Shown in pieces: positions 1 through 64,000 of a DNA stretch of 64,000 bases. Source of the stretch: Streptomyces sp. NBC_01276 (GTDB taxonomy: Bacteria; Actinomycetota; Actinomycetes; Streptomycetales; Streptomycetaceae); the NCBI RefSeq assembly GCF_041435355.1, contig NZ_CP108442.1, forward strand, positions 4,586,501-4,650,500, written 5' to 3'. Positions within the stretch are counted from its first letter, which is position 1. Each line of letters begins with the position of its first letter. Both the position numbers and the translations under genes were made by a program. The notes beneath the pieces were generated by a model. That model made no database searches. It was not told the origin of the DNA and saw only the letters and a program-made list of their open reading frames with translations.

Positions 1-908
1 ATCGGGGCGATGGAGAGCACCGTGATCTTGTCGAGCTCCAGGTCCGAGGGGTCCGGGAGGGTGTTCGTGAAGACGAACTCGCTGACCTTGGAGTTCTTCA
101 GGCGGTCGGCGGCCGGGCCCGACAGGATGCCGTGGGTGGCCGTCACGATGACGTCCTCGGCGCCGTGCGCGAAGAGCGCGTCGGCCGCGGCGCAGATGGT
201 GCCGCCGGTGTCGATCATGTCGTCGACCAGGACGCAGACGCGGCCCTTGACCTCACCGACGACCTCGTGGACGGTCACCTGGTTGGCGACGTCCTTGTCG
301 CGGCGCTTGTGCACGATGGCCAGCGGCGCGTCCAGGCGGTCGCACCAGCGGTCGGCCACGCGCACGCGGCCGGCGTCCGGGGAGACGATCGTCAGCTTGG
401 TGCGGTCCACCTTGGCGCCCACGTAGTCCGCGAGGACGTTGAGGGCGGACAGGTGGTCGACCGGGCCGTCGAAGAAGCCCTGGATCTGGTCGGTGTGCAG
501 GTCGACCGTGAGGATGCGGTCGGCGCCCGCGGTCTTCAGCAGGTCCGCGACCAGGCGGGCCGAGATGGGCTCGCGGCCCTTGTGCTTCTTGTCCTGACGG
601 GCGTAGCCGTAGGAGGGGATGATCACGGTGATGGAGCGTGCCGACGCGCGCTTCAGCGCGTCGATCATGATCAGCTGCTCCATGATCCACTTGTTGATCG
701 GAGCCGTGTGGCTCTGGATCAGGAAGCAGTCCGCGCCGCGAGCCGACTCCTGGAAGCGGACGTAGATCTCACCGTTCGCGAAGTCGAAAGCCTTGGTCGG
801 CACGAGGCCGACTCCCAGCTGGTGCGCGACCTCCTCGGCCAGCTCGGGGTGGGCGCGGCCGGAGAAGAGCATCAGCTTCTTCTCGCCGGTCGTCTTGATC
901 CCGGTCAC
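1..908 (-). CDS. prs: Ribose-phosphate pyrophosphokinase (PRPP synthetase), C-terminus beyond window
   Basis: Makes 5-phosphoribosyl-1-pyrophosphate from ribose-5-phosphate and ATP, the cytosolic precursor for purines, pyrimidines, NAD, histidine and tryptophan. Reading the minus strand from the GTG at 908 gives 302 codons before the window edge, against about 325 in the family, so roughly the last 20 residues are missing. The early KLMLFSGRAHPELA stretch, the PSYGYARQDKK loop and the PRPP-binding VLVDDMIDTGGT motif (about residues 224-236) are all visible. It lies directly downstream of glmU on the same strand with a gap of about 130 bases; prs next to glmU is a common actinobacterial arrangement. 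The start is a GTG. The identification is firm and only the 3' end is unseen. Confidence 0.95.
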   Translation of the reverse strand, partial: MTGIKTTGEKKLMLFSGRAHPELAEEVAHQLGVGLVPTKAFDFANGEIYVRFQESARGADCFLIQSHTAPINKWIMEQLIMIDALKRASARSITVIIPSYGYARQDKKHKGREPISARLVADLLKTAGADRILTVDLHTDQIQGFFDGPVDHLSALNVLADYVGAKVDRTKLTIVSPDAGRVRVADRWCDRLDAPLAIVHKRRDKDVANQVTVHEVVGEVKGRVCVLVDDMIDTGGTICAAADALFAHGAEDVIVTATHGILSGPAADRLKNSKVSEFVFTNTLPDPSDLELDKITVLSIAP

Positions 909-1042
909 AGCACTGTCTCCTCAGACGTGTGGAAAGCTGCTCGCCCCCGTGTGCGTCCGTCCCGCACACGGTGAGCCAGCCGAATTGCGTGCACCTATCA
1001 CGGTACGCCGTCCCGGGCGTACCTGTTTCCGGTCAGTTCACC

Positions 1043-2491
1043 TCAGGGGCGACCGGAGTCCTGCTCGCCGGTCGACTGCGCGGCCGTCGCGGCCGCGCTG
1101 CCGGGGCGCTTGCGGGCCACCCAGCCCTCGATATTCCGCTGCTGGCCGCGGGCCACGGCCAGGGCGCCGGGCGGCACGTCCTTGGTGATCACCGAGCCGG
1201 CGGCCGTGTAGGCGCCGTCCCCGATGGTGACGGGAGCCACAAACATGTTGTCGGAGCCCGTCTTGCAGTGTGAGCCGACGGTGGTGTGGTGCTTGTGTTC
1301 GCCGTCGTAGTTCACGAACACGCTGGCGGCGCCGATGTTCGTGTACTCGCCGATCGTCGCGTCGCCCACGTACGACAGGTGGGGCACCTTGGTGCCCTCG
1401 CCGATCGTCGCGTTCTTCATCTCGACGTACGTGCCGGCCTTGGCCTTGAGGCCGAGGTTCGTGCCGGGCCGCAGGTACGCGAAGGGGCCGACGCTCGCCT
1501 GCTCCCCGATCACGGCGCCGTCCGCCACCGTGTTGTCCACGCGGGCGCCCGCGCCCACCCGGGTGTCCTTGAGCCGGGTGTTCGGGCCGACCTCGGCCCC
1601 CTCGGCGATGTGCGTGGCGCCCAGCAGCTGGGTGCCCGGGTGGATCAGGGCGTCCTGCCCGAAGGTCACCGTCACGTCCACGAAGGTGCCGGCCGGGTCG
1701 ATGACCGTCACGCCCGCGAGCATGGCCCGCTCCAGCAGGCGCGCGTTCAGCAGCGCCCGGGCCTCGGCCAGCTGGACCCGGTTGTTGATGCCGAGGATCT
1801 GGCGGTGGTCCGCGCCGACCGCCGCGCCGACGCGGTGGCCCGCCTCGCGCAGGATGCCGAGCACGTCGGTGAGGTACTCCTCGCCCTGGCTGTTGTCCGT
1901 GCGGACCTTGCCGAGCGCGTCCGCGAGGAGGCGTCCGTCGAAGGCGAAGACCCCGGAGTTGATCTCCCGGATCGCGCGCTGCGCGTCGGTGGCGTCCTTG
2001 TGTTCGACGATGGCGGTCACGGCGCCGGTGGCCGGGTCGCGGACGATGCGGCCGTAGCCGGTGGAGTCCGGGACCTCGGCGGTCAGCACGGTGACGGCGT
2101 TGCCGTCGGCCCCGTGGGTGGCGGCGAGCTGCGCGAGGGTCTCGCCGGTCAGCAGCGGGGTGTCGCCGCAGACCACGATCACGGTGCCGTCGACCGGCCC
2201 GCCGAGCTCTTCGAGGGCCATCCGGACGGCGTGCCCGGTGCCGTTCTGCTCGTGCTGGACCGCGGTGCGGACGTCGGCGTCGATCCCGGCGAGGTGCGCG
2301 GTGACCTGCTCGCGCGCGTGGCCGACGACGACCACGAGGTGTGCGGGGTCCAGCTCGCGGGAGGCGGCGACCACGTGACCGACGAGCGAGCGCCCGCAGA
2401 TCTCGTGCAGGACCTTGGGGGTGGCCGACTTCATGCGGGTGCCTTCACCCGCTGCGAGTACGACGACGGCTGCCGGGCGGGTTGCGCTCAC
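1043..2491 (-). CDS. glmU: Bifunctional UDP-GlcNAc pyrophosphorylase / glucosamine-1-phosphate acetyltransferase
   Basis: Catalyses the last two steps to UDP-N-acetylglucosamine in the cytosol, feeding peptidoglycan and wall polymers. The 482-residue protein has the usual length. It carries the nucleotidyltransferase loop AAGEGTRMKSATPKVLH near residues 12-28, then from about residue 250 a left-handed beta-helix of hexapeptide repeats. The acetyltransferase site shows as YLRPGT, KNATIGEGTKVPHLSYVGDA and NYDGEHKHHT. A low-complexity tail (SAAATAAQSTGEQDSGRP) follows the helix. It starts at ATG 2491 and lies between a tRNA-Gln and prs, all on the minus strand. No missing residues were noticed. 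Confidence 0.97.
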   Translation of the reverse strand: MSATRPAAVVVLAAGEGTRMKSATPKVLHEICGRSLVGHVVAASRELDPAHLVVVVGHAREQVTAHLAGIDADVRTAVQHEQNGTGHAVRMALEELGGPVDGTVIVVCGDTPLLTGETLAQLAATHGADGNAVTVLTAEVPDSTGYGRIVRDPATGAVTAIVEHKDATDAQRAIREINSGVFAFDGRLLADALGKVRTDNSQGEEYLTDVLGILREAGHRVGAAVGADHRQILGINNRVQLAEARALLNARLLERAMLAGVTVIDPAGTFVDVTVTFGQDALIHPGTQLLGATHIAEGAEVGPNTRLKDTRVGAGARVDNTVADGAVIGEQASVGPFAYLRPGTNLGLKAKAGTYVEMKNATIGEGTKVPHLSYVGDATIGEYTNIGAASVFVNYDGEHKHHTTVGSHCKTGSDNMFVAPVTIGDGAYTAAGSVITKDVPPGALAVARGQQRNIEGWVARKRPGSAAATAAQSTGEQDSGRP

Positions 2492-2585
2492 GGGTGTGCC
2501 CTTCGGCTTCGGGGGTGGACCCAGGAAGGATACCGGTGCCGAAGTGCCCCTGTTCTGGGGGACTCCCGGGGGCGGACATGCGAAA

Positions 2586-2610
2586 GGGTCCCGACCGGAG
2601 GTCAGGACCC
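2586..2610 (-). terminator. Hairpin downstream of tRNA-Gln
   Basis: On the minus strand, a hairpin with a GGGTCC/GGACCC outer stem, one mismatch, a GACC/GGTC inner stem and a 3-base loop starts 26 bases after the tRNA-Gln 3' end and precedes glmU. Streptomyces terminators often lack a U-tract, so this is a plausible tRNA terminator. Confidence 0.45.
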
Positions 2611-2636
2611 GCGTGCTGTGAGCTCCCCGTGCTGAG

Positions 2637-2708
2637 CTCCCCTGTCAGGACTCGAACCCGAACATAAGGCACCAAAAGCCTCAGTGCTGCCAATTACACC
2701 ACAGGGGA
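2637..2708 (-). tRNA. tRNA-Gln (anticodon UUG)
   Basis: The 72-base gene folds into a cloverleaf. The acceptor stem is TCCCCTG/CAGGGGA, the anticodon stem GAGGC/GCCTT encloses the loop TTTTGGT with anticodon TTG, and the T-arm contains GGTTCGAA. The discriminator base is G and the 3' CCA is not encoded, as is common in Streptomyces. Confidence 0.95.
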
Positions 2709-2853
2709 TAGCAAATCCGATCGAATCGGACTTTCTGCGCTGCCGATCAAGCTGGCCGTCCTAACTATGCCGTACCACCCGCCCTCCCCGCGACGGTACT
2801 CGCGCCCGTATATGTCCGGGGTCGGCGCACGGGCCGCCCGTACGCTGGACGGC

Positions 2854-4125
2854 ATGACCGGTACGGGGGAAGAGCGCGAGGGGACGGGCCGCGACGGGCC
2901 CTGGTGGTGGGAGCGGTGGAGGTCCGCGCTCCTGGACGTGGGGCTCGCCGCGGTGTCCGCCGCCGAGTGCGGGCTGGAGGGGCTGCCCTTCGCCCGGGAG
3001 GCGGGGATCCCGGCGGCCCTGGGCGTGTCGTTCGGAGTGGTGGTGGGGGCCACGCTGCTGCTGCGGCGGCGGTGGCCGGTGGCGGTGGTGCTCGTCGGCA
3101 TCGGCGTGTCCCCCGCCATGATGGGCTTCCTGCTCGGGGTGGTGGGCCTCTACACCCTCGCCGCCTGCGAGGTGCCCCGCCGGGTCACGGTGACGCTGGG
3201 CTCGATGTCGCTCGCCGCGACCTTCGTGGTCACGTACCTGCGCACCCGCGGCGACGTGGAGGCCGACGGGCTGCTCGTGGTGGTGCTGTCCGCGTTCATG
3301 GCGGTGGCGCTGACCGTGCCGCCGGTGCTGCTCGGGCTGTACGTGGGGGCCCGGCGGCGGCTGATGGAGAGCCTCCAGGAGCGCGCCGACTCCCTGGAAC
3401 GGGAGCTGTCGCTGCTGGCCGACCGGGCCGAGGAGCGGGCCGAGTGGGCCCGTACGGAGGAGCGCACGCGGATCGCGCGCGAGATGCACGACGTCGTCGC
3501 GCACCGGGTGTCGCTGATGGTGGTCCACGCGGCGGCGCTCCAGGCGGTGGCCGAGAAGGACCCCGGCAAGGCCGTGAAGAACGCCGCGCTGGTCGGCGAC
3601 ATGGGCCGGCAGGCCCTCACCGAGCTGCGCGAGATGCTCGGCGTGCTGCGGGCCGGGTCGCCGGGGCCCGGGCCCCGGCCGGCGGTCCGCGGGCACGCCG
3701 CGCAGGCGGCGCCGGCGCTCGCGGTCGAGGACGGGCCCTGCCTCGCCGAGCTGGAGGCGCTGGTCGGACAGTCCCGGGCTGCGGGGATGAACGTCGAGAT
3801 GGTCGTGCACGGCGAGGCGGAGCGGTACCCGGCGGAGGTGGAGCAGACCGCCTACCGGGTGGTGCAGGAGGCGCTGACCAACTGCCACAAGCATGCTCCG
3901 GGCGCGCGGGTCGTCGTACGGCTCGCGCACCGGGAGGGCGAGGTCGCCATGCAGGTCCAGAACGGGCCCTGCGGGGCGGACGGGGTCGAGCCCGGTCTGC
4001 CCAGCGGGGGCAACGGCCTGGTCGGGATGCGGGAGCGGGTGCTCGGGCTCGGCGGGGTGTTCGTGTCCGGGCCGACGGACGAGGGCGGCTTCAAGGTCTC
4101 CGCCGTCCTGCCGGCCTCCCGCTAG
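2854..4125 (+). CDS. NarL-type sensor histidine kinase (orphan)
   Basis: Membrane-bound sensor kinase. The roughly 170-residue N-terminal half is hydrophobic with about five membrane spans and little extracellular loop. A HisKA_3 dimerisation domain follows, with the phospho-acceptor His212 in REMHDVVAHR, and then a GHKL ATPase with N-box EALTNCHKHAPGA (about 340-352) and G-box GGNGLVGMRERV. The ATG at 2854 (423 aa) is preferred to an upstream ATG at 2767, because the extra 29 residues look like translated leader. No LuxR/NarL response regulator lies next to it: upstream is a tRNA and downstream a convergent SUKH gene. Its partner must be encoded elsewhere and its signal is unknown. Confidence 0.88.
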   Translation: MTGTGEEREGTGRDGPWWWERWRSALLDVGLAAVSAAECGLEGLPFAREAGIPAALGVSFGVVVGATLLLRRRWPVAVVLVGIGVSPAMMGFLLGVVGLYTLAACEVPRRVTVTLGSMSLAATFVVTYLRTRGDVEADGLLVVVLSAFMAVALTVPPVLLGLYVGARRRLMESLQERADSLERELSLLADRAEERAEWARTEERTRIAREMHDVVAHRVSLMVVHAAALQAVAEKDPGKAVKNAALVGDMGRQALTELREMLGVLRAGSPGPGPRPAVRGHAAQAAPALAVEDGPCLAELEALVGQSRAAGMNVEMVVHGEAERYPAEVEQTAYRVVQEALTNCHKHAPGARVVVRLAHREGEVAMQVQNGPCGADGVEPGLPSGGNGLVGMRERVLGLGGVFVSGPTDEGGFKVSAVLPASR

Positions 4126-4147
4126 GCCGTCCGGGTCCCGCGGCCGC

Positions 4148-4189
4148 CCGACGGGTCCTCGGGATCCGCCGACGGGTCCTCGGGATCCG
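4148..4189. repeat. Perfect 21-bp tandem duplication inside an inverted repeat
   Basis: Two identical 21-base units (4148-4168 and 4169-4189, each beginning CCGACGGGTCC) sit between the convergent kinase and SUKH-3 genes. They are flanked by CCGCGGCC (4138-4145) and GGCCGCGG (4193-4200), so the block could form a hairpin that terminates transcription from both sides. Confidence 0.6.
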
Positions 4190-4212
4190 CGGGGCCGCGG
4201 CGGTTCCCGGTG

Positions 4213-4725
4213 TCAGGGGCCCGTGGTCAGGCGGGCCGGCTGGAGGCCGGTCAGCAGGAGGGTGAGGGCCTCGTCGAGGCCGGAGCCCAGGTACCAGTCG
4301 CCGGTGTGGTCGATCCCGTAGACCCGGCCCTCGCGGTCGATGGCCAGGTGGGAGCCGCCGTCGGCGTCGGTGCCCAGCGGGCAGAGCTGGGTGGACAGGG
4401 CCCGTCCCAGGTCGGCGAAGGTACGGGCCAGGTGCAGGCCGGACAGCGGGTCGATGCGCAGCGTGGCGGGCGCTATCTGCCGGCCCGGCCCGGGGGCGGT
4501 CACCCGCAGTCCGCCGAACTCGGCCCAGGCCTCCACGGCCGCCGGGAAGACGTTGTGCCGGTGCCCGGCGGGCGTGGTGTGGTCGCGCAGCGCGTCGGCC
4601 CAGTACTCGGCCTGCTTGATGTCCCAGCGGCCGGGTTCCCATCCGGCGGTGCGCAGCGCTGAGTCCACGGGGCCCGGGAACCGGGTCGCCGAGGAGCGGT
4701 CGTAGGAGGCGGAGGAGGCGGTCAT
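4213..4725 (-). CDS. SUKH-3 family immunity-like protein
   Basis: A 170-residue soluble protein with the SUKH-3 pattern: a W-x(6)-W region (GWEPGRWDIKQAEYWADAL), a central FPAAVEAWAEFGGLRV strand-helix block, a LCPLGTDADGGSHLAIDREGRVYGIDHTGDWYLGSGLDEAL segment and a short hydrophobic end. SUKH domains are known antagonists of nuclease and deaminase toxins in bacterial conflict systems. It lies 5 bases after the YwqJ-like deaminase gene on the same strand, so the two form a candidate enzyme/immunity operon. The start is ATG 4725. The family call rests on pattern recognition; whether it binds its neighbour is inference. Confidence 0.8.
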   Translation of the reverse strand: MTASSASYDRSSATRFPGPVDSALRTAGWEPGRWDIKQAEYWADALRDHTTPAGHRHNVFPAAVEAWAEFGGLRVTAPGPGRQIAPATLRIDPLSGLHLARTFADLGRALSTQLCPLGTDADGGSHLAIDREGRVYGIDHTGDWYLGSGLDEALTLLLTGLQPARLTTGP

Positions 4726-4730
4726 GGCGG

Positions 4731-5279
4731 CTACTCGGGGTGGGTGAGGTCGACGGGGCGTACGCCGAAGTGGGTGAGGAGCGCGTCGCAGGAGCGGCAG
4801 GGCGGAGCGTAGCTGCCGTGCAGCGGGTCGCCGTCCTCGCGGATGCGGCGGGCGGTGATCCGGGAGTGCTTCAGGGAACGCCGGGCCTCGCTCGCCGTGA
4901 GCGGCTTGCGGGAGGCGCGCCGGCTGCGGGCGCCCTCGACGGCCGCGAGGTGGCGGGAGAGCAGGATCGCCTCCGGACAGCGGCCGGTGAAGCGCTCCCG
5001 CTGGCCGCTGGTGAGGGTGTCGAGGAAGTCCTGGACCAGCGGGTGCAGCACCGGCGGCCGGTCGCCCTTGCCCGCGGTCCCGGTCAGGGTCTCCCCGCGG
5101 ACCGAGAGCGCGGCGGCGACGGTGGGCAGGATGCCGTCGCGGCGGAAGCGCAGCACGGGCGGCGGGGTGGGGCCGTCGGTGCTGCTCCAGCGCAGGCGGG
5201 GGTCGCCGGCGGGGCCGGCCTCCGCCGCTTCCGCGCGGTCCGTGCGGCTCGCCAGGTTTTGCGTCGTCGCCGTCTGCAT
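4731..5279 (-). CDS. YwqJ-like putative deaminase
   Basis: A 182-residue protein with the zinc-ligand pattern of the deaminase fold: Cys101-Pro-Glu103 on the first motif helix and Cys161-x2-Cys164 (PPCRSCDALLTHFGV) on the second. These match YwqJ-related nucleic-acid/nucleotide deaminases of polymorphic toxin systems. Residues 1-40 look disordered and there is no signal peptide or export domain, so it should act in the cytosol. ATG 5279 is chosen because GGAGGGAAG precedes it at good spacing; the longer reading from 5465 has no such support. It is transcribed with the downstream SUKH-3 gene. The substrate is unknown, and the presence of all motif residues suggests it is catalytically competent. 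Confidence 0.75.
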   Translation of the reverse strand: MQTATTQNLASRTDRAEAAEAGPAGDPRLRWSSTDGPTPPPVLRFRRDGILPTVAAALSVRGETLTGTAGKGDRPPVLHPLVQDFLDTLTSGQRERFTGRCPEAILLSRHLAAVEGARSRRASRKPLTASEARRSLKHSRITARRIREDGDPLHGSYAPPCRSCDALLTHFGVRPVDLTHPE

Positions 5280-5340
5280 GGTCGCTTCTTCCCTCCCGTG
5301 ACCGCGGTGGTGGCCGCTGTTGCGCACGCCCCCGTGCTGC

Positions 5341-5364
5341 GGGGACAGCCTGTCAAATGTCCCC
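5341..5364. promoter_or_regulatory. Inverted repeat in the divergent SUKH/deaminase control region
   Basis: GGGGACA (5341-5347) and TGTCCCC (5358-5364) form 7-bp arms around a 10-base spacer, 62 bases upstream of the YwqJ-like start. A second perfect palindrome, CGAATATTCG, lies at 5384-5393 in an AT-rich pocket. Either could be an operator shared by the divergent operons. Confidence 0.4.
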
Positions 5365-5444
5365 AGTGGTGTGGAAGCGGGGTCGAATATTCGTATCAAT
5401 TCGGATGTTCCCGCCCCACGCGCGCACGTGGGATGCATGGGCGG

Positions 5445-5472
5445 GTGACCCTCTTGCCCGAGCACATAGGCT
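5445..5472 (+). promoter_or_regulatory. Candidate promoter for the nuclease-SUKH operon
   Basis: GTGACC (5445-5450) and TAGGCT (5467-5472) are separated by 16 bases, resembling a housekeeping Streptomyces promoter. An AGGGGG ribosome-binding site precedes ATG 5510. Confidence 0.4.
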
Positions 5473-5509
5473 GTGGTGAACCAGCCAGATCCAGCAGGGG
5501 GCTACCGCC

Positions 5510-6505
5510 ATGACGACAGGTCGGCTCGGGCAGCAGGCCGCGCCACCCAACGCCGCTTACTCGGGGCAGGTCGTGCACTTCCCGGACCCGGTCCGGGCCG
5601 CCCGCCATCCCCACGGAGTGCGGATGAGCGGGGACGGTCATCCCGACTTCTCGGCGTACGCGCGCGCGGCCGTGGAGATCGCCGAGCCCCCGGAGGGCTT
5701 CGGCGTGGACGAGCTGCGGCTGACGGACTTCGTGTCCGCCAACGCCGCCATGCGGGCGTCGGGCCACGCGCTGTGGGACACAGTCGGACCGGTGGCCACG
5801 CCGCACGGCTGGACCTGGCACCACGTGGCGGGCTCCCGCCGCATGGAACTGGTCCCCGTCGAGGTCAAGGCGCTGCTGCGGCACCACGCGGGCCTGGCGA
5901 CGGCGCCCGTGGACCACGACAAGCGCGGCACCCGGCCCCTCCAGGAGGTGCGCCCCGCGCACCTCGGGCTGCCCAAGAGCCTGGTGTCCGTCGCCGAACA
6001 GCAGGTGCAGGGGGTGGAGGAGGACCTCGGGTACCGGCTGCCCGAGGCCTACCGTTCCTTCCTCAAGGCAGCGGGCGGCTGCGCGCCGGTGGGCGCGGGG
6101 CTCCTCGTGGAGCTCGGGCTGCTGGTCGACCAGCCGTTCTTCACGGTGCGCGAGGAGGCGGCGGTCAACGACCTCGTCTACGTCAACAAGTGCCTGCGGG
6201 ACCACCTGACCAAGGACTACCTGTGCGTGGCCTTCGTCCAGGGCGGGCTGCTCGCGGTGAAGGTGAAGGGCGAGGGCGTCGGCTCCGTCTGGTTCTCCCC
6301 GTACGACGACGCGCGCGACCGGGACGGCTGGTCCGTGCAGGAGCGGGTGGAGCGGTTGCTGCTTCCGTGCGGTGCCGATTTCGATGCCTTCCTCGAACGC
6401 CTGGCGGGGAACCCGCCGGAGCTGGAGACGGTGGCCGGTCTGATGGTGGACGGCGGATTCGCGCGTTCGGTTCCGGTGGCGGGTGCCGCCCCGGGTGAGG
6501 GGTGA
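5510..6505 (+). CDS. WHH-type HNH/EndoVII nuclease domain fused to SUKH-1 (SMI1/KNR4) domain
   Basis: 331 residues. Residues 45-130 resemble toxin-type HNH/EndoVII nucleases of the WHH class: a DFSAYARAAVEI start, then W103-H104-H105, MELVP at 112-116 and the later His pair 125-126 (RHHAG). After about residue 150 comes a SUKH-1/SMI1-KNR4 domain (VEEDLGYRLPEAYRSFLKAAGG ... LCVAFVQGGLLAVKVKG ... FLERL). A nuclease and its usual immunity fold are thus in one cytosolic polypeptide, so the SUKH part may restrain the nuclease in cis. The start has AGGGGG upstream. The stop lies 7 bases before the next start, giving a two-gene operon. Nuclease activity is not proven and the domain may be degenerate. 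Confidence 0.78.
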   Translation: MTTGRLGQQAAPPNAAYSGQVVHFPDPVRAARHPHGVRMSGDGHPDFSAYARAAVEIAEPPEGFGVDELRLTDFVSANAAMRASGHALWDTVGPVATPHGWTWHHVAGSRRMELVPVEVKALLRHHAGLATAPVDHDKRGTRPLQEVRPAHLGLPKSLVSVAEQQVQGVEEDLGYRLPEAYRSFLKAAGGCAPVGAGLLVELGLLVDQPFFTVREEAAVNDLVYVNKCLRDHLTKDYLCVAFVQGGLLAVKVKGEGVGSVWFSPYDDARDRDGWSVQERVERLLLPCGADFDAFLERLAGNPPELETVAGLMVDGGFARSVPVAGAAPGEG

Positions 6506-6512
6506 TCACGCC

Positions 6513-8948
6513 GTGGTGACGTTTGCACAGGCGCAGGAGCGCGCCGAGGAATGGATCAACGGGGACGTCCCCGCGTACCAGCACCGGGAGGTGCGCGTAC
6601 GGGAGTTCGGGCTGGGCTTCGTGGTGTGGGCCGAGGACCGGGCGGCCGGTCCGGTGTCCGGCGGTGGCCGGCAGCGGCTGGTCATCGCGCGGGACAGCGG
6701 TGAGGTGACCCTGTGGCCGGGCCTGCCGGTCGGCGAGGTCATCCGGCGCTACGAGGAGGAGTACGGGGCCGCTGCCGTGGCGGCCGCCGCGGAGGCCTCG
6801 GTGCCGCCGCCGCGGATCGACTCGGAGCAGACCTCCTTCATGCTGAGCCCGCCGGAGTGGCTGCAGGAGGCGGCGGACCGGGCGGGGATCCCGCCGGCGG
6901 CTCCGGCTCCGGCCCCGGCGGCTGCTTCCGGTGGCGCGGCCGAGCCGGTGCCGTTGCGGCGCGGGGGCGAGGCCCCCCACGGGCCGGCCGCCGGCGACGG
7001 GGTGCCGTCCGGGTCCACGCCGTGGGCGGGTACCGATGTGAACTCGGACGCGGACGGGGCCTCCGTGCCGCTGCCCGCCACGGTGTTCGCGCCGGCGCTG
7101 TCCGGCACCGATCTGGAGGACCGCCCGGCGGCTGCCTCCGGGGTGGCTCCGGAGGCCAAGACCACGCTGATGGCGGGCGGCAGCCAGCTGCCGAAGACCA
7201 CGGTCGCCCCGGTGCTGGGGATGCCGGACGGGGCCGGCGGGATCGCCGACGCGCCGACGAGCCGGGCCCAGGCGCCGCGGCCGGGCGGGGGTCAGCCGCA
7301 GCCGCCGCAGCCGCCGCAGCCGCCGCATCAGCCTCAGCCGCTTCAGCAGCAGCCGCCGCAGCCGCCGGGTTCGCCGGGTCAGCCGGGTTCGCCGGTGCCG
7401 GCTCCGGGGGTTCCCGGTGCTCCCGGTATGCCCGGGGCTCCTGGTGCGCCCGATGCTCCCGGGGGTGGGGCGCAGTACGCCGCGACCATGCTCGCCGGGC
7501 CCGCCGTGGTGCAGCCTCCCGGTCCCCCGGCACCGCCTGCCGCGCCCGGTGCGCCCAGTGCCCCCGGTGCGCCGGGGGCTCCCGGTGGGGGGCTCGACCA
7601 TGCGGCGACGATGCTGGCCGGGCCCGCCGTCGTGCAGCCGCCCCGGCCGCCGGGTCCGCCCGGTCCGCCGACGCCGCCGCCCGGTGCCCCCGGTGCTCCT
7701 GGTGCTCCTGGTGCTCCTGGTGCGCCCGGGGGCGGGGCGCATCATGCCGCGACCATGCTGGCGGCGCCCGGCATGGTGCCGCCGCCCGCACCGCCGGCGG
7801 CTCCCGGTGCGCCGGGTGCTCCCGGTGCTCCCGGTGGGCCCAGTGCTCCCGGTGGGGGGCTCGACCATGCGGCGACGATGCTGGCCGGGCCCGCCGTCGT
7901 GCAGCCGCCCGGCCCGCCGCCCGGTGCGCCGCGCGGTCCGGCTCCGCAGCAGCCCCCGGCCCCGTCCGGCGCGCCCACCGTCGGCCCCGGCTACCAGGCC
8001 GTGCTGCGCTACCGCGCGCCCGACGGCTCCGAGCAGCAGATCATCCGCCGCTCGGCGCCCGGCACCCCGCACCCCGAGTGGCAGATCCTCTACGAGCTCC
8101 GCGCGCTGAACGTGCCGCCCCAGCAGGTGCTGGAGCTGCACACCGAGCTGGCCTCCTGTGAGCTGCCCGGCGGCTACTGCGCCCGGATGATCCGGGAGAC
8201 CTGGCCGCAGGTGCGGATCACCAGCGTGGCCCCGTACGGGACCGACCACGCGGGACGTCAGCAGGGCATGCGGCACCTGCTCACCCATCAGGGTGAGCTG
8301 CACCAGGTGGCCGACGGGCCGGCGCGTCCCGCTCCGGTGCGGGCGCCGCTGCCGCAGGTCCCGCTGCAGCCGGCCATCCCGATGGACGCCATCGCGCAGG
8401 AACTGGCCGGTGCCTTCGGGCCGCAGGGCGTGTTCCGTTTCGACCAGCGGGCGGTGTCCCGTCAGGGCGTGCCGGAGATCGTGGCGCAGACCCTGATGTG
8501 GGCCGGTCTGCCCGTCGACTTCGGGCCGTTCTTCTGGGCGCAGGCCGTGCCGGGCCAGCCGGTGCCGACGCTGGCCGAGCTCGCGGCGCAGAGGCAGGTC
8601 CAGCCGGCGTCCGACGCGGGTTCGTACCTGGTGGTCGGCAGCGACTTCGGCAAGGCGCTCTGCGTGCAGTACGGGACCGCGCACATAGTGGCGGTCCCGG
8701 TGGAGGCCGGACCCGGAGGGGCGCCCGTACCGCCGCAGTTCGTGAATTCGAGCCTGCCGCAGTTCGCGCGTTCCCTGGCGATGCTGGGTCACATGTGGCG
8801 TCTGAGGCAGCATCTGACGCCGGAACAGGCCGGCCGCTGGACCGTCGATTTCCAGGCGAATCTGGCGGGTCTCGACAGTGCGGCGCTGGCCTCTCCGGAG
8901 AGCTGGTGGTCGGTGCTGCTGGAGCAGATGTGGGACGGGCTCCTCTGA
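6513..8948 (+). CDS. Imm35/YrhB - Pro/Gly-rich repeat linker - deaminase-like - SUKH-4 fusion protein
   Basis: 811 residues in four parts. Residues 1-85 (FAQAQERAEEWIN ... LWPGLPVGEVIRRYEEEYG) match the YrhB/Imm35 fold. Residues about 90-485 are a low-complexity linker with four copies of AATMLAGPAVVQPP or a near variant, separated by collagen-like GAPGAPG and PPG runs. Residues about 490-600 carry a deaminase-like signature: His520-Pro-Glu522 in HPEWQILYELR and Cys549-x6-Cys556 in CELPGGYC, as in XOO_2897-type deaminases. Residues about 610-800 match SUKH-4. The GTG at 6513 is chosen because GAGGGGTGAT lies upstream, 7 bases after the previous stop. The enzyme-plus-immunity combination is inference from motifs; the repeats may vary in number between strains. 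Confidence 0.75.
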   Translation: MVTFAQAQERAEEWINGDVPAYQHREVRVREFGLGFVVWAEDRAAGPVSGGGRQRLVIARDSGEVTLWPGLPVGEVIRRYEEEYGAAAVAAAAEASVPPPRIDSEQTSFMLSPPEWLQEAADRAGIPPAAPAPAPAAASGGAAEPVPLRRGGEAPHGPAAGDGVPSGSTPWAGTDVNSDADGASVPLPATVFAPALSGTDLEDRPAAASGVAPEAKTTLMAGGSQLPKTTVAPVLGMPDGAGGIADAPTSRAQAPRPGGGQPQPPQPPQPPHQPQPLQQQPPQPPGSPGQPGSPVPAPGVPGAPGMPGAPGAPDAPGGGAQYAATMLAGPAVVQPPGPPAPPAAPGAPSAPGAPGAPGGGLDHAATMLAGPAVVQPPRPPGPPGPPTPPPGAPGAPGAPGAPGAPGGGAHHAATMLAAPGMVPPPAPPAAPGAPGAPGAPGGPSAPGGGLDHAATMLAGPAVVQPPGPPPGAPRGPAPQQPPAPSGAPTVGPGYQAVLRYRAPDGSEQQIIRRSAPGTPHPEWQILYELRALNVPPQQVLELHTELASCELPGGYCARMIRETWPQVRITSVAPYGTDHAGRQQGMRHLLTHQGELHQVADGPARPAPVRAPLPQVPLQPAIPMDAIAQELAGAFGPQGVFRFDQRAVSRQGVPEIVAQTLMWAGLPVDFGPFFWAQAVPGQPVPTLAELAAQRQVQPASDAGSYLVVGSDFGKALCVQYGTAHIVAVPVEAGPGGAPVPPQFVNSSLPQFARSLAMLGHMWRLRQHLTPEQAGRWTVDFQANLAGLDSAALASPESWWSVLLEQMWDGLL
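7470..7912 (+). repeat. Imperfect protein-coding repeats in the SUKH-4 fusion gene
   Basis: Four copies of a block encoding AATMLAGPAVVQPP (or AATMLAAPGMVPPP) begin near 7478, 7601, 7748 and 7870. Between them are 9-base GCTCCTGGT-type units (7690-7725) coding GAPGAPG. Such tracts expand and contract by slippage. Confidence 0.8.
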
Positions 8949-9071
8949 TCGGATGATCGGATGTGCGGCCGGGTCGGGACCTTCGAACGGGGTCCCGGCC
9001 CGGCCATTCCGGCTTCTGACACCAAATGACGCATCCTTGTCAGCAATCCCCGCGAGAGAGGCGCTTCCAGG

Positions 9072-9968
9072 ATGAGTGCACCCATGTCACCTCACGGACC
9101 CCAGGGTTTCTCGACCGTGCGAGGTCGCGGCTACCGGACCGAAGAGGTCGACCGGTACCTGGCCCGGCTGTCCGGGAGCCGGGACGAGGCGTGGGAACGG
9201 GTGGCGCGGCTGACCGTCCTGGCCAAGCGGATGGAGGCGGAGGCGGAGCGGCTGGGCGTCGTCGTCGCCTCGCTGGCCCCGCAGACGTACGACGAGCTGA
9301 GCGAGCGCGCCCGGCGGATCCTGTCGCTCGCCCAGGAGGAGGCGGAGGTCCTGCGCCGCGACGCACGGGCCGACGCGGTGGAGGCGAAGGGCGCGGCCGA
9401 GGCGCACGCCGACCGGGTGGCGGAACTGGCGCGGCACGACGCGGAGGCCGTGCGCGAGCAGACCGAGGTCCGGGCGCGGCAGGGGCTGTCGAGGGCCCAG
9501 CGGGAGGCCGACGCGATGCGGGCGGAGGCGCGGGAGGACGCGGCGGGCTGGCGGGCGGAGGCGGTGGCGGCGCTCGGGGAGATGCGTCGGCGCACGGAGG
9601 CGCTGCTCGCGGAGCGGGAGCAGGAGCACGCGGAGCGGTGGGACGCGGCCGGGCGGGAGCTGGCCGCGCGCCAGGCCGAGCTGGAGGCGCGGAGCGCTGA
9701 GCAGGAACGGCAGGCGGAGGCGCGGCTGGCGGACGCGCGGCGGGGGTTCGCGGAGGCGGAGGAGACGGCGCGGCACGGGCAGGAGGACGCGGAGGCGCGG
9801 GCCGCGGAGCTGATCGCCGAGGCGCGGGTGCGGGAGGAGCGGGTGGGGCGGGAGACGGACCGGGTCCTGCGGGAGCACGCGGAGGCGCAGGAGGAGATGC
9901 GGGCCCACATGAACCACGTGCGCTCCAGCCTGGCGGCGCTCACGGGGCGGGCGCCAGCGGAGGGGTAG
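9072..9968 (+). CDS. DivIVA-like coiled-coil protein ('cellulose-binding protein' type)
   Basis: 298 residues, almost entirely charged heptads rich in Ala, Glu and Arg after residue 35, predicting one long coiled coil. The N-terminus has a short DivIVA-like element (STVRGRGYRTEEVDRYLARL), in which the RGYxxxEVDxxL pattern is the membrane- or curvature-associated motif of DivIVA. Streptomyces homologues are often labelled cellulose-binding proteins, but related coiled-coil proteins act in the cytoskeleton at hyphal tips, and a cytoskeletal role is the better guess. There is no signal peptide or transmembrane segment. It follows the SUKH-4 gene by 123 bases and may have its own promoter. A second ATG lies 12 bases inside the chosen start. 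Confidence 0.75.
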   Translation: MSAPMSPHGPQGFSTVRGRGYRTEEVDRYLARLSGSRDEAWERVARLTVLAKRMEAEAERLGVVVASLAPQTYDELSERARRILSLAQEEAEVLRRDARADAVEAKGAAEAHADRVAELARHDAEAVREQTEVRARQGLSRAQREADAMRAEAREDAAGWRAEAVAALGEMRRRTEALLAEREQEHAERWDAAGRELAARQAELEARSAEQERQAEARLADARRGFAEAEETARHGQEDAEARAAELIAEARVREERVGRETDRVLREHAEAQEEMRAHMNHVRSSLAALTGRAPAEG

Positions 9969-10225
9969 GGGGCTTGCCGTTGCCCTGGCCGGGCGGTTGT
10001 CCGGGGGCGGGGTCGGGGGTGGCCGGGGTCGGGGCCGGGGCGGGGTGTCGTCCGGGACTGCATGATTTATGGCGCCCTGTCCGCAGCTGCGGAGTTTTTT
10101 GGGGTACCTCGCGCCAACACATCACGTTTTACGTCCCGGCCGACACCCCACCCCGTCCCCGCCCCCGGCCGGGTGCTACCCCCCTCATGAAGCCCGGCCC
10201 TCGTGGCGCATGCCGCCCCGTGGCG
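9969..10225. other. Gene-free region with a G-rich tract and a low-GC pocket
   Basis: No convincing gene in 257 bases. It starts with a G-rich tract (9970-10045) and continues with an unusually AT-rich pocket (about 10062-10135). The pocket contains the palindrome CCGCAGCTGCGG (10081-10092) followed by a T6 run. GGGGTGTCG (10042-10050) and CGACACCCC (10141-10149) bracket the pocket as a long-range inverted repeat. Confidence 0.5.
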
Positions 10226-11077
10226 TCAGAGGTGCTTCGACAGGAACGTGGCGATCAGGGGCGCGATCGTCGGGAGGTGGGTTTCCAGGGCGAAGTGGCC
10301 CGCGCCTTCGAAGACGTGGATCTCGGCGTCCGGTACGTCGCGCCGGTACGCCTCCGCTCCGGCCGGGGTGAAGAAGGGGTCGCCCGCGCCCCAGACGACC
10401 AGCAGCGGCGGGCGGGTCGTGCGCAGCCAGGTCTGCCAGTCGGGGTAGAGCGCGAAGTTGCCGGAGTAGTCGAAGGCCAGGTCGGCCTGGGCGTCGGCGC
10501 GGCCCGGCAGGCCGAGGTAGTGGAGGTCCAGGGTCCAGTTGTCCGGGGAGAGGAGGGAGCGGTCCGCGACTCCGGTCTCGTACTGGAAGCGGGTGCCCTC
10601 CTCGGTGAAGAGGCGGCGGACGCGCTCCTCGTTGCCGGGGACCTCGCGGCTGAGCCCGGCGAATCCGCGGGCCGCGTCCGAGAGCCCCTCGTCGTACGCG
10701 TTGCCGTTCTGGACGATCAGGCCCGTGACCCGTTCCGGCCGGCGGGCGGCCAGGCGCAGGCCCACGGGTGCGCCGAAGTCGAAGACGTAGAGCGCGTAGC
10801 GGTCCAGGCCGAGGGCGTCGGTGAAGCCCTCGACGACGTCCGCGAGCCGGTCGAAGGTGTACGTGAACCCGTCCGGGGCCTCGGTCCGGCCGAAGCCCGG
10901 GTAGTCGGGGGCGATCAGCCGGTACGGGGTGTCGCCGAGCGCGTCCATCAGGCGTGCGAACTGGTGGGAGGCGGTGGGGAAGCCGTGCAGGAGCAGCAGG
11001 ACGGGGGCGTCCGCGGGGCCGCTCTCGCGGTAGGCGACGGACACGCCGTCGACGTCGACGGTGCGGTGGATCGGCAT
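10226..11077 (-). CDS. Alpha/beta hydrolase with Asp nucleophile (haloalkane dehalogenase / epoxide hydrolase-like)
   Basis: A 283-residue cytosolic hydrolase. The oxyanion motif HGFPT lies near residue 33. The nucleophile elbow reads VFDFGAPVG, with Asp where esterases have Ser, as in haloalkane dehalogenases and epoxide hydrolases. The later acid lies in the WGAGDPFF strand and the catalytic His in GAGHFALE. ATG 11077 is preferred because AGGAGG lies 6 bases upstream; a GTG three bases earlier (11080) is too close to it. The gene is divergent from a CGNR zinc-finger protein, with an inverted repeat over its candidate promoter, suggesting control by that neighbour. The substrate cannot be told from sequence. 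Confidence 0.85.
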   Translation of the reverse strand: MPIHRTVDVDGVSVAYRESGPADAPVLLLLHGFPTASHQFARLMDALGDTPYRLIAPDYPGFGRTEAPDGFTYTFDRLADVVEGFTDALGLDRYALYVFDFGAPVGLRLAARRPERVTGLIVQNGNAYDEGLSDAARGFAGLSREVPGNEERVRRLFTEEGTRFQYETGVADRSLLSPDNWTLDLHYLGLPGRADAQADLAFDYSGNFALYPDWQTWLRTTRPPLLVVWGAGDPFFTPAGAEAYRRDVPDAEIHVFEGAGHFALETHLPTIAPLIATFLSKHL

Positions 11078-11103
11078 CACATGCCTCCTCGTGGCTTGGT
11101 GGC

Positions 11104-11136
11104 ATTAGTCTTGCGGAGGTCTGGCTAATGGGTCAA
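11104..11136 (-). promoter_or_regulatory. Candidate promoter and operator of the hydrolase gene
   Basis: On the minus strand, TTGACC (11136-11131) lies 18 bases before AAGACT. An inverted repeat, ATTAG (11104-11108) and CTAAT (11125-11129), overlaps the spacer and -10 region. A repressor bound here, plausibly the divergent CGNR protein, would block RNA polymerase. Confidence 0.45.
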
Positions 11137-11158
11137 GGGGGATTGGTAGAGTTAGTTC

Positions 11159-11704
11159 ATGGTTTCGTTTCCGCTTGTGGGTGAGCCCCTCGCCCTGGAC
11201 CTGCTGAACGCGGGGGAATTGCTCGACGCCCCCGTGGGCCTCGCCGCCTGGATCGGGGAGCAGGCCGGGCGGCTGGAGCCGGTCGATGAAGTGGGGGAGG
11301 CCGAGGTGTCCGCCGTGCGGGCCGTCCGGGAGGTGGCCGGGCCGGTGCTGGGCGCCGTCCGGCGGGGCGGGGCGCCGCCGGACGGGGCGCTGCGCGCGCT
11401 GAACGGCTTCCTGGCCGCGGCCCCCTCGCACACCGAGCTGGCCTGGACGGCCGGGGCCGGGCTGACGGCCGCCCCCTGCCGGACGGCGGACCCGGCGCGG
11501 CGGCTGGCCGCGGAGCTGGCGCAGGCGGTGGCGGAGCTGGCGACGGACCCGCGGGTGACGTCGGTCCGCCGGTGCGAGGCGGAGGGCTGCGTGCTGCTGT
11601 TCCTCCCCGCGCACCCGCGGCGCCGCTGGTGCGTGGCGTCGGTCTGCGGCAACCGGGCCCGGGTGGCCCGCTACTACGCCCGTCACAAGGAGGCCGGGGC
11701 GTGA
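11159..11704 (+). CDS. CGNR zinc-finger protein (ABATE domain), putative regulator
   Basis: A 181-residue protein with an N-terminal ABATE-like domain (LVGEPLALDLLNAG) and a C-terminal CGNR zinc finger: CEAEGCVLLF, then RRWCVASVCGNRARVARYYARHK. The four Cys should hold zinc, and the family is thought to bind DNA. It is divergent from the dehalogenase-like gene and probably regulates it. The ATG at 11159 has no Shine-Dalgarno site; instead TAGAGT lies 6 bases upstream, so the transcript may be leaderless. Its stop overlaps the next gene's GTG start (GTGA at 11701), implying translational coupling. Confidence 0.85.
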   Translation: MVSFPLVGEPLALDLLNAGELLDAPVGLAAWIGEQAGRLEPVDEVGEAEVSAVRAVREVAGPVLGAVRRGGAPPDGALRALNGFLAAAPSHTELAWTAGAGLTAAPCRTADPARRLAAELAQAVAELATDPRVTSVRRCEAEGCVLLFLPAHPRRRWCVASVCGNRARVARYYARHKEAGA

Positions 11705-12102
11705 GCGCCGAGTGGGAGGCGCTGGACGAGAGCCGGCGGGCGTTCATGATCAACGCGTTCGAGATCGACATCCTGCCCGGGGTCTGGGGCGACCTGGCGG
11801 AGGAGGACAAGGAGCTGCCGGTCTCCGCGCTGGCCGCGATGCTGCTCGACCTCGTCGACCGGGGCTGGGTGGAGGTGCGCCGGGTCGCGCCGTGGACCGC
11901 GCCCGACGGCACCCCCGGCTACCGGCCGGGCGAGCGGGTCCCGCGTGCGGAGCTGCCCGCGGTGCTGGCCGACCCCGACGAGTGGGAGTACCCGGCGGAC
12001 GGGGCGGAGTGGATCGGGGCGCTGACCCTGACGGAGACCCCCGAGGGATGGCGCGTCAACCGCATCGGGCCGCAGGAGGCGGGCTATCCGGCCGGTTCGT
12101 AG
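11701..12102 (+). CDS. Hypothetical protein coupled to the CGNR regulator
   Basis: A 133-residue soluble protein not recognised. It is acidic and Trp-rich, with a helical N-terminal half (EALDESRRAFMINAFEIDILPGVWGDLAEEDKELPVSALAAMLLDLVDRGWVEVRRV). The overall look is of a winged-helix-like or effector-binding module, but no specific motif supports that. GTG 11701 overlaps the upstream stop by the GTGA arrangement, so it should be co-translated with the CGNR protein and may act with it. Its 3' end overlaps the convergent membrane-protein gene by 19 bases. Confidence 0.7.
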   Translation: MSAEWEALDESRRAFMINAFEIDILPGVWGDLAEEDKELPVSALAAMLLDLVDRGWVEVRRVAPWTAPDGTPGYRPGERVPRAELPAVLADPDEWEYPADGAEWIGALTLTETPEGWRVNRIGPQEAGYPAGS

Positions 12103-12899
12103 CGGTACGGGTCGCTGCGCAGCCCGCGGGAGGTGACCACCACCGTGAACGGGGGCCGCGCCGTGGCCGGGAGCGGGGCGGTCAGGGCGCCCGTCGCGGG
12201 GTCCGGGGTGGCCGGGACGGCGGTGTCGTCCACCGTGAGGCGGGGTTCGGTGAAGCCGCCGCCCTCCACCGTGAGCAGGCCGTCGGCGGCTTCGACGTGG
12301 GTGATGACCGGGTTGGCGCGGGTGGCCATCTTGTTCACCAGGTAAGCCCCCGCCGGGGCGCCGGTCAGGGCCCAGACCTCGGACGGCAGTCGCGGGAGTC
12401 CCGCGCGCACGTCGGAGAGGAAGAACAGGACGACGTAGAGCATCGTGACGGCGCTCAGGGCCACGTACTGGAGGTCCACGAGGTCGGTGCGGCCGCTGTC
12501 GTTCGCGATCAGTTCGCGCAGCGGGCGCCGGCCGGTGGCGGTGGGCCTGGGGGCCGGCTTGGCCAGGGTGCCGCTCTCCACCCGTATCCCGACGACCGTC
12601 TTCGCCGCGATCAGGGCCACGTAGGGGCCGCCGAGCAGCGGCAGGTAGACGGAGGTCAGGGAGGACAGGGGGCCGTCCGGGCCGTGGAAGTACGCGACCC
12701 CGCCGCCCGCCGCCAGTCCGTACCCGAGGATCGCGAGCAGCAGCCAGACCAGGATCACGGTCCAGGCCAGCGCGAGGGCGGTGGAGGTGGAGAGCCGGCC
12801 GTCGCGGCCGGTCACCGTGCCGGGACGGTGGTACAGGCGCAGGCCGACGGGGCCGGCCAGCGCGGCCAGTAACGCCAGCGCGCAGAGTGCGGATGTCAT
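12084..12899 (-). CDS. Integral membrane protein with C-terminal beta-rich domain; contains a TTA codon
   Basis: 271 residues. Hydrophobic segments at about 1-20, 42-64, 78-100 and 145-165 suggest four or five membrane spans. After residue 190 comes a soluble domain (ANPVITHVEAADGLLTVEGGGFTEPRLTVDDTAVPA ... FTVVVTSRGLRSDPY) that resembles an IPT/TIG-like beta sandwich. Function unknown. ATG 12899 is chosen because GGGGGGACGAC precedes it. Codon 10 (12872-12870) is TTA, very rare in Streptomyces and read by the bldA tRNA encoded in this same window, so translation should be delayed until bldA tRNA matures. It overlaps the preceding convergent gene by 19 bases. Confidence 0.75.
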   Translation of the reverse strand: MTSALCALALLAALAGPVGLRLYHRPGTVTGRDGRLSTSTALALAWTVILVWLLLAILGYGLAAGGGVAYFHGPDGPLSSLTSVYLPLLGGPYVALIAAKTVVGIRVESGTLAKPAPRPTATGRRPLRELIANDSGRTDLVDLQYVALSAVTMLYVVLFFLSDVRAGLPRLPSEVWALTGAPAGAYLVNKMATRANPVITHVEAADGLLTVEGGGFTEPRLTVDDTAVPATPDPATGALTAPLPATARPPFTVVVTSRGLRSDPYRYEPAG

Positions 12900-12974
12900 G
12901 TCGTCCCCCCGGGTGCGGTCCAGGGGAAGAGGGTCACCCAATGGGTCCGGGCATGACAAGTCTGCCGGTGGCGG

Positions 12975-14735
12975 CTACTCCCCTTCCGGCAGCACCGGGA
13001 ACCGTCGCGGCGCGACGAGCAGCAGCACCAGCAGGGCGGCCGCGCCCGCGGCCGTCGCGCCCAGGAAGATGTGGTCCACGGCCGCCGCCACCGCCGAGCG
13101 CAGGTGGTCCGAGGCGGCCGGGGTCAGGGAGCCCGGCTCGGCCAGGGCCCGCGACACGTCGTCGAGCCGCTCCGGGGACCCCGACGCCGGGGAGTCCGCC
13201 AGCCGGGCGGCGACGGTCGCGTTGGCCACCGCCCCCAGCAGCGCGGCTCCCACGCTCTGCCCCACGGTGCGGCAGAAGAGCACGGAGGCCGTCGTGGTGC
13301 CCCGCTCGGCCCAGCCCACCGTGGACTGCACGCCGACGATCAGCGGCAGCTGGAACAGCCCGAGGGCGGCGCCCAGCAGCAGCATGACGAGCGCGGGCTG
13401 CCACGGCCGGGCGGGATACGGGAGCAGGGTGAAGGCGAACAGCACGACCGTCGCGAGGGACATGCCGAGGACGGCGGTGTCGCGGAAGCCGATGCGCCGG
13501 TAGACGTGCTGGCACAGGGCGGCCGACAGGGGCCAGCTCAGGGTCATCAGGGCCGTCACGAAGCCGGCCCCCACCGGCCCGAGGCCGAGCACGGACTGCG
13601 CGTAGGTCGGCATGAACACCATCGGGGCGACCATCAGCAGCCCCAGGGCGCCGAGCGCCAGGTTGACGGCGGCGATGGTGCGCCGGCGCCACACCCAGCC
13701 CGGCAGGATCGGCAGGGCCGCCCGCCGCTCGATCCGGACCACCACGGCGGCCAGGACCGCGCTCGCGCCGAGCAGCCCCAGCGAGGGCGCCGACAGCCAG
13801 GGCCAGGCGACCCCGCCCTGCACCAGTGCGAAGAGCAGCAGCCCGCCGCAGGCGAAGACGCCGAGGGCCCCGGCCCAGTCGACCGGGCCCCGGCGGCCGG
13901 GGGAGCGTAGGGGCTCCACGAGGTGGCGGGCGGTCAGCCACAGGGCCAGTCCGGCGAGCGGCACGTTGATCAGGAAGGTCCAGCGCCAGCCCGCGCAGGC
14001 GGCGAGCAGACCGCCGAGGGCCGGGCCGATCAGGGAGGAACTCGCCCACACGGTGGTCATCCGGGCCTGTATGCGCGGGCGGTCCCGGAGCGGATAGAGG
14101 TCGGCGGCCAGGGTCTGCACGGTGCTCTGCAGGGCCCCGCCGCCCAGCCCCTGGACGATCCGGAAGGCGATCAGCGCGGCCATGTTCCAGGCGGACGCGC
14201 ACAGTACGGAGCCGAGGAGGAACAGGGCGGTGCCGAAGAGGAGGACGGGCTTGCGGCCGAGGGTGTCGCTGAGCCTGCCGTAGACGGGGAGGGTGACGGT
14301 GACGGCGAGGAGGTAGCCGGAGAAGAGCCAGGTGAAGACCGAGAACCCGCCGAGGTCCCCGACGATCTGGGGGACGGCGGTGGAGACGATCGTGCTGTCG
14401 AGGGCGACCAGGGCCATGTTCAGCATCAGCGCGACCACGACGGCGGTGGGCGGGCGCCTTCGCACGCCGTCCGCCGCGGGAGCGGCCCCGGGACCGGTCG
14501 CGGCGGGAGGTGCCCCGGGACCGTCCGCCGCTGGAGGTGCCCCGGGACCGGTCCCGGTGTGAAGGGCCCCGGCGGGAGCGGCCGTCGCATTGGCCGGAAT
14601 TCTGCCCGCCGACGGATCCCCGGCCGCTGCCGGCGCCCCCCGCCCGGGGGCGTCCGCCCCGCCCGTCCCTGACCCCACCCTGTCCCCCTCGTCCGCGGAC
14701 GGACACCATCTCACCGGGGGTGCGGACGGCGACAT
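12975..14735 (-). CDS. MFS drug-efflux-type transporter (DHA2, EmrB/QacA-like)
   Basis: A 14-span proton-coupled exporter of the major facilitator superfamily. ALDSTIVSTAVPQI (motif D1) sits at the end of span 1, GRLSDTLGRKPVL is the loop 2-3 motif A, and SSLIGPALGG is motif C in span 5. The N-terminal 95 residues are a low-complexity, Ala/Pro/Gly-rich extension with three PGAPPAADG-like repeats and are probably disordered. The start is uncertain: ATG 14735 gives the longest form (586 aa), but the in-frame GTG at 14678 has a better ribosome-binding site (GAGGGGG). It is divergent from the ABC operon, with palindromes between them. The substrate is unknown. Confidence 0.85.
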   Translation of the reverse strand: MSPSAPPVRWCPSADEGDRVGSGTGGADAPGRGAPAAAGDPSAGRIPANATAAPAGALHTGTGPGAPPAADGPGAPPAATGPGAAPAADGVRRRPPTAVVVALMLNMALVALDSTIVSTAVPQIVGDLGGFSVFTWLFSGYLLAVTVTLPVYGRLSDTLGRKPVLLFGTALFLLGSVLCASAWNMAALIAFRIVQGLGGGALQSTVQTLAADLYPLRDRPRIQARMTTVWASSSLIGPALGGLLAACAGWRWTFLINVPLAGLALWLTARHLVEPLRSPGRRGPVDWAGALGVFACGGLLLFALVQGGVAWPWLSAPSLGLLGASAVLAAVVVRIERRAALPILPGWVWRRRTIAAVNLALGALGLLMVAPMVFMPTYAQSVLGLGPVGAGFVTALMTLSWPLSAALCQHVYRRIGFRDTAVLGMSLATVVLFAFTLLPYPARPWQPALVMLLLGAALGLFQLPLIVGVQSTVGWAERGTTTASVLFCRTVGQSVGAALLGAVANATVAARLADSPASGSPERLDDVSRALAEPGSLTPAASDHLRSAVAAAVDHIFLGATAAGAAALLVLLLVAPRRFPVLPEGE

Positions 14736-14762
14736 CCCCTACCCCGGATCGCCCGAAGGGTG

Positions 14763-14834
14763 GACATCCCCTAGGGGTGACTCCCCACTAGGGCGCAGGG
14801 GACTTTCGTCCCGGCGGATGAGGCCGAAGGTCCT
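14763..14834. promoter_or_regulatory. Palindrome-rich control region between MFS and ABC operons
   Basis: Three elements are visible. CCCTAG (14769-14774) and CTAGGG (14788-14793) form an inverted repeat. GGGACTTTCGTCCC (14799-14812) is a near-palindrome resembling the DevR/DosR dormancy box. AGGCCGAAGGTCCT (14821-14834) looks like a weaker second copy. GACATCCCCTA also occurs twice, 32 bases apart (14731 and 14763). GGGGTTAACCCC lies at 14877-14888. Confidence 0.5.
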
Positions 14835-14997
14835 CCGGCGTCCTTAACTGGTTCCTACGGGCGGGGACGTGGGGGTGGGGTTAACCCCCGGGTGGATACG
14901 GCGAAGGGCACCAGGGCGCCGGACACCCCCCGCACCGCAGACTTCACGGCGGCGACGCATTCACGCGCGCAGACGAAACACAACGGGGGAGAACACC

Positions 14998-15786
14998 GTG
15001 ACAACGGCGATGACCGAAACCAGGCACGGAGGGACCGGCGGCCAGAGCTCCGTCGCGGCCCGGGCGCGCGAGGTCGTCAAGGCCTACGGCTCCGGCGAGA
15101 CCCGCGTCGTCGCCCTGAACGCCGTCGACGTGGACATCCACCGCGGCCAGTTCACCGCGATCATGGGCCCCTCGGGCTCGGGCAAGTCCACGCTGATGCA
15201 CTGCCTGGCCGGGCTGGACACGGTCACGAGCGGACGGATCGAGCTCGACGGCACCGAGATCACCGGCCTGAAGGACAAGAAGCTCACCCAGCTCCGCCGC
15301 GACAAGATCGGGTTCATCTTCCAGGCCTTCAACCTGCTCCCGACCCTGAACGCCCTGGAGAACATCACCCTCCCCATGGACATCGCGGGCCGCAAGCCCG
15401 AGCCGCAGTGGCTGGAGCGGGTCGTCGAGACCGTCGGACTCGCCGGCCGCCTCAAGCACCGCCCGACCGAGCTCTCCGGCGGCCAGCAGCAGCGCGTGGC
15501 GGTCGCCCGCGCCCTGGCGGCCCGTCCCGCGATCATCTTCGGCGACGAGCCGACCGGAAACCTGGACTCCAGGGCCGGCGCCGAGGTCCTCGGCTTCCTG
15601 CGCCGGTCGGTGGACGAGCTCGGCCAGACCATCGTGATGGTCACCCACGACCCGGTCGCCGCCTCCTACGCGGACCGCGTCATCTTCCTGGCGGACGGCA
15701 GCATCGTCGACGAGATGTACGCCCCCACCGCCGAGCAGGTCCTCGACCGCATGAAGGACTTCGACGCGCGCGGGCGGACCTCGTGA
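14998..15786 (+). CDS. ABC transporter ATP-binding protein (MacB/LolD-type), system A
   Basis: 262 residues. Walker A GPSGSGKST lies at 57-65, the signature LSGGQQQR near 159 and Walker B IIFGDEPTGNLD near 179, with the HDP switch in VTHDPVAAS. It belongs to the MacB/LolD subfamily, which drives FtsX-like permeases by mechanotransmission rather than classical uptake. GTG 14998 is preferred, with GGGGGAGAA just upstream. Its TGA overlaps the permease GTG (GTGA), so the two are translationally coupled. The C-terminal LDRMKDFDARGRTS is nearly identical to that of the second ATPase at 48330-49106, showing paralogy. The cargo or wall process served is unknown. Confidence 0.93.
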   Translation: MTTAMTETRHGGTGGQSSVAARAREVVKAYGSGETRVVALNAVDVDIHRGQFTAIMGPSGSGKSTLMHCLAGLDTVTSGRIELDGTEITGLKDKKLTQLRRDKIGFIFQAFNLLPTLNALENITLPMDIAGRKPEPQWLERVVETVGLAGRLKHRPTELSGGQQQRVAVARALAARPAIIFGDEPTGNLDSRAGAEVLGFLRRSVDELGQTIVMVTHDPVAASYADRVIFLADGSIVDEMYAPTAEQVLDRMKDFDARGRTS

Positions 15787-18356
15787 CCGTCATGAAGACC
15801 GCGCGTCGCAACTTCTTCGCGCACAAGGGGCGGATGGCGCTCTCCGCCATCGCCGTACTGCTCTCCGTCGCCTTCGTCTGCGGCACGCTGGTGTTCACGG
15901 ACACCATGAACACCACCTTCGACAAGCTGTTCGCGGTCACCAGCTCCAACGTCACCGTCAGCCCCAAGCCGCCGGCCGAGGGCGAGGAGAACCAGAACCG
16001 CGGCAAGCCGCGGGTGCTGCCCGCCTCGGCCCTGGAGAGCGTCCGCAAGGCCGCGGGCGTCAAGTCCGCGGAGGGCGGCGTCTTCTCGACCGCCGTCACC
16101 GTCGTCGACTCCAAGAACGAGAACATGGGGTCGAGCACCGGCGCCCCGACCATCGCCGGCAACTGGACCGAGAACGAACTCAAGTCCATGAAGATCACCT
16201 CCGGCCGGGCCCCGCGCGGCCCCACCGAGATGATGATCGACGCCGACACCGCCGAGAAGCACCACCTGGCACTCGGGGACGAGCTGCGCACCATCGCCGT
16301 CACCGGTGACATCCGTACGAAGATCAGCGGCATCGCCTCCTTCACCGTCACCAACCCGGGCGCGGCGATCGTCTACTTCGACACCGCCACCGCGCAGGAA
16401 AAGCTCCTCGGCGCGACCGGCGTGTTCACCCACGTCAACGTCACCGCCCAGGACGGCGTCAGCGACGAGCAGCTCAAGAAGGACGTGGCGGCCGCGGTCG
16501 GCGCCGACACGTACAAGCTGCAGACCGCCAAGGAGGCCGCGGCCGACAACAAGAAGGACATGGGCTTCCTCGACGTCATGAAGTACGTGATGCTCGGCTT
16601 CGCCGGCATCGCCTTCCTCGTCGGCATCTTCCTGATCTTCAACACCTTCTCGATGCTGGTCGCCCAGCGGACCCGCGAGATCGGCCTGATGCGCGCCATC
16701 GGCTCGGACCGCGGGCAGATCAACCGGTCCGTCCTCGTCGAGGCCTTCCTGCTCGGTGTGGTCGGCTCCCTCGCCGGAGTCGCGGCGGGCGTGGGCCTGG
16801 CCGTCGGCCTGATGAAGCTCATGGGCCAGATGGGCATGCACCTGTCCACCGACGACCTGACCGTCAAGTGGACGACCCCGGTCGTCGGCCTGCTCCTCGG
16901 CATCATCGTCACCGTGGTCGCCGCCTACATCCCGGCCCGCCGGGCCGGCAAGGTCTCCCCGATGGCCGCCCTGCGCGACGCCGGCACCCCCGGCGACCGC
17001 AAGGCCGGTACCGTCCGCGCGGTCCTCGGACTGGTCCTCACCGGGATCGGCGGCGCGGCCCTGTTCCTCGCCGGCGCCGCCGAGAAGGCCTCGGCCGGAT
17101 CGCTGTGGCTGGCCCTGGGCGTCTTCTTCACCCTCATCGGCTTCATCGTGATCGGCCCGCTGCTGGCCGGCGTGGTGGTCCGGGTGCTCGCCGCCCCCGT
17201 GCTGCGGCCCTTCGGCTCCGTCGGCCGGCTCGCCGAACGCAACGCGCTGCGCAACCCGCGCCGTACGGGGGCCACGGCCGCCGCGCTGATGATCGGACTG
17301 GCGCTGGTCGCCTGCCTGTCGGTGGTCGGCTCCTCGATGGTGGCCTCGGCCACCGACGAGCTCGACCGGACGGTGGGCGCGGACTACATCGTCAGCTCCC
17401 AGACCGGACAGCCGGTCATGCCGCAGGCCGAGGAGGCCATGCGCGCCGCCAAGGGCCTGGACCACGTCACCGCCTACCGCGAGGTGGACGCCAAGGTCAC
17501 CGCGCCCGACGGCAGCAGCCTGCAGACCGGCCTGAGCGTCACCGACCCGACGTACGCCCAGGACGTGCGCCGCAAGATGACCGCCGGAGCGCACAAGGAC
17601 GCGTACGCGCCCGGCTCCATGTCGGTCGGCTCGATCTACGCCGACCAGCACCACGTCAAGGTCGGCGACGAGATGACGGTCGCCTTCACCGGGGGCAAGA
17701 CCGTCCGGCTGAAGGTCGCCGCGATCACCTCGGACGAGGGCAACCTCGACAAGGGCGTGAAGTACATCAGCACCGCGACCGCCGAGGCCAACCTCCCGGC
17801 CGACCAGCTGGCCCGCCCCTTCATGCTGCTGGCCAAGGCCAAGCCGGGACAGGCGGACGACGCCTACCCGGCCCTCAAGGCGGCCATGGCCGGGTATCCG
17901 CAGTACAAGGTGCTCAACCAGACCGACTACAAGCAGAACCTCAAGGACCAGGTCGGGCAGCTGCTCAACATGGTCTACGGCCTCCTCGCGCTCGCGATCA
18001 TCGTCGCGGTGCTGGGCGTCGTGAACACCCTGGCCCTCTCGGTGGTGGAGCGGACCCGCGAGATCGGCCTGATGCGCGCCATCGGCCTCTCCCGCCGCCA
18101 GCTGCGCCGGATGATCCGTCTGGAGTCGGTGGTCATCGCCCTCTTCGGCGCCCTGCTGGGCCTCGGTCTCGGCATGGGCTGGGGCGCCACCGCGCAGCAG
18201 CTCCTCGCCCTCCAGGGCCTGAAGGTGCTGGAGATCCCGTGGCCGACGATCATCGGGGTCTTCGCCGGCTCGGCCCTGGTGGGCCTGTTCGCCGCACTGG
18301 TCCCGGCCTTCCGGGCGGGGCGGATGAACGTACTGAACGCGATCGCGAGCGAGTAG
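15783..18356 (+). CDS. FtsX-family ABC permease, system A
   Basis: 857 residues with two FtsX permease cores, each with a large extracytoplasmic region. An N-terminal membrane helix (MALSAIAVLLSVAFVCGTLVF) and an ectodomain of about 240 residues precede the first three-span core (MKYVMLGFAGIAFLVGIFLIFNTFSML ... RTREIGLMRAIGSDRGQI). A middle pair of helices and a second ectodomain lead to the second core ending in RTREIGLMRAIGLSRRQLRR. Both cores keep the ATPase-coupling helix REIGLMRAIG. GTG 15783 overlaps the ATPase stop; ATG 15792 is an alternative. A strong hairpin follows the gene. Paralogous to the 45720-48263 permease. Confidence 0.92.
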   Translation: MTVMKTARRNFFAHKGRMALSAIAVLLSVAFVCGTLVFTDTMNTTFDKLFAVTSSNVTVSPKPPAEGEENQNRGKPRVLPASALESVRKAAGVKSAEGGVFSTAVTVVDSKNENMGSSTGAPTIAGNWTENELKSMKITSGRAPRGPTEMMIDADTAEKHHLALGDELRTIAVTGDIRTKISGIASFTVTNPGAAIVYFDTATAQEKLLGATGVFTHVNVTAQDGVSDEQLKKDVAAAVGADTYKLQTAKEAAADNKKDMGFLDVMKYVMLGFAGIAFLVGIFLIFNTFSMLVAQRTREIGLMRAIGSDRGQINRSVLVEAFLLGVVGSLAGVAAGVGLAVGLMKLMGQMGMHLSTDDLTVKWTTPVVGLLLGIIVTVVAAYIPARRAGKVSPMAALRDAGTPGDRKAGTVRAVLGLVLTGIGGAALFLAGAAEKASAGSLWLALGVFFTLIGFIVIGPLLAGVVVRVLAAPVLRPFGSVGRLAERNALRNPRRTGATAAALMIGLALVACLSVVGSSMVASATDELDRTVGADYIVSSQTGQPVMPQAEEAMRAAKGLDHVTAYREVDAKVTAPDGSSLQTGLSVTDPTYAQDVRRKMTAGAHKDAYAPGSMSVGSIYADQHHVKVGDEMTVAFTGGKTVRLKVAAITSDEGNLDKGVKYISTATAEANLPADQLARPFMLLAKAKPGQADDAYPALKAAMAGYPQYKVLNQTDYKQNLKDQVGQLLNMVYGLLALAIIVAVLGVVNTLALSVVERTREIGLMRAIGLSRRQLRRMIRLESVVIALFGALLGLGLGMGWGATAQQLLALQGLKVLEIPWPTIIGVFAGSALVGLFAALVPAFRAGRMNVLNAIASE

Positions 18357-18430
18357 TCGGCGCGGACCGGTCGTACGGGGGAACGCGGGGGAGGCGACGG
18401 GGGAGGGAGCGGGGGAACACGGGGGAAGCG

Positions 18431-18472
18431 CGCCGGCCCCGGCACGTCCGACAGGACGGGCCGGGGCCGGCG
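18431..18472. terminator. Bidirectional hairpin terminator
   Basis: A 13-bp perfect stem (CGCCGGCCCCGGC with its complement) and 16-base loop lie between the convergent ABC permease and DUF2079 genes. Upstream, 18376-18430 holds GGGGGA-rich direct repeats with no coding sense. Confidence 0.7.
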
Positions 18473-18488
18473 TACGTCCGTGTCCGGC

Positions 18489-19955
18489 TCAGGCCACCCG
18501 CTGGAGCAGGACGACCCCGCCCGCCTCGCCCACCAGGACGAACCGCGATCCCGGATGCAGCCGGGCGGCGTAGTCGACCGGGTTCTGCCCGGCCCAGCCG
18601 GAGGAGTTGTCGAAGGTCAGGTAGGCCGGGAGCACCCCCCGGGTGTTGCCGATCCAGAAGACCCGGCAGCGCGAGGTCAGCCGGGTCAGCACACCGATGT
18701 CGGCCTCCACCCCCACCCCGTCCGGGATCCGCGCGAGCAGCTTCTCCACGGCGGCCACCCGGGCGGGCTTGCGGTAGGTCTCCCGCTCCCCGAGCCGGGC
18801 CAGCGGCAGGCTGGTCGCGCTCAGCGCGAGGGCCGCGGCGAGCACGGCGGCGGGCAGCTGGTGGGCGTACGAGCGCAGCCACGGCCGCCGGTCGCGCCGT
18901 ACGGTGTCGAGCGCGTCGGCCAGGGCGAGGAAGACGACCGGCATCAGGACGGCGCTGTAGTGGAAGTCGGTGGACCAGAAGTACGGGTCGCTCGACAGGA
19001 ACCGCCAGCCGAGGGTGGGCGCGGCCACCAGCAGCAGCGGGGAGCGCAGCGCCAGCAGCCCGGTGGTGGGCACCAGCAGCCAGGCGAGGGTGGCGAGCTT
19101 CGTGCCGTACCCCTGGAAGGGGCCGCCGCCCTTGCCCATCTTCTCCCAGTAGGTGTAGCCGTCCAGGGCGAAGCCGGGTATCACCACGGTGAAGAGCAGT
19201 ACGGCGGTCACCACCCCGGCCAGCGCGACGGCGAGCGCGAGCCGGGCTGCCCGCCGGTCCGCGCTCCGGGCCCGCAGGGCGATCACCAGGGCCAGCACCG
19301 CCACGGTGGCCCCGAGGTCCTCCTTGACCAGCAGCAGCGGTAGCGCCCAGAGGAGCGCGGCGCGCCACCGGCGCGCGAGCAGCGCCTCCAGCGAGAAGGC
19401 CAGCAGCGGCACCGCGAAGCAGATCTCGTGGAAGTCGAAGTCGATGGTCCGCTGGATCCCCCAGGACAGTCCGTACGCCGCCCCGACCGCGAGCCCGCGG
19501 CCCTGCCCCAGGAGGCGGACCGCGGCCCGGGTGACGGGCAGCGCGGACAGCGCGAGCAGCGCCGCCTGCACCACCAGCAGGGTGACCGGGCCCGGGAAGA
19601 CCCGGTAGAGGGGGGCGATCAGGGCGATGACGGGACTGAAGTGGTCGCCGAGGACGAGGGCCCCGGGGCCCTTCAGGTCCACCACCGGGGCCTGGAGGTG
19701 GGCGTAGGCCCTGACCGCCTGCTCGAAGATCCCCAGGTCCCAGGAGGACTCCTCCATCCGCCGGTGGCGGCAGACGGAGAGCGTCGCGTACGCCAGGAAG
19801 AGCACGCCGACGAGTGCGTACGGGGCCCGTCGCAGCGCCGCGGACGCCAGGCGGGCCCGCCCGGCGGCGGGCGGGCGGGCGTACGCCGGCGGGGAGGGCG
19901 CGGCGGGTCCGCCCGCGGGCTCCTCGGCGGTCTGGGGGCTCCCGGACGTGGACAT
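18489..19955 (-). CDS. DUF2079 multi-span membrane protein
   Basis: 488 residues. After a Pro/Ala-rich cytosolic N-terminus of about 40 residues come around ten membrane spans. An early conserved block, SSWDLGIFEQAVRAYA ... LGDHFSPVIALIAPLYRVFPGP, is characteristic of DUF2079, a family related to GT-C-fold membrane glycosyltransferases. The DLGIFEQ acidic residue sits where GT-C enzymes bind metal or lipid-phosphate sugar. The C-terminal 130 residues form a soluble domain (LLARIPDGVGVEADIGVLTRLTSR). Substrate unknown. It is convergent with the ABC operon and divergent from mfd. Confidence 0.82.
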   Translation of the reverse strand: MSTSGSPQTAEEPAGGPAAPSPPAYARPPAAGRARLASAALRRAPYALVGVLFLAYATLSVCRHRRMEESSWDLGIFEQAVRAYAHLQAPVVDLKGPGALVLGDHFSPVIALIAPLYRVFPGPVTLLVVQAALLALSALPVTRAAVRLLGQGRGLAVGAAYGLSWGIQRTIDFDFHEICFAVPLLAFSLEALLARRWRAALLWALPLLLVKEDLGATVAVLALVIALRARSADRRAARLALAVALAGVVTAVLLFTVVIPGFALDGYTYWEKMGKGGGPFQGYGTKLATLAWLLVPTTGLLALRSPLLLVAAPTLGWRFLSSDPYFWSTDFHYSAVLMPVVFLALADALDTVRRDRRPWLRSYAHQLPAAVLAAALALSATSLPLARLGERETYRKPARVAAVEKLLARIPDGVGVEADIGVLTRLTSRCRVFWIGNTRGVLPAYLTFDNSSGWAGQNPVDYAARLHPGSRFVLVGEAGGVVLLQRVA

Positions 19956-20135
19956 AAGGACAGATTGTCATCCCGGACCGGACCGGGCCGCTCCGGCCCC
20001 TCACCCGTGCGGAGGCCGGAATCCCCCGCGCGGGCGTCACACCCGCGTCGTAGGGTGGGAACCCCCGGCCCGTTCACGTGTCGGGTCCTTCGCGTTGCCC
20101 CTCCACGCCCCTCCCCAGGACGGAAATCCGCCTTC

Positions 20136-23100
20136 ATGAGCCTGCACGGACTGCTCGACGCCGTCACCCGGGACCCCGCCCTCGCCGAGGCGGTCACGGC
20201 GGCCGGGGACGGCAACCGCATGCACGTGGACCTCGTCGGTCCGGCCGCCGCGCGGCCCTTCGCGATCGCCGCGCTGGCCGCCCGTACGGAGCGGACCGTC
20301 CTCGCGGTCACCGCCACCGGGCGCGAGGCCGAGGACCTGGCCGCCGCGCTGCGCTCGCTGCTGCCGGCCGACGGGGTGGTGGACTACCCCTCCTGGGAGA
20401 CGCTGCCGCACGAGCGCCTCAGCCCGCGCAGCGACACCGTCGGCCGCCGCATCGCGGTGCTGCGCCGCCTCGCGCACCCGAGCAAGGACGACCCGGCCGC
20501 CGGGCCCGTCTCGGTGGTCGTGGCCCCCATCCGTTCCGTGCTCCAGCCGCAGGTCAAGGGGCTCGGGGACCTGGTGCCCGTCAGCCTGCGCCAGGGGCAG
20601 AGCACCGACCTCGGCGAGGTCACCGGGGCGCTGGCCGCGGCCGCGTACGCGCGCGTCGAGCTGGTCGAGAAGCGCGGCGAGTTCGCCGTGCGCGGCGGCA
20701 TCCTCGACGTGTTCCCGCCCACCGAGGAGCATCCGCTGCGCGTGGAGTTCTGGGGCGACGAGGTCGAGGAGATCCGCTACTTCAAGGTCGCCGACCAGCG
20801 TTCCCTGGAGATCGCCGAGCACGGCCTGTGGGCCCCGCCCTGCCGGGAGCTGCTGCTGACGGACGAGGTGCGCGAGCGGGCGGCGGCCCTGGCCGAGGCC
20901 CACCCGGAGCTGGGCGAACTGCTGCACAAGATCGCCGAGGGGATCGCGGTCGAGGGCATGGAGTCCCTCGCTCCGGTCCTCGTCGACGACATGGAACTGC
21001 TGATCGACGTACTGCCCGCCGGGGCCATGGCCGTGGTCTGCGACCCGGAGCGGGTGCGGACCCGGGCCGCCGACCTGGTGGCCACCTCGCAGGAGTTCCT
21101 GATGGCCTCCTGGGCGGCCACCGCCGGCGGCGGCGAGGCCCCCATCGACGTCGGCGCGGCCTCGCTGCGCGGCATCGCCGACGTCCGCGACCACGCCCGC
21201 GAGCTCGGCATGATGTGGTGGTCGGTCTCCCCCTTCGCCGCCGAGGACGCGGACCTGGCCGGCGGGGACACCCTGAAGCTGGGCATGCGCGCCCCCGAGG
21301 CCTACCGCGGCGACACCGCCCGCGCGCTCGCCGACACCAAGGGCTGGATCGCCGACGGCTGGCACACCGTCTACCTCACCGAGGGCCACGGCCCGGCGGC
21401 CCGCACCGTGGAGGTCCTGGGCGGCGAGGGCATCGCGGCCCGGCTGGAGGCCGACCTGCCGTCCCTGGAGCCGGGCGTCGTGCACGTGTCCTGCGGCTCC
21501 CTCGACAACGGCTTCGTCGACCCGGCCCTGCGGCTGGCCGTACTGACCGAGACCGACCTGACCGGGCAGCGCACCGCCACCAAGGACCTCGGCCGGATGC
21601 CGACCCGGCGCCGCAAGTCCGTGGACCCCCTCACCCTGGAGGTCGGCGACTACATCGTCCACGAGCAGCACGGCGTCGGCCGCTACATCGAGATGGTGCA
21701 GCGCACGGTGCAGGGCGCCACCCGCGAGTACCTCCTCGTCGAGTACGCGCCCGCCAAGCGGGGCCAGCCCGGCGACCGCCTCTACATCCCCACCGACCAG
21801 CTGGAGCAGGTCACCAAGTACGTCGGCGGCGAAGCCCCGACCCTGCACCGGCTCGGCGGCGCCGACTGGACCAAGACCAAGGCGCGCGCGAAGAAGGCGG
21901 TCAAGGAGATCGCCGCCGACCTCATCAAGCTCTACAGCGCCCGCATGGCGGCCCCCGGCCACACCTTCGGCCCGGACACGCCCTGGCAGCGCGAGCTGGA
22001 GGACGCCTTCCCGTACGCGGAGACCCCCGACCAGCTCACCACCATCGCCGAGGTCAAGGAGGACATGGAGAAGTCCGTCCCCATGGACCGGCTGATCTGC
22101 GGCGACGTCGGCTACGGCAAGACGGAGATCGCCGTCCGCGCGGCCTTCAAGGCGGTGCAGGACGGCAAGCAGGTCGCCGTCCTCGTGCCCACCACCCTGC
22201 TGGTGCAGCAGCACTTCGGGACGTTCTCCGAGCGGTACGCGCAGTTCCCGGTGAACGTGAGGGCGCTGTCCCGCTTCCAGAGCGACACCGAGTCCAAGGC
22301 CACCCTGGAGGGGCTGAAGGAGGGGTCGGTCGACATCGTCATCGGCACCCACCGGCTGTTCTCGCAGGAGACGAAGTTCAAGGACCTCGGCCTGGTCATC
22401 GTCGACGAGGAGCAGCGGTTCGGCGTCGAGCACAAGGAGCAGCTGAAGAAGCTGCGCGCCAACGTGGACGTGCTCACGATGTCCGCGACCCCGATCCCGC
22501 GCACCCTGGAGATGGCGGTGACCGGCATCCGCGAGATGTCGACGATCACCACCCCGCCCGAGGAGCGCCACCCGGTCCTGACCTTCGTCGGCCCGTACGA
22601 GGAGAAGCAGATCGGCGCCGCCGTCCGCCGCGAACTGCTGCGCGAGGGGCAGTGCTTCTACATCCACAACCGGGTCGAGTCCATCGACCGGGCCGCCGCC
22701 AGGCTCCGCGAGATCGTGCCCGAGGCGCGCATCGCGACCGCGCACGGGCAGATGTCGGAACAGGCCCTGGAACAGGTGGTCGTCGACTTCTGGGAGAAGA
22801 AGTTCGACGTGCTCGTCTCGACGACGATCGTCGAGTCCGGCATCGACATCTCCAACGCCAACACCCTGATCGTGGAGCGCGGCGACAACTTCGGCCTCTC
22901 CCAGCTGCACCAGCTGCGCGGCCGCGTCGGACGCGGGCGCGAACGCGGGTACGCGTACTTCCTGTACCCGCCGGAGAAGCCGCTGACCGAGACCGCGCAC
23001 GAGCGTCTCGCGACGATCGCCCAGCACACCGAGATGGGCGCCGGCATGTACGTGGCGATGAAGGACCTGGAGATCCGCGGCGCGGGCAACCTGCTCGGCG

Positions 23101-23672
23101 GCGAGCAGTCCGGACACATCGCGGGCGTCGGCTTCGACCTGTACATCCGGATGGTCGGCGAGGCCGTGGCCGACTACCGGGCCGCGATCGAGGGCGGGGC
23201 GGAGGAGGAGCCGCCGCTGGAGGTCAAGATCGAGCTGCCGGTCGACGCGCACGTCCCGCACGACTACGCGCCCGGGGAGCGGCTGCGCCTGCAGGCGTAC
23301 CGGTCCATCGCGTCGGCGAACTCGGAGGCCGACATCAAGGCGGTGCGCGAGGAGCTCACCGACCGCTACGGCAAGCTGCCCGAGCCGGTGGAGAACCTGC
23401 TGCTGGTGGCGGGACTGCGGATGCTCGCCCGGGCCTGCGGGGTCGGCGACATCACCCTCCAGGGGCCCAACATCCGCTTCGGCCCGGTGGAGTTGCGCGA
23501 GTCCCAGGAGCTGCGGCTGAAGCGGCTCTACCCGGGGACGGTGCTCAAGCCCGCGACCTCGCAGGTGCTGGTGCCGCGCCCGAAGACGGCCCGGGTCGGC
23601 GGGAAGCCGCTGGTCGGGCGGGAACTCCTGGCCTGGACGGGGGAGTTCCTCACCACCATCCTCGGTTCGTAG
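20136..23672 (+). CDS. mfd: Transcription-repair coupling factor Mfd
   Basis: An ATP-dependent translocase that removes stalled RNA polymerase from DNA lesions and recruits UvrA. The 1178 residues have the normal length. The UvrB-homology modules fill the N-terminus. The RNA-polymerase-interacting, CarD-like domain starts near residue 500 (DYIVHEQHGVGRYIEM). The RecG-like motor shows Walker A GDVGYGKTE near 656, DEEQRFG near 758, the TMSATPIPRTL helicase motif and the QLRGRVGRGRERGYAYF motif VI. A C-terminal TRCF domain follows. The ATG at 20136 was chosen over upstream in-frame starts because homology begins at MSLHGLLDAV. Confidence 0.97.
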   Translation: MSLHGLLDAVTRDPALAEAVTAAGDGNRMHVDLVGPAAARPFAIAALAARTERTVLAVTATGREAEDLAAALRSLLPADGVVDYPSWETLPHERLSPRSDTVGRRIAVLRRLAHPSKDDPAAGPVSVVVAPIRSVLQPQVKGLGDLVPVSLRQGQSTDLGEVTGALAAAAYARVELVEKRGEFAVRGGILDVFPPTEEHPLRVEFWGDEVEEIRYFKVADQRSLEIAEHGLWAPPCRELLLTDEVRERAAALAEAHPELGELLHKIAEGIAVEGMESLAPVLVDDMELLIDVLPAGAMAVVCDPERVRTRAADLVATSQEFLMASWAATAGGGEAPIDVGAASLRGIADVRDHARELGMMWWSVSPFAAEDADLAGGDTLKLGMRAPEAYRGDTARALADTKGWIADGWHTVYLTEGHGPAARTVEVLGGEGIAARLEADLPSLEPGVVHVSCGSLDNGFVDPALRLAVLTETDLTGQRTATKDLGRMPTRRRKSVDPLTLEVGDYIVHEQHGVGRYIEMVQRTVQGATREYLLVEYAPAKRGQPGDRLYIPTDQLEQVTKYVGGEAPTLHRLGGADWTKTKARAKKAVKEIAADLIKLYSARMAAPGHTFGPDTPWQRELEDAFPYAETPDQLTTIAEVKEDMEKSVPMDRLICGDVGYGKTEIAVRAAFKAVQDGKQVAVLVPTTLLVQQHFGTFSERYAQFPVNVRALSRFQSDTESKATLEGLKEGSVDIVIGTHRLFSQETKFKDLGLVIVDEEQRFGVEHKEQLKKLRANVDVLTMSATPIPRTLEMAVTGIREMSTITTPPEERHPVLTFVGPYEEKQIGAAVRRELLREGQCFYIHNRVESIDRAAARLREIVPEARIATAHGQMSEQALEQVVVDFWEKKFDVLVSTTIVESGIDISNANTLIVERGDNFGLSQLHQLRGRVGRGRERGYAYFLYPPEKPLTETAHERLATIAQHTEMGAGMYVAMKDLEIRGAGNLLGGEQSGHIAGVGFDLYIRMVGEAVADYRAAIEGGAEEEPPLEVKIELPVDAHVPHDYAPGERLRLQAYRSIASANSEADIKAVREELTDRYGKLPEPVENLLLVAGLRMLARACGVGDITLQGPNIRFGPVELRESQELRLKRLYPGTVLKPATSQVLVPRPKTARVGGKPLVGRELLAWTGEFLTTILGS

Positions 23673-23695
23673 CCGGCCCGGCTGCATATCATCGG

Positions 23696-24256
23696 ATGAT
23701 GATCCCTTCCGTCGCCCTGCGCTGCCCGGCGCAGCAGGACCGTCCGGCCCTGCTGCTGCGTCCCTGGGAGGAGGCGGACGTGCCCGCGCTGAGGGGCGTG
23801 TACCGGGACCCGGTGCTGCGCCGCTGGACCCGGTACCCCGTCGACAGCGAGCGCGACGGGCTGATGTTCGTGGAGGACGGCCGGCGGGACTGGGCCGAGG
23901 GCCGGCGGTTCGGCTTCGCCGTGGTGGAGGAGGACTCGGGACTGCTGGTGGCGGGCAGCGTCCTCAAGCGGGCGGGCTCGGCGGACGGTCCGTCCGCCGA
24001 GGTGGGCTACTGGACGGCGGCGCCCGCGCGGGGCCGCGGCGTCGCCCCGCGCGCCCTGGAGGCCCTCACCGCCTGGGCGTTCGCCACCTTCGCCGGGGCC
24101 GGTCTGGAACGCCTCGACCTCCTGCACCAGGAGGACAACGAGGCCTCCTGCCGCGTCGCGGCCAAGAGCGGGTACGCCTTCGAGACGACCCTGCCCGCCG
24201 CGCCGCCCGAGTTCCCCCTCAGCGGCCACCTGCACGTGCGGCGGGCCTCCGCCTGA
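23696..24256 (+). CDS. GNAT family N-acetyltransferase (RimJ/RimL-like)
   Basis: 186 residues from the first of two consecutive ATG codons. The acetyl-CoA-binding motif A region reads AEVGYWTAAPARGRGVAPRALEALTAWAF, with the RGRGVA pyrophosphate loop, followed by the LERLDLLHQEDNEASCRVAAKSGYAFE motif B, typical of RimJ/RimL-type acetyltransferases acting on protein N-termini or small amines. It follows mfd by 23 bases on the same strand and may be read through from it, although no clear ribosome-binding site is seen. The substrate is unknown. Confidence 0.85.
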   Translation: MMIPSVALRCPAQQDRPALLLRPWEEADVPALRGVYRDPVLRRWTRYPVDSERDGLMFVEDGRRDWAEGRRFGFAVVEEDSGLLVAGSVLKRAGSADGPSAEVGYWTAAPARGRGVAPRALEALTAWAFATFAGAGLERLDLLHQEDNEASCRVAAKSGYAFETTLPAAPPEFPLSGHLHVRRASA

Positions 24257-24316
24257 CGGGGCGGGCGGGGCGGGCGGGGCTGACAGGGCGGGCAGAGCGG
24301 ACGGGGCGGACGGTCG

Positions 24317-25162
24317 TCAGACGGCCTCGCCCGCCGGGCCGCCGATCTTCGACATGTCCAGGACGTCGGAGTCCTGTGGGGAGGCCGTGTCGACCGGGAC
24401 GTCGAACGCCGAGAACAGCGCCTCGCCTGGGGTGTCCCCGCTGACCGCCGACTTCAGCACGTACGGCTTGCCCTCCGTGGCGACGTAGTCGGTCTGCGTG
24501 CCCTGCCGGGACGGGGAGGTGACCGCCAGCGCCGGCTTGCCGTCGACGGTGGTGGGCTGTCCCTTGCGGGCGAGCGGGCTGCCCTTGCCGAAGTCGCCCG
24601 TCAGCTTGTCGAGGTCGCAACTGCCCGTCATCGACGCGGCCCGCGGATCGGAGACGGGGACCTTCACCCACCGGTCGGCGAGCGCGGCCACCATCTGGTC
24701 CGTCTGCTTCTGCGGGGTGTTCCGCTGCCGGGCCGCGCCCCGCCAGTAGGCGGCGTCGCCCCGGAAGTGCACCAGCTCGGTGGACTTGATGATGTCGAGG
24801 CGGCCCATGCCCTCCAGGCGGACGGCGCCGTTGCAGTTGCCCTTCTTGTCGAGGGACAGGTCGATCTGCATGGGCTTGCCCTGGTAGTCGACCTTCGCGG
24901 TGACGTGCGCCGACTCCGCCTTGCGGGTGGCCTCGTAGGCCTCCGTCAGGATCTCCTGCCCGGACCGTTCGGCGAGCGGGCCGCCGCTGCGGGCGGGCGC
25001 CGGGGCCCCGCCCGGGGCCGAGGGCGAAGGGGCCTTGGCCGCACGGGCCTCGCGCCCCACGGACGCGGCCGTGCCCGGACCGCCCCCGCAGGCCGTCAGG
25101 CCGGTGCCGATCAGGGCCGTGGCGGCGAGGGCCGCCGCGCTGGTCTTCGTACGGCTGCGCAT
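24317..25162 (-). CDS. Secreted lipoprotein (LppX/LprG-like, outer-face)
   Basis: 281 residues starting at ATG 25162, where a lipoprotein signal peptide begins (MRSRTKTSAAALAATALIGTGLTAC, lipobox LTAC). A Pro/Ala/Gly-rich spacer leads to a mature domain of about 210 residues (EILTEAYEATRKAESAHVTAKVDYQGKPMQIDLSLDKKGNC). That domain resembles the LppX/LprAFG half-barrel that carries lipids, a fold assignment made by pattern only. It is anchored on the outer face of the membrane. A second, weakly similar lipoprotein gene lies 31 bases upstream on the same strand, so the two are probably an operon arising by duplication. Confidence 0.78.
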   Translation of the reverse strand: MRSRTKTSAAALAATALIGTGLTACGGGPGTAASVGREARAAKAPSPSAPGGAPAPARSGGPLAERSGQEILTEAYEATRKAESAHVTAKVDYQGKPMQIDLSLDKKGNCNGAVRLEGMGRLDIIKSTELVHFRGDAAYWRGAARQRNTPQKQTDQMVAALADRWVKVPVSDPRAASMTGSCDLDKLTGDFGKGSPLARKGQPTTVDGKPALAVTSPSRQGTQTDYVATEGKPYVLKSAVSGDTPGEALFSAFDVPVDTASPQDSDVLDMSKIGGPAGEAV

Positions 25163-25193
25163 TTCGGATCCCCCCGTGGAAAGTCGAACAGGC

Positions 25194-25991
25194 TCAGCCG
25201 TCGAGCGTAGAGGGTGCCTGAGACACGGGGCGGGCGGCCCCGGCCCGGGACGCGCCGCCGGCGGGGGCGCCGGGCCGGCGCAGCTCCGCGTATTCGGCGC
25301 TGCCGGCGTCCGGGCCGCCCCGCTGCCAGTGCCTGACGAGGTACGGCTCGCCGTCCAGCAGCACGTGGTCGATGAGCTCGACGCCGCCGGGCCCCTTCGA
25401 GGTGAACACCGCCACCGGCTTGCCGTTCTTGTAGGTGTCCGGCTCCCGGTGGACGCCGGTCCGCTCGGCCGGGAAGGCACGGGAGGGGCGGCCCTCCGCG
25501 CAGAGGGCGAGGAGGTGGGCGACCGACGGGTCGCCCGGCCTGACGTCGAACCAGCCGTCCTGGTCGTCGGGGGTCTTGACGGGCCCGTCCCCGAAATGGT
25601 TCTGGAGGAATCCGGCATCGCCCCTGAAGGAGAACCTGCCGTCCTCCATCAGGACCTCCCCCACCCCGGCCCGGAAGACCGTGACCTGGCCCCAGCACGT
25701 GCTGTCGCCCTCGAAGGACAGGTCCGCCCTGATCTGGCGGTCGCCGATGGTGCGCTGGACGGTCGCCCGCTTGGAGTCGGCCAGATCCGTCTGCTCGTAG
25801 GCGGAGCGCAGGACGGCGGCCGGGTCCTTGTCCGCGAGCGGGTCGGGCGCCGGAGCCGAGGCCGAGGCCGACGGCGTCCGCCGCGCCGCCGCGTCGGCGG
25901 CCTTCGGCCCGCAGGCGGTGGCGCCGGCGGTCAGCAGGGCCGCGCAGGCGAGTGCGGCCATGGACACGTGTACGGGTGGTGTGGTGCGCAA
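25194..25991 (-). CDS. Secreted lipoprotein, paralogue of the downstream one
   Basis: 265 residues from a TTG start at 25991, chosen because AGGGGGGGAC lies at good spacing; ATG 25961 would leave too short an n-region. The signal peptide ends in GATAC with Cys as the lipid site. The mature domain (VLRSAYEQTDLADSKRATVQRTIGDRQIRADLSFEGDSTCWGQVTV ... ELIDHVLLDGEPYLVRHWQ) shares the plan of the neighbour: the 'A-Y-E-x-T' helix, a single Cys followed by G-x-V, and an EPYLV or KPYVL strand. The role is unknown; lipid or polymer binding at the membrane surface is possible. Confidence 0.75.
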   Translation of the reverse strand: MRTTPPVHVSMAALACAALLTAGATACGPKAADAAARRTPSASASAPAPDPLADKDPAAVLRSAYEQTDLADSKRATVQRTIGDRQIRADLSFEGDSTCWGQVTVFRAGVGEVLMEDGRFSFRGDAGFLQNHFGDGPVKTPDDQDGWFDVRPGDPSVAHLLALCAEGRPSRAFPAERTGVHREPDTYKNGKPVAVFTSKGPGGVELIDHVLLDGEPYLVRHWQRGGPDAGSAEYAELRRPGAPAGGASRAGAARPVSQAPSTLDG

Positions 25992-26262
25992 GACGGGTCC
26001 CCCCCTGGGATCGGTCAGGAACCCAGAGGGTAACCACGGCCACCCGGAGGGGGACTGGAGGGGAGGGAGGGGGAAGGCGGGCGGTCGGGGCGGTCGGGGC
26101 GCGGGTCGTCCAGGGGGCGCGCCGCGGCCGGTCCGGCGGACGGGCGGCCCGGACCGACCGGGCTGCGACCCTGCAACGGTTGGGGCCTTCCCCTCACGGA
26201 CGGCCGGAAAGGCTGTATACGCTCAGACCAGCACCCTTCCGTACGCCTCGTCAGGAGCAGCG

Positions 26263-26955
26263 ATGCACGGCCCCGGCCTCCCGCCGCAGCACGGCCCCCA
26301 CGGCCACCGTTCCCTCTCCGGGAGCGAGATGACGCTGCGCGTGCTGTTCACGGCGCTGCCGCTGCTCAGCTGCGGGTTCTTCGCCTGGGGGTCGGTGCTG
26401 CGGCTCGCGATCCTCACCCGCAAGGGGCGGGACTGGGCGCTGCTGGTCATCAGCGGGGTGCTGTCGATCGTCTGGCTCACCCTCATCGAGATGGACCCCA
26501 CGGCCGAGGTCAACGGCTGGCAGGGCAACCTCGGCGCCGGTGGCTCGATCTTCACGGGTTTCGCGATCTGCGTGTACCACCTCGTCGCGGACATCCGCCA
26601 CCACGAGAACAAGCGCCCCGCCCCGGCCGTCGGGGCCGCGCCCTGGTACCCGGCGGGCCCGCAGGCCCCGTACGGCGGGCAGCAGACCACCCCCTCCTAC
26701 GGCTATCCGCCCGTGCGGAACCCGGCCCCCGCGCCGGCGCCCCCGCAGGTTCCCCCGCAGACGCCGCCGCCGCCGCGCCTCGGGCAGGTGCGCGCCGAAC
26801 TCGACGAACTCAGCGAGCTCCTGCGCCGCCAGGGCCCCGGTCAGGGTCAGGGTCAGGGCCCCGGTCAGGGCCCGGCCCGCCCGCCGCAGCCCCCGCAGCC
26901 CGGCGGCCCCTACCAGGACCCGAACAGCACGGCGTTCCAGGACCCGAACCGGTGA
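26263..26955 (+). CDS. Membrane protein co-translated with a Ser/Thr kinase
   Basis: 230 residues. Three membrane spans (about 23-45, 52-72 and 90-110) are followed by a cytosolic Pro/Gln/Gly-rich tail with a GQGQGQGPGQGP run and one amphipathic helix (LGQVRAELDELSELLRRQ). Not a named family. ATG 26263 has AGGAGCAG upstream. The stop overlaps the GTG of the following kinase gene (GTGA), so the two products are made together. The membrane protein could recruit the kinase or be its substrate, but this is inference from coupling only. Confidence 0.72.
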   Translation: MHGPGLPPQHGPHGHRSLSGSEMTLRVLFTALPLLSCGFFAWGSVLRLAILTRKGRDWALLVISGVLSIVWLTLIEMDPTAEVNGWQGNLGAGGSIFTGFAICVYHLVADIRHHENKRPAPAVGAAPWYPAGPQAPYGGQQTTPSYGYPPVRNPAPAPAPPQVPPQTPPPPRLGQVRAELDELSELLRRQGPGQGQGQGPGQGPARPPQPPQPGGPYQDPNSTAFQDPNR

Positions 26956-28466
26956 CCGAGAGCGAACGCCTGATCGGCGAGCGCTACCAGCTCGCCACCA
27001 TCCTCGGACAGGGCGGCATGGGCCAGGTGTGGACGGCCTACGACCGCCGCCTGGACCGGCGCGTCGCCGTCAAACTGCTGCGCCCCGACCGGGTGGCCGG
27101 CCCCGGCACCGTCGCCGAGGAGCTGCGCCGCCGCTTCGTGCGGGAATGCCGCGTCACCGCCCAGGTCGACCACCCCGGGCTGGTCACCGTCCACGACGCC
27201 GGCAACGACGGCGACGAGCTCTACCTCGTCATGGGCTACGTCGAGGGCTCCGACCTCGCCGACCACCTCGCCGGGCACGACCCGTACCCGTGGTCCTGGG
27301 CGGTCGCGGTGGTCGCGCAGCTGTGCGCCGTGCTCTCCGCCGTGCACGCGGTGCCGATCGTCCACCGCGACCTCAAGCCCCGCAACGTGATGATCCGGCC
27401 CGACGGGACCGTGCTCGTCCTGGACCTCGGCGTCGCCTCCGTGATGGACACCGACACCACCCGCCTCACCAGCACCGGTTCCCCGATCGGCAGTCCCGCC
27501 TACATGGCGCCCGAACAGGCGATGGGCGGCGCGGTCGGCCCCTACACCGACCTCTACGCCCTCGGCGTGCTGCTCTACGAACTCCTCTCCGGCAACGTCC
27601 CCTTCGCCGGATCGACCGCCCTCGGCGTCCTGCACCGCCACCTCTACGAGCCCCCGGCCCCGGTGCGTCCGCTGCGCCCCGAGATCCCGCCGGAGCTGGA
27701 GGCGCTGATGCTGCGCCTGCTCGCCAAGGACCCGCAGGACCGGCCCGGTTCCGCGCAGGAGGTCTACGAGGCCCTCGAACCCCTGCTCCCGGCCCGCGGC
27801 AGCCGCTCCCCGGCGGGCCCCCTCGACCCCACCCGCCCCTTCCTGCGCCCCCAGGCGCCCTGGCCGGACCGGGCCGCCGTCGTCCCGCCCCGGCCGGCCG
27901 ACCCGCCCGCGCCGCCCCGGCCGGACATCCCCGGCGCGGTGGACGAGGCCCGCAAGCTGCTCGACCAGGGGCAGCTCACCCGGGCCGTGGACATCCTCGG
28001 CGGGATCCTCCCGGCGGCGGCCGCCGAGCACGGCGAGCACTCCCCGGTGGTCCGCTCGCTGCGCAAGCAGTACGCCGCCACCCTGATGGACGACGGCCAG
28101 TTCCGCCGCGCCCTGCCCGAACTGCGGCGCCTCGCGGACGAGTTCCCGGCCGGGGACCCGCAGGCGCTGCGCCTGCGCTACGACGCCGCGCAGTGCCTGG
28201 AGCAGCTCGGCGAGCCGGCGGCGGCCCTGGCCGAGTACCGGTCGCTGCTGCCCCTGTTCGAGAACCACTACGCCAACCCGGACCCGGGCCTCCCGCTGGA
28301 GGTCCGCCGCCGGATAGCGCACCTGCTGCTGTCGCTGGGCGACCGCCCCGCTGCCCACGACACCCTGGTCCGCCTCCTGTACGACACGGACCGCGTCCAC
28401 GGGCCGGGCCACCCCCTCGCGGTGGACGTCCGCCGCACCCTGCAGTGGCTGGGCCAGGTGCGCTGA
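26952..28466 (+). CDS. Cytosolic Ser/Thr protein kinase with C-terminal TPR-like repeats
   Basis: 504 residues. A Hanks-type kinase domain occupies about 12-275: glycine loop GQGGMGQV (20-27), catalytic Lys41 in VAVKLL, HRDLKPRNVM with Asp140, DLG in place of DFG near 157, and SPAYMAPEQ. A Pro-rich linker (280-325) leads to a helical region with TPR-like repeats (ARKLLDQGQLTRAVDILGG ... ALPELRRLADEFP ... QCLEQLGEPAAALAEYRSLLPLF). There is no transmembrane segment or PASTA domain, so it is unlike PknB and may bind partners through the repeats. Translationally coupled to the upstream membrane protein by GTGA overlap. The DLG variant occurs in active kinases. Confidence 0.9.
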   Translation: MTESERLIGERYQLATILGQGGMGQVWTAYDRRLDRRVAVKLLRPDRVAGPGTVAEELRRRFVRECRVTAQVDHPGLVTVHDAGNDGDELYLVMGYVEGSDLADHLAGHDPYPWSWAVAVVAQLCAVLSAVHAVPIVHRDLKPRNVMIRPDGTVLVLDLGVASVMDTDTTRLTSTGSPIGSPAYMAPEQAMGGAVGPYTDLYALGVLLYELLSGNVPFAGSTALGVLHRHLYEPPAPVRPLRPEIPPELEALMLRLLAKDPQDRPGSAQEVYEALEPLLPARGSRSPAGPLDPTRPFLRPQAPWPDRAAVVPPRPADPPAPPRPDIPGAVDEARKLLDQGQLTRAVDILGGILPAAAAEHGEHSPVVRSLRKQYAATLMDDGQFRRALPELRRLADEFPAGDPQALRLRYDAAQCLEQLGEPAAALAEYRSLLPLFENHYANPDPGLPLEVRRRIAHLLLSLGDRPAAHDTLVRLLYDTDRVHGPGHPLAVDVRRTLQWLGQVR

Positions 28467-28529
28467 CCTCCCGGCCGGGGCCGGGCCCCCGGTCCGGGAC
28501 AGGGAGCCCCGGCGCCGGTGACCCCCGCG

Positions 28530-30923
28530 TCAGCGCGCCCGCCGCCGGCGCCTGAGCGCCAGGCCGAGCACCACCAGCGCCGACAGGCCGGCCGCCGCCG
28601 TGCCCAGGACGAGGCCCGGGGGGCGGAAGGAGCAGGTCAAGGCGGTGGTGCGGCCGTCCAGAGGGACGGCCAGCAGGCCGAGCCGGGACCGGGCCGGGCG
28701 GCCGTCGCAGGTCCAGCCCGCGATCGCCGGGACCGCGACCACGGCCGTGCCCCGGCTGCCCGGCGGCAGGGTGGCGCGCAGGCCCGAGTCGGTGACCTTG
28801 ACCGAGGTGGCGGCCGTGGCGCGCAGGGCCGCCACCGCCGCCGACAGGCGGGGCCGGTCCAGGCAGGACAGCGCCCACCGCGCCGGGGCGGGCCGGTCGA
28901 AGACCAGCCTGGAGGCGGGCCCGCGCGAGAGCCCGAGGGGCTGGAGCGCCGCCCGGTTGCGGGGGGCGCTGCCGTTCAGCCGGAACGGGCGGCCACCGGC
29001 GAGGCGGGCCGTGGCGTTGTACTCCGGGGCCCACAGGTAGGCCTCCGTCCCCGCCCGGCAGACCCCGGGCGCGACCGGGTCCTCGTAGACCTCCGCGCCC
29101 AGCAGCAGCTCCTGGTTGGCGAAGGGGGATTCCCCGTAAGCCGGTTCGGGGCCCGCCGGGTGGACGGTGACCAGCGGCGGGACCTCGGCGCGGGCGATCG
29201 TGCCGTCGGGCTTCAGGCGCGCGCCGACCGCGAACACCGCGTCCGTCACCGGGTTGTCGAGGCTCTGCACGTTGCGGCCCCGCGAGGTCCAGCCCGCGCC
29301 CAGCGCCTGCATCGTGCGGGTGAACACGTCCGGGGTGTGGCTGCTGTAGTACGAGCCGCCCTCGCCGCCCAGCAGCATCGGGTCGTTGCCGGACAGCGCC
29401 GGCCGGCCCGCGTCGGTCCGGTACGCGGGCCAGCCCTCGGCGCCCGCGAGGGCCTCGGCGCGCCGGGTGTGCGCCGCGTTCCAGGACGGGTAGTCGTCCA
29501 GCCCGGCCAGTTTGCCCTTGTGGCCGTACGCCGTCGTCGCCGCGGCCTGCGCCACCAGCACCGCCGCCAGCAGACCGGCGGCGGGCAGCAGCAGCCGCGG
29601 CCGGCGCAGCGCCCACCAGGCCCCGGCCGTCAGTGCCAGCCCGCCGACGGACAGGGCGTACCCCCAGGTGGTGGTCAGGGCGCTGCCGCTCGCCCACAGC
29701 CCGGCCGCCGCCAGCACCGCGGCCCCCGCCGCCAGCGCCCGTCCCGAGGGCGGTCCGGCCGCCAGCCCCGTCCAGGCGGCGATCACCACGATCCCGGCCA
29801 GCACGAAGGTCTGCCGGTACGCGCTCCCGTTCGGGGTGGCGAACAGGTGCCAGGCCAGGTGGGTCGGCTCCCACTGCAGCGACAGCAGCACCGCCGTCAC
29901 CAGCCCGGCCCACCACCACCGGGTCCGGGCGGGCAGGGCCCGGTGGAAGGGGAGCGCCGCGACCAGCAGCAGGGTCCCGGTGCCCACGAACACCGCGGGG
30001 GAGTTGAAGGAGTACGTCGCCGGCATCAGCCGCGCGAACAGGTCGGACCACGGCACCGGACCGAACGGGCGGGACCACCCCGGATAGGCCTGCTTCGAGC
30101 TCAGGAACAGCGGCACCAGCACCGGCGCGGCCAGCCCGATCCCCAGCAGCACGGTCCCCGCCGCCCGCCCGACCACCCGGGCCCGCTCCCTCGCGCCCTC
30201 CCGGGTCAGCACCACCCGCACCAACAGCACCAGGGCCGCACCCAGGGTGGCCATGTAGGCGGTGTAGAAGTTCGCCGTCCAGCCCACCGCCACCACCAGC
30301 ACCCCGAGCACGGGCCGCCGCCCGCGCAGCGCCCACTCGCCGGTGAGGCACAGCAGGGGGAAGGAGATGAGCCCGTCCAGCCACATCGGGTTGTAGGAGG
30401 CCTCGATCACCGACCAGCCGCACAGCGCGTACGAGGCCCCCAGCAGTCCCGCGGCCCACCACGGCCCGGGCCGCTGGGTGCGCAGCAGCCAGGCCATCGC
30501 CGCCGCCGCGGCGGCCGTCTTCAGCACGGTGACCGCGTACACCGCGAGGTCGATGTCCTGGCGCGGGAACAGCGCCACCAGCACGGCGAAGGGGCTCGTC
30601 AGATAGGTCCCCAGATCGGGCAGGAAGCTGGTCCCGTACCCGGACTGCCAGTTGAAGAGGAGACCGCCCTGCGCCCGCCCGTGCAGCAGGTCCCACAGGT
30701 GCGCGTGGAACGGCACGAACTGGTTGCCGAGGTCGTTGACGCTGCGGTGGCGGGGCCCGTACGGGAAGACGCGCGCGGTGGCGTCCCCGCCGCACACGGC
30801 CACGACGGTGACCAGCGCCGCGAACGCCGCCCCCACCAGGCCGGCCCGCCGCGCGGAGCGGCGCGGGGGAGCGGGGACGGGACGGCCGGGGACGCGGCGC
30901 GGGGCGAGCTGCTGTGTCGACAT
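28530..30923 (-). CDS. YfhO-family membrane protein
   Basis: 797 residues. About a dozen membrane spans are separated by a large extracytoplasmic portion from about residue 470 to 740. The first loop (DLGNQFVPFHAHLWDLLHGRAQGGLLFNWQSGYGTSFLPDLGTYLTSPF) is the hallmark of the YfhO family, which is related to GT-C glycosyltransferases that decorate wall polymers or lipoteichoic acid. The final span (VLGTAAAGLSALVVLGLAL) ends in a basic RRRRR-like tail. ATG 30923 is chosen because the protein family begins at the basic N-terminus; the upstream extension is translated leader. Divergent from the SurA-like lipoprotein gene. The sugar transferred is unknown. Confidence 0.82.
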   Translation of the reverse strand: MSTQQLAPRRVPGRPVPAPPRRSARRAGLVGAAFAALVTVVAVCGGDATARVFPYGPRHRSVNDLGNQFVPFHAHLWDLLHGRAQGGLLFNWQSGYGTSFLPDLGTYLTSPFAVLVALFPRQDIDLAVYAVTVLKTAAAAAAMAWLLRTQRPGPWWAAGLLGASYALCGWSVIEASYNPMWLDGLISFPLLCLTGEWALRGRRPVLGVLVVAVGWTANFYTAYMATLGAALVLLVRVVLTREGARERARVVGRAAGTVLLGIGLAAPVLVPLFLSSKQAYPGWSRPFGPVPWSDLFARLMPATYSFNSPAVFVGTGTLLLVAALPFHRALPARTRWWWAGLVTAVLLSLQWEPTHLAWHLFATPNGSAYRQTFVLAGIVVIAAWTGLAAGPPSGRALAAGAAVLAAAGLWASGSALTTTWGYALSVGGLALTAGAWWALRRPRLLLPAAGLLAAVLVAQAAATTAYGHKGKLAGLDDYPSWNAAHTRRAEALAGAEGWPAYRTDAGRPALSGNDPMLLGGEGGSYYSSHTPDVFTRTMQALGAGWTSRGRNVQSLDNPVTDAVFAVGARLKPDGTIARAEVPPLVTVHPAGPEPAYGESPFANQELLLGAEVYEDPVAPGVCRAGTEAYLWAPEYNATARLAGGRPFRLNGSAPRNRAALQPLGLSRGPASRLVFDRPAPARWALSCLDRPRLSAAVAALRATAATSVKVTDSGLRATLPPGSRGTAVVAVPAIAGWTCDGRPARSRLGLLAVPLDGRTTALTCSFRPPGLVLGTAAAGLSALVVLGLALRRRRRAR

Positions 30924-31060
30924 GGTGGAGCGACCATCCCAGGAACGGTGGGCAGGGCGGTGGCCGGGGGGTGAACTCGCACCCCAACACCCCCCGAATC
31001 GTTGGTCGAAGCGGTGGCCCGTACCACCCTGACTGCATACCATCGATCACCGCACGGCCC

Positions 31061-31115
31061 TTGTGCACCGACGCACAATCTCCCGGCCCTGGAGGCTCCT
31101 TTGCACCGTCGCACA
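31061..31115. promoter_or_regulatory. Two copies of a GCACCGNCGCAC palindrome before the SurA-like gene
   Basis: TTGTGC-ACCGAC-GCACAA (31061-31078) is a perfect 6-6-6 palindrome. A second close copy (TTGCACCGTCGCACA, 31101-31115) spans the start codon 40 bases later. With the GGAGG ribosome-binding site between them, this looks like a paired operator. Confidence 0.45.
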
Positions 31116-31727
31116 GCGCTCTCCGTCTCCGCCGCCCTCCTCGCGGCGGCCCCCCTGCTGGCCGCCTGTTCGGGCGGGACGCGCCCCGGCACGGCGGCCG
31201 TCGTCGGCGGGGAACGCATCACCACCTCCGCGCTCCAGGCCCAGGTCAACCACGTCCGCACGGCGCAGAACCGTTCCGGGCAGGGTGCGCAGCTCATCGA
31301 GGCGACCGCCGGACTGGAGCGCCTCAAACTCAACAAGATGATCCAGACCGCCGTCCTGGAGCGGGCCGCCGACGACGCGGGCCTGAGCGTGAACACCCGG
31401 GAGATCGAAGAGGTCCGCAAGGCGCAGCTGCAGCAGGCGGGCGGGGAGAAGGAGCTCGCGGCGGCCGCGCTGCAGCAGGCGCAGCTGGCGCCGGACCAGC
31501 TGGAGGCGGACACCCGCTTCAAGCTGCTGCGCGACAAGCTCTTCGAGCACTACGGCAGCCAGGACAAGGCCCTGGCCAAGCTCGGGCAGGCGGCGAAGGC
31601 CCTGCACATCGAGGTCAACCCGCGCTACGGCCGCTGGGACGCGCAGCAGATCATCCTCGGTGACCAGCAGACCCCGTGGATCACCCAGCGGACCCGTCCG
31701 GAGCAGGCGGGACCCGCCGGAGCCTGA
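31101..31727 (+). CDS. SurA N-terminal-domain-like lipoprotein
   Basis: 208 residues from a TTG at 31101, which has GGAGG five bases upstream; longer readings from 31002 lack support. The signal peptide LHRRTALSVSAALLAAAPLLAAC has an LAAC lipobox. The mature part (VVGGERITTSALQAQVNHVRTAQN ... LNKMIQTAVLERAADDAGLSVNTREIEEVR) is the alpha-helical chaperone domain of SurA/PrsA-like foldases, but the parvulin isomerase domain is absent. It should assist folding of exported proteins at the outer face of the membrane. It lies 28 bases before mazG on the same strand and divergently from yfhO. Confidence 0.82.
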   Translation: MHRRTALSVSAALLAAAPLLAACSGGTRPGTAAVVGGERITTSALQAQVNHVRTAQNRSGQGAQLIEATAGLERLKLNKMIQTAVLERAADDAGLSVNTREIEEVRKAQLQQAGGEKELAAAALQQAQLAPDQLEADTRFKLLRDKLFEHYGSQDKALAKLGQAAKALHIEVNPRYGRWDAQQIILGDQQTPWITQRTRPEQAGPAGA

Positions 31728-31755
31728 CGCGCGCGGGCGGAGGTAGGTTCGGAGG

Positions 31756-32856
31756 GTGACCGACCACACCGCCGAACCCGCCCCCGCCGCCTCCGCCGAT
31801 GCCCGCGCCGGTGCCCCCGCCGAAGCCGGCGCCGAAGCCGGTGCCGGCCCCGGCCGGATCGTCCTGCTGACCGCCAGCCACCGGGTCGCCCCCGGCCTGC
31901 TCTCCTGGCCGGCCTGGCGGACCCTGCGCGCCGCGGACCTGGTGCTGTGCGCCGATCCGGCCCATCCGCAGCTGCCGTACCTGCGCGAGGCGGGGGTGGA
32001 GGTGGCGCGGGAGGTGCCCGACGCGCACGGGCTCGTCGACGCGTGCGCGGGCGGCCGTACGGTCGTGGTGATCCCGGGCGGCGAGGGCGATCAGCGGCTC
32101 ACGGACGGACTGGCCCGTCTCGCCGGGTCCGGCCGTGTCAGCATGCCCGACCTGGAACTGCTGCCGGGCTCCTACGACCTGCCCGGAGCGCGCCTGCTCG
32201 ACCTGGTCCAGGTCATGGACCGGGTCCGGCGCGAATGCCCGTGGACCTCCCGGCAGACCCACGAGGGGCTGGTGAAGTACGCCATCGAGGAGGCGTACGA
32301 GCTGGTCGAGGCGATCGAGGACGGCGACCGCGCGGCGCTGCGCGAGGAGCTCGGCGACGTGCTGCTCCAGGTGTTCTTCCACGCCCGCATCGCCGAGGAG
32401 GCCGGCCGGGCGGAGGAACCGGTAGGGGAAGCGGGAGGAGAAGAGGGAGAAGAAGGGGAAGGACGGGAGGCGGCCTTCTCCATCGACGACGTCGCGGGAG
32501 ACCTGGTGGACAAGCTGGTACGCCGCCACCCGCACGTCTTCGGGGACGCGCGGGCCGACTCCCCGGAGGACGTCAACGCGCACTGGCAGGCCACCAAGGC
32601 GGTCGAGAAGCAGCGGGAGTCGGTCACCGACGGGATCCCGCTGGGCCAGCCGGGGCTCGCGCTCGCGGCCAAGCTCGCCGGCCGGGTCCGGGCGGGCGGC
32701 ATCGACGTGGAACTGCCCCGCGGCGAGGGCGTCGGCTACGAACTGCTCGCGCTGGCGGCGCGCGCCGAGGCGGCGGGCACCGACCCCGAGACGGCGCTGC
32801 GCGCGGCGGCCCGCGCGTACCGGGACGCGATCAGGGTGGCCGAGGGCGTCGGCTGA
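31756..32856 (+). CDS. mazG: Nucleoside triphosphate pyrophosphohydrolase MazG
   Basis: Hydrolyses (d)NTPs, including damaged ones, to monophosphates and pyrophosphate. The 366 residues include an N-terminal TIM-/YabN-like region (IVLLTASHRVAPGLLSW). The MazG domain has the metal-binding EEAYELVEAIEDG and EELGDVLLQVFFHARI helices, the CPWTSRQTHEGL entry motif and RRHPHVFGD. An acidic insertion of about 25 residues rich in Glu and Gly (near 218-240) splits the domain between helices. The GTG at 31756 is preceded by GGAGG. It may be co-transcribed with the SurA-like lipoprotein. Confidence 0.9.
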   Translation: MTDHTAEPAPAASADARAGAPAEAGAEAGAGPGRIVLLTASHRVAPGLLSWPAWRTLRAADLVLCADPAHPQLPYLREAGVEVAREVPDAHGLVDACAGGRTVVVIPGGEGDQRLTDGLARLAGSGRVSMPDLELLPGSYDLPGARLLDLVQVMDRVRRECPWTSRQTHEGLVKYAIEEAYELVEAIEDGDRAALREELGDVLLQVFFHARIAEEAGRAEEPVGEAGGEEGEEGEGREAAFSIDDVAGDLVDKLVRRHPHVFGDARADSPEDVNAHWQATKAVEKQRESVTDGIPLGQPGLALAAKLAGRVRAGGIDVELPRGEGVGYELLALAARAEAAGTDPETALRAAARAYRDAIRVAEGVG

Positions 32857-32919
32857 GCCGGCGGCCCGGGTCCGTAGGCGGTAGGGGCGCCGGGCGGTGG
32901 GCGGGCGGCGGCGCCCGGT

Positions 32920-34131
32920 TCAGTAGCTGTCGCGCGGGGTGCGTCCCGCCGGGTTGTGCCAGTGCGGGTCGGGGCGGCCCAGGAACCACTCGCCGAAGCC
33001 CTGGGGCCGGGTCCGCGCGGGGGCGGAGGCGGGGACGGCGTCGTGGAAGAGCCGGTCGGGGCGGGCGCCCAGTTCCTCCAGGAGGCCCACGGTCTCCTCC
33101 ACGAACTGCGCGGGGCCGCTGAGGTGGACGTCCTGCTCCCGCCACAGGGCCCGGTTGCCGAGGGCGGTGGCCAGCCGGCCGGTGGCCTGGTTGCGGTGCC
33201 GCCCGGGGGCGGGGGTGATGTAGGTGACGGAGAGCCACCGGCAGGAGGCGGCGTACCCGTCGATGAGCGGGCGGTCGTAGAGGTGGGCGCCGTCCCGGGC
33301 GACCACGAAGAGGCGCACGTCCTGATCGGGAGGGTGCGCCACGAGGTCCTCCAGCATGGCCCGGACCGGCGCCCACCCGGTGCCGGCCGCGATGAGGGTG
33401 ACGGGCCGGTCCTCGCGGCGCAGCACCAGGGCGCCGCCCGGGGCGCCGAGCCGCAGCAGCTCGCCGGGCCGCACGTCGCGGACCAGCGCGGTGCTGAGCC
33501 GGCCGCCCTCGATGCGGCTCACGTGCAGGTCGACGGTGGTGTCGGGGCGGGGCGCGTTGCCGAGGGAGTACGTGCGCCAGGTCCTCGGGACGCGTTCGCT
33601 GCTCACGCTGACGTACTGGCCCGGCCGGTAGGGGAGCGGGACGTGCGGGAGCAGGGTGAGCACGCCGATGTCCTCTCCGTACTGCAGGTGGCGCACCACC
33701 TCGGCGTCCCACCAGGGGGGCTCCGCGCTCGCGGCGGCGCCGGCCGTCATCGCGTCGGCGATGACCTGGTAGGCCTCGGTCCAGGCCTTTTCGACGACGG
33801 GGGTCCAGGCCTCGCCGGAGGTCTGGGCGAGGGCGGCGAGGAGGCTGGCGCCGACGGCCGCGTAGTGCTCGGGGCCGACGAGGAACTTGCGGTGGTCGCG
33901 TCCGAGGTCGCGTAGATAGGGGAGGAGGGTCTCGCTCTCCAGCTGCGCGACGACGTGGGTGAGCGCGGCGAAGAGGCGGTCGCGCTGGCGCTCCATGTCC
34001 TCGGGGGAGGCCGGGAAGAGGGCGCGGAGTCCGGGGTGGTGCCAGAAGAGGTGGGAGTAGAAGAACTTGACCGCGTGCTCGGCCCGTCTCTCCACCACCG
34101 CGAAACTGCTTTTCAAGATCCTCACGTCCAC
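32920..34131 (-). CDS. Flavohemoprotein-like protein (globin-FAD-NAD)
   Basis: 403 residues with a globin domain (about 1-140; distal-side FYSHLFWHHP, proximal His in GPEHYAAVG), an FAD-binding domain with RTYSLG, and an NAD-binding domain (TLIAAGTGWAPVRAML). The architecture is that of bacterial Hmp, which converts nitric oxide to nitrate using NAD(P)H, and its length is normal. The GTG start at 34131 lacks a Shine-Dalgarno site but sits 7 bases after TACTTT, so the transcript is probably leaderless. The C-terminus is extended by a GFGEWFLGRPDPHWHNPAGRTPRDSY tail, seen in Streptomyces members. Divergent from the P450 gene. Confidence 0.9.
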   Translation of the reverse strand: MDVRILKSSFAVVERRAEHAVKFFYSHLFWHHPGLRALFPASPEDMERQRDRLFAALTHVVAQLESETLLPYLRDLGRDHRKFLVGPEHYAAVGASLLAALAQTSGEAWTPVVEKAWTEAYQVIADAMTAGAAASAEPPWWDAEVVRHLQYGEDIGVLTLLPHVPLPYRPGQYVSVSSERVPRTWRTYSLGNAPRPDTTVDLHVSRIEGGRLSTALVRDVRPGELLRLGAPGGALVLRREDRPVTLIAAGTGWAPVRAMLEDLVAHPPDQDVRLFVVARDGAHLYDRPLIDGYAASCRWLSVTYITPAPGRHRNQATGRLATALGNRALWREQDVHLSGPAQFVEETVGLLEELGARPDRLFHDAVPASAPARTRPQGFGEWFLGRPDPHWHNPAGRTPRDSY

Positions 34132-34138
34132 AAATCCG

Positions 34139-34169
34139 AAAGTAGGAATGTCGTGGAAGCCGAGGTCAA
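34139..34169 (-). promoter_or_regulatory. Candidate leaderless promoter of the flavohemoprotein gene
   Basis: TTGACC (34169-34164) and TACTTT (34144-34139) on the minus strand are 19 bases apart, and the GTG start follows 7 bases later, as expected when transcription starts at the initiation codon. Confidence 0.5.
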
Positions 34170-34234
34170 GCGATGGCCCATCTACGGACAGCCGCGACGA
34201 ACCGCCTATATGGGATGGCGGCTTCCGGCCGGGA

Positions 34235-34240
34235 TAACGT
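34235..34240 (+). promoter_or_regulatory. Candidate -10 of a leaderless P450 transcript
   Basis: TAACGT ends 6 bases before the GTG start of the P450 gene and no ribosome-binding site is present, implying a leaderless mRNA. No clear -35 was identified. Confidence 0.35.
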
Positions 34241-34246
34241 CGTCAG

Positions 34247-35530
34247 GTGCATGAGCAGACCTCCACTCCCGCGGCCGACGGCTCCCCCTCCCAGGGGCCG
34301 ACCCTCTTCGACTGGGAGTTCGCGACCGACCCCTACCCGGCCTACGCCTGGCTGCGCGAGCACTCCCCGGTGCACCGCACGAAGCTCCCCAGCGGGGTCG
34401 AGGCCTGGCTCGTGACCCGCTACGCCGACGCCCGCCAGGCCCTCGCCGACCAGCGGCTGAGCAAGAACCCGGCGCACCACGCGGAACCCGCGCACGCCAA
34501 GGGCAAGACCGGGATCCCGGGGGAGCGCAAGGCGGAGCTGATGACGCACCTGCTGAACATCGACCCGCCGGACCACACCCGGCTGCGGCGGCTGGTGTCG
34601 AAGGCGTTCACCCCGCGCAGGGTCGCCGAGTTCACCCCGCGCGTGCAGGAGCTCACCGACCACCTGATCGACAGGATCGTCGAGAAGGCGGGCGACGCGG
34701 AGCGGGGGGAGGCCGATCTCATCCATGAGTTCGCCTTCCCGCTCCCCATCTACGCCATCTGCGAGATGCTCGGCGTACCGCGCGAGGACCAGGACGACTT
34801 CCGCGACTGGGCCGGGATGATGATCCGGCACGGCGGGGGACCGCGCGGCGGGGTGGCCCGCTCCGTGAAGCAGATCCGCACCTATCTCGGGGAACTGATC
34901 CACCGCAAGCGGGATGATCTGGGCAATGACCTCATCTCGGACCTGATCCGGGCGAGCGACCACGGGGACCACCTGACGGAGGCGGAGGCCACGGCGATGG
35001 CCTTCATCCTCCTGTTCGCCGGCTTCGAAACCACGGTCAACCTGATCGGGAACGGCCTGCACGCCCTCTTCGTGAACCCGGACCAGCGCGCGCGCCTCCA
35101 GGACTCCCTCGCGGCCGGGGAGCGCGCCCTCCTGGAGACCGGCATCGAGGAACTGCTGCGCTACGACGGGCCGGTGGAGCTGGCCACCTGGCGATTCGCG
35201 ACCGAGCCGCTGACCCTCGGCGGGCAGGACGTCGCCGTCGGGGACCCCGTGCTGGTGGTCCTCGCGGCGGCCGACCGCGACCCCGCCCGGTTCGCCGACC
35301 CCGACACCCTCGACCTCTCCCGGAGTGACAATCAGCACCTCGGGTACGGCCACGGGATCCACTACTGCCTCGGCGCCCCGCTCGCCCGTCTCGAAGGCCA
35401 GACGGCGCTCGCGACTTTGCTGACGCGTCTGCCGGATCTGGAACTTGCCGTTCCCCCCACGGACCTGCGCTGGCGCGGCGGGCTCATCATGCGGGGCCTG
35501 CGCACCCTCCCGGTCCGCTTCACACCTTGA
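34247..35530 (+). CDS. Cytochrome P450 (CYP107-like)
   Basis: A 427-residue soluble class I bacterial P450. I-helix AGFETTVN lies near 257-264, the K-helix ExxR is seen in EELLRY, and the heme loop GYGHGIHYCLGAPLAR has the thiolate ligand Cys374. The family assignment to CYP107-like enzymes is by overall look (NIDPPDHTRLRRLVSKAFTPRRV). It needs a ferredoxin and reductase from elsewhere; none lies beside it. Substrate unknown. No biosynthetic cluster surrounds it, so it is more likely a conserved housekeeping P450. The GTG start appears leaderless. Confidence 0.93.
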   Translation: MHEQTSTPAADGSPSQGPTLFDWEFATDPYPAYAWLREHSPVHRTKLPSGVEAWLVTRYADARQALADQRLSKNPAHHAEPAHAKGKTGIPGERKAELMTHLLNIDPPDHTRLRRLVSKAFTPRRVAEFTPRVQELTDHLIDRIVEKAGDAERGEADLIHEFAFPLPIYAICEMLGVPREDQDDFRDWAGMMIRHGGGPRGGVARSVKQIRTYLGELIHRKRDDLGNDLISDLIRASDHGDHLTEAEATAMAFILLFAGFETTVNLIGNGLHALFVNPDQRARLQDSLAAGERALLETGIEELLRYDGPVELATWRFATEPLTLGGQDVAVGDPVLVVLAAADRDPARFADPDTLDLSRSDNQHLGYGHGIHYCLGAPLARLEGQTALATLLTRLPDLELAVPPTDLRWRGGLIMRGLRTLPVRFTP

Positions 35531-35666
35531 AACACCGGGGTCCGGCAACCCGGCGGCGGAAACCGATCGGCTGACCGGAAGTCAGCCCCGGCCCGAACTT
35601 GTGACATCCGTTCGAAGGCGGCTAGGTTCTGCCGTTACCCCGCCGTTATGCGAAAGGTGCAGCCAC

Positions 35667-36683
35667 ATGCTTCCCGGGAACGGCCGCCACAGACGCCCCC
35701 GCCAGGTACCAGCCCTGGTCGTCACCGCCGGAGTCACCGGCTCCGCGTTGGCCCTGCCGCTGCTCGCCGCCACGAACGCGAGCGCAGCCGACACCGCCAC
35801 GTGGGACAAGGTCGCCGACTGCGAAAGCGGCGGCACCTGGAGCGCCAACTCCGGCAGCGGGGCCTACGGCGGCCTCCAGTTCAGCCTGGAGCAGTGGAAG
35901 AACGCGGGCGGACTCGCCTACGCGGAACGCCCCGACCTCGCCAGCCGCTCCCAGCAGATCGCGGTCGCCGAGACCGTGCTGGCCTCCCAGGGCCCCCAGG
36001 CGTGGCCGCTGTGCTCCGCCTCGGCCGGGCTGACCCAGCAGGGGCCGGCGCCGCAGGTGGACCCCGGCGACCGCCACGGGCCGGTCGCCCCGACCCCGAC
36101 CCGGCCGGACAACGCCGTCCCCGACAAGAGTTCGAGCGGGCGCGCCACGGACTTCGGGGCCCCGACCCCGCAGCCGGGTAGGCCGGGCGCCTCCCCGTCC
36201 ACGAGCCCGAGCGGGCTGCCGGACTACCCGCTGGGCCCGAACACCGGACTGCCCGTCATGCCGGACCCGGACCCGACCGCGCCGACCACCACGCCCCCGG
36301 TCACCCCCACCACCCCGGTGGACCCGACCGCCCCGGTCTCCCCGACGGCCCCGGTCAGCCCGACCGCCCCGGTGGACCCGACGGCCTCCCCGGCCCCGAC
36401 GACCCCCGGCGCCAACCCCGCCTCTCCGGCCGCGGAGAAGGGCGAGGGCGCGGGCAAGCACCGCGGCCCGGCGGCCGTCGAGGTGGCGACCGCGCCCGGC
36501 ACGGCGTCCGGCACCCCCGACCCCACGTACACGGTGAAGGCGGGCGACAGCCTGACCGACATCGCGAAAGCCAAGGGACTCAAGGGCGGCTGGACCGCCC
36601 TCTACCAGGCCAACGAGCAGGTCATCGGCGGGGACGCGGACCTCATCAAGCCGGGTCAGAACCTGGATCTAACCAAGAAATAA
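35667..36683 (+). CDS. rpfC: Resuscitation-promoting factor (Rpf domain, Pro/Thr linker, LysM)
   Basis: A secreted muralytic enzyme that cleaves peptidoglycan during spore germination. 338 residues: Sec-type signal peptide (QVPALVVTAGVTGSALALPLLAATNASA), an Rpf lysozyme-like domain (TWDKVADCESGGTWSANSGSGAYGGLQF) with the catalytic Glu in CESGG, a long low-complexity linker rich in Pro, Thr and Val-Ser-Pro-Thr repeats (about 150-270), and a C-terminal LysM (YTVKAGDSLTDIAKAKGLKGGW ... IKPGQNLDL). ATG 35667 is preferred because the signal peptide begins there. It is immediately upstream of rpfA. The symbol follows S. coelicolor naming from memory. Confidence 0.88.
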   Translation: MLPGNGRHRRPRQVPALVVTAGVTGSALALPLLAATNASAADTATWDKVADCESGGTWSANSGSGAYGGLQFSLEQWKNAGGLAYAERPDLASRSQQIAVAETVLASQGPQAWPLCSASAGLTQQGPAPQVDPGDRHGPVAPTPTRPDNAVPDKSSSGRATDFGAPTPQPGRPGASPSTSPSGLPDYPLGPNTGLPVMPDPDPTAPTTTPPVTPTTPVDPTAPVSPTAPVSPTAPVDPTASPAPTTPGANPASPAAEKGEGAGKHRGPAAVEVATAPGTASGTPDPTYTVKAGDSLTDIAKAKGLKGGWTALYQANEQVIGGDADLIKPGQNLDLTKK

Positions 36684-36919
36684 GGGCAGTTCGGGCATCC
36701 GGAAAGACCTGAATGTCCGTTATCGGTAAATGAGACATGCGTCTCTTCCGGTCAACTGGCGTGTCTCGTTCCGGAACTTCCGCAAACCCCGCCCTCACCT
36801 GCGAAAACGCCCATTTGAGGAATGCAAGTAGGCCGGTTTCTCCCTGATGTCGCGCGTTGAACATCGGGGAGAGACCTGCCTACCTTCTGAATCGCTCGCC
36901 ACCGCGGGCTCCTTCGACC
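36684..36919. other. Intergenic region upstream of the rpfA riboswitch
   Basis: No gene. It should hold the rpfA promoter. Visible structure: the palindrome GAGAC-ATGC-GTCTC (36732-36745), a TTCCGGAA palindrome, and a relatively low GC content for this genome. Confidence 0.5.
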
Positions 36920-37124
36920 GCATCGCCGAATCCTGCCGGCGGACGGAGGGAACAGTCGTCGCGTCAAGCGCCGAAGGCAGGAGCGGGGGAACCAAGGTAG
37001 GCGCCGGGAAAGGCCGTTGAGAGACGGTCGCGACCGGCTAGGGGTTAAGCCACGTGCTCGACACGTGACCGGGCAACTCATCCGCCCGAACCCGACAGCT
37101 CACCTCGAAGGCGTCGGTGAGGAG
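36920..37124 (+). promoter_or_regulatory. ydaO/yuaA-type c-di-AMP riboswitch in the rpfA leader
   Basis: The leader carries the conserved pieces of this class in order: CGCCGAATCCTGCC (from 36923), GGCAGGAGCGGGGGAACCA (36977-36995), GGGTTAAGCC (37042-37051), GGGCAACTCATCCGCCC (37071-37087) and CCGACAGCTCACCTCG (37092-37107). They are followed closely by the GAGGAG ribosome-binding site. Control of rpfA by c-di-AMP through such a riboswitch is established in S. coelicolor; binding lowers expression of the muralytic enzyme. Ends are approximate. Confidence 0.9.
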
Positions 37125-37130
37125 AACTCC

Positions 37131-37883
37131 ATGCTGCTTTCCGGCAAGGGCAAGCACCGTCGCGGCTCCAAGGCCGTCCGCATCGTCACGCTCGCCGGTG
37201 TCGCCGGTGTCGCGGTCGCCGCCCCCCTGATGGCCGCGGGCTCCGCGAGCGCCGCCACCGTCAGCGAGTGGGACAAGGTCGCCTCCTGCGAGTCCGGCGG
37301 CAACTGGTCCATCAACACGGGCAACGGCTACTACGGCGGCCTGCAGTTCTCGTCCTCCACCTGGGCCGCGTACGGCGGCAAGGCGTACGCCTCGCAGGCC
37401 AACCAGGCCTCCAAGAGCCAGCAGATAGCCATCGCCGAGAAGGTCCTCAAGGGCCAGGGCAAGGGCGCCTGGCCGTCCTGCGGCGTCGGCCTGTCCAACT
37501 CCGCGTACAACGGCGGCGGTTCGACCACCACCCCGTCGAAGCCGAAGCCCGACACCAAGCCGGCCCCGGCCAAGCCCGCCCCGGCGAAGCCCTCCACCCC
37601 GAAGGCCGACACCGAGACCAAGGCCTCCGGCTCCGGCTCCGGCAACTGGACCCCGGCCAAGCCGGCCCCGGCCAAGCCGTCCACCCCGAAGGCCGGCACC
37701 CCGTCGACCGGCACGGTGAAGACCGGCAACGGCTCGTACGAGGTCAAGGAGGGCGACACCCTCGGGACCATCGCCCAGGCCAACGGCGTCAAGGGCGGCT
37801 GGGAGAAGCTCTTCGAGCTCAACAAGGACATCGTCGACGACGCCGACATGATCTTCCCGGGGCAGAAGCTGAAGCTCAGCTGA
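37131..37883 (+). CDS. rpfA: Resuscitation-promoting factor RpfA (Rpf + LysM)
   Basis: A secreted peptidoglycan lytic enzyme of germination. 250 residues: signal peptide (GSKAVRIVTLAGVAGVAVAAPLMAAGSASA), an Rpf domain with catalytic Glu in CESGGNW and the conserved YYGGLQFSSSTWAAYGG segment, a Lys/Pro/Ala-rich linker with PAPAKPAPAKPSTPKA repeats (about 135-195), and a LysM domain (YEVKEGDTLGTIAQANGVKGGW ... IFPGQKLKL). Overall plan and linker position match the upstream rpfC, so the two arose by duplication. Expression is gated by the c-di-AMP riboswitch directly upstream. A strong terminator follows. Confidence 0.95.
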   Translation: MLLSGKGKHRRGSKAVRIVTLAGVAGVAVAAPLMAAGSASAATVSEWDKVASCESGGNWSINTGNGYYGGLQFSSSTWAAYGGKAYASQANQASKSQQIAIAEKVLKGQGKGAWPSCGVGLSNSAYNGGGSTTTPSKPKPDTKPAPAKPAPAKPSTPKADTETKASGSGSGNWTPAKPAPAKPSTPKAGTPSTGTVKTGNGSYEVKEGDTLGTIAQANGVKGGWEKLFELNKDIVDDADMIFPGQKLKLS

Positions 37884-37928
37884 ACTCCCGCGTAACACCG
37901 CATCACCGGGCCCGGCCCGTAGTGCTTC

Positions 37929-37965
37929 CCGCCGCCCGGCGCGTCTCCCACGCGCCGGGCGGCGG
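37929..37965 (+). terminator. rpfA terminator hairpin
   Basis: A 16-bp perfect stem with 5-base loop starts 46 bases after the rpfA stop. TGTGTTGT follows the stem. Confidence 0.8.
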
Positions 37966-38020
37966 TGTGTTGTGCGCCGCCGCCGACCTGCGGCGGCTGC
38001 CGCCGAGGGCGGACAGGTGA

Positions 38021-39463
<1,443 letters not shown>

Positions 39464-39490
39464 TCACCGCCTCTCGGCGCTGGCCTCCGT

Positions 39491-39529
39491 ACGTCCCCGC
39501 ACTCGGTCCCGTACCGTGTGCGGGGACGT
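39491..39529 (+). terminator. eno terminator hairpin
   Basis: ACGTCCCCGCAC (39491-39502) and GTGCGGGGACGT (39518-39529) form a perfect 12-bp stem with a 15-base loop, followed by ATTTG. Confidence 0.75.
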
Positions 39530-39562
39530 ATTTGCGTAGTACGCACCAGGGGAGGCGGGACC

Positions 39563-40051
39563 ATGGCCGGGAACCGGGATCGGTTCTCCACCTTCTCGAC
39601 GGCGACCAGGCTCAAGCAGCTCGGCGAGCGCACCGCGGCCCACGTCTACCGCTCGCAGTCCCGCCGGCACATCCGGCGCAGCCGGCTCACCGGCCGGGCG
39701 GCCCTGCTGGTGCTCGTCCTCTGTACCCTGGTCGTCGCCCTCGCCTATCCGATGCGCCAGTACGTCTCCCAGCGCTCGGAGATCGCGGACCAGCAGCGGG
39801 CCGCCGACGACGCGCGCAAGCGCCTCGACCAGCTCCGGGACGAGAAGGCCCGCTGGCAGGACCCGGCCTACGCGGAGCAGCAGGCGCGCAGGCACCTGCA
39901 CTTCCTGCGTCCGGGGGAGGTCGGCTACATCATGACCGACCCCGGCTCCGGAGCCGCGGAACACCATCGCGGCGGGGAGTCGGGATCCGACCGCCCCTGG
40001 TACTCCAACGTCTGGGACGGCGTCGACAAGGCCGACCGCCCCGGCGACTGA
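39563..40051 (+). CDS. divIC: FtsB/DivIC-family septum protein
   Basis: A 162-residue bitopic membrane protein of the divisome. A basic cytosolic N-terminus of about 50 residues precedes one membrane span (AALLVLVLCTLVVALAYP). A short extracytoplasmic coiled coil follows (QRSEIADQQRAADDARKRLDQLRDEKARWQDPAYAEQQARRHLHFLRPGE), with the DPAYxEQxAR...RPGE block diagnostic of DivIC/FtsB. A disordered acidic tail follows. ATG 39563 has GGAGG upstream. Position after eno and before DUF501 and ppx is conserved in actinobacteria. Confidence 0.9.
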   Translation: MAGNRDRFSTFSTATRLKQLGERTAAHVYRSQSRRHIRRSRLTGRAALLVLVLCTLVVALAYPMRQYVSQRSEIADQQRAADDARKRLDQLRDEKARWQDPAYAEQQARRHLHFLRPGEVGYIMTDPGSGAAEHHRGGESGSDRPWYSNVWDGVDKADRPGD

Positions 40052-40107
40052 GGCCGCCCGACCCGTCCCCGCACCCACCCACGAGAACGAAGAGACTTCC
40101 TCCAGGC

Positions 40108-40650
40108 ATGCAGACGCCCCCGCCCCAGACCGACCGGACCGAGCCGACCGACGCGGACATCGACGCGTTCCAGCAGCAGCTCGGCCGCCCCCCGCGCGGG
40201 CTGCGCGCGATCGCGCACCGCTGCCCCTGCGGCCAGCCGGACGTCGTGGAGACCGCCCCGCGCCTCCCCGACGGCACCCCCTTCCCCACGCTCTACTACC
40301 TCACCTGCCCGCGCGCGGCCTCCGCGATCGGCACGCTGGAGGCCAACGGCGTGATGAAGGAGATGCAGGCCCGGCTCGCCGAGGACCCGGAACTCGCCGC
40401 CGCCTACCGGGCCGCGCACGAGGACTACATCCGGCGGCGCGACGCCATCGAGGTGCTCCAGGGCTTCCCCAGCGCCGGCGGCATGCCGGACCGGGTGAAG
40501 TGCCTGCACGTGCTCGTCGGCCACTCGCTGGCCGCGGGCCCCGGCGTGAACCCCTTCGGCGACGAGGCCCTGGCGATGCTGCCCGAGTGGTGGGCCAAGG
40601 GCGCCTGCGTCACCCCGTGCGGGGAGAAGACGGCGGAGGCCGGCGCGTGA
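40108..40650 (+). CDS. DUF501 domain protein
   Basis: A 180-residue cytosolic protein of unknown activity, conserved between divIC and ppx in actinobacteria. The RGLRAIAHRCPCGQPDVVETAPRLPDGTPFPTLYYLTCPR stretch contains a CPCG Cys pair, and VKCLHVLVGHSLAAGPGVNPFGDEAL is the family's most conserved block (Cys, two His and a later Cys). These residues could bind a metal. ATG 40108 follows a 56-base gap after divIC. The stop overlaps the ppx GTG (GTGA), implying coupled translation. Confidence 0.88.
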   Translation: MQTPPPQTDRTEPTDADIDAFQQQLGRPPRGLRAIAHRCPCGQPDVVETAPRLPDGTPFPTLYYLTCPRAASAIGTLEANGVMKEMQARLAEDPELAAAYRAAHEDYIRRRDAIEVLQGFPSAGGMPDRVKCLHVLVGHSLAAGPGVNPFGDEALAMLPEWWAKGACVTPCGEKTAEAGA

Positions 40651-41618
40651 CCCGGGTCGCGGCCGTCGACTGCGGTACGAACTCCATCCGCCTCCTCGTC
40701 GCGGACTGCGACCCGGCCACCGGTGACCTGGTCGAGCTGGACCGCCGGATGACGGTCGTCCGGCTCGGCCAGGGCGTGGACCGGACCGGCCGACTGGCCC
40801 CGGAGGCGCTGGAGCGCACCTTCGCGGCCTGCCGCGAGTACGCCGCGGTGATCAAGGAGCTGGGTGCCGAGCGGGTCTGTTTCGTGGCCACCTCGGCCTC
40901 GCGGGACGCCGAGAACCGCGACGACTTCGTCCGGGGCGTCCTGGACATCCTGGGCGTGGAGCCCGAGGTGATCTCCGGGGACCAGGAGGCCGAGTTCTCC
41001 TTCACCGGCGCCACCCGCGAACTCACCGGCCACACCCACCTGGAGCGGCCCTTCCTGGTCGTGGACATCGGCGGCGGCTCGACGGAGTTCGTGGTCGGCG
41101 AGGAGCACGTACGGGCGGCCCGCTCGGTGGACGTGGGCTGCGTCCGGATGACCGAGCGCCACCTGGTCGTGGACGGGCAGGTCACCGACCCGCCGACCGC
41201 CGCACAGGTCGCCGCCATGCGCGCCGACATCGAGGCGGCCCTGGACCTGGCCGGGCAGACGGTCCCGCTGGACGGGGCCCGCACCCTGGTGGGCCTGGCG
41301 GGCTCGGTGACCACGGTCGCCGCGATCGCCCTGGACCTGGCGGAGTACGACTCTTCGGCGATCCACCACTCCCGGATCCCCTACGAGCGGGTCCGCGAGA
41401 TCAGCGAGCGCATGCTCGCCTCGACGCACGCCGAACGCGCCGCGATCCCGGTGATGCACCCGGGCCGGGTCGACGTGATCGGCGCCGGCGCCCTGGTCCT
41501 GCTCGCGATCATGGAGCGGACGGGAGCCGCCGAGGTCGTGGTCTCGGAGCACGACATCCTCGACGGCATCGCGATCAAGGCAGCAGAAGAGGCCGAGGCC
41601 GCCAAGCAGCGGTCTTGA
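40647..41618 (+). CDS. Exopolyphosphatase / guanosine pentaphosphatase (Ppx/GppA)
   Basis: A 323-residue member of the ASKHA phosphotransferase fold. The phosphate-1 loop AAVDCGTNSIRLLVA lies at 5-19, catalytic Glu in ATSASRDAENRDDF, and the phosphate-2 loop LVVDIGGGSTEFVVGEE. It hydrolyses inorganic polyphosphate or pppGpp to ppGpp; sequence alone does not separate these. It is the short actinobacterial form without the extra C-terminal domains of the E. coli enzyme. GTG start overlaps the DUF501 stop. A 15-bp hairpin ends the operon. Confidence 0.9.
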   Translation: MTRVAAVDCGTNSIRLLVADCDPATGDLVELDRRMTVVRLGQGVDRTGRLAPEALERTFAACREYAAVIKELGAERVCFVATSASRDAENRDDFVRGVLDILGVEPEVISGDQEAEFSFTGATRELTGHTHLERPFLVVDIGGGSTEFVVGEEHVRAARSVDVGCVRMTERHLVVDGQVTDPPTAAQVAAMRADIEAALDLAGQTVPLDGARTLVGLAGSVTTVAAIALDLAEYDSSAIHHSRIPYERVREISERMLASTHAERAAIPVMHPGRVDVIGAGALVLLAIMERTGAAEVVVSEHDILDGIAIKAAEEAEAAKQRS

Positions 41619-41636
41619 CCTGCTGCACGGCTGAAC

Positions 41637-41670
41637 GGCGGCGCTCCGGTGAGTCCACCGGAGCGCCGCC
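41637..41670. terminator. Bidirectional terminator between ppx and relE
   Basis: GGCGGCGCTCCGGTG (41637-41651) and its exact complement (41656-41670) form a 15-bp stem with a 4-base loop, between convergent genes. Confidence 0.85.
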
Positions 41671-41684
41671 GCCGTATTCTGCGT

Positions 41685-41954
41685 TCAGATGGTGCGGTAG
41701 GCGTCGCGACGGTCGCCGACCTTGACGACGAGGACGACGAGCTCGCCGTCGAGCACCTGGTAGGCGATCCGGTAGCTGCCGACCCGGAGCCTGTAGAGGC
41801 CGGAGGGTCCGGTGAGTTCCTTGATGTCGGCGTCCTCGCGGAAGGGGTCGTCCCCCAGCGCGGTCAGGGCGGCGAGGATCCGCATGGCGGCCGGCTTGTC
41901 GATCGCCCGGAGCTGCCTTTGCGCGGCGGTCGTGAACCGGAACGCGTACTTCAC
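41685..41954 (-). CDS. RelE/ParE-family toxin
   Basis: An 89-residue protein with the RelE fold pattern: KYAFRFTTAAQRQLRAIDKPAAMRILAALTAL, then ELTGPSGLYRLRVGSYRIAYQV and the C-terminal strand LVVLVVKVGDRRDAYR. Arg residues in YRLRVGSYRIAYQV and the final DRRDAYR match the positions used by ribosome-dependent RNases of this family to cleave mRNA. It looks intact. The start overlaps the antitoxin gene stop by 4 bases (ATGA), the usual antitoxin-toxin coupling. The antitoxin appears damaged at its N-terminus, so how the toxin is restrained is unclear. Confidence 0.88.
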   Translation of the reverse strand: MKYAFRFTTAAQRQLRAIDKPAAMRILAALTALGDDPFREDADIKELTGPSGLYRLRVGSYRIAYQVLDGELVVLVVKVGDRRDAYRTI

Positions 41955-42376
41955 GCCGCGCCGTCACCCCGTTCGCTGAACAGGTCGGCGAGGAGCTCGG
42001 CCATGGTCACGGTCGGTCCGCCCTCGGCGAGCACGGCTTCTGCCTCCCGCGCGAGCAGTTCGTCAGCCGCTTCTTCCAGCGCGTTGAAATCGGCGATCGG
42101 TACGAGGGCGGCCACCGGGGCACCGTTGCGGGTGATGATCGTCGGGGCGCCCTGCTCGGCCCGGTTGCCCGTCGTGGGCCGGTACGGCTCGCACCGGCCG
42201 CCCGGAGTCCCGTGGGCGGCCTTCGCGCGTCCCGGGGCTGAACATCGTGTTCCGCCCGATGGGGTGGTCGTGGTCGGGGCGAGTGAGGGCCGAGCGGAGG
42301 CCGAGCGGAGGCCGGGCGGAGGGCTCGCGGAGGCCGAAAGTCCCCTCCTCCGCACGAACTTCGTGAAGTTCTTCAC
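41951..42376 (-). pseudogene. Phd/YefM-type antitoxin with disrupted N-terminus
   Basis: The C-terminal 75 codons read as a good Phd/YefM antitoxin (NRAEQGAPTIITRNGAPVAALVPIADFNALEEAADELLAREAEAVL ... MAELLADLFSERGDGAA). Upstream of NRAEQG, where the family has about 15 more residues of the DNA-binding strand and helix and an ATG, the frame runs into Pro/Ser/Arg-rich text with no plausible start. The only in-frame starts are GTGs at 42376 and 42355 without ribosome-binding sites. The simplest reading is a 5' deletion or replacement. A genuine short form initiating at a rare codon cannot be ruled out. The toxin reading frame downstream is intact. Confidence 0.5.
42292..42324. repeat. Three tandem 11-bp units
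   Basis: GAGCGGAGGCC occurs twice in tandem (42292-42302, 42303-42313), followed by the variant GGGCGGAGGGC. They lie exactly where the antitoxin reading frame loses homology. Confidence 0.6.
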
Positions 42377-42378
42377 AA
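42361..42378. promoter_or_regulatory. Rex-like operator 1 upstream of ndh
   Basis: TCGTGAAGTTCTTCACAA matches the Rex (NADH/NAD sensor) operator TTGTGAANNNNTTCACAA at 13 of 14 defined positions. It overlaps a second palindrome, GAACTTC-GT-GAAGTTC (42356-42371). It is 319 bases upstream of the ndh start. Confidence 0.6.
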
Positions 42379-42645
42379 GGAAAAAGGGCCTGTTGGGCCG
42401 CGGGGAGGGTCCTTCGAGGGGTTCTCGGGGGTCGCGAGGCCGTTTCTCCGTGTGTTTGTGCGAAGAAGTAGGGCTGCGGGTTTCGTATCAGAGGTATGGA
42501 CGAAGAGCGGTGGTCCAGTCCGGTTCAGGCCCTGGAGGCCAGTTCAGGACGGGTGAACAACGATTTCCGATCCACTCCGGTTCCCGTTGTGCGCCATGAT
42601 CTGGGTCACGTGGGCCGCGCAGTGTAGCAGAGGGTCTGTGGCACC
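42379..42645. other. Gene-free ndh upstream region
   Basis: No gene recognised between the first and second Rex-like operators. The block is G-rich near 42395-42440, then unusually AT-balanced, and holds no clear terminator or tRNA. Promoter elements could not be assigned with confidence. Confidence 0.5.
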
Positions 42646-42663
42646 TTGTGAAGGGGCTCACGA
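42646..42663. promoter_or_regulatory. Rex-like operator 2, ndh-proximal
   Basis: TTGTGAAGGGGCTCACGA matches the Rex operator at 12 of 14 defined positions: the first half-site is perfect and the second has two changes. It lies 34-51 bases before the start codon. GATACT at 42685-42690 is a candidate -10 ending 6 bases before the ATG. Confidence 0.65.
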
Positions 42664-42696
42664 GCGTCACCCCTTGGGGTGCTGGATACTCGTTCC

Positions 42697-44082
42697 ATGA
42701 GCACCACGGAGCGTCCCAGGATCCTCGTTGTAGGAGGTGGGTACGTAGGCCTGTACGCAGCCAAGCGCATCATGAAGAAGATGCGCTACGGCGAGGCGAC
42801 CGTCACGGTCGTCGACCCGCGGTCGTACATGACCTACCAGCCCTTCCTCCCCGAAGTGGCCGCAGGCAGCATCTCGCCTCGGCACGTCGTCGTCCCGCTG
42901 CGACGCGTGCTGCCCAAGGCTGAGGTTCTCACCGGCCGGGTCACCACCATCGACCAGGACCGCAAGGTCGCCGTCGTCACGCCGCTGGTCGGCGAGGCGT
43001 ACGAGCTGCCCTTCGACTACCTGGTGATCGCGCTCGGCGCCGTCTCCCGCACCTTCCCGATCCCCGGCCTCGCCGAACAGGGCATCGGCATGAAGGGCGT
43101 CGAAGAGGGCATCGGCCTGCGCAACCACGTCCTCGAGCAGCTCGACAAGGCCGAGTCCACGACGGACGAGAACGTCCGCCGCAAGGCGCTCACCTTCGTC
43201 TTCGTCGGCGGCGGCTTCGCCGGCGCCGAGACGATCGGCGAGGTCGAGGACATGGCCCGCGACGCCGCGAAGTACTACTCCACGATCAAGCGCGAGGACA
43301 TGCGCTTCATCCTGGTCGACGCGGCCGACAAGATCCTTCCCGAGGTCGGGCCCAAGCTCGGCACCTGGGGCAAGGAGCACCTCGAGTCGCGCGGCATCGA
43401 GATCTACCTCAACACCTCCATGGACTCCTGCGTGGACGGCCACGTGGTGCTGAAGAACGGCCTTGAGGTCGACTCCAACACCCTGGTGTGGACCGCGGGC
43501 GTCAAGCCCAACCCGGTCCTGGCCCGCTACGGCCTGCCGCTCGGCCCCCGCGGCCACGTGGACGCCGAGCCGACCCTCCAGGTCAAGGGCACGGACTACA
43601 TCTGGACCGCCGGCGACAACGCCCAGGTTCCCGACATGGCCGCCCGCAAGGCCGGCGTCGAGAACGCCTGGTGCCCGCCGAACGCCCAGCACGCGCTGCG
43701 CCAGGCCAAGGTCCTCGGCGACAACGTGATCTCCGGCATGCGGGGCTTCCCGCAGAAGGAGTACGCGCACTCCAACAAGGGTGCGGTGGCGGGCCTCGGC
43801 CTCCACAAGGGCGTCGCGATGATCGTCATGGGCAAGATGAAGATCAAGCTCAAGGGCCGGCTCGCCTGGTACATGCACCGTGGCTACCACGGTCTGGCCA
43901 TGCCGACCTGGAACCGCAAGATCCGCGTCTTCGCCGACTGGACCCTCGGCATGTTCCTCAAGCGCGAGGTCGTCTCCCTCGGAGCGCTGGAGACCCCGCG
44001 CGAGGAGTTCTACGAGGCCGCCAAGCCGGCTCCGGCCCCGGCCGCCGCCTCGGCTCCGGCCCAGAAGGCCAAGGCTTCCTGA
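42697..44082 (+). CDS. ndh: Type II NADH dehydrogenase (NDH-2)
   Basis: A single-subunit, non-proton-pumping NADH:quinone oxidoreductase, peripherally bound to the inner face of the membrane. 461 residues. The FAD Rossmann motif RILVVGGGYVGLYAA lies at 9-23, with TYQPFLPEVAAG, LVIALGAVSRTFPIPG, the NADH motif FVFVGGGFAGAETIGEVEDMA, and IWTAGDNAQVPD near the quinone side. A Pro/Ala tail ends the protein. ATG 42697 has no Shine-Dalgarno site and lies 6 bases after GATACT, so it is probably leaderless. Two Rex-like operators upstream suggest repression when NADH is low. Confidence 0.95.
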   Translation: MSTTERPRILVVGGGYVGLYAAKRIMKKMRYGEATVTVVDPRSYMTYQPFLPEVAAGSISPRHVVVPLRRVLPKAEVLTGRVTTIDQDRKVAVVTPLVGEAYELPFDYLVIALGAVSRTFPIPGLAEQGIGMKGVEEGIGLRNHVLEQLDKAESTTDENVRRKALTFVFVGGGFAGAETIGEVEDMARDAAKYYSTIKREDMRFILVDAADKILPEVGPKLGTWGKEHLESRGIEIYLNTSMDSCVDGHVVLKNGLEVDSNTLVWTAGVKPNPVLARYGLPLGPRGHVDAEPTLQVKGTDYIWTAGDNAQVPDMAARKAGVENAWCPPNAQHALRQAKVLGDNVISGMRGFPQKEYAHSNKGAVAGLGLHKGVAMIVMGKMKIKLKGRLAWYMHRGYHGLAMPTWNRKIRVFADWTLGMFLKREVVSLGALETPREEFYEAAKPAPAPAAASAPAQKAKAS

Positions 44083-44126
44083 CCCCGGCACCCGCCGGCA
44101 GGAACCCGAGCAGTACCCGTACGTCC

Positions 44127-44170
44127 CCGAAGGGGCCGCCCGCCATCCGTGGTGCGGGCGGCCCCTTCGG
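44127..44170 (+). terminator. ndh terminator
   Basis: A 17-bp perfect stem with a 10-base loop starts 45 bases after the ndh stop. Confidence 0.85.
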
Positions 44171-44248
44171 CGTACCCGGTGCCGGTTCTGATTGACGCGT
44201 GCCCGAAACGGGTAGGCCGTTCGGTCGGAACTTATGGAGGTGCCTACG

Positions 44249-45625
44249 ATGACCGACGCCGCGCCGCGGCTGGCCGCTCTTGCCGAAACCCTGCTGGGCG
44301 CCCCCCTGCCCGTACGCATACGAGCCTGGGACGGCAGCGAAGCCGGTCCCGCCACCGGCCCCACCCTGGTGATCGAAAACCGGCGCGCACTGCGCCGCGT
44401 CCTGTGGATGCCCGGGGAACTCGGGCTGGCCCGCGCCTGGGTCGCCGGGGACCTGACGGTCGACGGCGACCTGTTCGAGGTCCTGGACCGGGTGGCCGGA
44501 CTGCTCTGGGAGCGGGAGCCCGCCGAGGCACCCGCCACGCCCGCGCCCCGCACGGGCCTGGGCAAGCTCACCGCCCTGCGCCCCCACCTGCCCGCGCTCG
44601 CCTCCGGCGCCGCCGGGACGGCCGCGTTACTCCGCGATCCGGTGAGCCGGGCCGCCGTACGGGAGCTCGTGGCCCTGGCCCGGCCCTGGGCGGCGCCCGC
44701 GCCGCCCGCGGAGGAGGCGGCCCGCAGGGGCGGGCAGATCCACTCCAAGGGCCGCGACCGCCAGGCCATCAGCCACCACTACGACGTGGGCAACGCCTTC
44801 TACGAGCACGTCCTCGGGCCCTCGATGGTCTACTCGTGCGCCTACTGGAGCCCCGGCGGGACCCTGGAGGAGGCCCAGCGCGACAAGCTGGACCTGGTCT
44901 GCCGCAAGCTGGGCCTCAAGGAGGGCGACCGGCTCCTCGACGTCGGCTGCGGCTGGGGCTCCATGGCCCTGCACGCGGCCCGGGAGTACGGGGTCCGGGT
45001 CACCGGGGTCACCCTCTCCCGCGAACAGGCCGCCTACGCCCGCAAGCGGATCGCCGAGGAGGGCCTGACCGACCGGATCGAGATCCGGGTTCAGGACTAC
45101 CGGGACGTCAAGGACGGCCCGTACGACGCCATTTCCTCCATCGGGATGGCCGAACACGTCGGCGCCGAGCGCTACCGCGAGTACGCCCGCACCCTGCACG
45201 CGCTGCTCGCCCCCGGCGGCCGGCTGCTGAACCACCAGATCGCGCGTCCGCCGGAGGCCGACGAAGAGGCCTACCGGATCAACGAGTTCATCGACGCCTA
45301 CGTCTTCCCCGACGGGGAGCTGTCCCCCGTCGGCACGACCGTCGGCGAACTGGAGCGGGCCGGCTTCGAGGTCCGCGACGTGGAGGCGCTGCGCGAGCAC
45401 TACGCGCTCACCCTGCGGGCCTGGGTGGCCCGGCTGGAGGAGCACTGGGAGGAGGCCGTACGCCTCACCTCGCCCGGCCGCGCACGCGTCTGGCGTCTCT
45501 ACATGGCGGCCTCCGCGCTCGGCTTCGAGCACGGCCGGCTCGGGGTCAACCAGATCCTGGCGGTACGGCCCGGGGGCGCGGCGGCCTCGGGGTTGCCGCT
45601 GAGGACGCGTACGTGGGGCGCGTGA
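44249..45625 (+). CDS. Cyclopropane-fatty-acyl-phospholipid synthase-like methyltransferase; contains a TTA codon
   Basis: A 458-residue SAM-dependent enzyme of the CFA / mycolic acid methyltransferase family, which methylenates or methylates unsaturated acyl chains in membrane lipids. The N-terminal 150 residues hold the lipid-binding region (LVIENRRALRRVLWMPGELGLARAWVAGDL). After a Pro/Ala linker come HSKGRDRQAISHHYDVGNAFYEHVLGPSMVYSCAYW, SAM motif I LLDVGCGWGSMALHAA near 228, and the catalytic SIGMAEHVG. ATG 44249 has GGAGGTG at the right distance. Codon 127 (44627-44629) is TTA, so its translation should depend on the bldA tRNA encoded 5 kb downstream. Confidence 0.9.
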   Translation: MTDAAPRLAALAETLLGAPLPVRIRAWDGSEAGPATGPTLVIENRRALRRVLWMPGELGLARAWVAGDLTVDGDLFEVLDRVAGLLWEREPAEAPATPAPRTGLGKLTALRPHLPALASGAAGTAALLRDPVSRAAVRELVALARPWAAPAPPAEEAARRGGQIHSKGRDRQAISHHYDVGNAFYEHVLGPSMVYSCAYWSPGGTLEEAQRDKLDLVCRKLGLKEGDRLLDVGCGWGSMALHAAREYGVRVTGVTLSREQAAYARKRIAEEGLTDRIEIRVQDYRDVKDGPYDAISSIGMAEHVGAERYREYARTLHALLAPGGRLLNHQIARPPEADEEAYRINEFIDAYVFPDGELSPVGTTVGELERAGFEVRDVEALREHYALTLRAWVARLEEHWEEAVRLTSPGRARVWRLYMAASALGFEHGRLGVNQILAVRPGGAAASGLPLRTRTWGA

Positions 45626-45657
45626 CGGCGTAGCGGTGCGACCGGGAGACCGGACGC

Positions 45658-45692
45658 CGAAGGGCCCCGGGGGAGTGCCCCGGGGCCCTTCG
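45658..45692. terminator. Bidirectional terminator
   Basis: CGAAGGGCCCCGGGG and its exact complement (15-bp stem, 5-base loop) separate the convergent methyltransferase and ABC permease genes. Confidence 0.85.
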
Positions 45693-45719
45693 TGCGCGTG
45701 CGCCGCGTCCGCTGCCCGG

Positions 45720-48263
45720 TTACTCGGTCTTGATGGCGGTCAGCATGTTCAGCCGGGCGGCGCTGCGGGCCGGCCACATGGCGGCCAGGACGCCGACCAG
45801 TCCGGCGAGGAGGAAGAAGATCCCGATCCGGTCGAAGGGGATCACCAGCTCGTAGCCCGGGACGGAGCCCGCGATGGTCCGGCCGCCGGCCCAGGCGAGG
45901 AAGACGCCGACGCCGATGCCGAGGACCGCGCCGAAGAGCGAGATGACCACGGCCTCCAGGCGGATCATGTTCTTGACCCGGCCGCGGTCGAGGCCGATCG
46001 CCCGCAGCATGCCGATCTCCTGCTGGCGCTCGTAGACCGACATCGCGAGGGTGTTGATCACGCCGAGGACCGCGATGATCAGCGCCATGCCGAGCAGGCC
46101 GTACATGATGTTCAGGGACGTGTTGATCATGCCGGCCATCTCGTCGCGCATGGCGGCCTTGTCGGAGACCTTGATGGCCGGGTTCTTGCCGAGGGCGTCG
46201 ACGACGGCCTGCTGGCCCCCGTCGGAGGTGCCGCCGGAGACCTTGACGAGCACCTCGGGCAGGTACTGGGACTCGTTGTGCGCGGCGAGGATCCTGTTGT
46301 CGAGGACGTAGTCCTCCAGCTGGTCCTTGCCGTCGTACAGGGCTCCGACCTGGAGCCGGCCCTTCTGGCCGTCGTCGTACTGGACGTCGACGGTGGAGCC
46401 GACCGACAGGCCCCTCTTGCCCGCCTCCTCGGCGGAGACCATCAGCTTGCCCTGGCCCAGGGAGGCGAGGTCACCGGCGGTGGTCTTCACGTTCAGCACC
46501 GCGTCGAGGGCGGCCGGGTTGACGCCGCTCACCGTCCGGTGGCCGTCGCCGATCTTGACCATCTCCATCGTCTTCGGGGAGACGGCGGTGACGCCCTTGC
46601 CCTTCTCCAGGGCGGGGAGCACGGACTTGTCGAGGTTCATGCCCTCGCCGGCCATCGTGACGCGGTAGTCGGCCTTGATGTTCTGGGTGCTGAGCCGGTC
46701 GATGGCCTGGCCGACGGTGATGCCGATGACCGACATGGCGGTGACCAGGGTGAGGCCGATGGTCAGCGAGGCGGCGGTGACGGCGGTGCGGCGCGGGTTG
46801 CGCACCGCGTTCTGCGCGGCCAGCTTGCCGGAGACGCCGAACACCTTCTCCAGCAGCGGGCGGACCGCGGCGATGACCGGGCGGGACAGCATCGGCAGCA
46901 GTACGAACAGGCCGATGACCAGGAAGAACGCGCCGCCGGCGATCGTGGTGCGGCCCTCGCTCTTCTGGCTGGCGCCGAGCAGGACCACGCCGACGCCGAT
47001 GACGGCCAGGACGCTGCCGATGATGTTGCGCAGCACCAGGGACTTCATCGTGGCGGGCAGGTGGACGCTGCCCATGGCGGCGACCGGGGCGATCTTGGCG
47101 GTCCGGCGGGCGGGCAGCCAGGCGGCCAGCATGGTCACGAGGACACCGATGACCAGGGCGACGACGACGGTCATCGGAGCGATGATCAGCGAACCGGCCG
47201 GGATCTTGGCGTTGAAGAGTTCCATCGCGGAGCGCATGGCGACCGCGAGGCCGATGCCGCAGGCCAGGCCGATGACCGAGGAGACGAGGCCGACCACTGC
47301 GGCCTCGGCGAGGACCGAGCGCTTGACCTGGCCGCGGTTGGCGCCGACGGCGCGCAGCAGCGCCAGCTCCTTGGTCCGCTGGGCGACCAGCATGGTGAAG
47401 GTGTTGTAGATCAGGAAGATGCCGACGAAGAGGGAGACCCCGGCGAAGATCAGCAGGCCGGTGCTCATGCCGGACATGGCCGTCTCGATGTCCTTGGCCT
47501 GCTCGGCCGCCAGCGCGGCGCCGGTCTTGGCCTCGGCGCTCTTGGACAGCAGCGGCTTGACGTCGGCGAGCAGCTGGTCGGCGGTGGTGCCGGGCTTCGC
47601 GGCGATGGAGAGCTCGCGGTAGAAGCCGGGCTGGAGGTAGAGCTCCTGGGCGATCTTGGTGTCGAAGAGCACGAGGCTGCCGCCCGCGTTGACGGCGCCG
47701 TCCTCGGTGGTGAAGACGCCGGTGAGGGTGAACTCCCGGACCGGGCCGTTGGTGGCGACGCGGACCTTGTCGCCGACCTGGTACTCGCCCTTGGCGGCGC
47801 TGTCCTTGTCGAGGGCGATCTGGTCGTCCTTGACCGGACCGGTGCCCTCGGTGAAGGCGTAGCGCGGGTCCTTGCCGTCCTTGACGGGGGCGAAGTTGGC
47901 ACCGGCGTTGGCCCAGCCGCTGCCGATCAGCTTGCCGTTCTGGTCGCCGACGCCGGCGAAGCCCTGGACGCGGCCGGAGACCGAGTCGACGCCGTTGACG
48001 GCCTTGATCTTGTCGAGGGTCTGCTGGCCGATGCCGGGGTCGCCCTGCTTCTGGCCGTCCTCAGCGCGGCCGCGGCCGTAGTCGGTGACGGAGACCGCGA
48101 CGCCCTCGTAGGACTTCGCGGACTGGTTGGACATGGCCTTGCTGAGCGTGTCGGTGAACACGAGGGTGCCGGAGACGAACGCGACGCCGAGGGTGACGGC
48201 GAGCACCGTCATCAGCAGCCGGGCCTTGTGCGCGAGGACGTTGCGCAGGGCGGTACGGAACAT
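45720..48263 (-). CDS. FtsX-family ABC permease, system B
   Basis: 847 residues with the same plan as the 15783-18356 permease. The first membrane helix is ARLLMTVLAVTLGVAFVSGTLVFTDT. An ectodomain of about 240 residues leads to the first core with KELALLRAVGANRGQVKRSV. Two middle spans and a second ectodomain precede the second core with QQEIGMLRAIGLDRGRVKNMIRLE. The coupling helix is 'ELALLRAVG' or 'EIGMLRAIG'. It lies 66 bases after its ATPase gene. Large ectodomains suggest a role at the wall, such as antibiotic-peptide sensing or extrusion or hydrolase activation. The substrate is unknown. The C-terminus ends in LNMLTAIKTE, paralogous to the MNVLNAIASE end of system A. Confidence 0.92.
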   Translation of the reverse strand: MFRTALRNVLAHKARLLMTVLAVTLGVAFVSGTLVFTDTLSKAMSNQSAKSYEGVAVSVTDYGRGRAEDGQKQGDPGIGQQTLDKIKAVNGVDSVSGRVQGFAGVGDQNGKLIGSGWANAGANFAPVKDGKDPRYAFTEGTGPVKDDQIALDKDSAAKGEYQVGDKVRVATNGPVREFTLTGVFTTEDGAVNAGGSLVLFDTKIAQELYLQPGFYRELSIAAKPGTTADQLLADVKPLLSKSAEAKTGAALAAEQAKDIETAMSGMSTGLLIFAGVSLFVGIFLIYNTFTMLVAQRTKELALLRAVGANRGQVKRSVLAEAAVVGLVSSVIGLACGIGLAVAMRSAMELFNAKIPAGSLIIAPMTVVVALVIGVLVTMLAAWLPARRTAKIAPVAAMGSVHLPATMKSLVLRNIIGSVLAVIGVGVVLLGASQKSEGRTTIAGGAFFLVIGLFVLLPMLSRPVIAAVRPLLEKVFGVSGKLAAQNAVRNPRRTAVTAASLTIGLTLVTAMSVIGITVGQAIDRLSTQNIKADYRVTMAGEGMNLDKSVLPALEKGKGVTAVSPKTMEMVKIGDGHRTVSGVNPAALDAVLNVKTTAGDLASLGQGKLMVSAEEAGKRGLSVGSTVDVQYDDGQKGRLQVGALYDGKDQLEDYVLDNRILAAHNESQYLPEVLVKVSGGTSDGGQQAVVDALGKNPAIKVSDKAAMRDEMAGMINTSLNIMYGLLGMALIIAVLGVINTLAMSVYERQQEIGMLRAIGLDRGRVKNMIRLEAVVISLFGAVLGIGVGVFLAWAGGRTIAGSVPGYELVIPFDRIGIFFLLAGLVGVLAAMWPARSAARLNMLTAIKTE

Positions 48264-48329
48264 GGGATCTCAGTCCTGGGGCTGGAAGTCTGTGCGGAGG
48301 GCTGCGGGGGGCCGCCGGGCGGCGCCGCT

Positions 48330-49106
48330 TCAGCTGGTACGGCCCTTGGCGTCGAAGGCCTTCATCCGGTCGAGCACGCCGTCGGCGGTGGGCTCGCGCA
48401 TCTCGTCGACGATGGCGCCGTCGGCGAGGAAGATGACGCGGTCCGCGTAGGAGGCGGCGACCGGGTCGTGGGTGACCATCACGACGGTCTGGCCGAGCTC
48501 GCGGACCGAGTTGCGCAGGAAGCCGAGGACCTCGGCGCCGGAGCGGGAGTCGAGGTTTCCGGTGGGCTCGTCGCCGAAGATGATCTCGGGGTGGGAGGCC
48601 AGGGCGCGGGCGACCGCCACGCGCTGCTGCTGGCCGCCGGAGAGCTGCGTGGGACGGTGGGAGAGGCGCTCGGAGAGGCCGACCATGGCGATCACGGTGT
48701 CCAGCCACTGGCGGTCGGGCTTGCGGCCGGCGATGTCCATCGGGAGCGTGATGTTCTCCAGGGCGGTCAGGGTCGGCAGCAGGTTGAACGCCTGGAAGAT
48801 GAAGCCGATCTTGTCCCGGCGCAGCTGGGTCAGCTGCTTGTCCTTGAGGGAGCCGAGCTCGGTGTCGCCGATGCGGACCGAGCCCCCGGAGAAGGTGTCC
48901 AGGCCGGCGACGCAGTGCATCAGGGTGGACTTGCCGGAGCCGGACGGGCCCATGATCGCGGTGAACTGGCCCTGCGCGAAGTCGACGGAGACGTTGTTCA
49001 GCGCGACCACCTGGGTCTCGCCCTGGCCGTACACCTTCGAGAGCTGCGTGGCGCGGGCCGCCACGGCCTGGGAGGTGTGGTGCGGGGCGTAGTTCATGGC
49101 GGTCAC
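48330..49106 (-). CDS. ABC transporter ATP-binding protein, system B
   Basis: 258 residues with Walker A GPSGSGKST, signature LSGGQQQRVAVARALA, Walker B IIFGDEPTGNLD and the HDPVAASYADRVIF switch. It ends LDRMKAFDAKGRTS, nearly the same as system A's ATPase. It is the partner of the FtsX permease downstream on the same strand. GTG 49106 is chosen because AGGAG lies at good spacing, although the internal ATG 49097 is possible. The 492-base upstream region also carries the bldA promoter. Confidence 0.93.
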   Translation of the reverse strand: MTAMNYAPHHTSQAVAARATQLSKVYGQGETQVVALNNVSVDFAQGQFTAIMGPSGSGKSTLMHCVAGLDTFSGGSVRIGDTELGSLKDKQLTQLRRDKIGFIFQAFNLLPTLTALENITLPMDIAGRKPDRQWLDTVIAMVGLSERLSHRPTQLSGGQQQRVAVARALASHPEIIFGDEPTGNLDSRSGAEVLGFLRNSVRELGQTVVMVTHDPVAASYADRVIFLADGAIVDEMREPTADGVLDRMKAFDAKGRTS

Positions 49107-49311
49107 GGAGGACTCCTGTCGAGCGGCTGCTGCGGTGGGGCTGGGACCCTTCCATCCTCACCGCGCCAACAGGGCCGGGGATCAGCCGAGGTGCCCGTTC
49201 TCCGGCCCACTGGAGTCTGATCGCGAGCGCGTCCGCCTCCTCCTTTGGTATGACAGGAGCCCTGAGGACCGGCCGTCGCGGCCGGCCCCGGAGGGGATCC
49301 GCGCGGGCGGG

Positions 49312-49359
49312 GCCGGGGGCGCGAGCGGGGGCGCGGCCGGGGGCGCGGCCGGGGGCGCG
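49312..49359. repeat. Four tandem 12-bp GCCGGGGGCGCG units
   Basis: Units begin at 49312, 49324, 49336 and 49348; the second has AG for GC at its first two bases. They lie about 200-250 bases upstream of the ABC ATPase start and 240-290 bases before bldA. Confidence 0.75.
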
Positions 49360-49547
49360 CTCAGGGGGTGGCCCGGGGTGGCGGACGGGGTGGCGCGGGG
49401 CAGCGAAATTACGTCATTCCCGTGGCGGGGGAGAGCGTTGCCCGGAACGGTGCCGACCGTGACTTATCGACCCTGACGCTCCCTCAATCACCAATAAAAT
49501 CAGACAACATCGGATAGAAGGCCGTCTGGGCGGCAGGGGGATCCGGA

Positions 49548-49553
49548 TAGGCT
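49548..49553 (+). promoter_or_regulatory. Possible -10 element for bldA
   Basis: TAGGCT matches the TANNNT consensus and would start transcription near 49560, giving a 5' leader of about 40 bases to be trimmed by RNase P. No strong -35 is visible. Confidence 0.3.
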
Positions 49554-49598
49554 CGCCGCAGCGTTTCAAGGCTTTTCCACGGGGGCCCGCTGCGCCTT

Positions 49599-49680
49599 GC
49601 CCGGATGGTGGAATGCAGACACGGCGAGCTTAAACCTCGCTGGCCCTCGGGCCGTGCCGGTTCAAGTCCGGCTCCGGGCA
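49599..49680 (+). tRNA. bldA: tRNA-Leu (anticodon UAA), bldA
   Basis: An 82-base class II tRNA. The acceptor stem is GCCCGGA/TCCGGGC with discriminator A. The anticodon stem GCGAG/CTCGC encloses CTTAAAC, with anticodon TAA reading UUA. The long variable arm is TGGCCCTCGGGCCG and the T-arm contains GGTTCAAGTCC. CCA is not encoded. This is the developmental tRNA of Streptomyces: its mature form accumulates late and controls translation of TTA-containing genes for aerial growth and antibiotics. A weak CCGTC/GACGG hairpin (49690-49708) follows. Confidence 0.97.
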
Positions 49681-49760
49681 CTTCCGCAGCCGTCCCCGTT
49701 TTTGACGGCGCTTCGACGCGTCCTCTTCTAAGATCCTCCTCCAGCAGTAGGGTGCTTTCT

Positions 49761-49790
49761 TTGCGAGCGCATTACTCTTGTGGCAAGGCT
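49761..49790 (+). promoter_or_regulatory. Candidate promoter of the YccA/Bax-inhibitor-like gene
   Basis: TTGCGA (49761-49766) and AAGGCT (49785-49790) are separated by 18 bases; the start codon follows 26 bases later behind GGAGG. Confidence 0.4.
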
Positions 49791-49816
49791 GCGCACGGTG
49801 GCCATGGAGGAGTGAG

Positions 49817-50671
49817 ATGAGGAGCAGTAACCCGGTCTTCTCGCGACGGGGGTTCAGCCGCGACAACGGCGGCTACGCGGGCTTCGAGGCACAACACGCG
49901 CAGGCCGGGACCGCGACCAACCCATACGCGACGAATCCTTACGCCACCGACCCCACCACCGGCATGCCGGCGGCGCCGGTCCGCGGCAACGCCATGACGA
50001 TCGACGACGTCGTGAGCCGTACGGCCATGACGCTCGGCACCCTGATCGTGACGGCGACGCTGGCCTGGATCACGCTTCCCGTCGACCCGGCGAACGTCAA
50101 CAAGTCGTACGGCTTCGCCGTCGGCGCGGCGCTCGTCGCGTTCGTCCTCGCGATGATCCAGAGCTTCAAGCGCAAGCCGTCCCCCGCGCTGATCCTGGGC
50201 TACGCGGCCTTCGAGGGCGTCTTCCTCGGCGTCATCAGCATGGTGACCAGCACCTACATCAGTCCGGGCGTGGTCGTCCAGGCCGTGCTCGGCACGATGT
50301 GCGTCTTCGCCGCCGTGCTCTTCGCGTACAAGATGCGCTGGATCCGCGTCACCCGCCGCTTCACCGGCTTCGTGATGGCCGCGGCCCTCGGCTTCGTCCT
50401 GCTGATGCTGGCGAACTCGCTGTTCGCCCTGTTCGGCGGCGGCGACGGCCTCGGCTTCCGCAGCGGCGGCCTGGGCATCGTCTTCGGTCTCCTCGGCGTC
50501 GTCCTCGGCGCCTGCTTCCTCGCCATGGACTTCAAGCAGGTCGAGGACGGCGTGACCTACGGCGCCCCGCGCGAGGAGTCCTGGCTGGCGGCCTTCGGCC
50601 TCACCCTGACCCTGGTGTGGATCTACCTGGAGCTGCTGCGCCTCTTCCAGATCCTCTCCGGCGACGACTAG
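49817..50671 (+). CDS. Bax inhibitor-1 / YccA family membrane protein
   Basis: 284 residues. About 60 residues of cytosolic N-terminus with NPYATNPYATDP repeats precede seven membrane spans of the TMBIM/BI-1 fold. The FEGVFLGVISMVTSTY block (spans 2-3) and the final AAFGLTLTLVWIYLELLRLFQILSGDD match the family. Bacterial BsYetJ-type members are pH-sensitive calcium leak channels through a C-terminal Asp pair; here the end carries SGDD. Other members regulate membrane proteases. ATG 49817 follows GGAGGAGTGAG. A 18-bp terminator hairpin follows. Confidence 0.88.
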   Translation: MRSSNPVFSRRGFSRDNGGYAGFEAQHAQAGTATNPYATNPYATDPTTGMPAAPVRGNAMTIDDVVSRTAMTLGTLIVTATLAWITLPVDPANVNKSYGFAVGAALVAFVLAMIQSFKRKPSPALILGYAAFEGVFLGVISMVTSTYISPGVVVQAVLGTMCVFAAVLFAYKMRWIRVTRRFTGFVMAAALGFVLLMLANSLFALFGGGDGLGFRSGGLGIVFGLLGVVLGACFLAMDFKQVEDGVTYGAPREESWLAAFGLTLTLVWIYLELLRLFQILSGDD

Positions 50672-50708
50672 CCGGACCGCCCGGAGGCACCACGGGCACC
50701 ACGGCACG

Positions 50709-50747
50709 GGGAAGGCCCCGCGAGCGGTCCGCTCGCGGGGCCTTCCC
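50709..50747 (+). terminator. Strong terminator after the BI-1-like gene
   Basis: An 18-bp perfect stem beginning GGGAAGGCCCCG with a 3-base GTC loop. Confidence 0.88.
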
Positions 50748-50787
50748 GCGTCGTGGAACGGGTGGAGGGAGGTGGGGGCGGGCGGCC

Positions 50788-51018
50788 TCAGCCGAACCGG
50801 CGTGCGGCTCTGCGCAGGTCGTACTCGTGGATGATCGCCTTGGCCTGGCCGTACGAGAGCTCGTGCGCGCCGCGCAGCCAGCTGACCTTCTCCTCGAACC
50901 GGTGGAGGGAGGGGCCCTCGTCGACGGTGCGGAGCCAGTCGGAGATCTCACGACCGGTGGTCCGGTGGATTCTGTCGATCATGTTGCGGTGGGTCTGCTC
51001 GGAGAACTCTACGGACAT
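50788..51018 (-). CDS. Small DUF4287 protein
   Basis: 76 residues, soluble and mostly helical. The motif GREISDWLRTVDEGPSLHRFEEKVSWLRGAHELSYGQAKAIIHEYD is the DUF4287 signature. This domain often occurs alone or beside DUF5655 proteins; function unknown. ATG 51018 follows GGAGGCGCCC. It is divergent from the small gene at 51120, with about 100 bases between. Confidence 0.85.
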   Translation of the reverse strand: MSVEFSEQTHRNMIDRIHRTTGREISDWLRTVDEGPSLHRFEEKVSWLRGAHELSYGQAKAIIHEYDLRRAARRFG

Positions 51019-51081
51019 GGGCGCCTCCGGGGGTATCGCCGTGCTGTTCCCTTCACGTCACCGTGCCGGAGAGTTCGCCCG

Positions 51082-51112
51082 TTGGCAATGGTGCGGTGGC
51101 GGCGCGTAGGGT
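51082..51112 (+). promoter_or_regulatory. Candidate leaderless promoter of the 51120 gene
   Basis: TTGGCA (51082-51087) and TAGGGT (51107-51112) have a 19-base spacer, and the GTG start follows 7 bases after the -10. Confidence 0.45.
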
Positions 51113-51119
51113 CGGCCGC

Positions 51120-51476
51120 GTGCTCGATACATCGCCCTTGACGGACGCCGTGGAACGTTTCGCCGACCGGCTGCGGGCCGCCCCGCAGAGCCGCCTCCAG
51201 CGCGGGGCCGCCGCCGAGGCGCTCGACCTGGCCCGGGAGCTCGCCCTGCGGGCGCAGCGGCTGGAGGACCCCTCGGGGCGGGCTCCGGAACGGGTCGTGC
51301 CGGACGCGGGGATCTTCGTCGTGGGGGACCAGGTGTCGGTCGCCGGGCTGGACCTCGCCGAGGCGCTGGGCGCGCTGCGGGACGGGGAGGGCGGGGAGAA
51401 CGCGAAGGCCCCGTCCGAGCTGCTGGACGAGGCCGTGGCGCTGGTGGAGCGGGCGGAAGTCAGAGCGATGCGATGA
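51120..51476 (+). CDS. Small conserved hypothetical protein
   Basis: 118 residues, not recognised. The N-terminal half is a run of amphipathic helices (DAVERFADRLRAAPQSRLQRGAAAEALDLARELALRAQRLEDP), followed by a Val-rich strand pair (RVVPDAGIFVVGDQVSVAGLDLAEALGAL) and a short acidic end. No signal peptide. The GTG at 51120 sits 7 bases after TAGGGT and lacks a ribosome-binding site, so the mRNA is probably leaderless. Its 3' end overlaps the convergent gene by 17 bases. Confidence 0.65.
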   Translation: MLDTSPLTDAVERFADRLRAAPQSRLQRGAAAEALDLARELALRAQRLEDPSGRAPERVVPDAGIFVVGDQVSVAGLDLAEALGALRDGEGGENAKAPSELLDEAVALVERAEVRAMR

Positions 51477-52272
51477 CGCGGTCCGCGAGGATGTAGACGT
51501 TGCTGTCGGGGTCCTCGGAGTCACCGCAGGAGAAGGTCAGCGCGTAGGCGCCGGAGATGCCCGAGCCGCCCAGCAGGACGGGCGCCGTGCCCGAGCGGAG
51601 GGCCTCCGCGAGGCGCTCCGCCGTCTCCCGGTGGCCCGGGGTCATGCACAGCGTGGTGCCGTCCGTGAAGACGTACACGTCCAGGGTGCCCAGGGGGCCC
51701 GGACGGACGTCCGCGAGGGCCGTACGGGCCTCCGCGAGCTCCTCCAGGCGGTTGACCGTGCGCTCGTGGTCGGCGCCGGGGTGCGACTGGACCGGGACGA
51801 AGTCGGGGTGCGAGGGGTGGCGCCGGCGGGCTGCGGCCAGTTCGGCCGAATCCTCCGGGTACTCGTCGGCGAGGTCGTCGCCCAGGACCGGCTCCAGGCC
51901 GACCATGTCCGCCTGCCGGGGCAGGAAGACCGGGCCGTCCTCACCGAGGCCGGGCAGGCCGCCCAGCAGCGAGGGGGCGTCGGCGGCGTCGCGGGCCTCC
52001 TGCGCGGCCCAGAAGGCCCGCGCCTCGGCCAGCTCGCGCTCGCGCTCCTCGGCGAGGGCCTCGGCCACGGCGGCTCGTATCTCCGCGGCGGGGGAGGTCC
52101 CGGCGCTGCGGGCGTGGGGGACGGTCGCGGCACGCGGGTGTGCCGACACCGTCAGCTCACCGCGCAGGGCCGTGACCTGCTTGCGCAGTCCGTGGACGGC
52201 GTGCAGCGCAGCAGCGCCCACGGCCGTGGCAGCGGCCGTGGTCAGCAGCAGGGCAAGAGACATGGCGCTCAC
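51460..52272 (-). CDS. Membrane-anchored hypothetical protein
   Basis: 270 residues, not a named family. One N-terminal hydrophobic helix (SLALLLTTAAATAVGAAAL) is the only membrane segment. An Ala/Glu/Arg-rich helical stretch follows (AAEIRAAVAEALAEERERELAEARAFWAAQEA). The C-terminal domain (LGTLDVYVFTDGTTLCMTPGHRETAERLAEALRSGTAPVLLGGSGISGAYALTFSCGDSEDPDSNVYILADRVIASL) has strand-helix alternation. It contains two Cys and a repeated 'V-Y' strand but no clear active site. GTG 52272 is used because AGGAG lies 7 bases upstream. Confidence 0.7.
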   Translation of the reverse strand: MSAMSLALLLTTAAATAVGAAALHAVHGLRKQVTALRGELTVSAHPRAATVPHARSAGTSPAAEIRAAVAEALAEERERELAEARAFWAAQEARDAADAPSLLGGLPGLGEDGPVFLPRQADMVGLEPVLGDDLADEYPEDSAELAAARRRHPSHPDFVPVQSHPGADHERTVNRLEELAEARTALADVRPGPLGTLDVYVFTDGTTLCMTPGHRETAERLAEALRSGTAPVLLGGSGISGAYALTFSCGDSEDPDSNVYILADRVIASL

Positions 52273-52624
52273 TGACTAACTCCTGATTGATTCGATCCCC
52301 CGACTTCCTACATCAGCTTGTCCTGTGCTGGGAATGGCGTGCAGTGCATTACGTCATGAATTGGACAGGTCTTTCGGCCTGGCGGCCTTGGGGGGATAGC
52401 GTCTGACCTGGGCAAATGCCGATCCCCCAGGACAAAGGTCACATCCTGGGGGAGATTCGGTCACAGGTCGGCCGCGACCGGATTAGATTCGACGTCAGTA
52501 CAGCGCATGGATCTAGAGGATCCCTTGCGGGGCCTGGGTGCCCGCGCTGGGGCCGTACAGAGCCCTCACCCTCCGCTACGGCCGGCGCCGGGCCGGGGGC
52601 GGTCCGCCGCCGGCCCGGCCGGCA
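52273..52624. other. Structured gene-free region
   Basis: 352 bases without a credible gene. Notable elements: a 10-bp hairpin TCCCCCAGGA (52423-52432) / TCCTGGGGGA (52444-52453) with an 11-base loop; GGTCACA at 52438-52444 and again at 52460-52466, exactly 22 bases apart; and TAGCGT (52397-52402), which could be a plus-strand -10 for a transcript carrying the hairpin. Confidence 0.5.
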
Positions 52625-53845
52625 TCAGCTCAGGCGCTCGATGACCATGGCCATGCCCTGGCCGCCGCCCACGCACATCGTCTCCAGGCCGAACTGCTTG
52701 TCGTGGAACTGCAGGCTGTTGATCAGCGTGCCGGTGATGCGGGCACCGGTCATCCCGAACGGGTGACCGACGGCGATGCCGCCGCCGTTGACGTTCAGCT
52801 TCTCCAGGGGGATCTCCAGGTCCCGGTAGGAGGGGATGACCTGGGCGGCGAAGGCCTCGTTGATCTCGAACAGGTCGATGTCGCCGACGGTCAGCCCGGC
52901 CCGCTTCAGGGCCTGCTTCGACGCCTCGACCGGGCCGAGGCCCATGATCTCCGGGGAGAGGCCGGTGACACCGGTGGACACGATCCGCGCCAGCGGGGTC
53001 AGGCCCAGCTCCCGCGCCTTGGTGTCGCTCATGATGACCAGCGCCGCGGCGCCGTCGTTCAGCGGGCAGCAGTTGGCGGCCGTGATCAGGCCGTCGGGGC
53101 GGAAGACGGGCTTCAGGCCCGAGACGCCCTCCAGGGTCACGCCGGCGCGCGGGCCGTCGTCGGTCGAGACGACCGTGCCGTCCGGCGTGGTGACCGGGGT
53201 GATCTCGCGCGCCCAGAAGCCGTTCTTGATGGCCTCCTCGGCCAGGTTCTGGGAGCGGACGCCGAACTCGTCCATGTCCTGACGGGTCACGCCCTTGAGG
53301 CGGGCCAGGTTCTCGGCGGTCTGCCCCATAGCGATGTACGCGTCCGGGATCAGGCCGTCCTCGCGCGGGTCGTGCCAGGACGAGCCCTCGCTCTGCGCGA
53401 CGGCGGCCGTACGGGCCTCGGCGTCGGCGAACAGCGGGTTGTGGGTGTCCGGCAGGCCGTCCGAGGAGCCCTTCGCGAAGCGGGAGACCATCTCGACGCC
53501 CGCGGAGATGAAGACGTCGCCCTCGCCCGCCTTGATGGCGTGCAGCGCCATGCGGGAGGTCTGGAGCGAGGAGGAGCAGTAACGGGTGATCGTGGTGCCC
53601 GGCAGGAAGTCCATGCCCATCTGCACGGCCACGATGCGGCCCAGGTTGTGGCCCTGCTCGCCGCCGGGGAGACCACAGCCGAGCATCAGGTCGTCGATCT
53701 CGCGCGGGTCCAGCCCGGGGACCTTGGCGAGGGCGGCCTGGATGATCGTCGCGGTCAGGTCGTCCGGCCGCACGTCCTTGAGGGACCCCTTGCCGGCGCG
53801 CCCGATGGGAGAGCGGGCGGTGGAAACGATGACGGCTTCGGGCAT
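52625..53845 (-). CDS. Acetyl-CoA C-acyltransferase (thiolase)
   Basis: A 406-residue thiolase. The nucleophilic Cys is in the TRYCSSSLQTSRMALHAIKAGE motif, the NEAFAAQ loop is complete, and the catalytic His lies in NVNGGGIAVGHPFGMTGAR with the second Cys in METMCVGGGQGMA-like context. It either condenses two acetyl-CoA or cleaves 3-ketoacyl-CoA in beta-oxidation. ATG 53845 was chosen with GGAG upstream over the longer 53881 reading. A good promoter pair lies just before it. No partner beta-oxidation genes are adjacent. Confidence 0.94.
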   Translation of the reverse strand: MPEAVIVSTARSPIGRAGKGSLKDVRPDDLTATIIQAALAKVPGLDPREIDDLMLGCGLPGGEQGHNLGRIVAVQMGMDFLPGTTITRYCSSSLQTSRMALHAIKAGEGDVFISAGVEMVSRFAKGSSDGLPDTHNPLFADAEARTAAVAQSEGSSWHDPREDGLIPDAYIAMGQTAENLARLKGVTRQDMDEFGVRSQNLAEEAIKNGFWAREITPVTTPDGTVVSTDDGPRAGVTLEGVSGLKPVFRPDGLITAANCCPLNDGAAALVIMSDTKARELGLTPLARIVSTGVTGLSPEIMGLGPVEASKQALKRAGLTVGDIDLFEINEAFAAQVIPSYRDLEIPLEKLNVNGGGIAVGHPFGMTGARITGTLINSLQFHDKQFGLETMCVGGGQGMAMVIERLS

Positions 53846-53884
53846 CGGGACTCCAAGGGGTGCGTCGTTGCGGGACCGCAAGCG

Positions 53885-53913
53885 AAGTTACCGCTCCGTA
53901 CGGTCGAGGTCAC
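53885..53913 (-). promoter_or_regulatory. Candidate thiolase promoter
   Basis: On the minus strand GTGACC (53913-53908) and TAACTT (53890-53885) are separated by 17 bases, 40 bases before the start codon. Confidence 0.5.
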
Positions 53914-54064
53914 CGGCCTGGGCATGTGACGCCCGCCTCCCTTTTCCGGGGCGCCTTCGCCTCCGGGGCGCTGATGCCGTGCTCTCGGGGGCCACGTGCG
54001 TGCGGGCTGCGGGGCCGGCGCCGGATGCCGGGGGACGGTTCGCGCGGCTCCTTCCAGTGTCCCG

Positions 54065-54096
54065 CCGGTCCGCCGGTCCGCCGGTCCGCCGGACCG
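54065..54096. repeat. Tandem 8-bp repeat CCGGTCCG
   Basis: Three exact copies of CCGGTCCG are followed by CCGGACCG, just past the 3' end of the SGNH hydrolase gene. It could form a hairpin and end transcription. Confidence 0.6.
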
Positions 54097-54121
54097 CCCG
54101 GCCCCGGCCCGGGGCGCGGCT

Positions 54122-55141
54122 TCAGCGCCCCGGGGGTGAGGGAGCCCCGGGCAGGGGCGCCGGGACGTCTTCCGCCGGGACCCGGCGGCGCCTGCGGTGT
54201 TTGAGCAGGGCCCACGGGCCCCGGGCCGCGGTGACCTCCGTGCCCGCCTCGCCGGCCGCCGCCGACGCCGCCTTGGCCACCGGCAGCATGTCCTCGTCCC
54301 GCGAGACGTCCAGCCGGTCCGACCCCGGCCACAGGCCCAGCGCCGCGCACAGCGTCGGCAGTATCGCCATCGCCGCGGTCGCGTACCCCTCCGCAGAAGG
54401 GTGGTACGAGTCCGGGCCGAACATCTCGCGCGGGTTCGCCGCGAACTCCGGCCCCAGCAGGTCCCCCATCGAGATCGTGCGGGCGCCCAGCGCCACCACG
54501 CCGATGGTCTGCGCGGCGGCCAGCTGGCGCGAGACCCGCCGGGCCATCCACCGCAGCGGCTGGTACACCGGCTCGATCGTGCCCAGGTCCGGGCAGGTGC
54601 CGACCACGACCTCTGAGCCCGCGAGCCGCAGCCTGCGCACCGCCCCGGTCAGGAACCGGACCGACTGCGTCAGCGGCATCCGCCGCGTCACGTCGTTCGC
54701 CCCGATCATGATCACGCACACGTCCGGCGGCGGGGCGTCCCCGTCCAGCAGCAGGCCCACCTGGCGGTCCAGGTCGTCCGACCTGGCCCCGGACAGCGCG
54801 ACGTTGCGGAGCTCCACCGGTCGCTCCGCCACCGCCGCCAGCCCGGACGCCAGCAGCGCCCCCGGAGTCTGGCGGGCCCGGCGCACGCCCAGCCCGGCCG
54901 CCGTCGAGTCGCCCAGCATGCCCATCCGCAGCGGACCGGGACTCAGCTCGGGCCCGGAGAACTCGCTCCCGTACAGCCCGTCGGCGCGCGGCGGATCCGG
55001 CAGCCCGGTGCCCACCGTCCGCTTCGCGAACTGCACCTCGGCCAGTACGAGCCCCACCGTGGCGACCCCCACCAGTCCGAGTCCGCCCCCGCCGTACGCT
55101 GCCCCCGCCGCGATCCGGCGGGCCGTTCTCGCCCTGGACAC
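54122..55141 (-). CDS. SGNH/GDSL-family hydrolase, membrane-anchored
   Basis: 339 residues. One hydrophobic N-terminal helix (AAYGGGGLGLVGVATVGLVLAEV) probably anchors or exports the enzyme. The hydrolase blocks are block I MGMLGDSTAAGLG (Ser nucleophile), block II Gly in NVALSGARSDDL, block III IMIGANDVTR (Asn) and block V DSYHPSAEGY (Asp and His). The substrate is an ester, possibly a wall acetyl group or lipid. The C-terminal 80 residues are Pro/Arg-rich. GTG 55141 follows GAAGGG. Divergent from cbs. Confidence 0.87.
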   Translation of the reverse strand: MSRARTARRIAAGAAYGGGGLGLVGVATVGLVLAEVQFAKRTVGTGLPDPPRADGLYGSEFSGPELSPGPLRMGMLGDSTAAGLGVRRARQTPGALLASGLAAVAERPVELRNVALSGARSDDLDRQVGLLLDGDAPPPDVCVIMIGANDVTRRMPLTQSVRFLTGAVRRLRLAGSEVVVGTCPDLGTIEPVYQPLRWMARRVSRQLAAAQTIGVVALGARTISMGDLLGPEFAANPREMFGPDSYHPSAEGYATAAMAILPTLCAALGLWPGSDRLDVSRDEDMLPVAKAASAAAGEAGTEVTAARGPWALLKHRRRRRVPAEDVPAPLPGAPSPPGR

Positions 55142-55269
55142 CCTTCAGGCCCTCGCTTCCTGTCCTGCCTTGTTGACCTTCCTGCCCCGTACAGCCGGTC
55201 GGCCAATCCCTTTCCGCATACTCTGGCCAAACCTCCCGGAGAACCCGTGGAGTCCCCTCCCTGGAGAAC

Positions 55270-56655
55270 ATGGTGCAATTCCACGACTCGATGATCAGCC
55301 TCGTCGGCAACACCCCGCTGGTGAAGCTCAACCGTGTGACCGAAGGCCTGCAGGCCACCGTCCTTGCGAAGGTCGAGTACTTCAATCCCGGTGGATCCGT
55401 GAAGGACCGGATCGCCGTCCGGATGATCGAGGCCGCCGAGCAGAGCGGTGCCCTCAAGCCCGGTGGCACCATCGTGGAGCCGACCAGCGGCAACACCGGC
55501 GTCGGACTCGCCATCGTGGCCCAGCAGAAGGGCTACAAGTGCATCTTCGTCTGCCCTGACAAGGTGTCCATGGACAAGATCAACGTGATGCGCGCGTACG
55601 GCGCGGAGGTCGTGGTCTGCCCGACCGCCGTCGACCCCGAGCACCCGGACTCGTACTACAACGTGTCCGACCGCCTCGCGCGCGAGCCCGGCGCCTGGAA
55701 GCCCGACCAGTACAGCAACCCGAACAACCCCCGTTCGCACTACGAGACCACCGGTCCCGAGCTGTGGGACCAGACGGACGGGAAGATCACCCACTTCGTC
55801 GCGGGCGTCGGCACGGGCGGCACGATCTCGGGTACGGGCAACTACCTCAAGGAGGTGTCCGGCGGCAAGGTCAAGGTCATCGGCGCCGACCCCGAGGGTT
55901 CCGTCTACTCCGGCGGCTCCGGCCGCCCGTACCTCGTCGAGGGCGTCGGCGAGGACTTCTGGCCGACCGCCTACGACCAGAACGTCACCGACGAGATCAT
56001 CGCGGTGTCCGACAAGGACTCCTTCCAGATGACCCGCCGGCTGGCGAAGGAGGAGGGCCTGCTCGTCGGCGGCTCCTGCGGCATGGCCGTCGTCGCCGCG
56101 CTGCGCGCCGCCGAGGGCCTCGGCCCCGACGACGTCGTCGTCGTCCTGCTGCCCGACAGCGGCCGCGGCTACCTCAGCAAGATCTTCAGCGACGAGTGGA
56201 TGGCCGGTCACGGCTTCCTGGAGGAAGCGGGCCCGGCGGCGCGCATCGGCGATGTCCTCGCCGACAAGGAGGGCGGCATCCCCTCCCTCGTGCACATGCA
56301 CCCGGAGGAGACCGTCGGCCAGGCCATCGAGGTCCTGCGCGAGTACGGCGTCTCGCAGATGCCGATCGTCAAGCCCGGCGCCGGCCACCCCGACGTGATG
56401 GCCGCCGAGGTCATCGGCTCGGTCGTCGAGAAGGAACTCCTCGCATCGCTGTTCGCGCAGCGGGCCTCCCTCGGGGACCCGCTGGAGAAGCACATGAGCG
56501 CGCCGCTGCCGCAGGTCGGCTCCGGCGAGCCCGTGTCCGAGCTGATGGCGGTGCTCGGCGAGGCCGACGCGGCGATCGTGCTCGTCGAGGGCAAGCCCAC
56601 CGGCGTCGTCAGCCGCCAGGACCTCCTGGCGTTCCTCGCCAAGGGCGCGAAGTAG
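55270..56655 (+). CDS. Cystathionine beta-synthase with CBS domains
   Basis: A PLP enzyme of reverse transsulfuration, making cystathionine from serine and homocysteine. 461 residues. The catalytic Lys is in EYFNPGGSVKDRIA, the cofactor-binding TSGNTGVG loop and the GVGTGGTISGTG phosphate loop are intact, and the C-terminus has two CBS domains (about 345-460). The heme-binding N-terminal extension of the human enzyme is absent. ATG 55270 follows CTGGAGAAC. It is divergent from the SGNH hydrolase; no cystathionine gamma-lyase gene lies in the window. Confidence 0.94.
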   Translation: MVQFHDSMISLVGNTPLVKLNRVTEGLQATVLAKVEYFNPGGSVKDRIAVRMIEAAEQSGALKPGGTIVEPTSGNTGVGLAIVAQQKGYKCIFVCPDKVSMDKINVMRAYGAEVVVCPTAVDPEHPDSYYNVSDRLAREPGAWKPDQYSNPNNPRSHYETTGPELWDQTDGKITHFVAGVGTGGTISGTGNYLKEVSGGKVKVIGADPEGSVYSGGSGRPYLVEGVGEDFWPTAYDQNVTDEIIAVSDKDSFQMTRRLAKEEGLLVGGSCGMAVVAALRAAEGLGPDDVVVVLLPDSGRGYLSKIFSDEWMAGHGFLEEAGPAARIGDVLADKEGGIPSLVHMHPEETVGQAIEVLREYGVSQMPIVKPGAGHPDVMAAEVIGSVVEKELLASLFAQRASLGDPLEKHMSAPLPQVGSGEPVSELMAVLGEADAAIVLVEGKPTGVVSRQDLLAFLAKGAK

Positions 56656-56949
56656 CCACCTGTCGCACGAACGGTACGGGCCCGACACGTGACGGCAGCA
56701 CCGGCTTAACACGGCACCGGCACAGTGGTGGTCGTCGGCAGGGAACCCCGGACACCCGGGAACCCCGCCGGCACCACGAACGGCGTCGGCGCACCTCCGG
56801 AGCGGCTCCCGGACCACGCGGACGCCAAGGACGCGGACGGCCCTGACCCGGCCCGTGTCCCTCGCGGGGACCGCCGTCGTCCCGCCCCCCGGGCAACCGG
56901 GGGTGCGGCGGTTCCCGCGCACACCCTTTTTAGGGGCTGCGTGGGCCGG
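56656..56949. other. Gene-free region after cbs
   Basis: 294 bases with no recognised gene. Only short G/C inverted runs and a CACCCTTTTTAGGGG element (56922-56936) are seen; that element could terminate transcription from either side. Confidence 0.45.
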
Positions 56950-57342
56950 TCAGGTCAGGGGGTCCGCGGTGGTCCGGCGGAGCCCCCGGGCGTGGGCGAG
57001 GTTGACCCCGCAGATGCCGGCCCAGGCCACCAGCAGCCCGCCGATGCCCGCCTGGGCCGCGCCGATCGCGGAGAGCGGGATCGCGAGGACCAGGGTCACG
57101 ACGGCGAAGCCGAACCGTTCCCCGAAGGCGGCCACCGCCGAGTCCGCGCCCCCGGAACCGCCGCGCGCGGTCCGCAGCCGCTCCTCGGCTAGGCGGCGCC
57201 GCACCTGGGTGTCGACCTTCTCGACGAAGGAGTCCACCAGGGCGGCCTCGTATTCCGGTCCCAGCTCCCGCCGGGCGTCGAGGGTCGCGGCGAGCTCCTT
57301 CTTGAGCTCCTGGGCCTGAGGAGAGTGGGCTGAAGCGGTCAT
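56950..57342 (-). CDS. Small membrane protein with N-terminal helical domain
   Basis: 130 residues. A charged helical N-terminal part (KKELAATLDARRELGPEYEAALVDSFVEKVDTQVRRRLAEERLR) resembles the DUF1707-like/'integral membrane' pairs seen in actinobacteria. Two hydrophobic helices follow (FGFAVVTLVLAIPLSAIGAAQAG and IGGLLVAWAGICGVNLAHAR). ATG 57342 is preferred over the long upstream frame. Function unknown. Divergent from the RpiR regulator. Confidence 0.72.
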   Translation of the reverse strand: MTASAHSPQAQELKKELAATLDARRELGPEYEAALVDSFVEKVDTQVRRRLAEERLRTARGGSGGADSAVAAFGERFGFAVVTLVLAIPLSAIGAAQAGIGGLLVAWAGICGVNLAHARGLRRTTADPLT

Positions 57343-57414
57343 GCGCCCACCGTAGGAACCGGCGGAGCCACCGGCACTGGGGATAGCCCCCGTATCCCGG
57401 ATCGCGGGCGCGGC

Positions 57415-57443
57415 TTGCCGAGCTGCATAACCCGATGCAGAGT
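57415..57443 (+). promoter_or_regulatory. Candidate promoter-operator of the RpiR regulator gene
   Basis: TTGCCG (57415-57420) and CAGAGT (57438-57443) are 17 bases apart. A perfect palindrome CTGCAT-AACCCG-ATGCAG (57423-57440) fills the spacer and overlaps the -10, typical of a self-repressing regulator. Confidence 0.5.
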
Positions 57444-57489
57444 GCACCGTGACTGAATATCTGACCGGGGACGGACGGAGGGGACGGCA

Positions 57490-58332
57490 ATGAGCGACAG
57501 CCCGGCCGCACGGCTGCAGAAGCTGTTCGAGGGGCACCGGCTGACGCCGACCCAGCGGCGGATCGCGCACTGCATGGTGCGCGGCGCCGCGGAGGTGCCC
57601 TTCCTGTCGAGCGTGGAGCTCGCCGAGCTGGCCGGGGTGAGCCAGCCGTCGGTGACCCGCTTCGCGGTGGCGCTTGGCTTCGACGGGTACCCGGCGCTCC
57701 GCCGCCACCTGCGCGAGGTGGCGCCCGCCGGCAGGCCGGAGCCCGCGCGGGAGGACTCGTACAACGAGTACCAGCAGGCCGTCCAGGGCGAGATCGAGAA
57801 CCTGCGGCGGCTCTCGGCGATGCTCGCCGATCCGGCGCCGGTGGAGGAGGCGGGCCGGCTGCTGGCCGGTTCGGCGCCGCTGCCGGTGCTGGGGCTGCGC
57901 GCGGCGTCCTCGCAGGCGCGCGGGTTCGCGTACTTCGCGGCGAAGGTGCACCCCGACGTACGGCTCCTCGACGAGGGCGGCTCCATGCTCGCCGACCGGA
58001 TCGACGCGGCGGCCGCCGCCGGGGCCTCGGCGCTGCTGTGCTTCGCGCTGCCCCGCCACCCCCGGGAGGTGGTGGAGGCGCTGGAGCACGCGCGGGCGTC
58101 CGGGCTGACGACGGTGACGGTCGCCGACTCGCCGTTCGCGCCCGTCGCCCGCCACTGCGACCTGCTGATCCCGGCGCCGGTCGGCACCGGGCTGGCCTTC
58201 GACACGGCGTGTGCGCCGATGCTGCTGGGCCGGGTGCTGCTGGAGGCCATGGCGGACGCCCTGCCCGACGCGCAGGCGCGGCTGGAGTCCTTCGACGCGC
58301 GGGCCGTGGCGCGCGGGCTGTTCGTGGAGTGA
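57490..58332 (+). CDS. MurR/RpiR-family transcriptional regulator
   Basis: 280 residues. An N-terminal HTH_6 domain (LTPTQRRIAHCMVRGAAEVPFLSSVELAELAGVSQPSVTRFAVALGFDGYPALRRHL) precedes a SIS domain (about 125-260) that binds a phosphosugar or related ligand, with LLGLRAASSQARGFAYFAAK, the LLCFALPRHPREVVEALEHARA helix and VTVADSPFAPVARHCD. It lies at the edge of the hut genes and could regulate them or its own gene; a palindrome sits on its promoter. The ligand is unknown. ATG 57490 is preceded by GGAGGGGAC. Confidence 0.88.
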   Translation: MSDSPAARLQKLFEGHRLTPTQRRIAHCMVRGAAEVPFLSSVELAELAGVSQPSVTRFAVALGFDGYPALRRHLREVAPAGRPEPAREDSYNEYQQAVQGEIENLRRLSAMLADPAPVEEAGRLLAGSAPLPVLGLRAASSQARGFAYFAAKVHPDVRLLDEGGSMLADRIDAAAAAGASALLCFALPRHPREVVEALEHARASGLTTVTVADSPFAPVARHCDLLIPAPVGTGLAFDTACAPMLLGRVLLEAMADALPDAQARLESFDARAVARGLFVE

Positions 58333-58347
58333 GCCCGGCGGGTCCGG

Positions 58348-59163
58348 TCAGCTCGCGGCGGCCAGGGACGTGGTGCGGCGCAGCCAGGTGAGGGAGGCGT
58401 CGGCGAGTTCGGGCCAGCCGTGGTCGACGGTCAGGGAGTGGCCCCGGTCGTCGAAGCGCCGGTACTCGGTGATCGCGGCGGAGTGCCGGTACCGCTTGAG
58501 CGTGGAGCGGGTCAGGATGTCGGGGACGGTGTGGTCGAGCTTGCCGGAGAGCAGGAGCAGCGGCCCCCGGGTCCGGTTGGCGGTGTCGACGCGGGCCGGC
58601 GAGTGCGGGGTGAAGTTGCCGAGGGCCAGCTGGAACAGCGGCCGGGCGGGGCTGGGGATCGTCCACTTCTCGTACAGCTCGTCCGCCTCGTGTTCCGGGA
58701 CGGCGTTGGCGAAGGCGTAGCGGAACTGCTCGGGGCTGAGGGAGACGGCCCGCCGGGTGTTGGCGGGGTTGCTCAGGAACGCGAACGTCGACCTGGCCTG
58801 GGCGGGGCCGATGGCCTTGACGCCCCGGATCTGGCCGGGGCAGATCGCCACGGCCGCCGCGCCCAGGCCCTCGCCCAGCAGGTGCTGGGCGATGAAACCG
58901 CCGACCGAGTGCCCCACGAGGACGGGCGGGACGTCGAGCGAGCGGATGACCCGGGCGTGGGCGTCGGCGATCTCCGTGAGGCCGACGCCGGCCTGGTCGT
59001 CCCCGCGCAGTCGGGCCTCGGCGACCGTCGGCGGGACGCCGGGCCACTCGGGCAGGACCGGTTCGTAACCCGCGTCGCGGAAGACGTCGGCCCAGCCTTC
59101 CCAGCTGGTGGAGTGGAGCCACAGGCCGTGGATGAAGACCACGGGGGTGGGTCGGGCGGCCAT
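58348..59163 (-). CDS. Alpha/beta hydrolase (Ser nucleophile)
   Basis: 271 residues. The oxyanion motif is HGLWLHSTSWEGW, the nucleophile elbow VLVGHSVGGFIAQHLL with Ser, the acid in SGKLDHTVP, and the catalytic His in RGHSLTVDHGW. It resembles small esterase/lipase-like hydrolases of Streptomyces. ATG 59163 has AGGAGG 6 bases upstream. Convergent with the rpiR gene. Substrate unknown. Confidence 0.88.
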   Translation of the reverse strand: MAARPTPVVFIHGLWLHSTSWEGWADVFRDAGYEPVLPEWPGVPPTVAEARLRGDDQAGVGLTEIADAHARVIRSLDVPPVLVGHSVGGFIAQHLLGEGLGAAAVAICPGQIRGVKAIGPAQARSTFAFLSNPANTRRAVSLSPEQFRYAFANAVPEHEADELYEKWTIPSPARPLFQLALGNFTPHSPARVDTANRTRGPLLLLSGKLDHTVPDILTRSTLKRYRHSAAITEYRRFDDRGHSLTVDHGWPELADASLTWLRRTTSLAAAS

Positions 59164-59411
59164 GGTGGCCTCCTCGGGGGCGGCGGCCCCGGCGGCCCGG
59201 GGCCGCGGGGACCGCGAGGGCGGGCCGTCCGGTACCGGCGTGCGGCGTCGCGCGTCGGCGTAAGCGGGTAAGCGGGTACGCGGGTACCCGGGTGCGCGCG
59301 GGCCGCTGAGTCCGCCCCGATCTCGTGCGGACTCCCCCATTCCACCCCATCGGGGCCGCCGCCGCCCGTTCGCGGCGCCGTGCGCCCTCGGGCCGGCGGC
59401 CCGGTGACGGC

Positions 59412-60776
59412 TCAGAGCAGCGCGTCGCGGAAGGCGCCCCCCGCCTCCGTGACGAGGTCCGCGAGGGGCTGGGCCGGGCGGGCCGGGGCGAAGCGGATCC
59501 CGCCGCCGGGGGTGGCCGTGAAACCGTGGACGGACGGGCGCGGGAGGCTGTTGTAGCCGTAGTGGGCGGTGAAGAAGTACGCGCCGGTGTCCGGGACGGC
59601 GATCACGTCGCCCGGCCGGAGCCCGGGCAGCTCCCGGGCGGTGGCGAGCAGGTCCCCGGCGAAACAGGCCGGGCCCGCGATGTCCTGGGCCACCGGCGGG
59701 CCGGTGCGCGGCTCGCCCTTGGCGCCGTAGGCGAGGATCCGCAGCGGCCAGGACGCGGGGGCGTACACCGTGCGGGTCGCCAGCTGCACCCCGGCGTGGG
59801 TCACGGCGATGGGCCGGCCCCCGGTCTCCTTCGTGTACTCGACCCGGGCCAGGATCAGGCCCTGCTTGGCCAGCAGCGACCGGCCGAACTCGGTGACCAG
59901 CCCGTACGAGCCGTCGAAGAGCGCGGGGACGGCCGCGCGCAGGGCCTCGACGTACGCGGCGTACGTGGGGGAGTGCTCGTCGGAGGCGAAGTTGACCGGC
60001 AGGCCGCCGCCGATGTCGAGGGTGTCGATCCGGCGCCGCCCGGCCGCCGCGTTGACCTCCTCGGCCAGCGCGTGGACCTCGCGGACGCCCTGCGCGATCA
60101 GGGCCAGCGGCACCCCCTGCGAGCCGGAGTGGGTGTGCAGGCGGGTCAGCCAGGGCCGGTCGAGGAAGGCGCGCACGAGCCGCTCCCGGGCGCCCGGGTC
60201 GCGCAGCGCGAAACCGAACTTCGAGGTGGAGGTGGCCGTGGACAGGGCGTCGATGGTGCCGGCGCCGGTCTGCGGGTTGATCCGCAGCCCGATCGGGGAC
60301 CGGGTGGGCGGGCCCGCCGCCATCAGCGCGTCGAGCCGTTCCAGTTCCTGGGCGTTGTCGGCGTTGACGGCGATGCCCAGGGCCAGCGCCTCGCGCAGCT
60401 CGGCCTCCGTCTTGGCGGGGGAGTCCAGCACCGTCCGCTCCGCCGGGACCCCGGCCGCCCGGGCCAGCGCGAGCTCGCCGGGGCTGGCCACCTCGCAGCC
60501 GATGCCGGCGTCCGCGAGCAGCCGCAGGACCGGGACCAGGGGGGCGGCTTTCACCGCGAAGGTGTGCAGGACGGGTGTTCCGGGCGCGGCCGCGGCGTCG
60601 AAGGCGGCGGTCAGGGACGCGGCGCGGGCGCGGATCCCGGCCACGTCGAGGAGGCAGGTCACGGGCTCGCGGTCCAGCAGCCCCTGTCCGACCGCGGCCC
60701 GTACGGCCAGGTCACGCAGGGTGGCGGGGTCCGGGAGGGGCGTCCGTTCGGGCGTCTGGGAGGCCATGTCCGCCAT
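59412..60776 (-). CDS. Type III PLP decarboxylase (DAP/ornithine decarboxylase family)
   Basis: 454 residues from ATG 60776 (ATG 60767 also possible). The fold-III alanine-racemase-like barrel shows [14 protein letters not shown] with the PLP Lys, [25 protein letters not shown] and the C-terminal beta domain [31 protein letters not shown]. The missing canonical diaminopimelate-specific 'EPGR' (here VTEFGRSL) suggests another amino acid substrate. It is divergent from hutU with about 95 bases between, sharing a control region with a strong inverted repeat, so its substrate may relate to histidine or another amino acid. Not lysA itself. Confidence 0.8.
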
Positions 60777-60806
60777 CCCATCATCCGGCCGACCCCGCCG
60801 CAGCTG

Positions 60807-60845
60807 TTGACTGGATCTATTCATCCGGAGAGGATGTGAATAGAT
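60807..60845. promoter_or_regulatory. hutU promoter with 9-bp inverted-repeat operator
   Basis: TTGACT (60807-60812) and GAGGAT (60830-60835) with a 17-base spacer form a good plus-strand promoter. ATCTATTCA (60815-60823) and TGAATAGAT (60837-60845) are perfect 9-bp arms around 13 bases, covering the spacer, -10 and start point. A dimeric repressor would occlude polymerase; the divergent decarboxylase gene could be controlled from the same site. Confidence 0.7.
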
Positions 60846-60871
60846 TGACCAACATCGGAGGAGGCACCGCC

Positions 60872-62533
60872 ATGTCAGGACCCCGCCCCGTACGGGCCGC
60901 GCGAGGCACCGAGCTCAGCACCCTGGGATGGCAGCAGGAGGCCGCCCTGCGCATGCTGCAGAACAACCTCGACCCCGAGGTCGCGGAGCACCCCGACAAG
61001 CTGGTCGTCTACGGCGGCACCGGCAAGGCCGCGCGCGACTGGCGCTCGTACGACGCCATGGTGCGCACCCTGCGGACCCTCAAGCAGGACGAGACCATGC
61101 TGGTCCAGTCCGGCCGCCCGGTCGGCGTGATGCAGACCCACGAGTGGGCGCCGCGCGTCCTGCTCGCCAACTCCAACCTGGTCGGCGACTGGGCCAACTG
61201 GGAGGAGTTCCGCCGCCTGGAGCACCTGGGCCTGACCATGTACGGCCAGATGACGGCCGGTTCCTGGATCTACATCGGCACCCAGGGCATCCTCCAGGGC
61301 ACCTACGAGACCTTCGCGGCCGTCGCCGCCAAGAAGTTCGGCGGGACCCTCGCCGGCACGATCACCCTCACCGCCGGCCTCGGCGGCATGGGCGGCGCCC
61401 AGCCGCTGGCCGTGACGATGAACGACGGCGTCGCCATCTGCATCGACGTCGACCCGCGCGCCATCGAGCGCCGCATCGAGCACCGCTACCTGGACGTCAA
61501 GGCCGACAACCTCCGCCACGCCCTCCAGCTGGCCGTCGAGGCCCGCGACGCCCGCAAGCCGCTCTCCATCGGCCTCCTCGGCAACGCCGCCGAGCTGCTG
61601 CCGCAGATGCTGGCCGAGGGCGCCCCGATCGACATCGTGACGGACCAGACCTCCGCCCACGACCCGCTCGCCTACCTCCCCGTCGGCGTCGACTTCGACG
61701 ACATGGCCGCCTACGCCGCCAAGGACCCGGCGGGCTTCACCACCCGCGCCCGCGAGTCCATGGCCCGCCACGTCGAGGCCATGGTCGGCTTCATGGACGC
61801 CGGCTCCGAGGTCTTCGACTACGGCAACTCCATCCGCGGCGAGGCCCAGCTGGCCGGCTACGACCGCGCGTTCGCCTTCCCCGGCTTCGTCCCCGCCTAC
61901 ATCCGGCCGCTGTTCTGCGAGGGCAAGGGCCCCTTCCGCTGGGCGGCGCTGTCCGGCGAGGCCTCGGACATCCACAAGACCGACAAGGCGATGCTGGAGC
62001 TCTTCCCGGAGAACGAGTCCCTGCACCGCTGGATCAAGATGGCCGGCGAGCGCGTCCACTTCCAGGGCCTGCCCGCCCGCATCTGCTGGCTCGGCTACGG
62101 CGAGCGCGACAAGGCCGGCGAGCGCTTCAACGAGATGGTCGCCGACGGCACCCTCGCCGCCCCGCTGGCCATCGGCCGCGACCACCTCGACTGCGGCTCG
62201 GTCGCCTCCCCGTACCGCGAGACGGAGGCCATGCTCGACGGCTCCGACGCGATCGCCGACTGGCCGCTGCTCAACGCCATGGTCAACGTCGCCTCCGGCG
62301 CCTCCTGGGTCTCCATCCACCACGGCGGCGGTGTCGGCATGGGCCGCTCCATCCACGCCGGCCAGGTCACCGTCGCCGACGGCACCAAGCTCGCGGGCGA
62401 GAAGATCCGCCGCGTGCTCACCAACGACCCCGGCATGGGCGTCATCCGCCACGTCGACGCCGGCTACGACATCGCCGAGTCGGTCGCCGACGAGCGGGGC
62501 GTGCGCGTCCCGATGCGCGAGGGCGACGCGTGA
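60872..62533 (+). CDS. hutU: Urocanate hydratase (HutU)
   Basis: The second enzyme of histidine degradation: urocanate to 4-imidazolone-5-propionate, with NAD as electrophilic cofactor. 553 residues, normal length. The N-terminal [27 protein letters not shown] loop ([24 protein letters not shown]), [15 protein letters not shown], the active-site Cys segment [18 protein letters not shown] and [15 protein letters not shown] are all complete. ATG 60872 has GGAGGAGGC upstream. Its TGA overlaps the next gene's GTG. The operon continues with an M20 amidohydrolase and hutF, showing the formate-releasing branch of the pathway. Confidence 0.97.
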
Positions 62534-63807
62534 GCCCCACCCCCGAGGCATCCGCCCCCCGTGCCGCCGCCGCACCCGCGGCGGCGGCCGGGGGCGGCGC
62601 CGGCTCGTTCCACACCCTGTGGAACGAGCTCGCGCCCATCGGCCGCCACGCGGACAGCGGCGGGTACCGCCGCTACGCCTGGACCGGCGCCGACGCCGAC
62701 TGCCGTGCCTGGTTCCGGGCGCAGGCCGAGTCCCGCGGCCTCGCCTACGAGGTGGACCGCAACGGCAACCAGTGGGCCTGGCTCGGCGACCCCCTCGCGG
62801 GCGACGCCGTCGTCACCGGCTCCCACCTGGACTCCGTCCCGGACGGCGGCGCCTTCGACGGCCCCCTCGGGGTGGTGTCCTCCTTCGCGGCCCTGGACGA
62901 ACTCCGCTCCCGCGGCGCCTCGTTCTCCCGGCCGCTGGCCATCACCAACTTCGGCGACGAGGAAGGCGCCCGCTTCGGCCTGGCCTGCGTCGGCTCCCGG
63001 CTCGCCGCCGGACAGCTGACCAAGGAGAAGGCGTACGAGCTCCGCGACGGCGACGGCGTCAGCCTGCCCGACGCGATGGAGCGGGCCGGCCACGACCCCG
63101 AGACCATCGGAGCCGACCCCGAACGCCTCGCCCGCATCGGCGCCTTCGTCGAACTGCACGTCGAACAGGGCCGCGCCCTCGACCTGTCCGGGGACCGCGT
63201 CGGCATCGCCTCCGCGATCTGGCCGCACGGCCGCTGGCGGTTCGACTTCCACGGCGAGGCCAACCACGCCGGCACCACCCGCCTCGTGGACCGCCGCGAC
63301 CCGATGCTGACGTACGCGGCGACCGTGCTCGCCGCCCGCCAGGAGGCGGCCCTCGCCGGGGCCGTCGCCACCTTCGGGAAGATCTCCGTCGAACCCAACG
63401 GGGTCAACGCCATCCCCTCCCTCGTGCGCGGCTGGCTCGACTCCCGGGCCTCCGACCAGGCCACCCTCGACACGGTCGTCACCGCCGTCGAGAAGGCCGC
63501 CCGCGAGCACGCCGACCGGGACGGCATCGACCTCGCCGTCGTCCGGGAGTCCTTCACCCCGGTCGTCGAGTTCGAGCACGCCCTGCGCGACGAGCTGAAC
63601 CGGATCCTCGGCGGGAGCGTCCCCGTCCTCGGCACCGGGGCGGGACACGACGCCGGAATCCTCTCCGCCGCCGTCCCGACCGCGATGCTGTTCGTGCGGA
63701 ACCCCACCGGGGTCTCCCACTCCCCGCGGGAGTTCGCCGCCGAGGACGACTGCGTGGCCGGCGTCCTCGCCCTCGCCGACGTACTGGAAGGCCTGGCATG
63801 CCGCTGA
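62530..63807 (+). CDS. M20-family N-carbamoyl/allantoate amidohydrolase-like enzyme in the hut operon
   Basis: 425 residues of the M20 metallopeptidase family: [21 protein letters not shown] (first zinc ligand and bridging Asp), the [11 protein letters not shown] catalytic Glu pair, [20 protein letters not shown] in the lid domain and a closing VSHSPREF His. Best homology by eye is to allantoate or N-carbamoyl-amino-acid amidohydrolases. Since it is coupled by GTGA to hutU and followed by hutF, it may serve as the N-formylglutamate-releasing step (the HutG role). The role is inference. The first 25 residues are Ala/Pro/Gly-rich, so a later start is possible. Confidence 0.85.
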
Positions 63808-64000
63808 AGACGTACTGGCTGGAGCACGCCTGGCTCGGCACCCACGTCGAGCCGGGCGTGGCCCTGGACGTGTCGGCGGACGGCCGCATCGCCGGGCTGC
63901 GCACCGGGGTGGACGCCCCGCCCCCCGGGGCGGAGGTGCTGCGCGGGCTCACCGTCCCCGGCCTGGCCAACGCGCACTCCCACGCCTTCCACCGCGCGCT
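63798..64000 (+). CDS. hutF: Formimidoylglutamate deiminase HutF (5' part only)
   Basis: The first 67 codons from ATG 63798 are present. They encode [34 protein letters not shown], a small beta domain, and then the metal-binding VPGLANAHSHAFHRA of the amidohydrolase superfamily. The exact ANAHSHAFHRA wording is that of HutF, which converts N-formimidoylglutamate to N-formylglutamate and ammonia. The start overlaps the previous stop by 10 bases. The rest lies beyond the window. Confidence 0.88.
   Translation, partial: MPLKTYWLEHAWLGTHVEPGVALDVSADGRIAGLRTGVDAPPPGAEVLRGLTVPGLANAHSHAFHRA

Follow-up and report, generated by a model that had tools for sequence, protein, structure and literature searches.

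The four adjacent genes at positions 4213..8948 of the 64,000-nucleotide stretch of Streptomyces sp. NBC_01276 analysed here (the window) fall into two units, B-A and C-D. In the antibiotic-producing Streptomycetaceae their toxin-family domains form genes that are near-universal and evolve slowly, and whose active sites are intact; in two of these genes, C and D, the enzyme bears its own inhibitor-type fold. Judged from their sequences, the products are probably resident intracellular enzymes, predicted to be active, and the explanation favoured here, if tentatively, is that A-D are toxin-immunity cassettes that may have been domesticated as resident, self-restrained enzymes working within the cell for its physiology. 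If the enzymes are active, the cluster would mark a route from weapons to cell machinery, and would make a strong candidate for a so far unknown process in which Streptomyces acts on nucleic acid of its own; since deletion of the genes is feasible in standard laboratory strains, the question is directly testable, and dead-site paralogs provide a natural control set.

Gene layout and chromosomal setting

Gene B (4731..5279, minus strand) encodes a YwqJ-like deaminase of 182 aa (Pfam PF14431, E=1.2e-27), in which the motifs C-P-E (4971-4979) and PCRSC (4788-4799) can be read directly. It lies directly upstream of A (4213..4725) on the same strand, as a separate gene at a distance of 5 nt; A encodes a stand-alone SUKH-3 immunity-type protein of 170 aa (PF14433, E=1.7e-54; domain at about 4246-4680). 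On the plus strand, gene C (5510..6505; 331 aa) is a fusion of a WHH nuclease domain (about 5795-5905; PF14414, E=9.7e-13; WHH motif at 5816-5824) with a SUKH-1 (SMI1_KNR4) domain (about 5993-6397; PF09346, E=9.1e-12); Pfam also reports a Colicin-DNase match (E=1.4e-07), and an LLRHHAG motif can be read directly besides WHH. Gene D (6516..8948, plus strand) has its most likely start codon in the GTG at 6516 and not at 6483, because the stop codon of C ends 10 nt upstream and a similar C-D gap is seen in relatives, where it is estimated at 4-50 nt in 40/40 loci (median 10), with the D start set by alignment and no start codon at that position in 7/40. A long linker rich in Pro, Gly and Ala, in which AATMLAGP-type motifs recur (6798..7970; estimated length 361-725 aa in 26 measured proteins, window included) leads to an XOO_2897-like deaminase domain (7983..8285; PF14440, E=1.1e-35), in which H-P-E (8070-8078) and C-x6-C, not CxxC (8157-8180), are read directly, and to a SUKH-4 domain (8394..8927; PF14435, E=1.1e-47).

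These significant Pfam matches bear out the preliminary description, which had placed SUKH-3, a YwqJ deaminase, WHH with SUKH-1 and a deaminase with SUKH-4 in the same positions. Its account of D as a YrhB/Imm35-repeat-deaminase-SUKH-4 protein holds for the deaminase and SUKH-4 domains; the N-terminal domain (6516..6770) is weakly Imm35-like, as it has no Pfam match up to E=10 (none up to E=1 in five related proteins) and gives a weak match in profile-profile comparison against the Imm35 set (hhalign, probability 81%, E 1.3e-05). Enzyme and immunity fold were said to occur in cis, which is the case in C and D but not in B and A, two separate neighbouring genes; the order from enzyme to immunity domain is the same in all three pairs (B before A, WHH before SUKH-1, deaminase before SUKH-4, according to Pfam). 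A delivery domain had been described as absent, and indeed Pfam found no export, delivery, WXG100 or RHS domain in A-D. Solved structures searched with the three profiles gave no credible match, and the AlphaFold models based on same-family alignments (mean pLDDT 37 for C with 28 sequences, 48 for the D C-terminus with 33 sequences) were both discarded.

The cluster looks like part of conserved chromosome and not of an island, as had been proposed: glmU, mfd and enolase are found in its context (Pfam), the cluster is present in relatives, and the neighbours scanned with Pfam include no mobile-element gene. A tRNA-Gln occupies 2636-2708, and an orphan-type histidine kinase gene beside A-B (2767..4125, plus strand; Pfam HisKA_3, E=2.5e-18) is a conserved neighbour of this unit and, by gene order, probably the ortholog of SCO3119. 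D is followed by a fast-evolving gene for a DivIVA-like coiled-coil protein (9072..9968, plus strand; Pfam DivIVA, E=1.7e-04, below the cut-off), which we take to be the likely ortholog of SCO3114; in 39/40 loci it follows D in the same orientation, and in 32 it is within 300 nt. Genes B and C diverge from an intergenic region (5280..5509) with a conserved CATAGGCTGT at 5465-5474; the motif C[AT]TAGGCTGT occurs in 24/26 B-C intergenic loci compared to 0.03 expected in shuffles, a count for which the intergenic motifs were picked by eye from the very sequences used for counting. The inverted repeat GTCAC-N6-GTGAC, present in 16/26 B-C intergenic regions and absent from the window, matched no known regulator; no regulon link is claimed.

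Family-wide distribution and active-site conservation

Matches to A and to B were found in 101/101 sampled Streptomycetaceae genomes and orthologs of C in 94/101, while D was detected at E<1e-50 in 288/297 Streptomycetaceae genomes; the C-D unit is present in 15/17 genera. Several apparent absences of D were not scored as losses: four genomes (G282, G030, G001 and G272) contain the N-terminal part of D before the contig ends inside the gene, as applies to two of the nine genomes without D at E<1e-50 (G282 and G272); G010 has a run of N after the D start, and G008 a fragment of D where a contig ends. An apparently broken B in locus L121 was rejected, since the sequence piece ended there; B and A are located some 6 kb away from C.

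At the level of sequence, the key active-site residues are intact in the alignments of B, C and D. Both deaminases show the H/C-x-E and two-Cys zinc site of their families, and C shows the WHH, L, H and HxG motif of HNH/Endo VII WHH nucleases. The Cys, Glu, Cys and Cys of B are invariant in 38/38 aligned sequences, the H, E, C and C of D in 47/47, and W103, H104, H105, L114, H125, H126 and G128 of C in 41/41 (window included in each case). A second set comprised the best 80 of 572 loci found with the patterns PHGWTWH or NKCLRDH, which partly select for the W and the first H of C and leave its other residues and all those of B and D unselected. Here the B residues are invariant in 79/79 loci that extend to B and the D residues in 65/65 that extend to the D deaminase; H126 of C, in the HxG motif, is replaced by Tyr in one of the 80 loci. 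Calculated from the share of invariant columns, the chance of four chosen catalytic columns all being invariant is 0.010 (D), 0.0014 (B) and 0.014 (C, calculated on H104, H105, H125 and G128, with H126 left out), figures that take columns as independent, ignore kinship and derive from 112, 117 and 121 non-independent sequences, in two locus sets that may share genomes.

Selection appears to act on the deaminase domain of D. In comparisons with four hand-picked relatives, dN/dS was 0.03-0.13 for the D deaminase (four pairs, over 105 codons), 0.14-0.19 for C (four pairs) and 0.18-0.22 for glmU (three pairs); the deaminase had the lowest value in three of four pairs, the exception being the L048 pair, in which the D N-domain reached 0.124 vs. 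0.130 for the deaminase. D-like paralogs of 430-490 aa outside the locus have lost the zinc ligands in 7/7 loci, a reading that took in one paralog (L149) absent from the ORF-caller output; the fold therefore tolerates this loss. Among D-type paralogs, L128, L130 and L064 retain the site, whereas L129 has lost it. Because D-like paralogs elsewhere often lost their zinc ligands, the retention of these ligands in D looks selected. The possibility that the catalytic residues are kept just for folding was rejected, as they are missing from paralogs that share the architecture.

Candidate functions of the cassettes

The relatives of A-D are WXG100/RHS toxin tips, and their origin would therefore lie in that weaponry; the earlier view of the cluster as unlike a contact toxin is appropriate for A-D themselves, but not for these relatives. 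In locus L139, a 2301-aa WXG100 toxin with a terminal WHH domain is followed by a separate SUKH-1-like frame (recognized by tblastn and reading alone), a C homolog (WHH-SUKH-1), a YwqJ-like gene and SUKH-3. The favoured explanation, domestication for physiology, posits that polymorphic-toxin cassettes, each a toxin tip and then an immunity gene, entered the resident gene stock early in the Streptomycetaceae; B-A would have stayed a two-gene enzyme-inhibitor pair, and the immunity domain of C and of D would have become fused behind the enzyme. The enzymes may then act on nucleic acid or nucleotides inside the producing cell, with SUKH in cis restraining them until a signal arrives, which could be partner binding, proteolysis or a change in the long linker; the purpose would be physiological (stress, growth or development) and not contact killing. 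A more far-reaching version is doubtful but conceivable, in which all three cassettes would be permanent family-wide core devices, with live deaminases and a live nuclease, SUKH-restrained and two of them in cis, that target nucleic acids of the cell producing them; possible roles are stress-induced mutagenesis and the programmed damage of old hyphae. The literature searched yielded no expression or mutant data on A-D.

Alternatively, A-D could be standing housekeeping enzymes, such as a structure-specific nuclease and a deaminase of nucleotides or RNA, with SUKH as scaffold or regulator and not as off switch. The near-universal distribution, the strong constraint and the single match of each protein in the host genome are consistent with this alternative, as is the proposal that SUKH proteins are versatile protein-binding modules (PMC3482391); yet it is rather unlikely, since the same survey, in its treatment of these deaminase and WHH families, lists SUKH as their immunity partner, and B-A is still arranged like a classical toxin-immunity pair.

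A resident anti-phage device acting by abortive infection, in which phage proteins free the enzyme from SUKH, would draw on the self-restrained nuclease and deaminase chemistry that such systems are generally known to use. None of the six proteins (0/6) matched PADLOC models, and a comparison of 50,697 phage records with the deaminase-SUKH-4 stretch of D, the one part of the cluster so compared, gave no match. Genes for defence tend to be patchily distributed, whereas this cluster is near-universal in one family and found in 15/17 genera; the defence reading is therefore unsupported, and an anti-phage role appears improbable. Of the "defence or regulatory device" proposed initially, the regulatory or physiological part fits the pattern better, and physiology suits near-universal inheritance better than phage defence.

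A role in pure immunity, with the enzyme domain as bait or fold remnant against incoming WHH, YwqJ and XOO_2897 toxins, is suggested by fused SUKH-4-deaminase proteins that adjoin WXG100 XOO_2897 toxins with their own SUKH-4, and by some dead-site D-like paralogs near FtsK/WXG100 genes. The catalytic Glu of such deaminases is not a zinc ligand, and a decoy would not need it; yet it is invariant in D (47/47) and in B. Immunity genes usually vary quickly, whereas A-D evolve slowly, and a decoy function is accordingly improbable. Finally, exported toxins with a so far unrecognised delivery signal would match the WXG100/RHS relatives but are highly improbable, as Pfam finds neither export nor WXG domains in A-D, and C and D bring their own immunity domain, which should inactivate the toxin once it is delivered.

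Comparison with known systems

Zhang et al. (2012) described polymorphic toxin cassettes with SUKH immunity that include Tox-WHH and the YwqJ and XOO2897 deaminases, and mention occasional fusion of SUKH to toxins, with Tox-GHH as example (PMC3482391). A-D resemble the systems of that account in enzyme families, SUKH superfamily and toxin-then-immunity order; a polymorphic-toxin family domain and an adjoining immunity domain are both present in the cluster (Pfam). In contrast to these systems, C and D are fused in cis, and no secretion or repeat domains were found in A-D; an N-terminal trafficking or delivery domain is present in the relatives but not in A-D (Pfam). Polymorphic toxins are also polymorphic and patchy, and exchange their C-terminal toxins from strain to strain, whereas A-D are core, slowly evolving genes with the same domains family-wide.

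The closest counterparts of D are XOO_2897-tipped toxins (L063, L065, L066 and L070), whose deaminase motif H-x-E, C..C aligns with that of D; unlike D, they have immunity in trans, as in L063 (an RHS/WXG100 toxin, then a separate SUKH-4) and L065 (a WXG100 toxin, then a separate SUKH-4), and carry delivery domains in the three scanned loci (L063, L065 and L066). A similar module also occurs on plasmids. Type II toxin-antitoxin pairs share the combination of a resident enzyme with an adjoining inhibitor, and B-A is similar in layout; they differ from C and D, in which the inhibitor domain is fused. The folds of type II toxin-antitoxin pairs differ from those of A-D. In Streptomyces itself, the umbrella toxin UmbC1 has a deaminase domain that mutates DNA (PMC11062931); by its description there, it resembles the present cluster as a Streptomyces polymorphic toxin with a deaminase domain, but it belongs to a secreted particle and its immunity protein, UmbD1 of the Imm1 family, is provided in trans.

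Domain content and chromosomal setting

After glmU (1043-2491) on this Streptomyces chromosome, the gene order is a histidine kinase gene (HK; 2767-4125, plus strand), genes A to D, and a DivIVA-like gene (9072-9968, plus strand). Gene B (YwqJ deaminase, 4731-5279) and gene A (SUKH-3, 4213-4725) are adjacent on the minus strand, the enzyme gene first; gene C (WHH nuclease and SUKH-1, 5510-6505) and gene D (6516-8948) lie on the plus strand, with 10 nt between the stop of C and the start of D. The D protein consists of an N-terminal domain of ~85 residues, a Pro/Gly/Ala-rich linker with repeated AATMLAGP-type motifs (6798-7970), an XOO_2897 deaminase and SUKH-4; several draft assemblies break within D. 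A Pfam profile search of the four genes confirmed the SUKH, deaminase and WHH nuclease folds of the preliminary description; no credible NCBIfam model was found for any of the four, and PHROGs yielded weak matches only, the strongest (2.2e-04) falling on the SUKH-1 part of C. The defence role also proposed there was not borne out, since no PADLOC model matched A, B, C or D, and the deaminase-SUKH-4 stretch of D had no match in the phage collection. Among 72,556 plasmid records, this stretch had four matches, restricted to the deaminase part (30-33% identity), and C had five, one of which, on a Streptomyces plasmid, spans 96% of its length at 35%; no ortholog-like copy of either was present.

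The N-terminal domain of D, which may be distantly related to Imm35, recurs behind SUKH-3 in one open reading frame at two relatives' loci, L139 (where this frame follows a YwqJ-like one) and L141, and stands alone in L153; this recurrence marks it as a mobile domain within that milieu. Elsewhere in the window's own genome, Imm35 matches occur at G000:C2:433901-434173 and, below the family cut-off, at G000:C1:4944436-4944678.

Pfam also places mfd at about 19428-23672 and enolase at 38177-39463. The GC content of the cluster equals that of its neighbourhood, save for one peak of 0.81 at 7001-8000 that corresponds to the D linker; tRNA-Gln (2636-2708) was the sole tRNA detected in the first 20 kb. 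A ParE-type toxin and Phd/YefM-type antitoxin pair lies at 41685-42376.

Conservation and the two units

The cluster is real and well conserved, and its conserved chromosomal place, claimed from the window alone, holds up in the synteny across relatives. Of 26 full-length same-genus loci, 25 preserve HK, A, B, C and D in this order (six more, L057-L062, are cut by contigs and fall outside this set); the exception, L053 (8877-16146, genome G012), retains C and D with an MFS gene adjoining C, while glmU, HK, A and B are absent there. In other genera, 12 of 14 loci preserve A-B-C-D, eight of them tightly packed; B and C are 2.2, 2.8 and 5.0 kb apart in L114, L124 and L126, A is 2.6 kb from B in L125, and the exceptions are L115, cut by its contig, and L121, with B 6.3 kb from C. 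Among the best 80 of 572 named loci, the closest of which belong to Streptomyces species (e.g., S. avidinii, S. virginiae), 79 show this order as far as each reaches, and the remaining one starts with C. The B-C gap widens to about 5 to 27 kb in six closely inspected genomes of genera g24 and g27 (G070, G084, G100, G104, G140, G149); at L135 the intervening genes include an epimerase, a DegT aminotransferase and a GFO/IDH oxidoreductase (Pfam), and the intervals of the others resemble it, judged by eye only.

PF14440 matches occurred in 42 of 61 genomes of a first sample. The D stretch matched in 292 of 297 Streptomycetaceae genomes: 288 matches have E<1e-50, and the four others, all in genus g18, range from 9.7e-15 to 3.1e-12 only; the five genomes without a match are three of genus g15 plus G282 and G272, the latter two carrying C and the start of D at a contig end. 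C matched in 97 of 101 family genomes; since three of these matches (g18) are paralogs at 38-40% identity, orthologs are present in 94, and the four genomes without a match are three of g15 and G097 (g18). A and B each matched in 101/101, g15 and g18 included; C and D are thus jointly missing from the same two genera, with B-A kept. In a class-level sample, C and D were each found in 28/28 same-genus genomes; elsewhere C had weak matches in 4/268 and D matches in 5/268, four of the latter being full-length relatives at 36-39%. B-A and C-D are separable across relatives and thus form two units. Of 40 loci, 39 have the DivIVA-like gene downstream of D and co-oriented with it, 32 of them at a distance of no more than 300 nt; this gene therefore belongs with the C-D unit.

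In the intergenic region between the divergent genes B and C (5280-5509 in the window, and 25 relatives), C[AT]TAGGCTGT is conserved in 24/26 regions; the inverted repeat GTCAC-N6-GTGAC occurs in 16/26, against about 0.01 expected, with a GTCAC-like half site a further N5 downstream in 12/26, but it is absent from the window's own 5280-5509. Motif and repeat look like a putative operator of a regulator.

Sequence constraint and active sites

Median identity between the window and 25 same-genus loci was highest for the D deaminase (86%), followed by C (82%), SUKH-4 of D (80%), the D N-domain (79%), B (73%), A (71%) and HK (66%), compared to 85% for glmU (24 loci) and 52% for the DivIVA-like protein (23 loci). 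The dN/dS ratios in four pairs were 0.03-0.13 for the D deaminase, 0.05-0.18 for the D N-domain, 0.07-0.26 for SUKH-4, 0.14-0.19 for C and 0.30-0.62 for the DivIVA-like gene, and in three pairs 0.18-0.22 for glmU, 0.29-0.33 for B and 0.38-0.47 for A; the nuclease and SUKH parts of C differ little (dN 0.052 and 0.058, L053).

The active-site residues H, E, C, C of D are found in 47/47 aligned sequences and 65/65 named loci, and C, E, C, C of B in 38/38 (L121, truncated at the edge of the extracted region, is a further locus outside this count) and 79/79; W, H, H, H, G of C are found in 41/41 and 80/80, although W and the first H were partly selected for when these loci were picked, and H126 is Tyr in 1/80. 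The aligned sets include the window, and the named loci derive from the best 80 of 572. Invariant columns make up 0.32 (D), 0.20 (B) and 0.35 (C) of each alignment, so that four given columns would all be invariant with a chance of 0.010, 0.0014 and 0.014, treating columns as independent, ignoring relatedness, and, for C, taking H104, H105, H125 and G128 but leaving out H126. Proteins of D architecture off the core locus (about 430-490 aa; L148 to L154) have lost zinc ligands in 7/7 cases, as has L129; L128, L130 and L064 retain them. Loss is thus compatible with fold and fusion, and its tolerance in paralogs makes the invariance in core D informative. Near these dead-site fusions, FtsK/SpoIIIE genes lie within a few kb of L153 and L154, WXG100 genes near L154, and a calpain-like protease gene about 5 kb from L152.

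The enzymes of the cluster are probably resident and active. From anatomy and constraint we infer that they still work and that the SUKH domain following each one ordinarily holds it in check. The cis layout would supply one inhibitor for each enzyme and would leave no free toxin upon loss of one gene; the long, probably disordered D linker and the N-domain could be sites of signal action.

HK and the DivIVA-like gene, conserved neighbours of the cluster, presumably correspond to SCO3119 and SCO3114, respectively, going by gene order. In S. coelicolor, SCO3114-mCherry gave a diffuse signal (PMC2680258), and SCO3119 is listed among orphan kinases (PMC9739842) and as a possible AtrA target (PMC13170358).

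Toxin-type relatives

The deaminase motif of D aligns with toxin frames of L063, L065, L066 and L070, with H-E-C-C in all four; the L063 toxin carries RHS and WXG100 domains, those of L065 and L066 WXG100-type domains, and a separate SUKH-4 gene stands behind the toxin gene in L063 and L065. Proteins in reverse order, SUKH-4 then deaminase, form one open frame with an intact deaminase motif in 7/7 cases (L065 to L069, L131, L132), followed in L065 and L069 by a gene with weak WD40 matches. Akin layouts occur on two Streptomyces plasmids, one beside an integrase gene and one beside conjugation genes, the middle gene being annotated as WD40 in the former and hypothetical in the latter. The layout beside the integrase gene, L146 (5497-10552), comprises a SUKH-4-annotated gene that also has a deaminase match, then WD40, deaminase and SUKH-4 genes.

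On sequence grounds, the cluster is of toxin-immunity origin. No published account of it was found, by title or passage, in the literature on SUKH with deaminases, on the family names and on SCO3113 to SCO3122, and mention in two founding 2011 papers is possible; PMC3482391 lists these toxin/immunity families and notes in a general way that SUKH can be fused to toxins. At L139 (4700-14309, g18), a WXG100 protein of 2301 aa ends in a WHH tip, behind which lie a separate SUKH-1-like frame and a fused WHH-SUKH-1 homolog of C; in its YwqJ-like frame, C-P-D replaces C-P-E. At this single locus, trans and cis toxin-immunity arrangements stand side by side.
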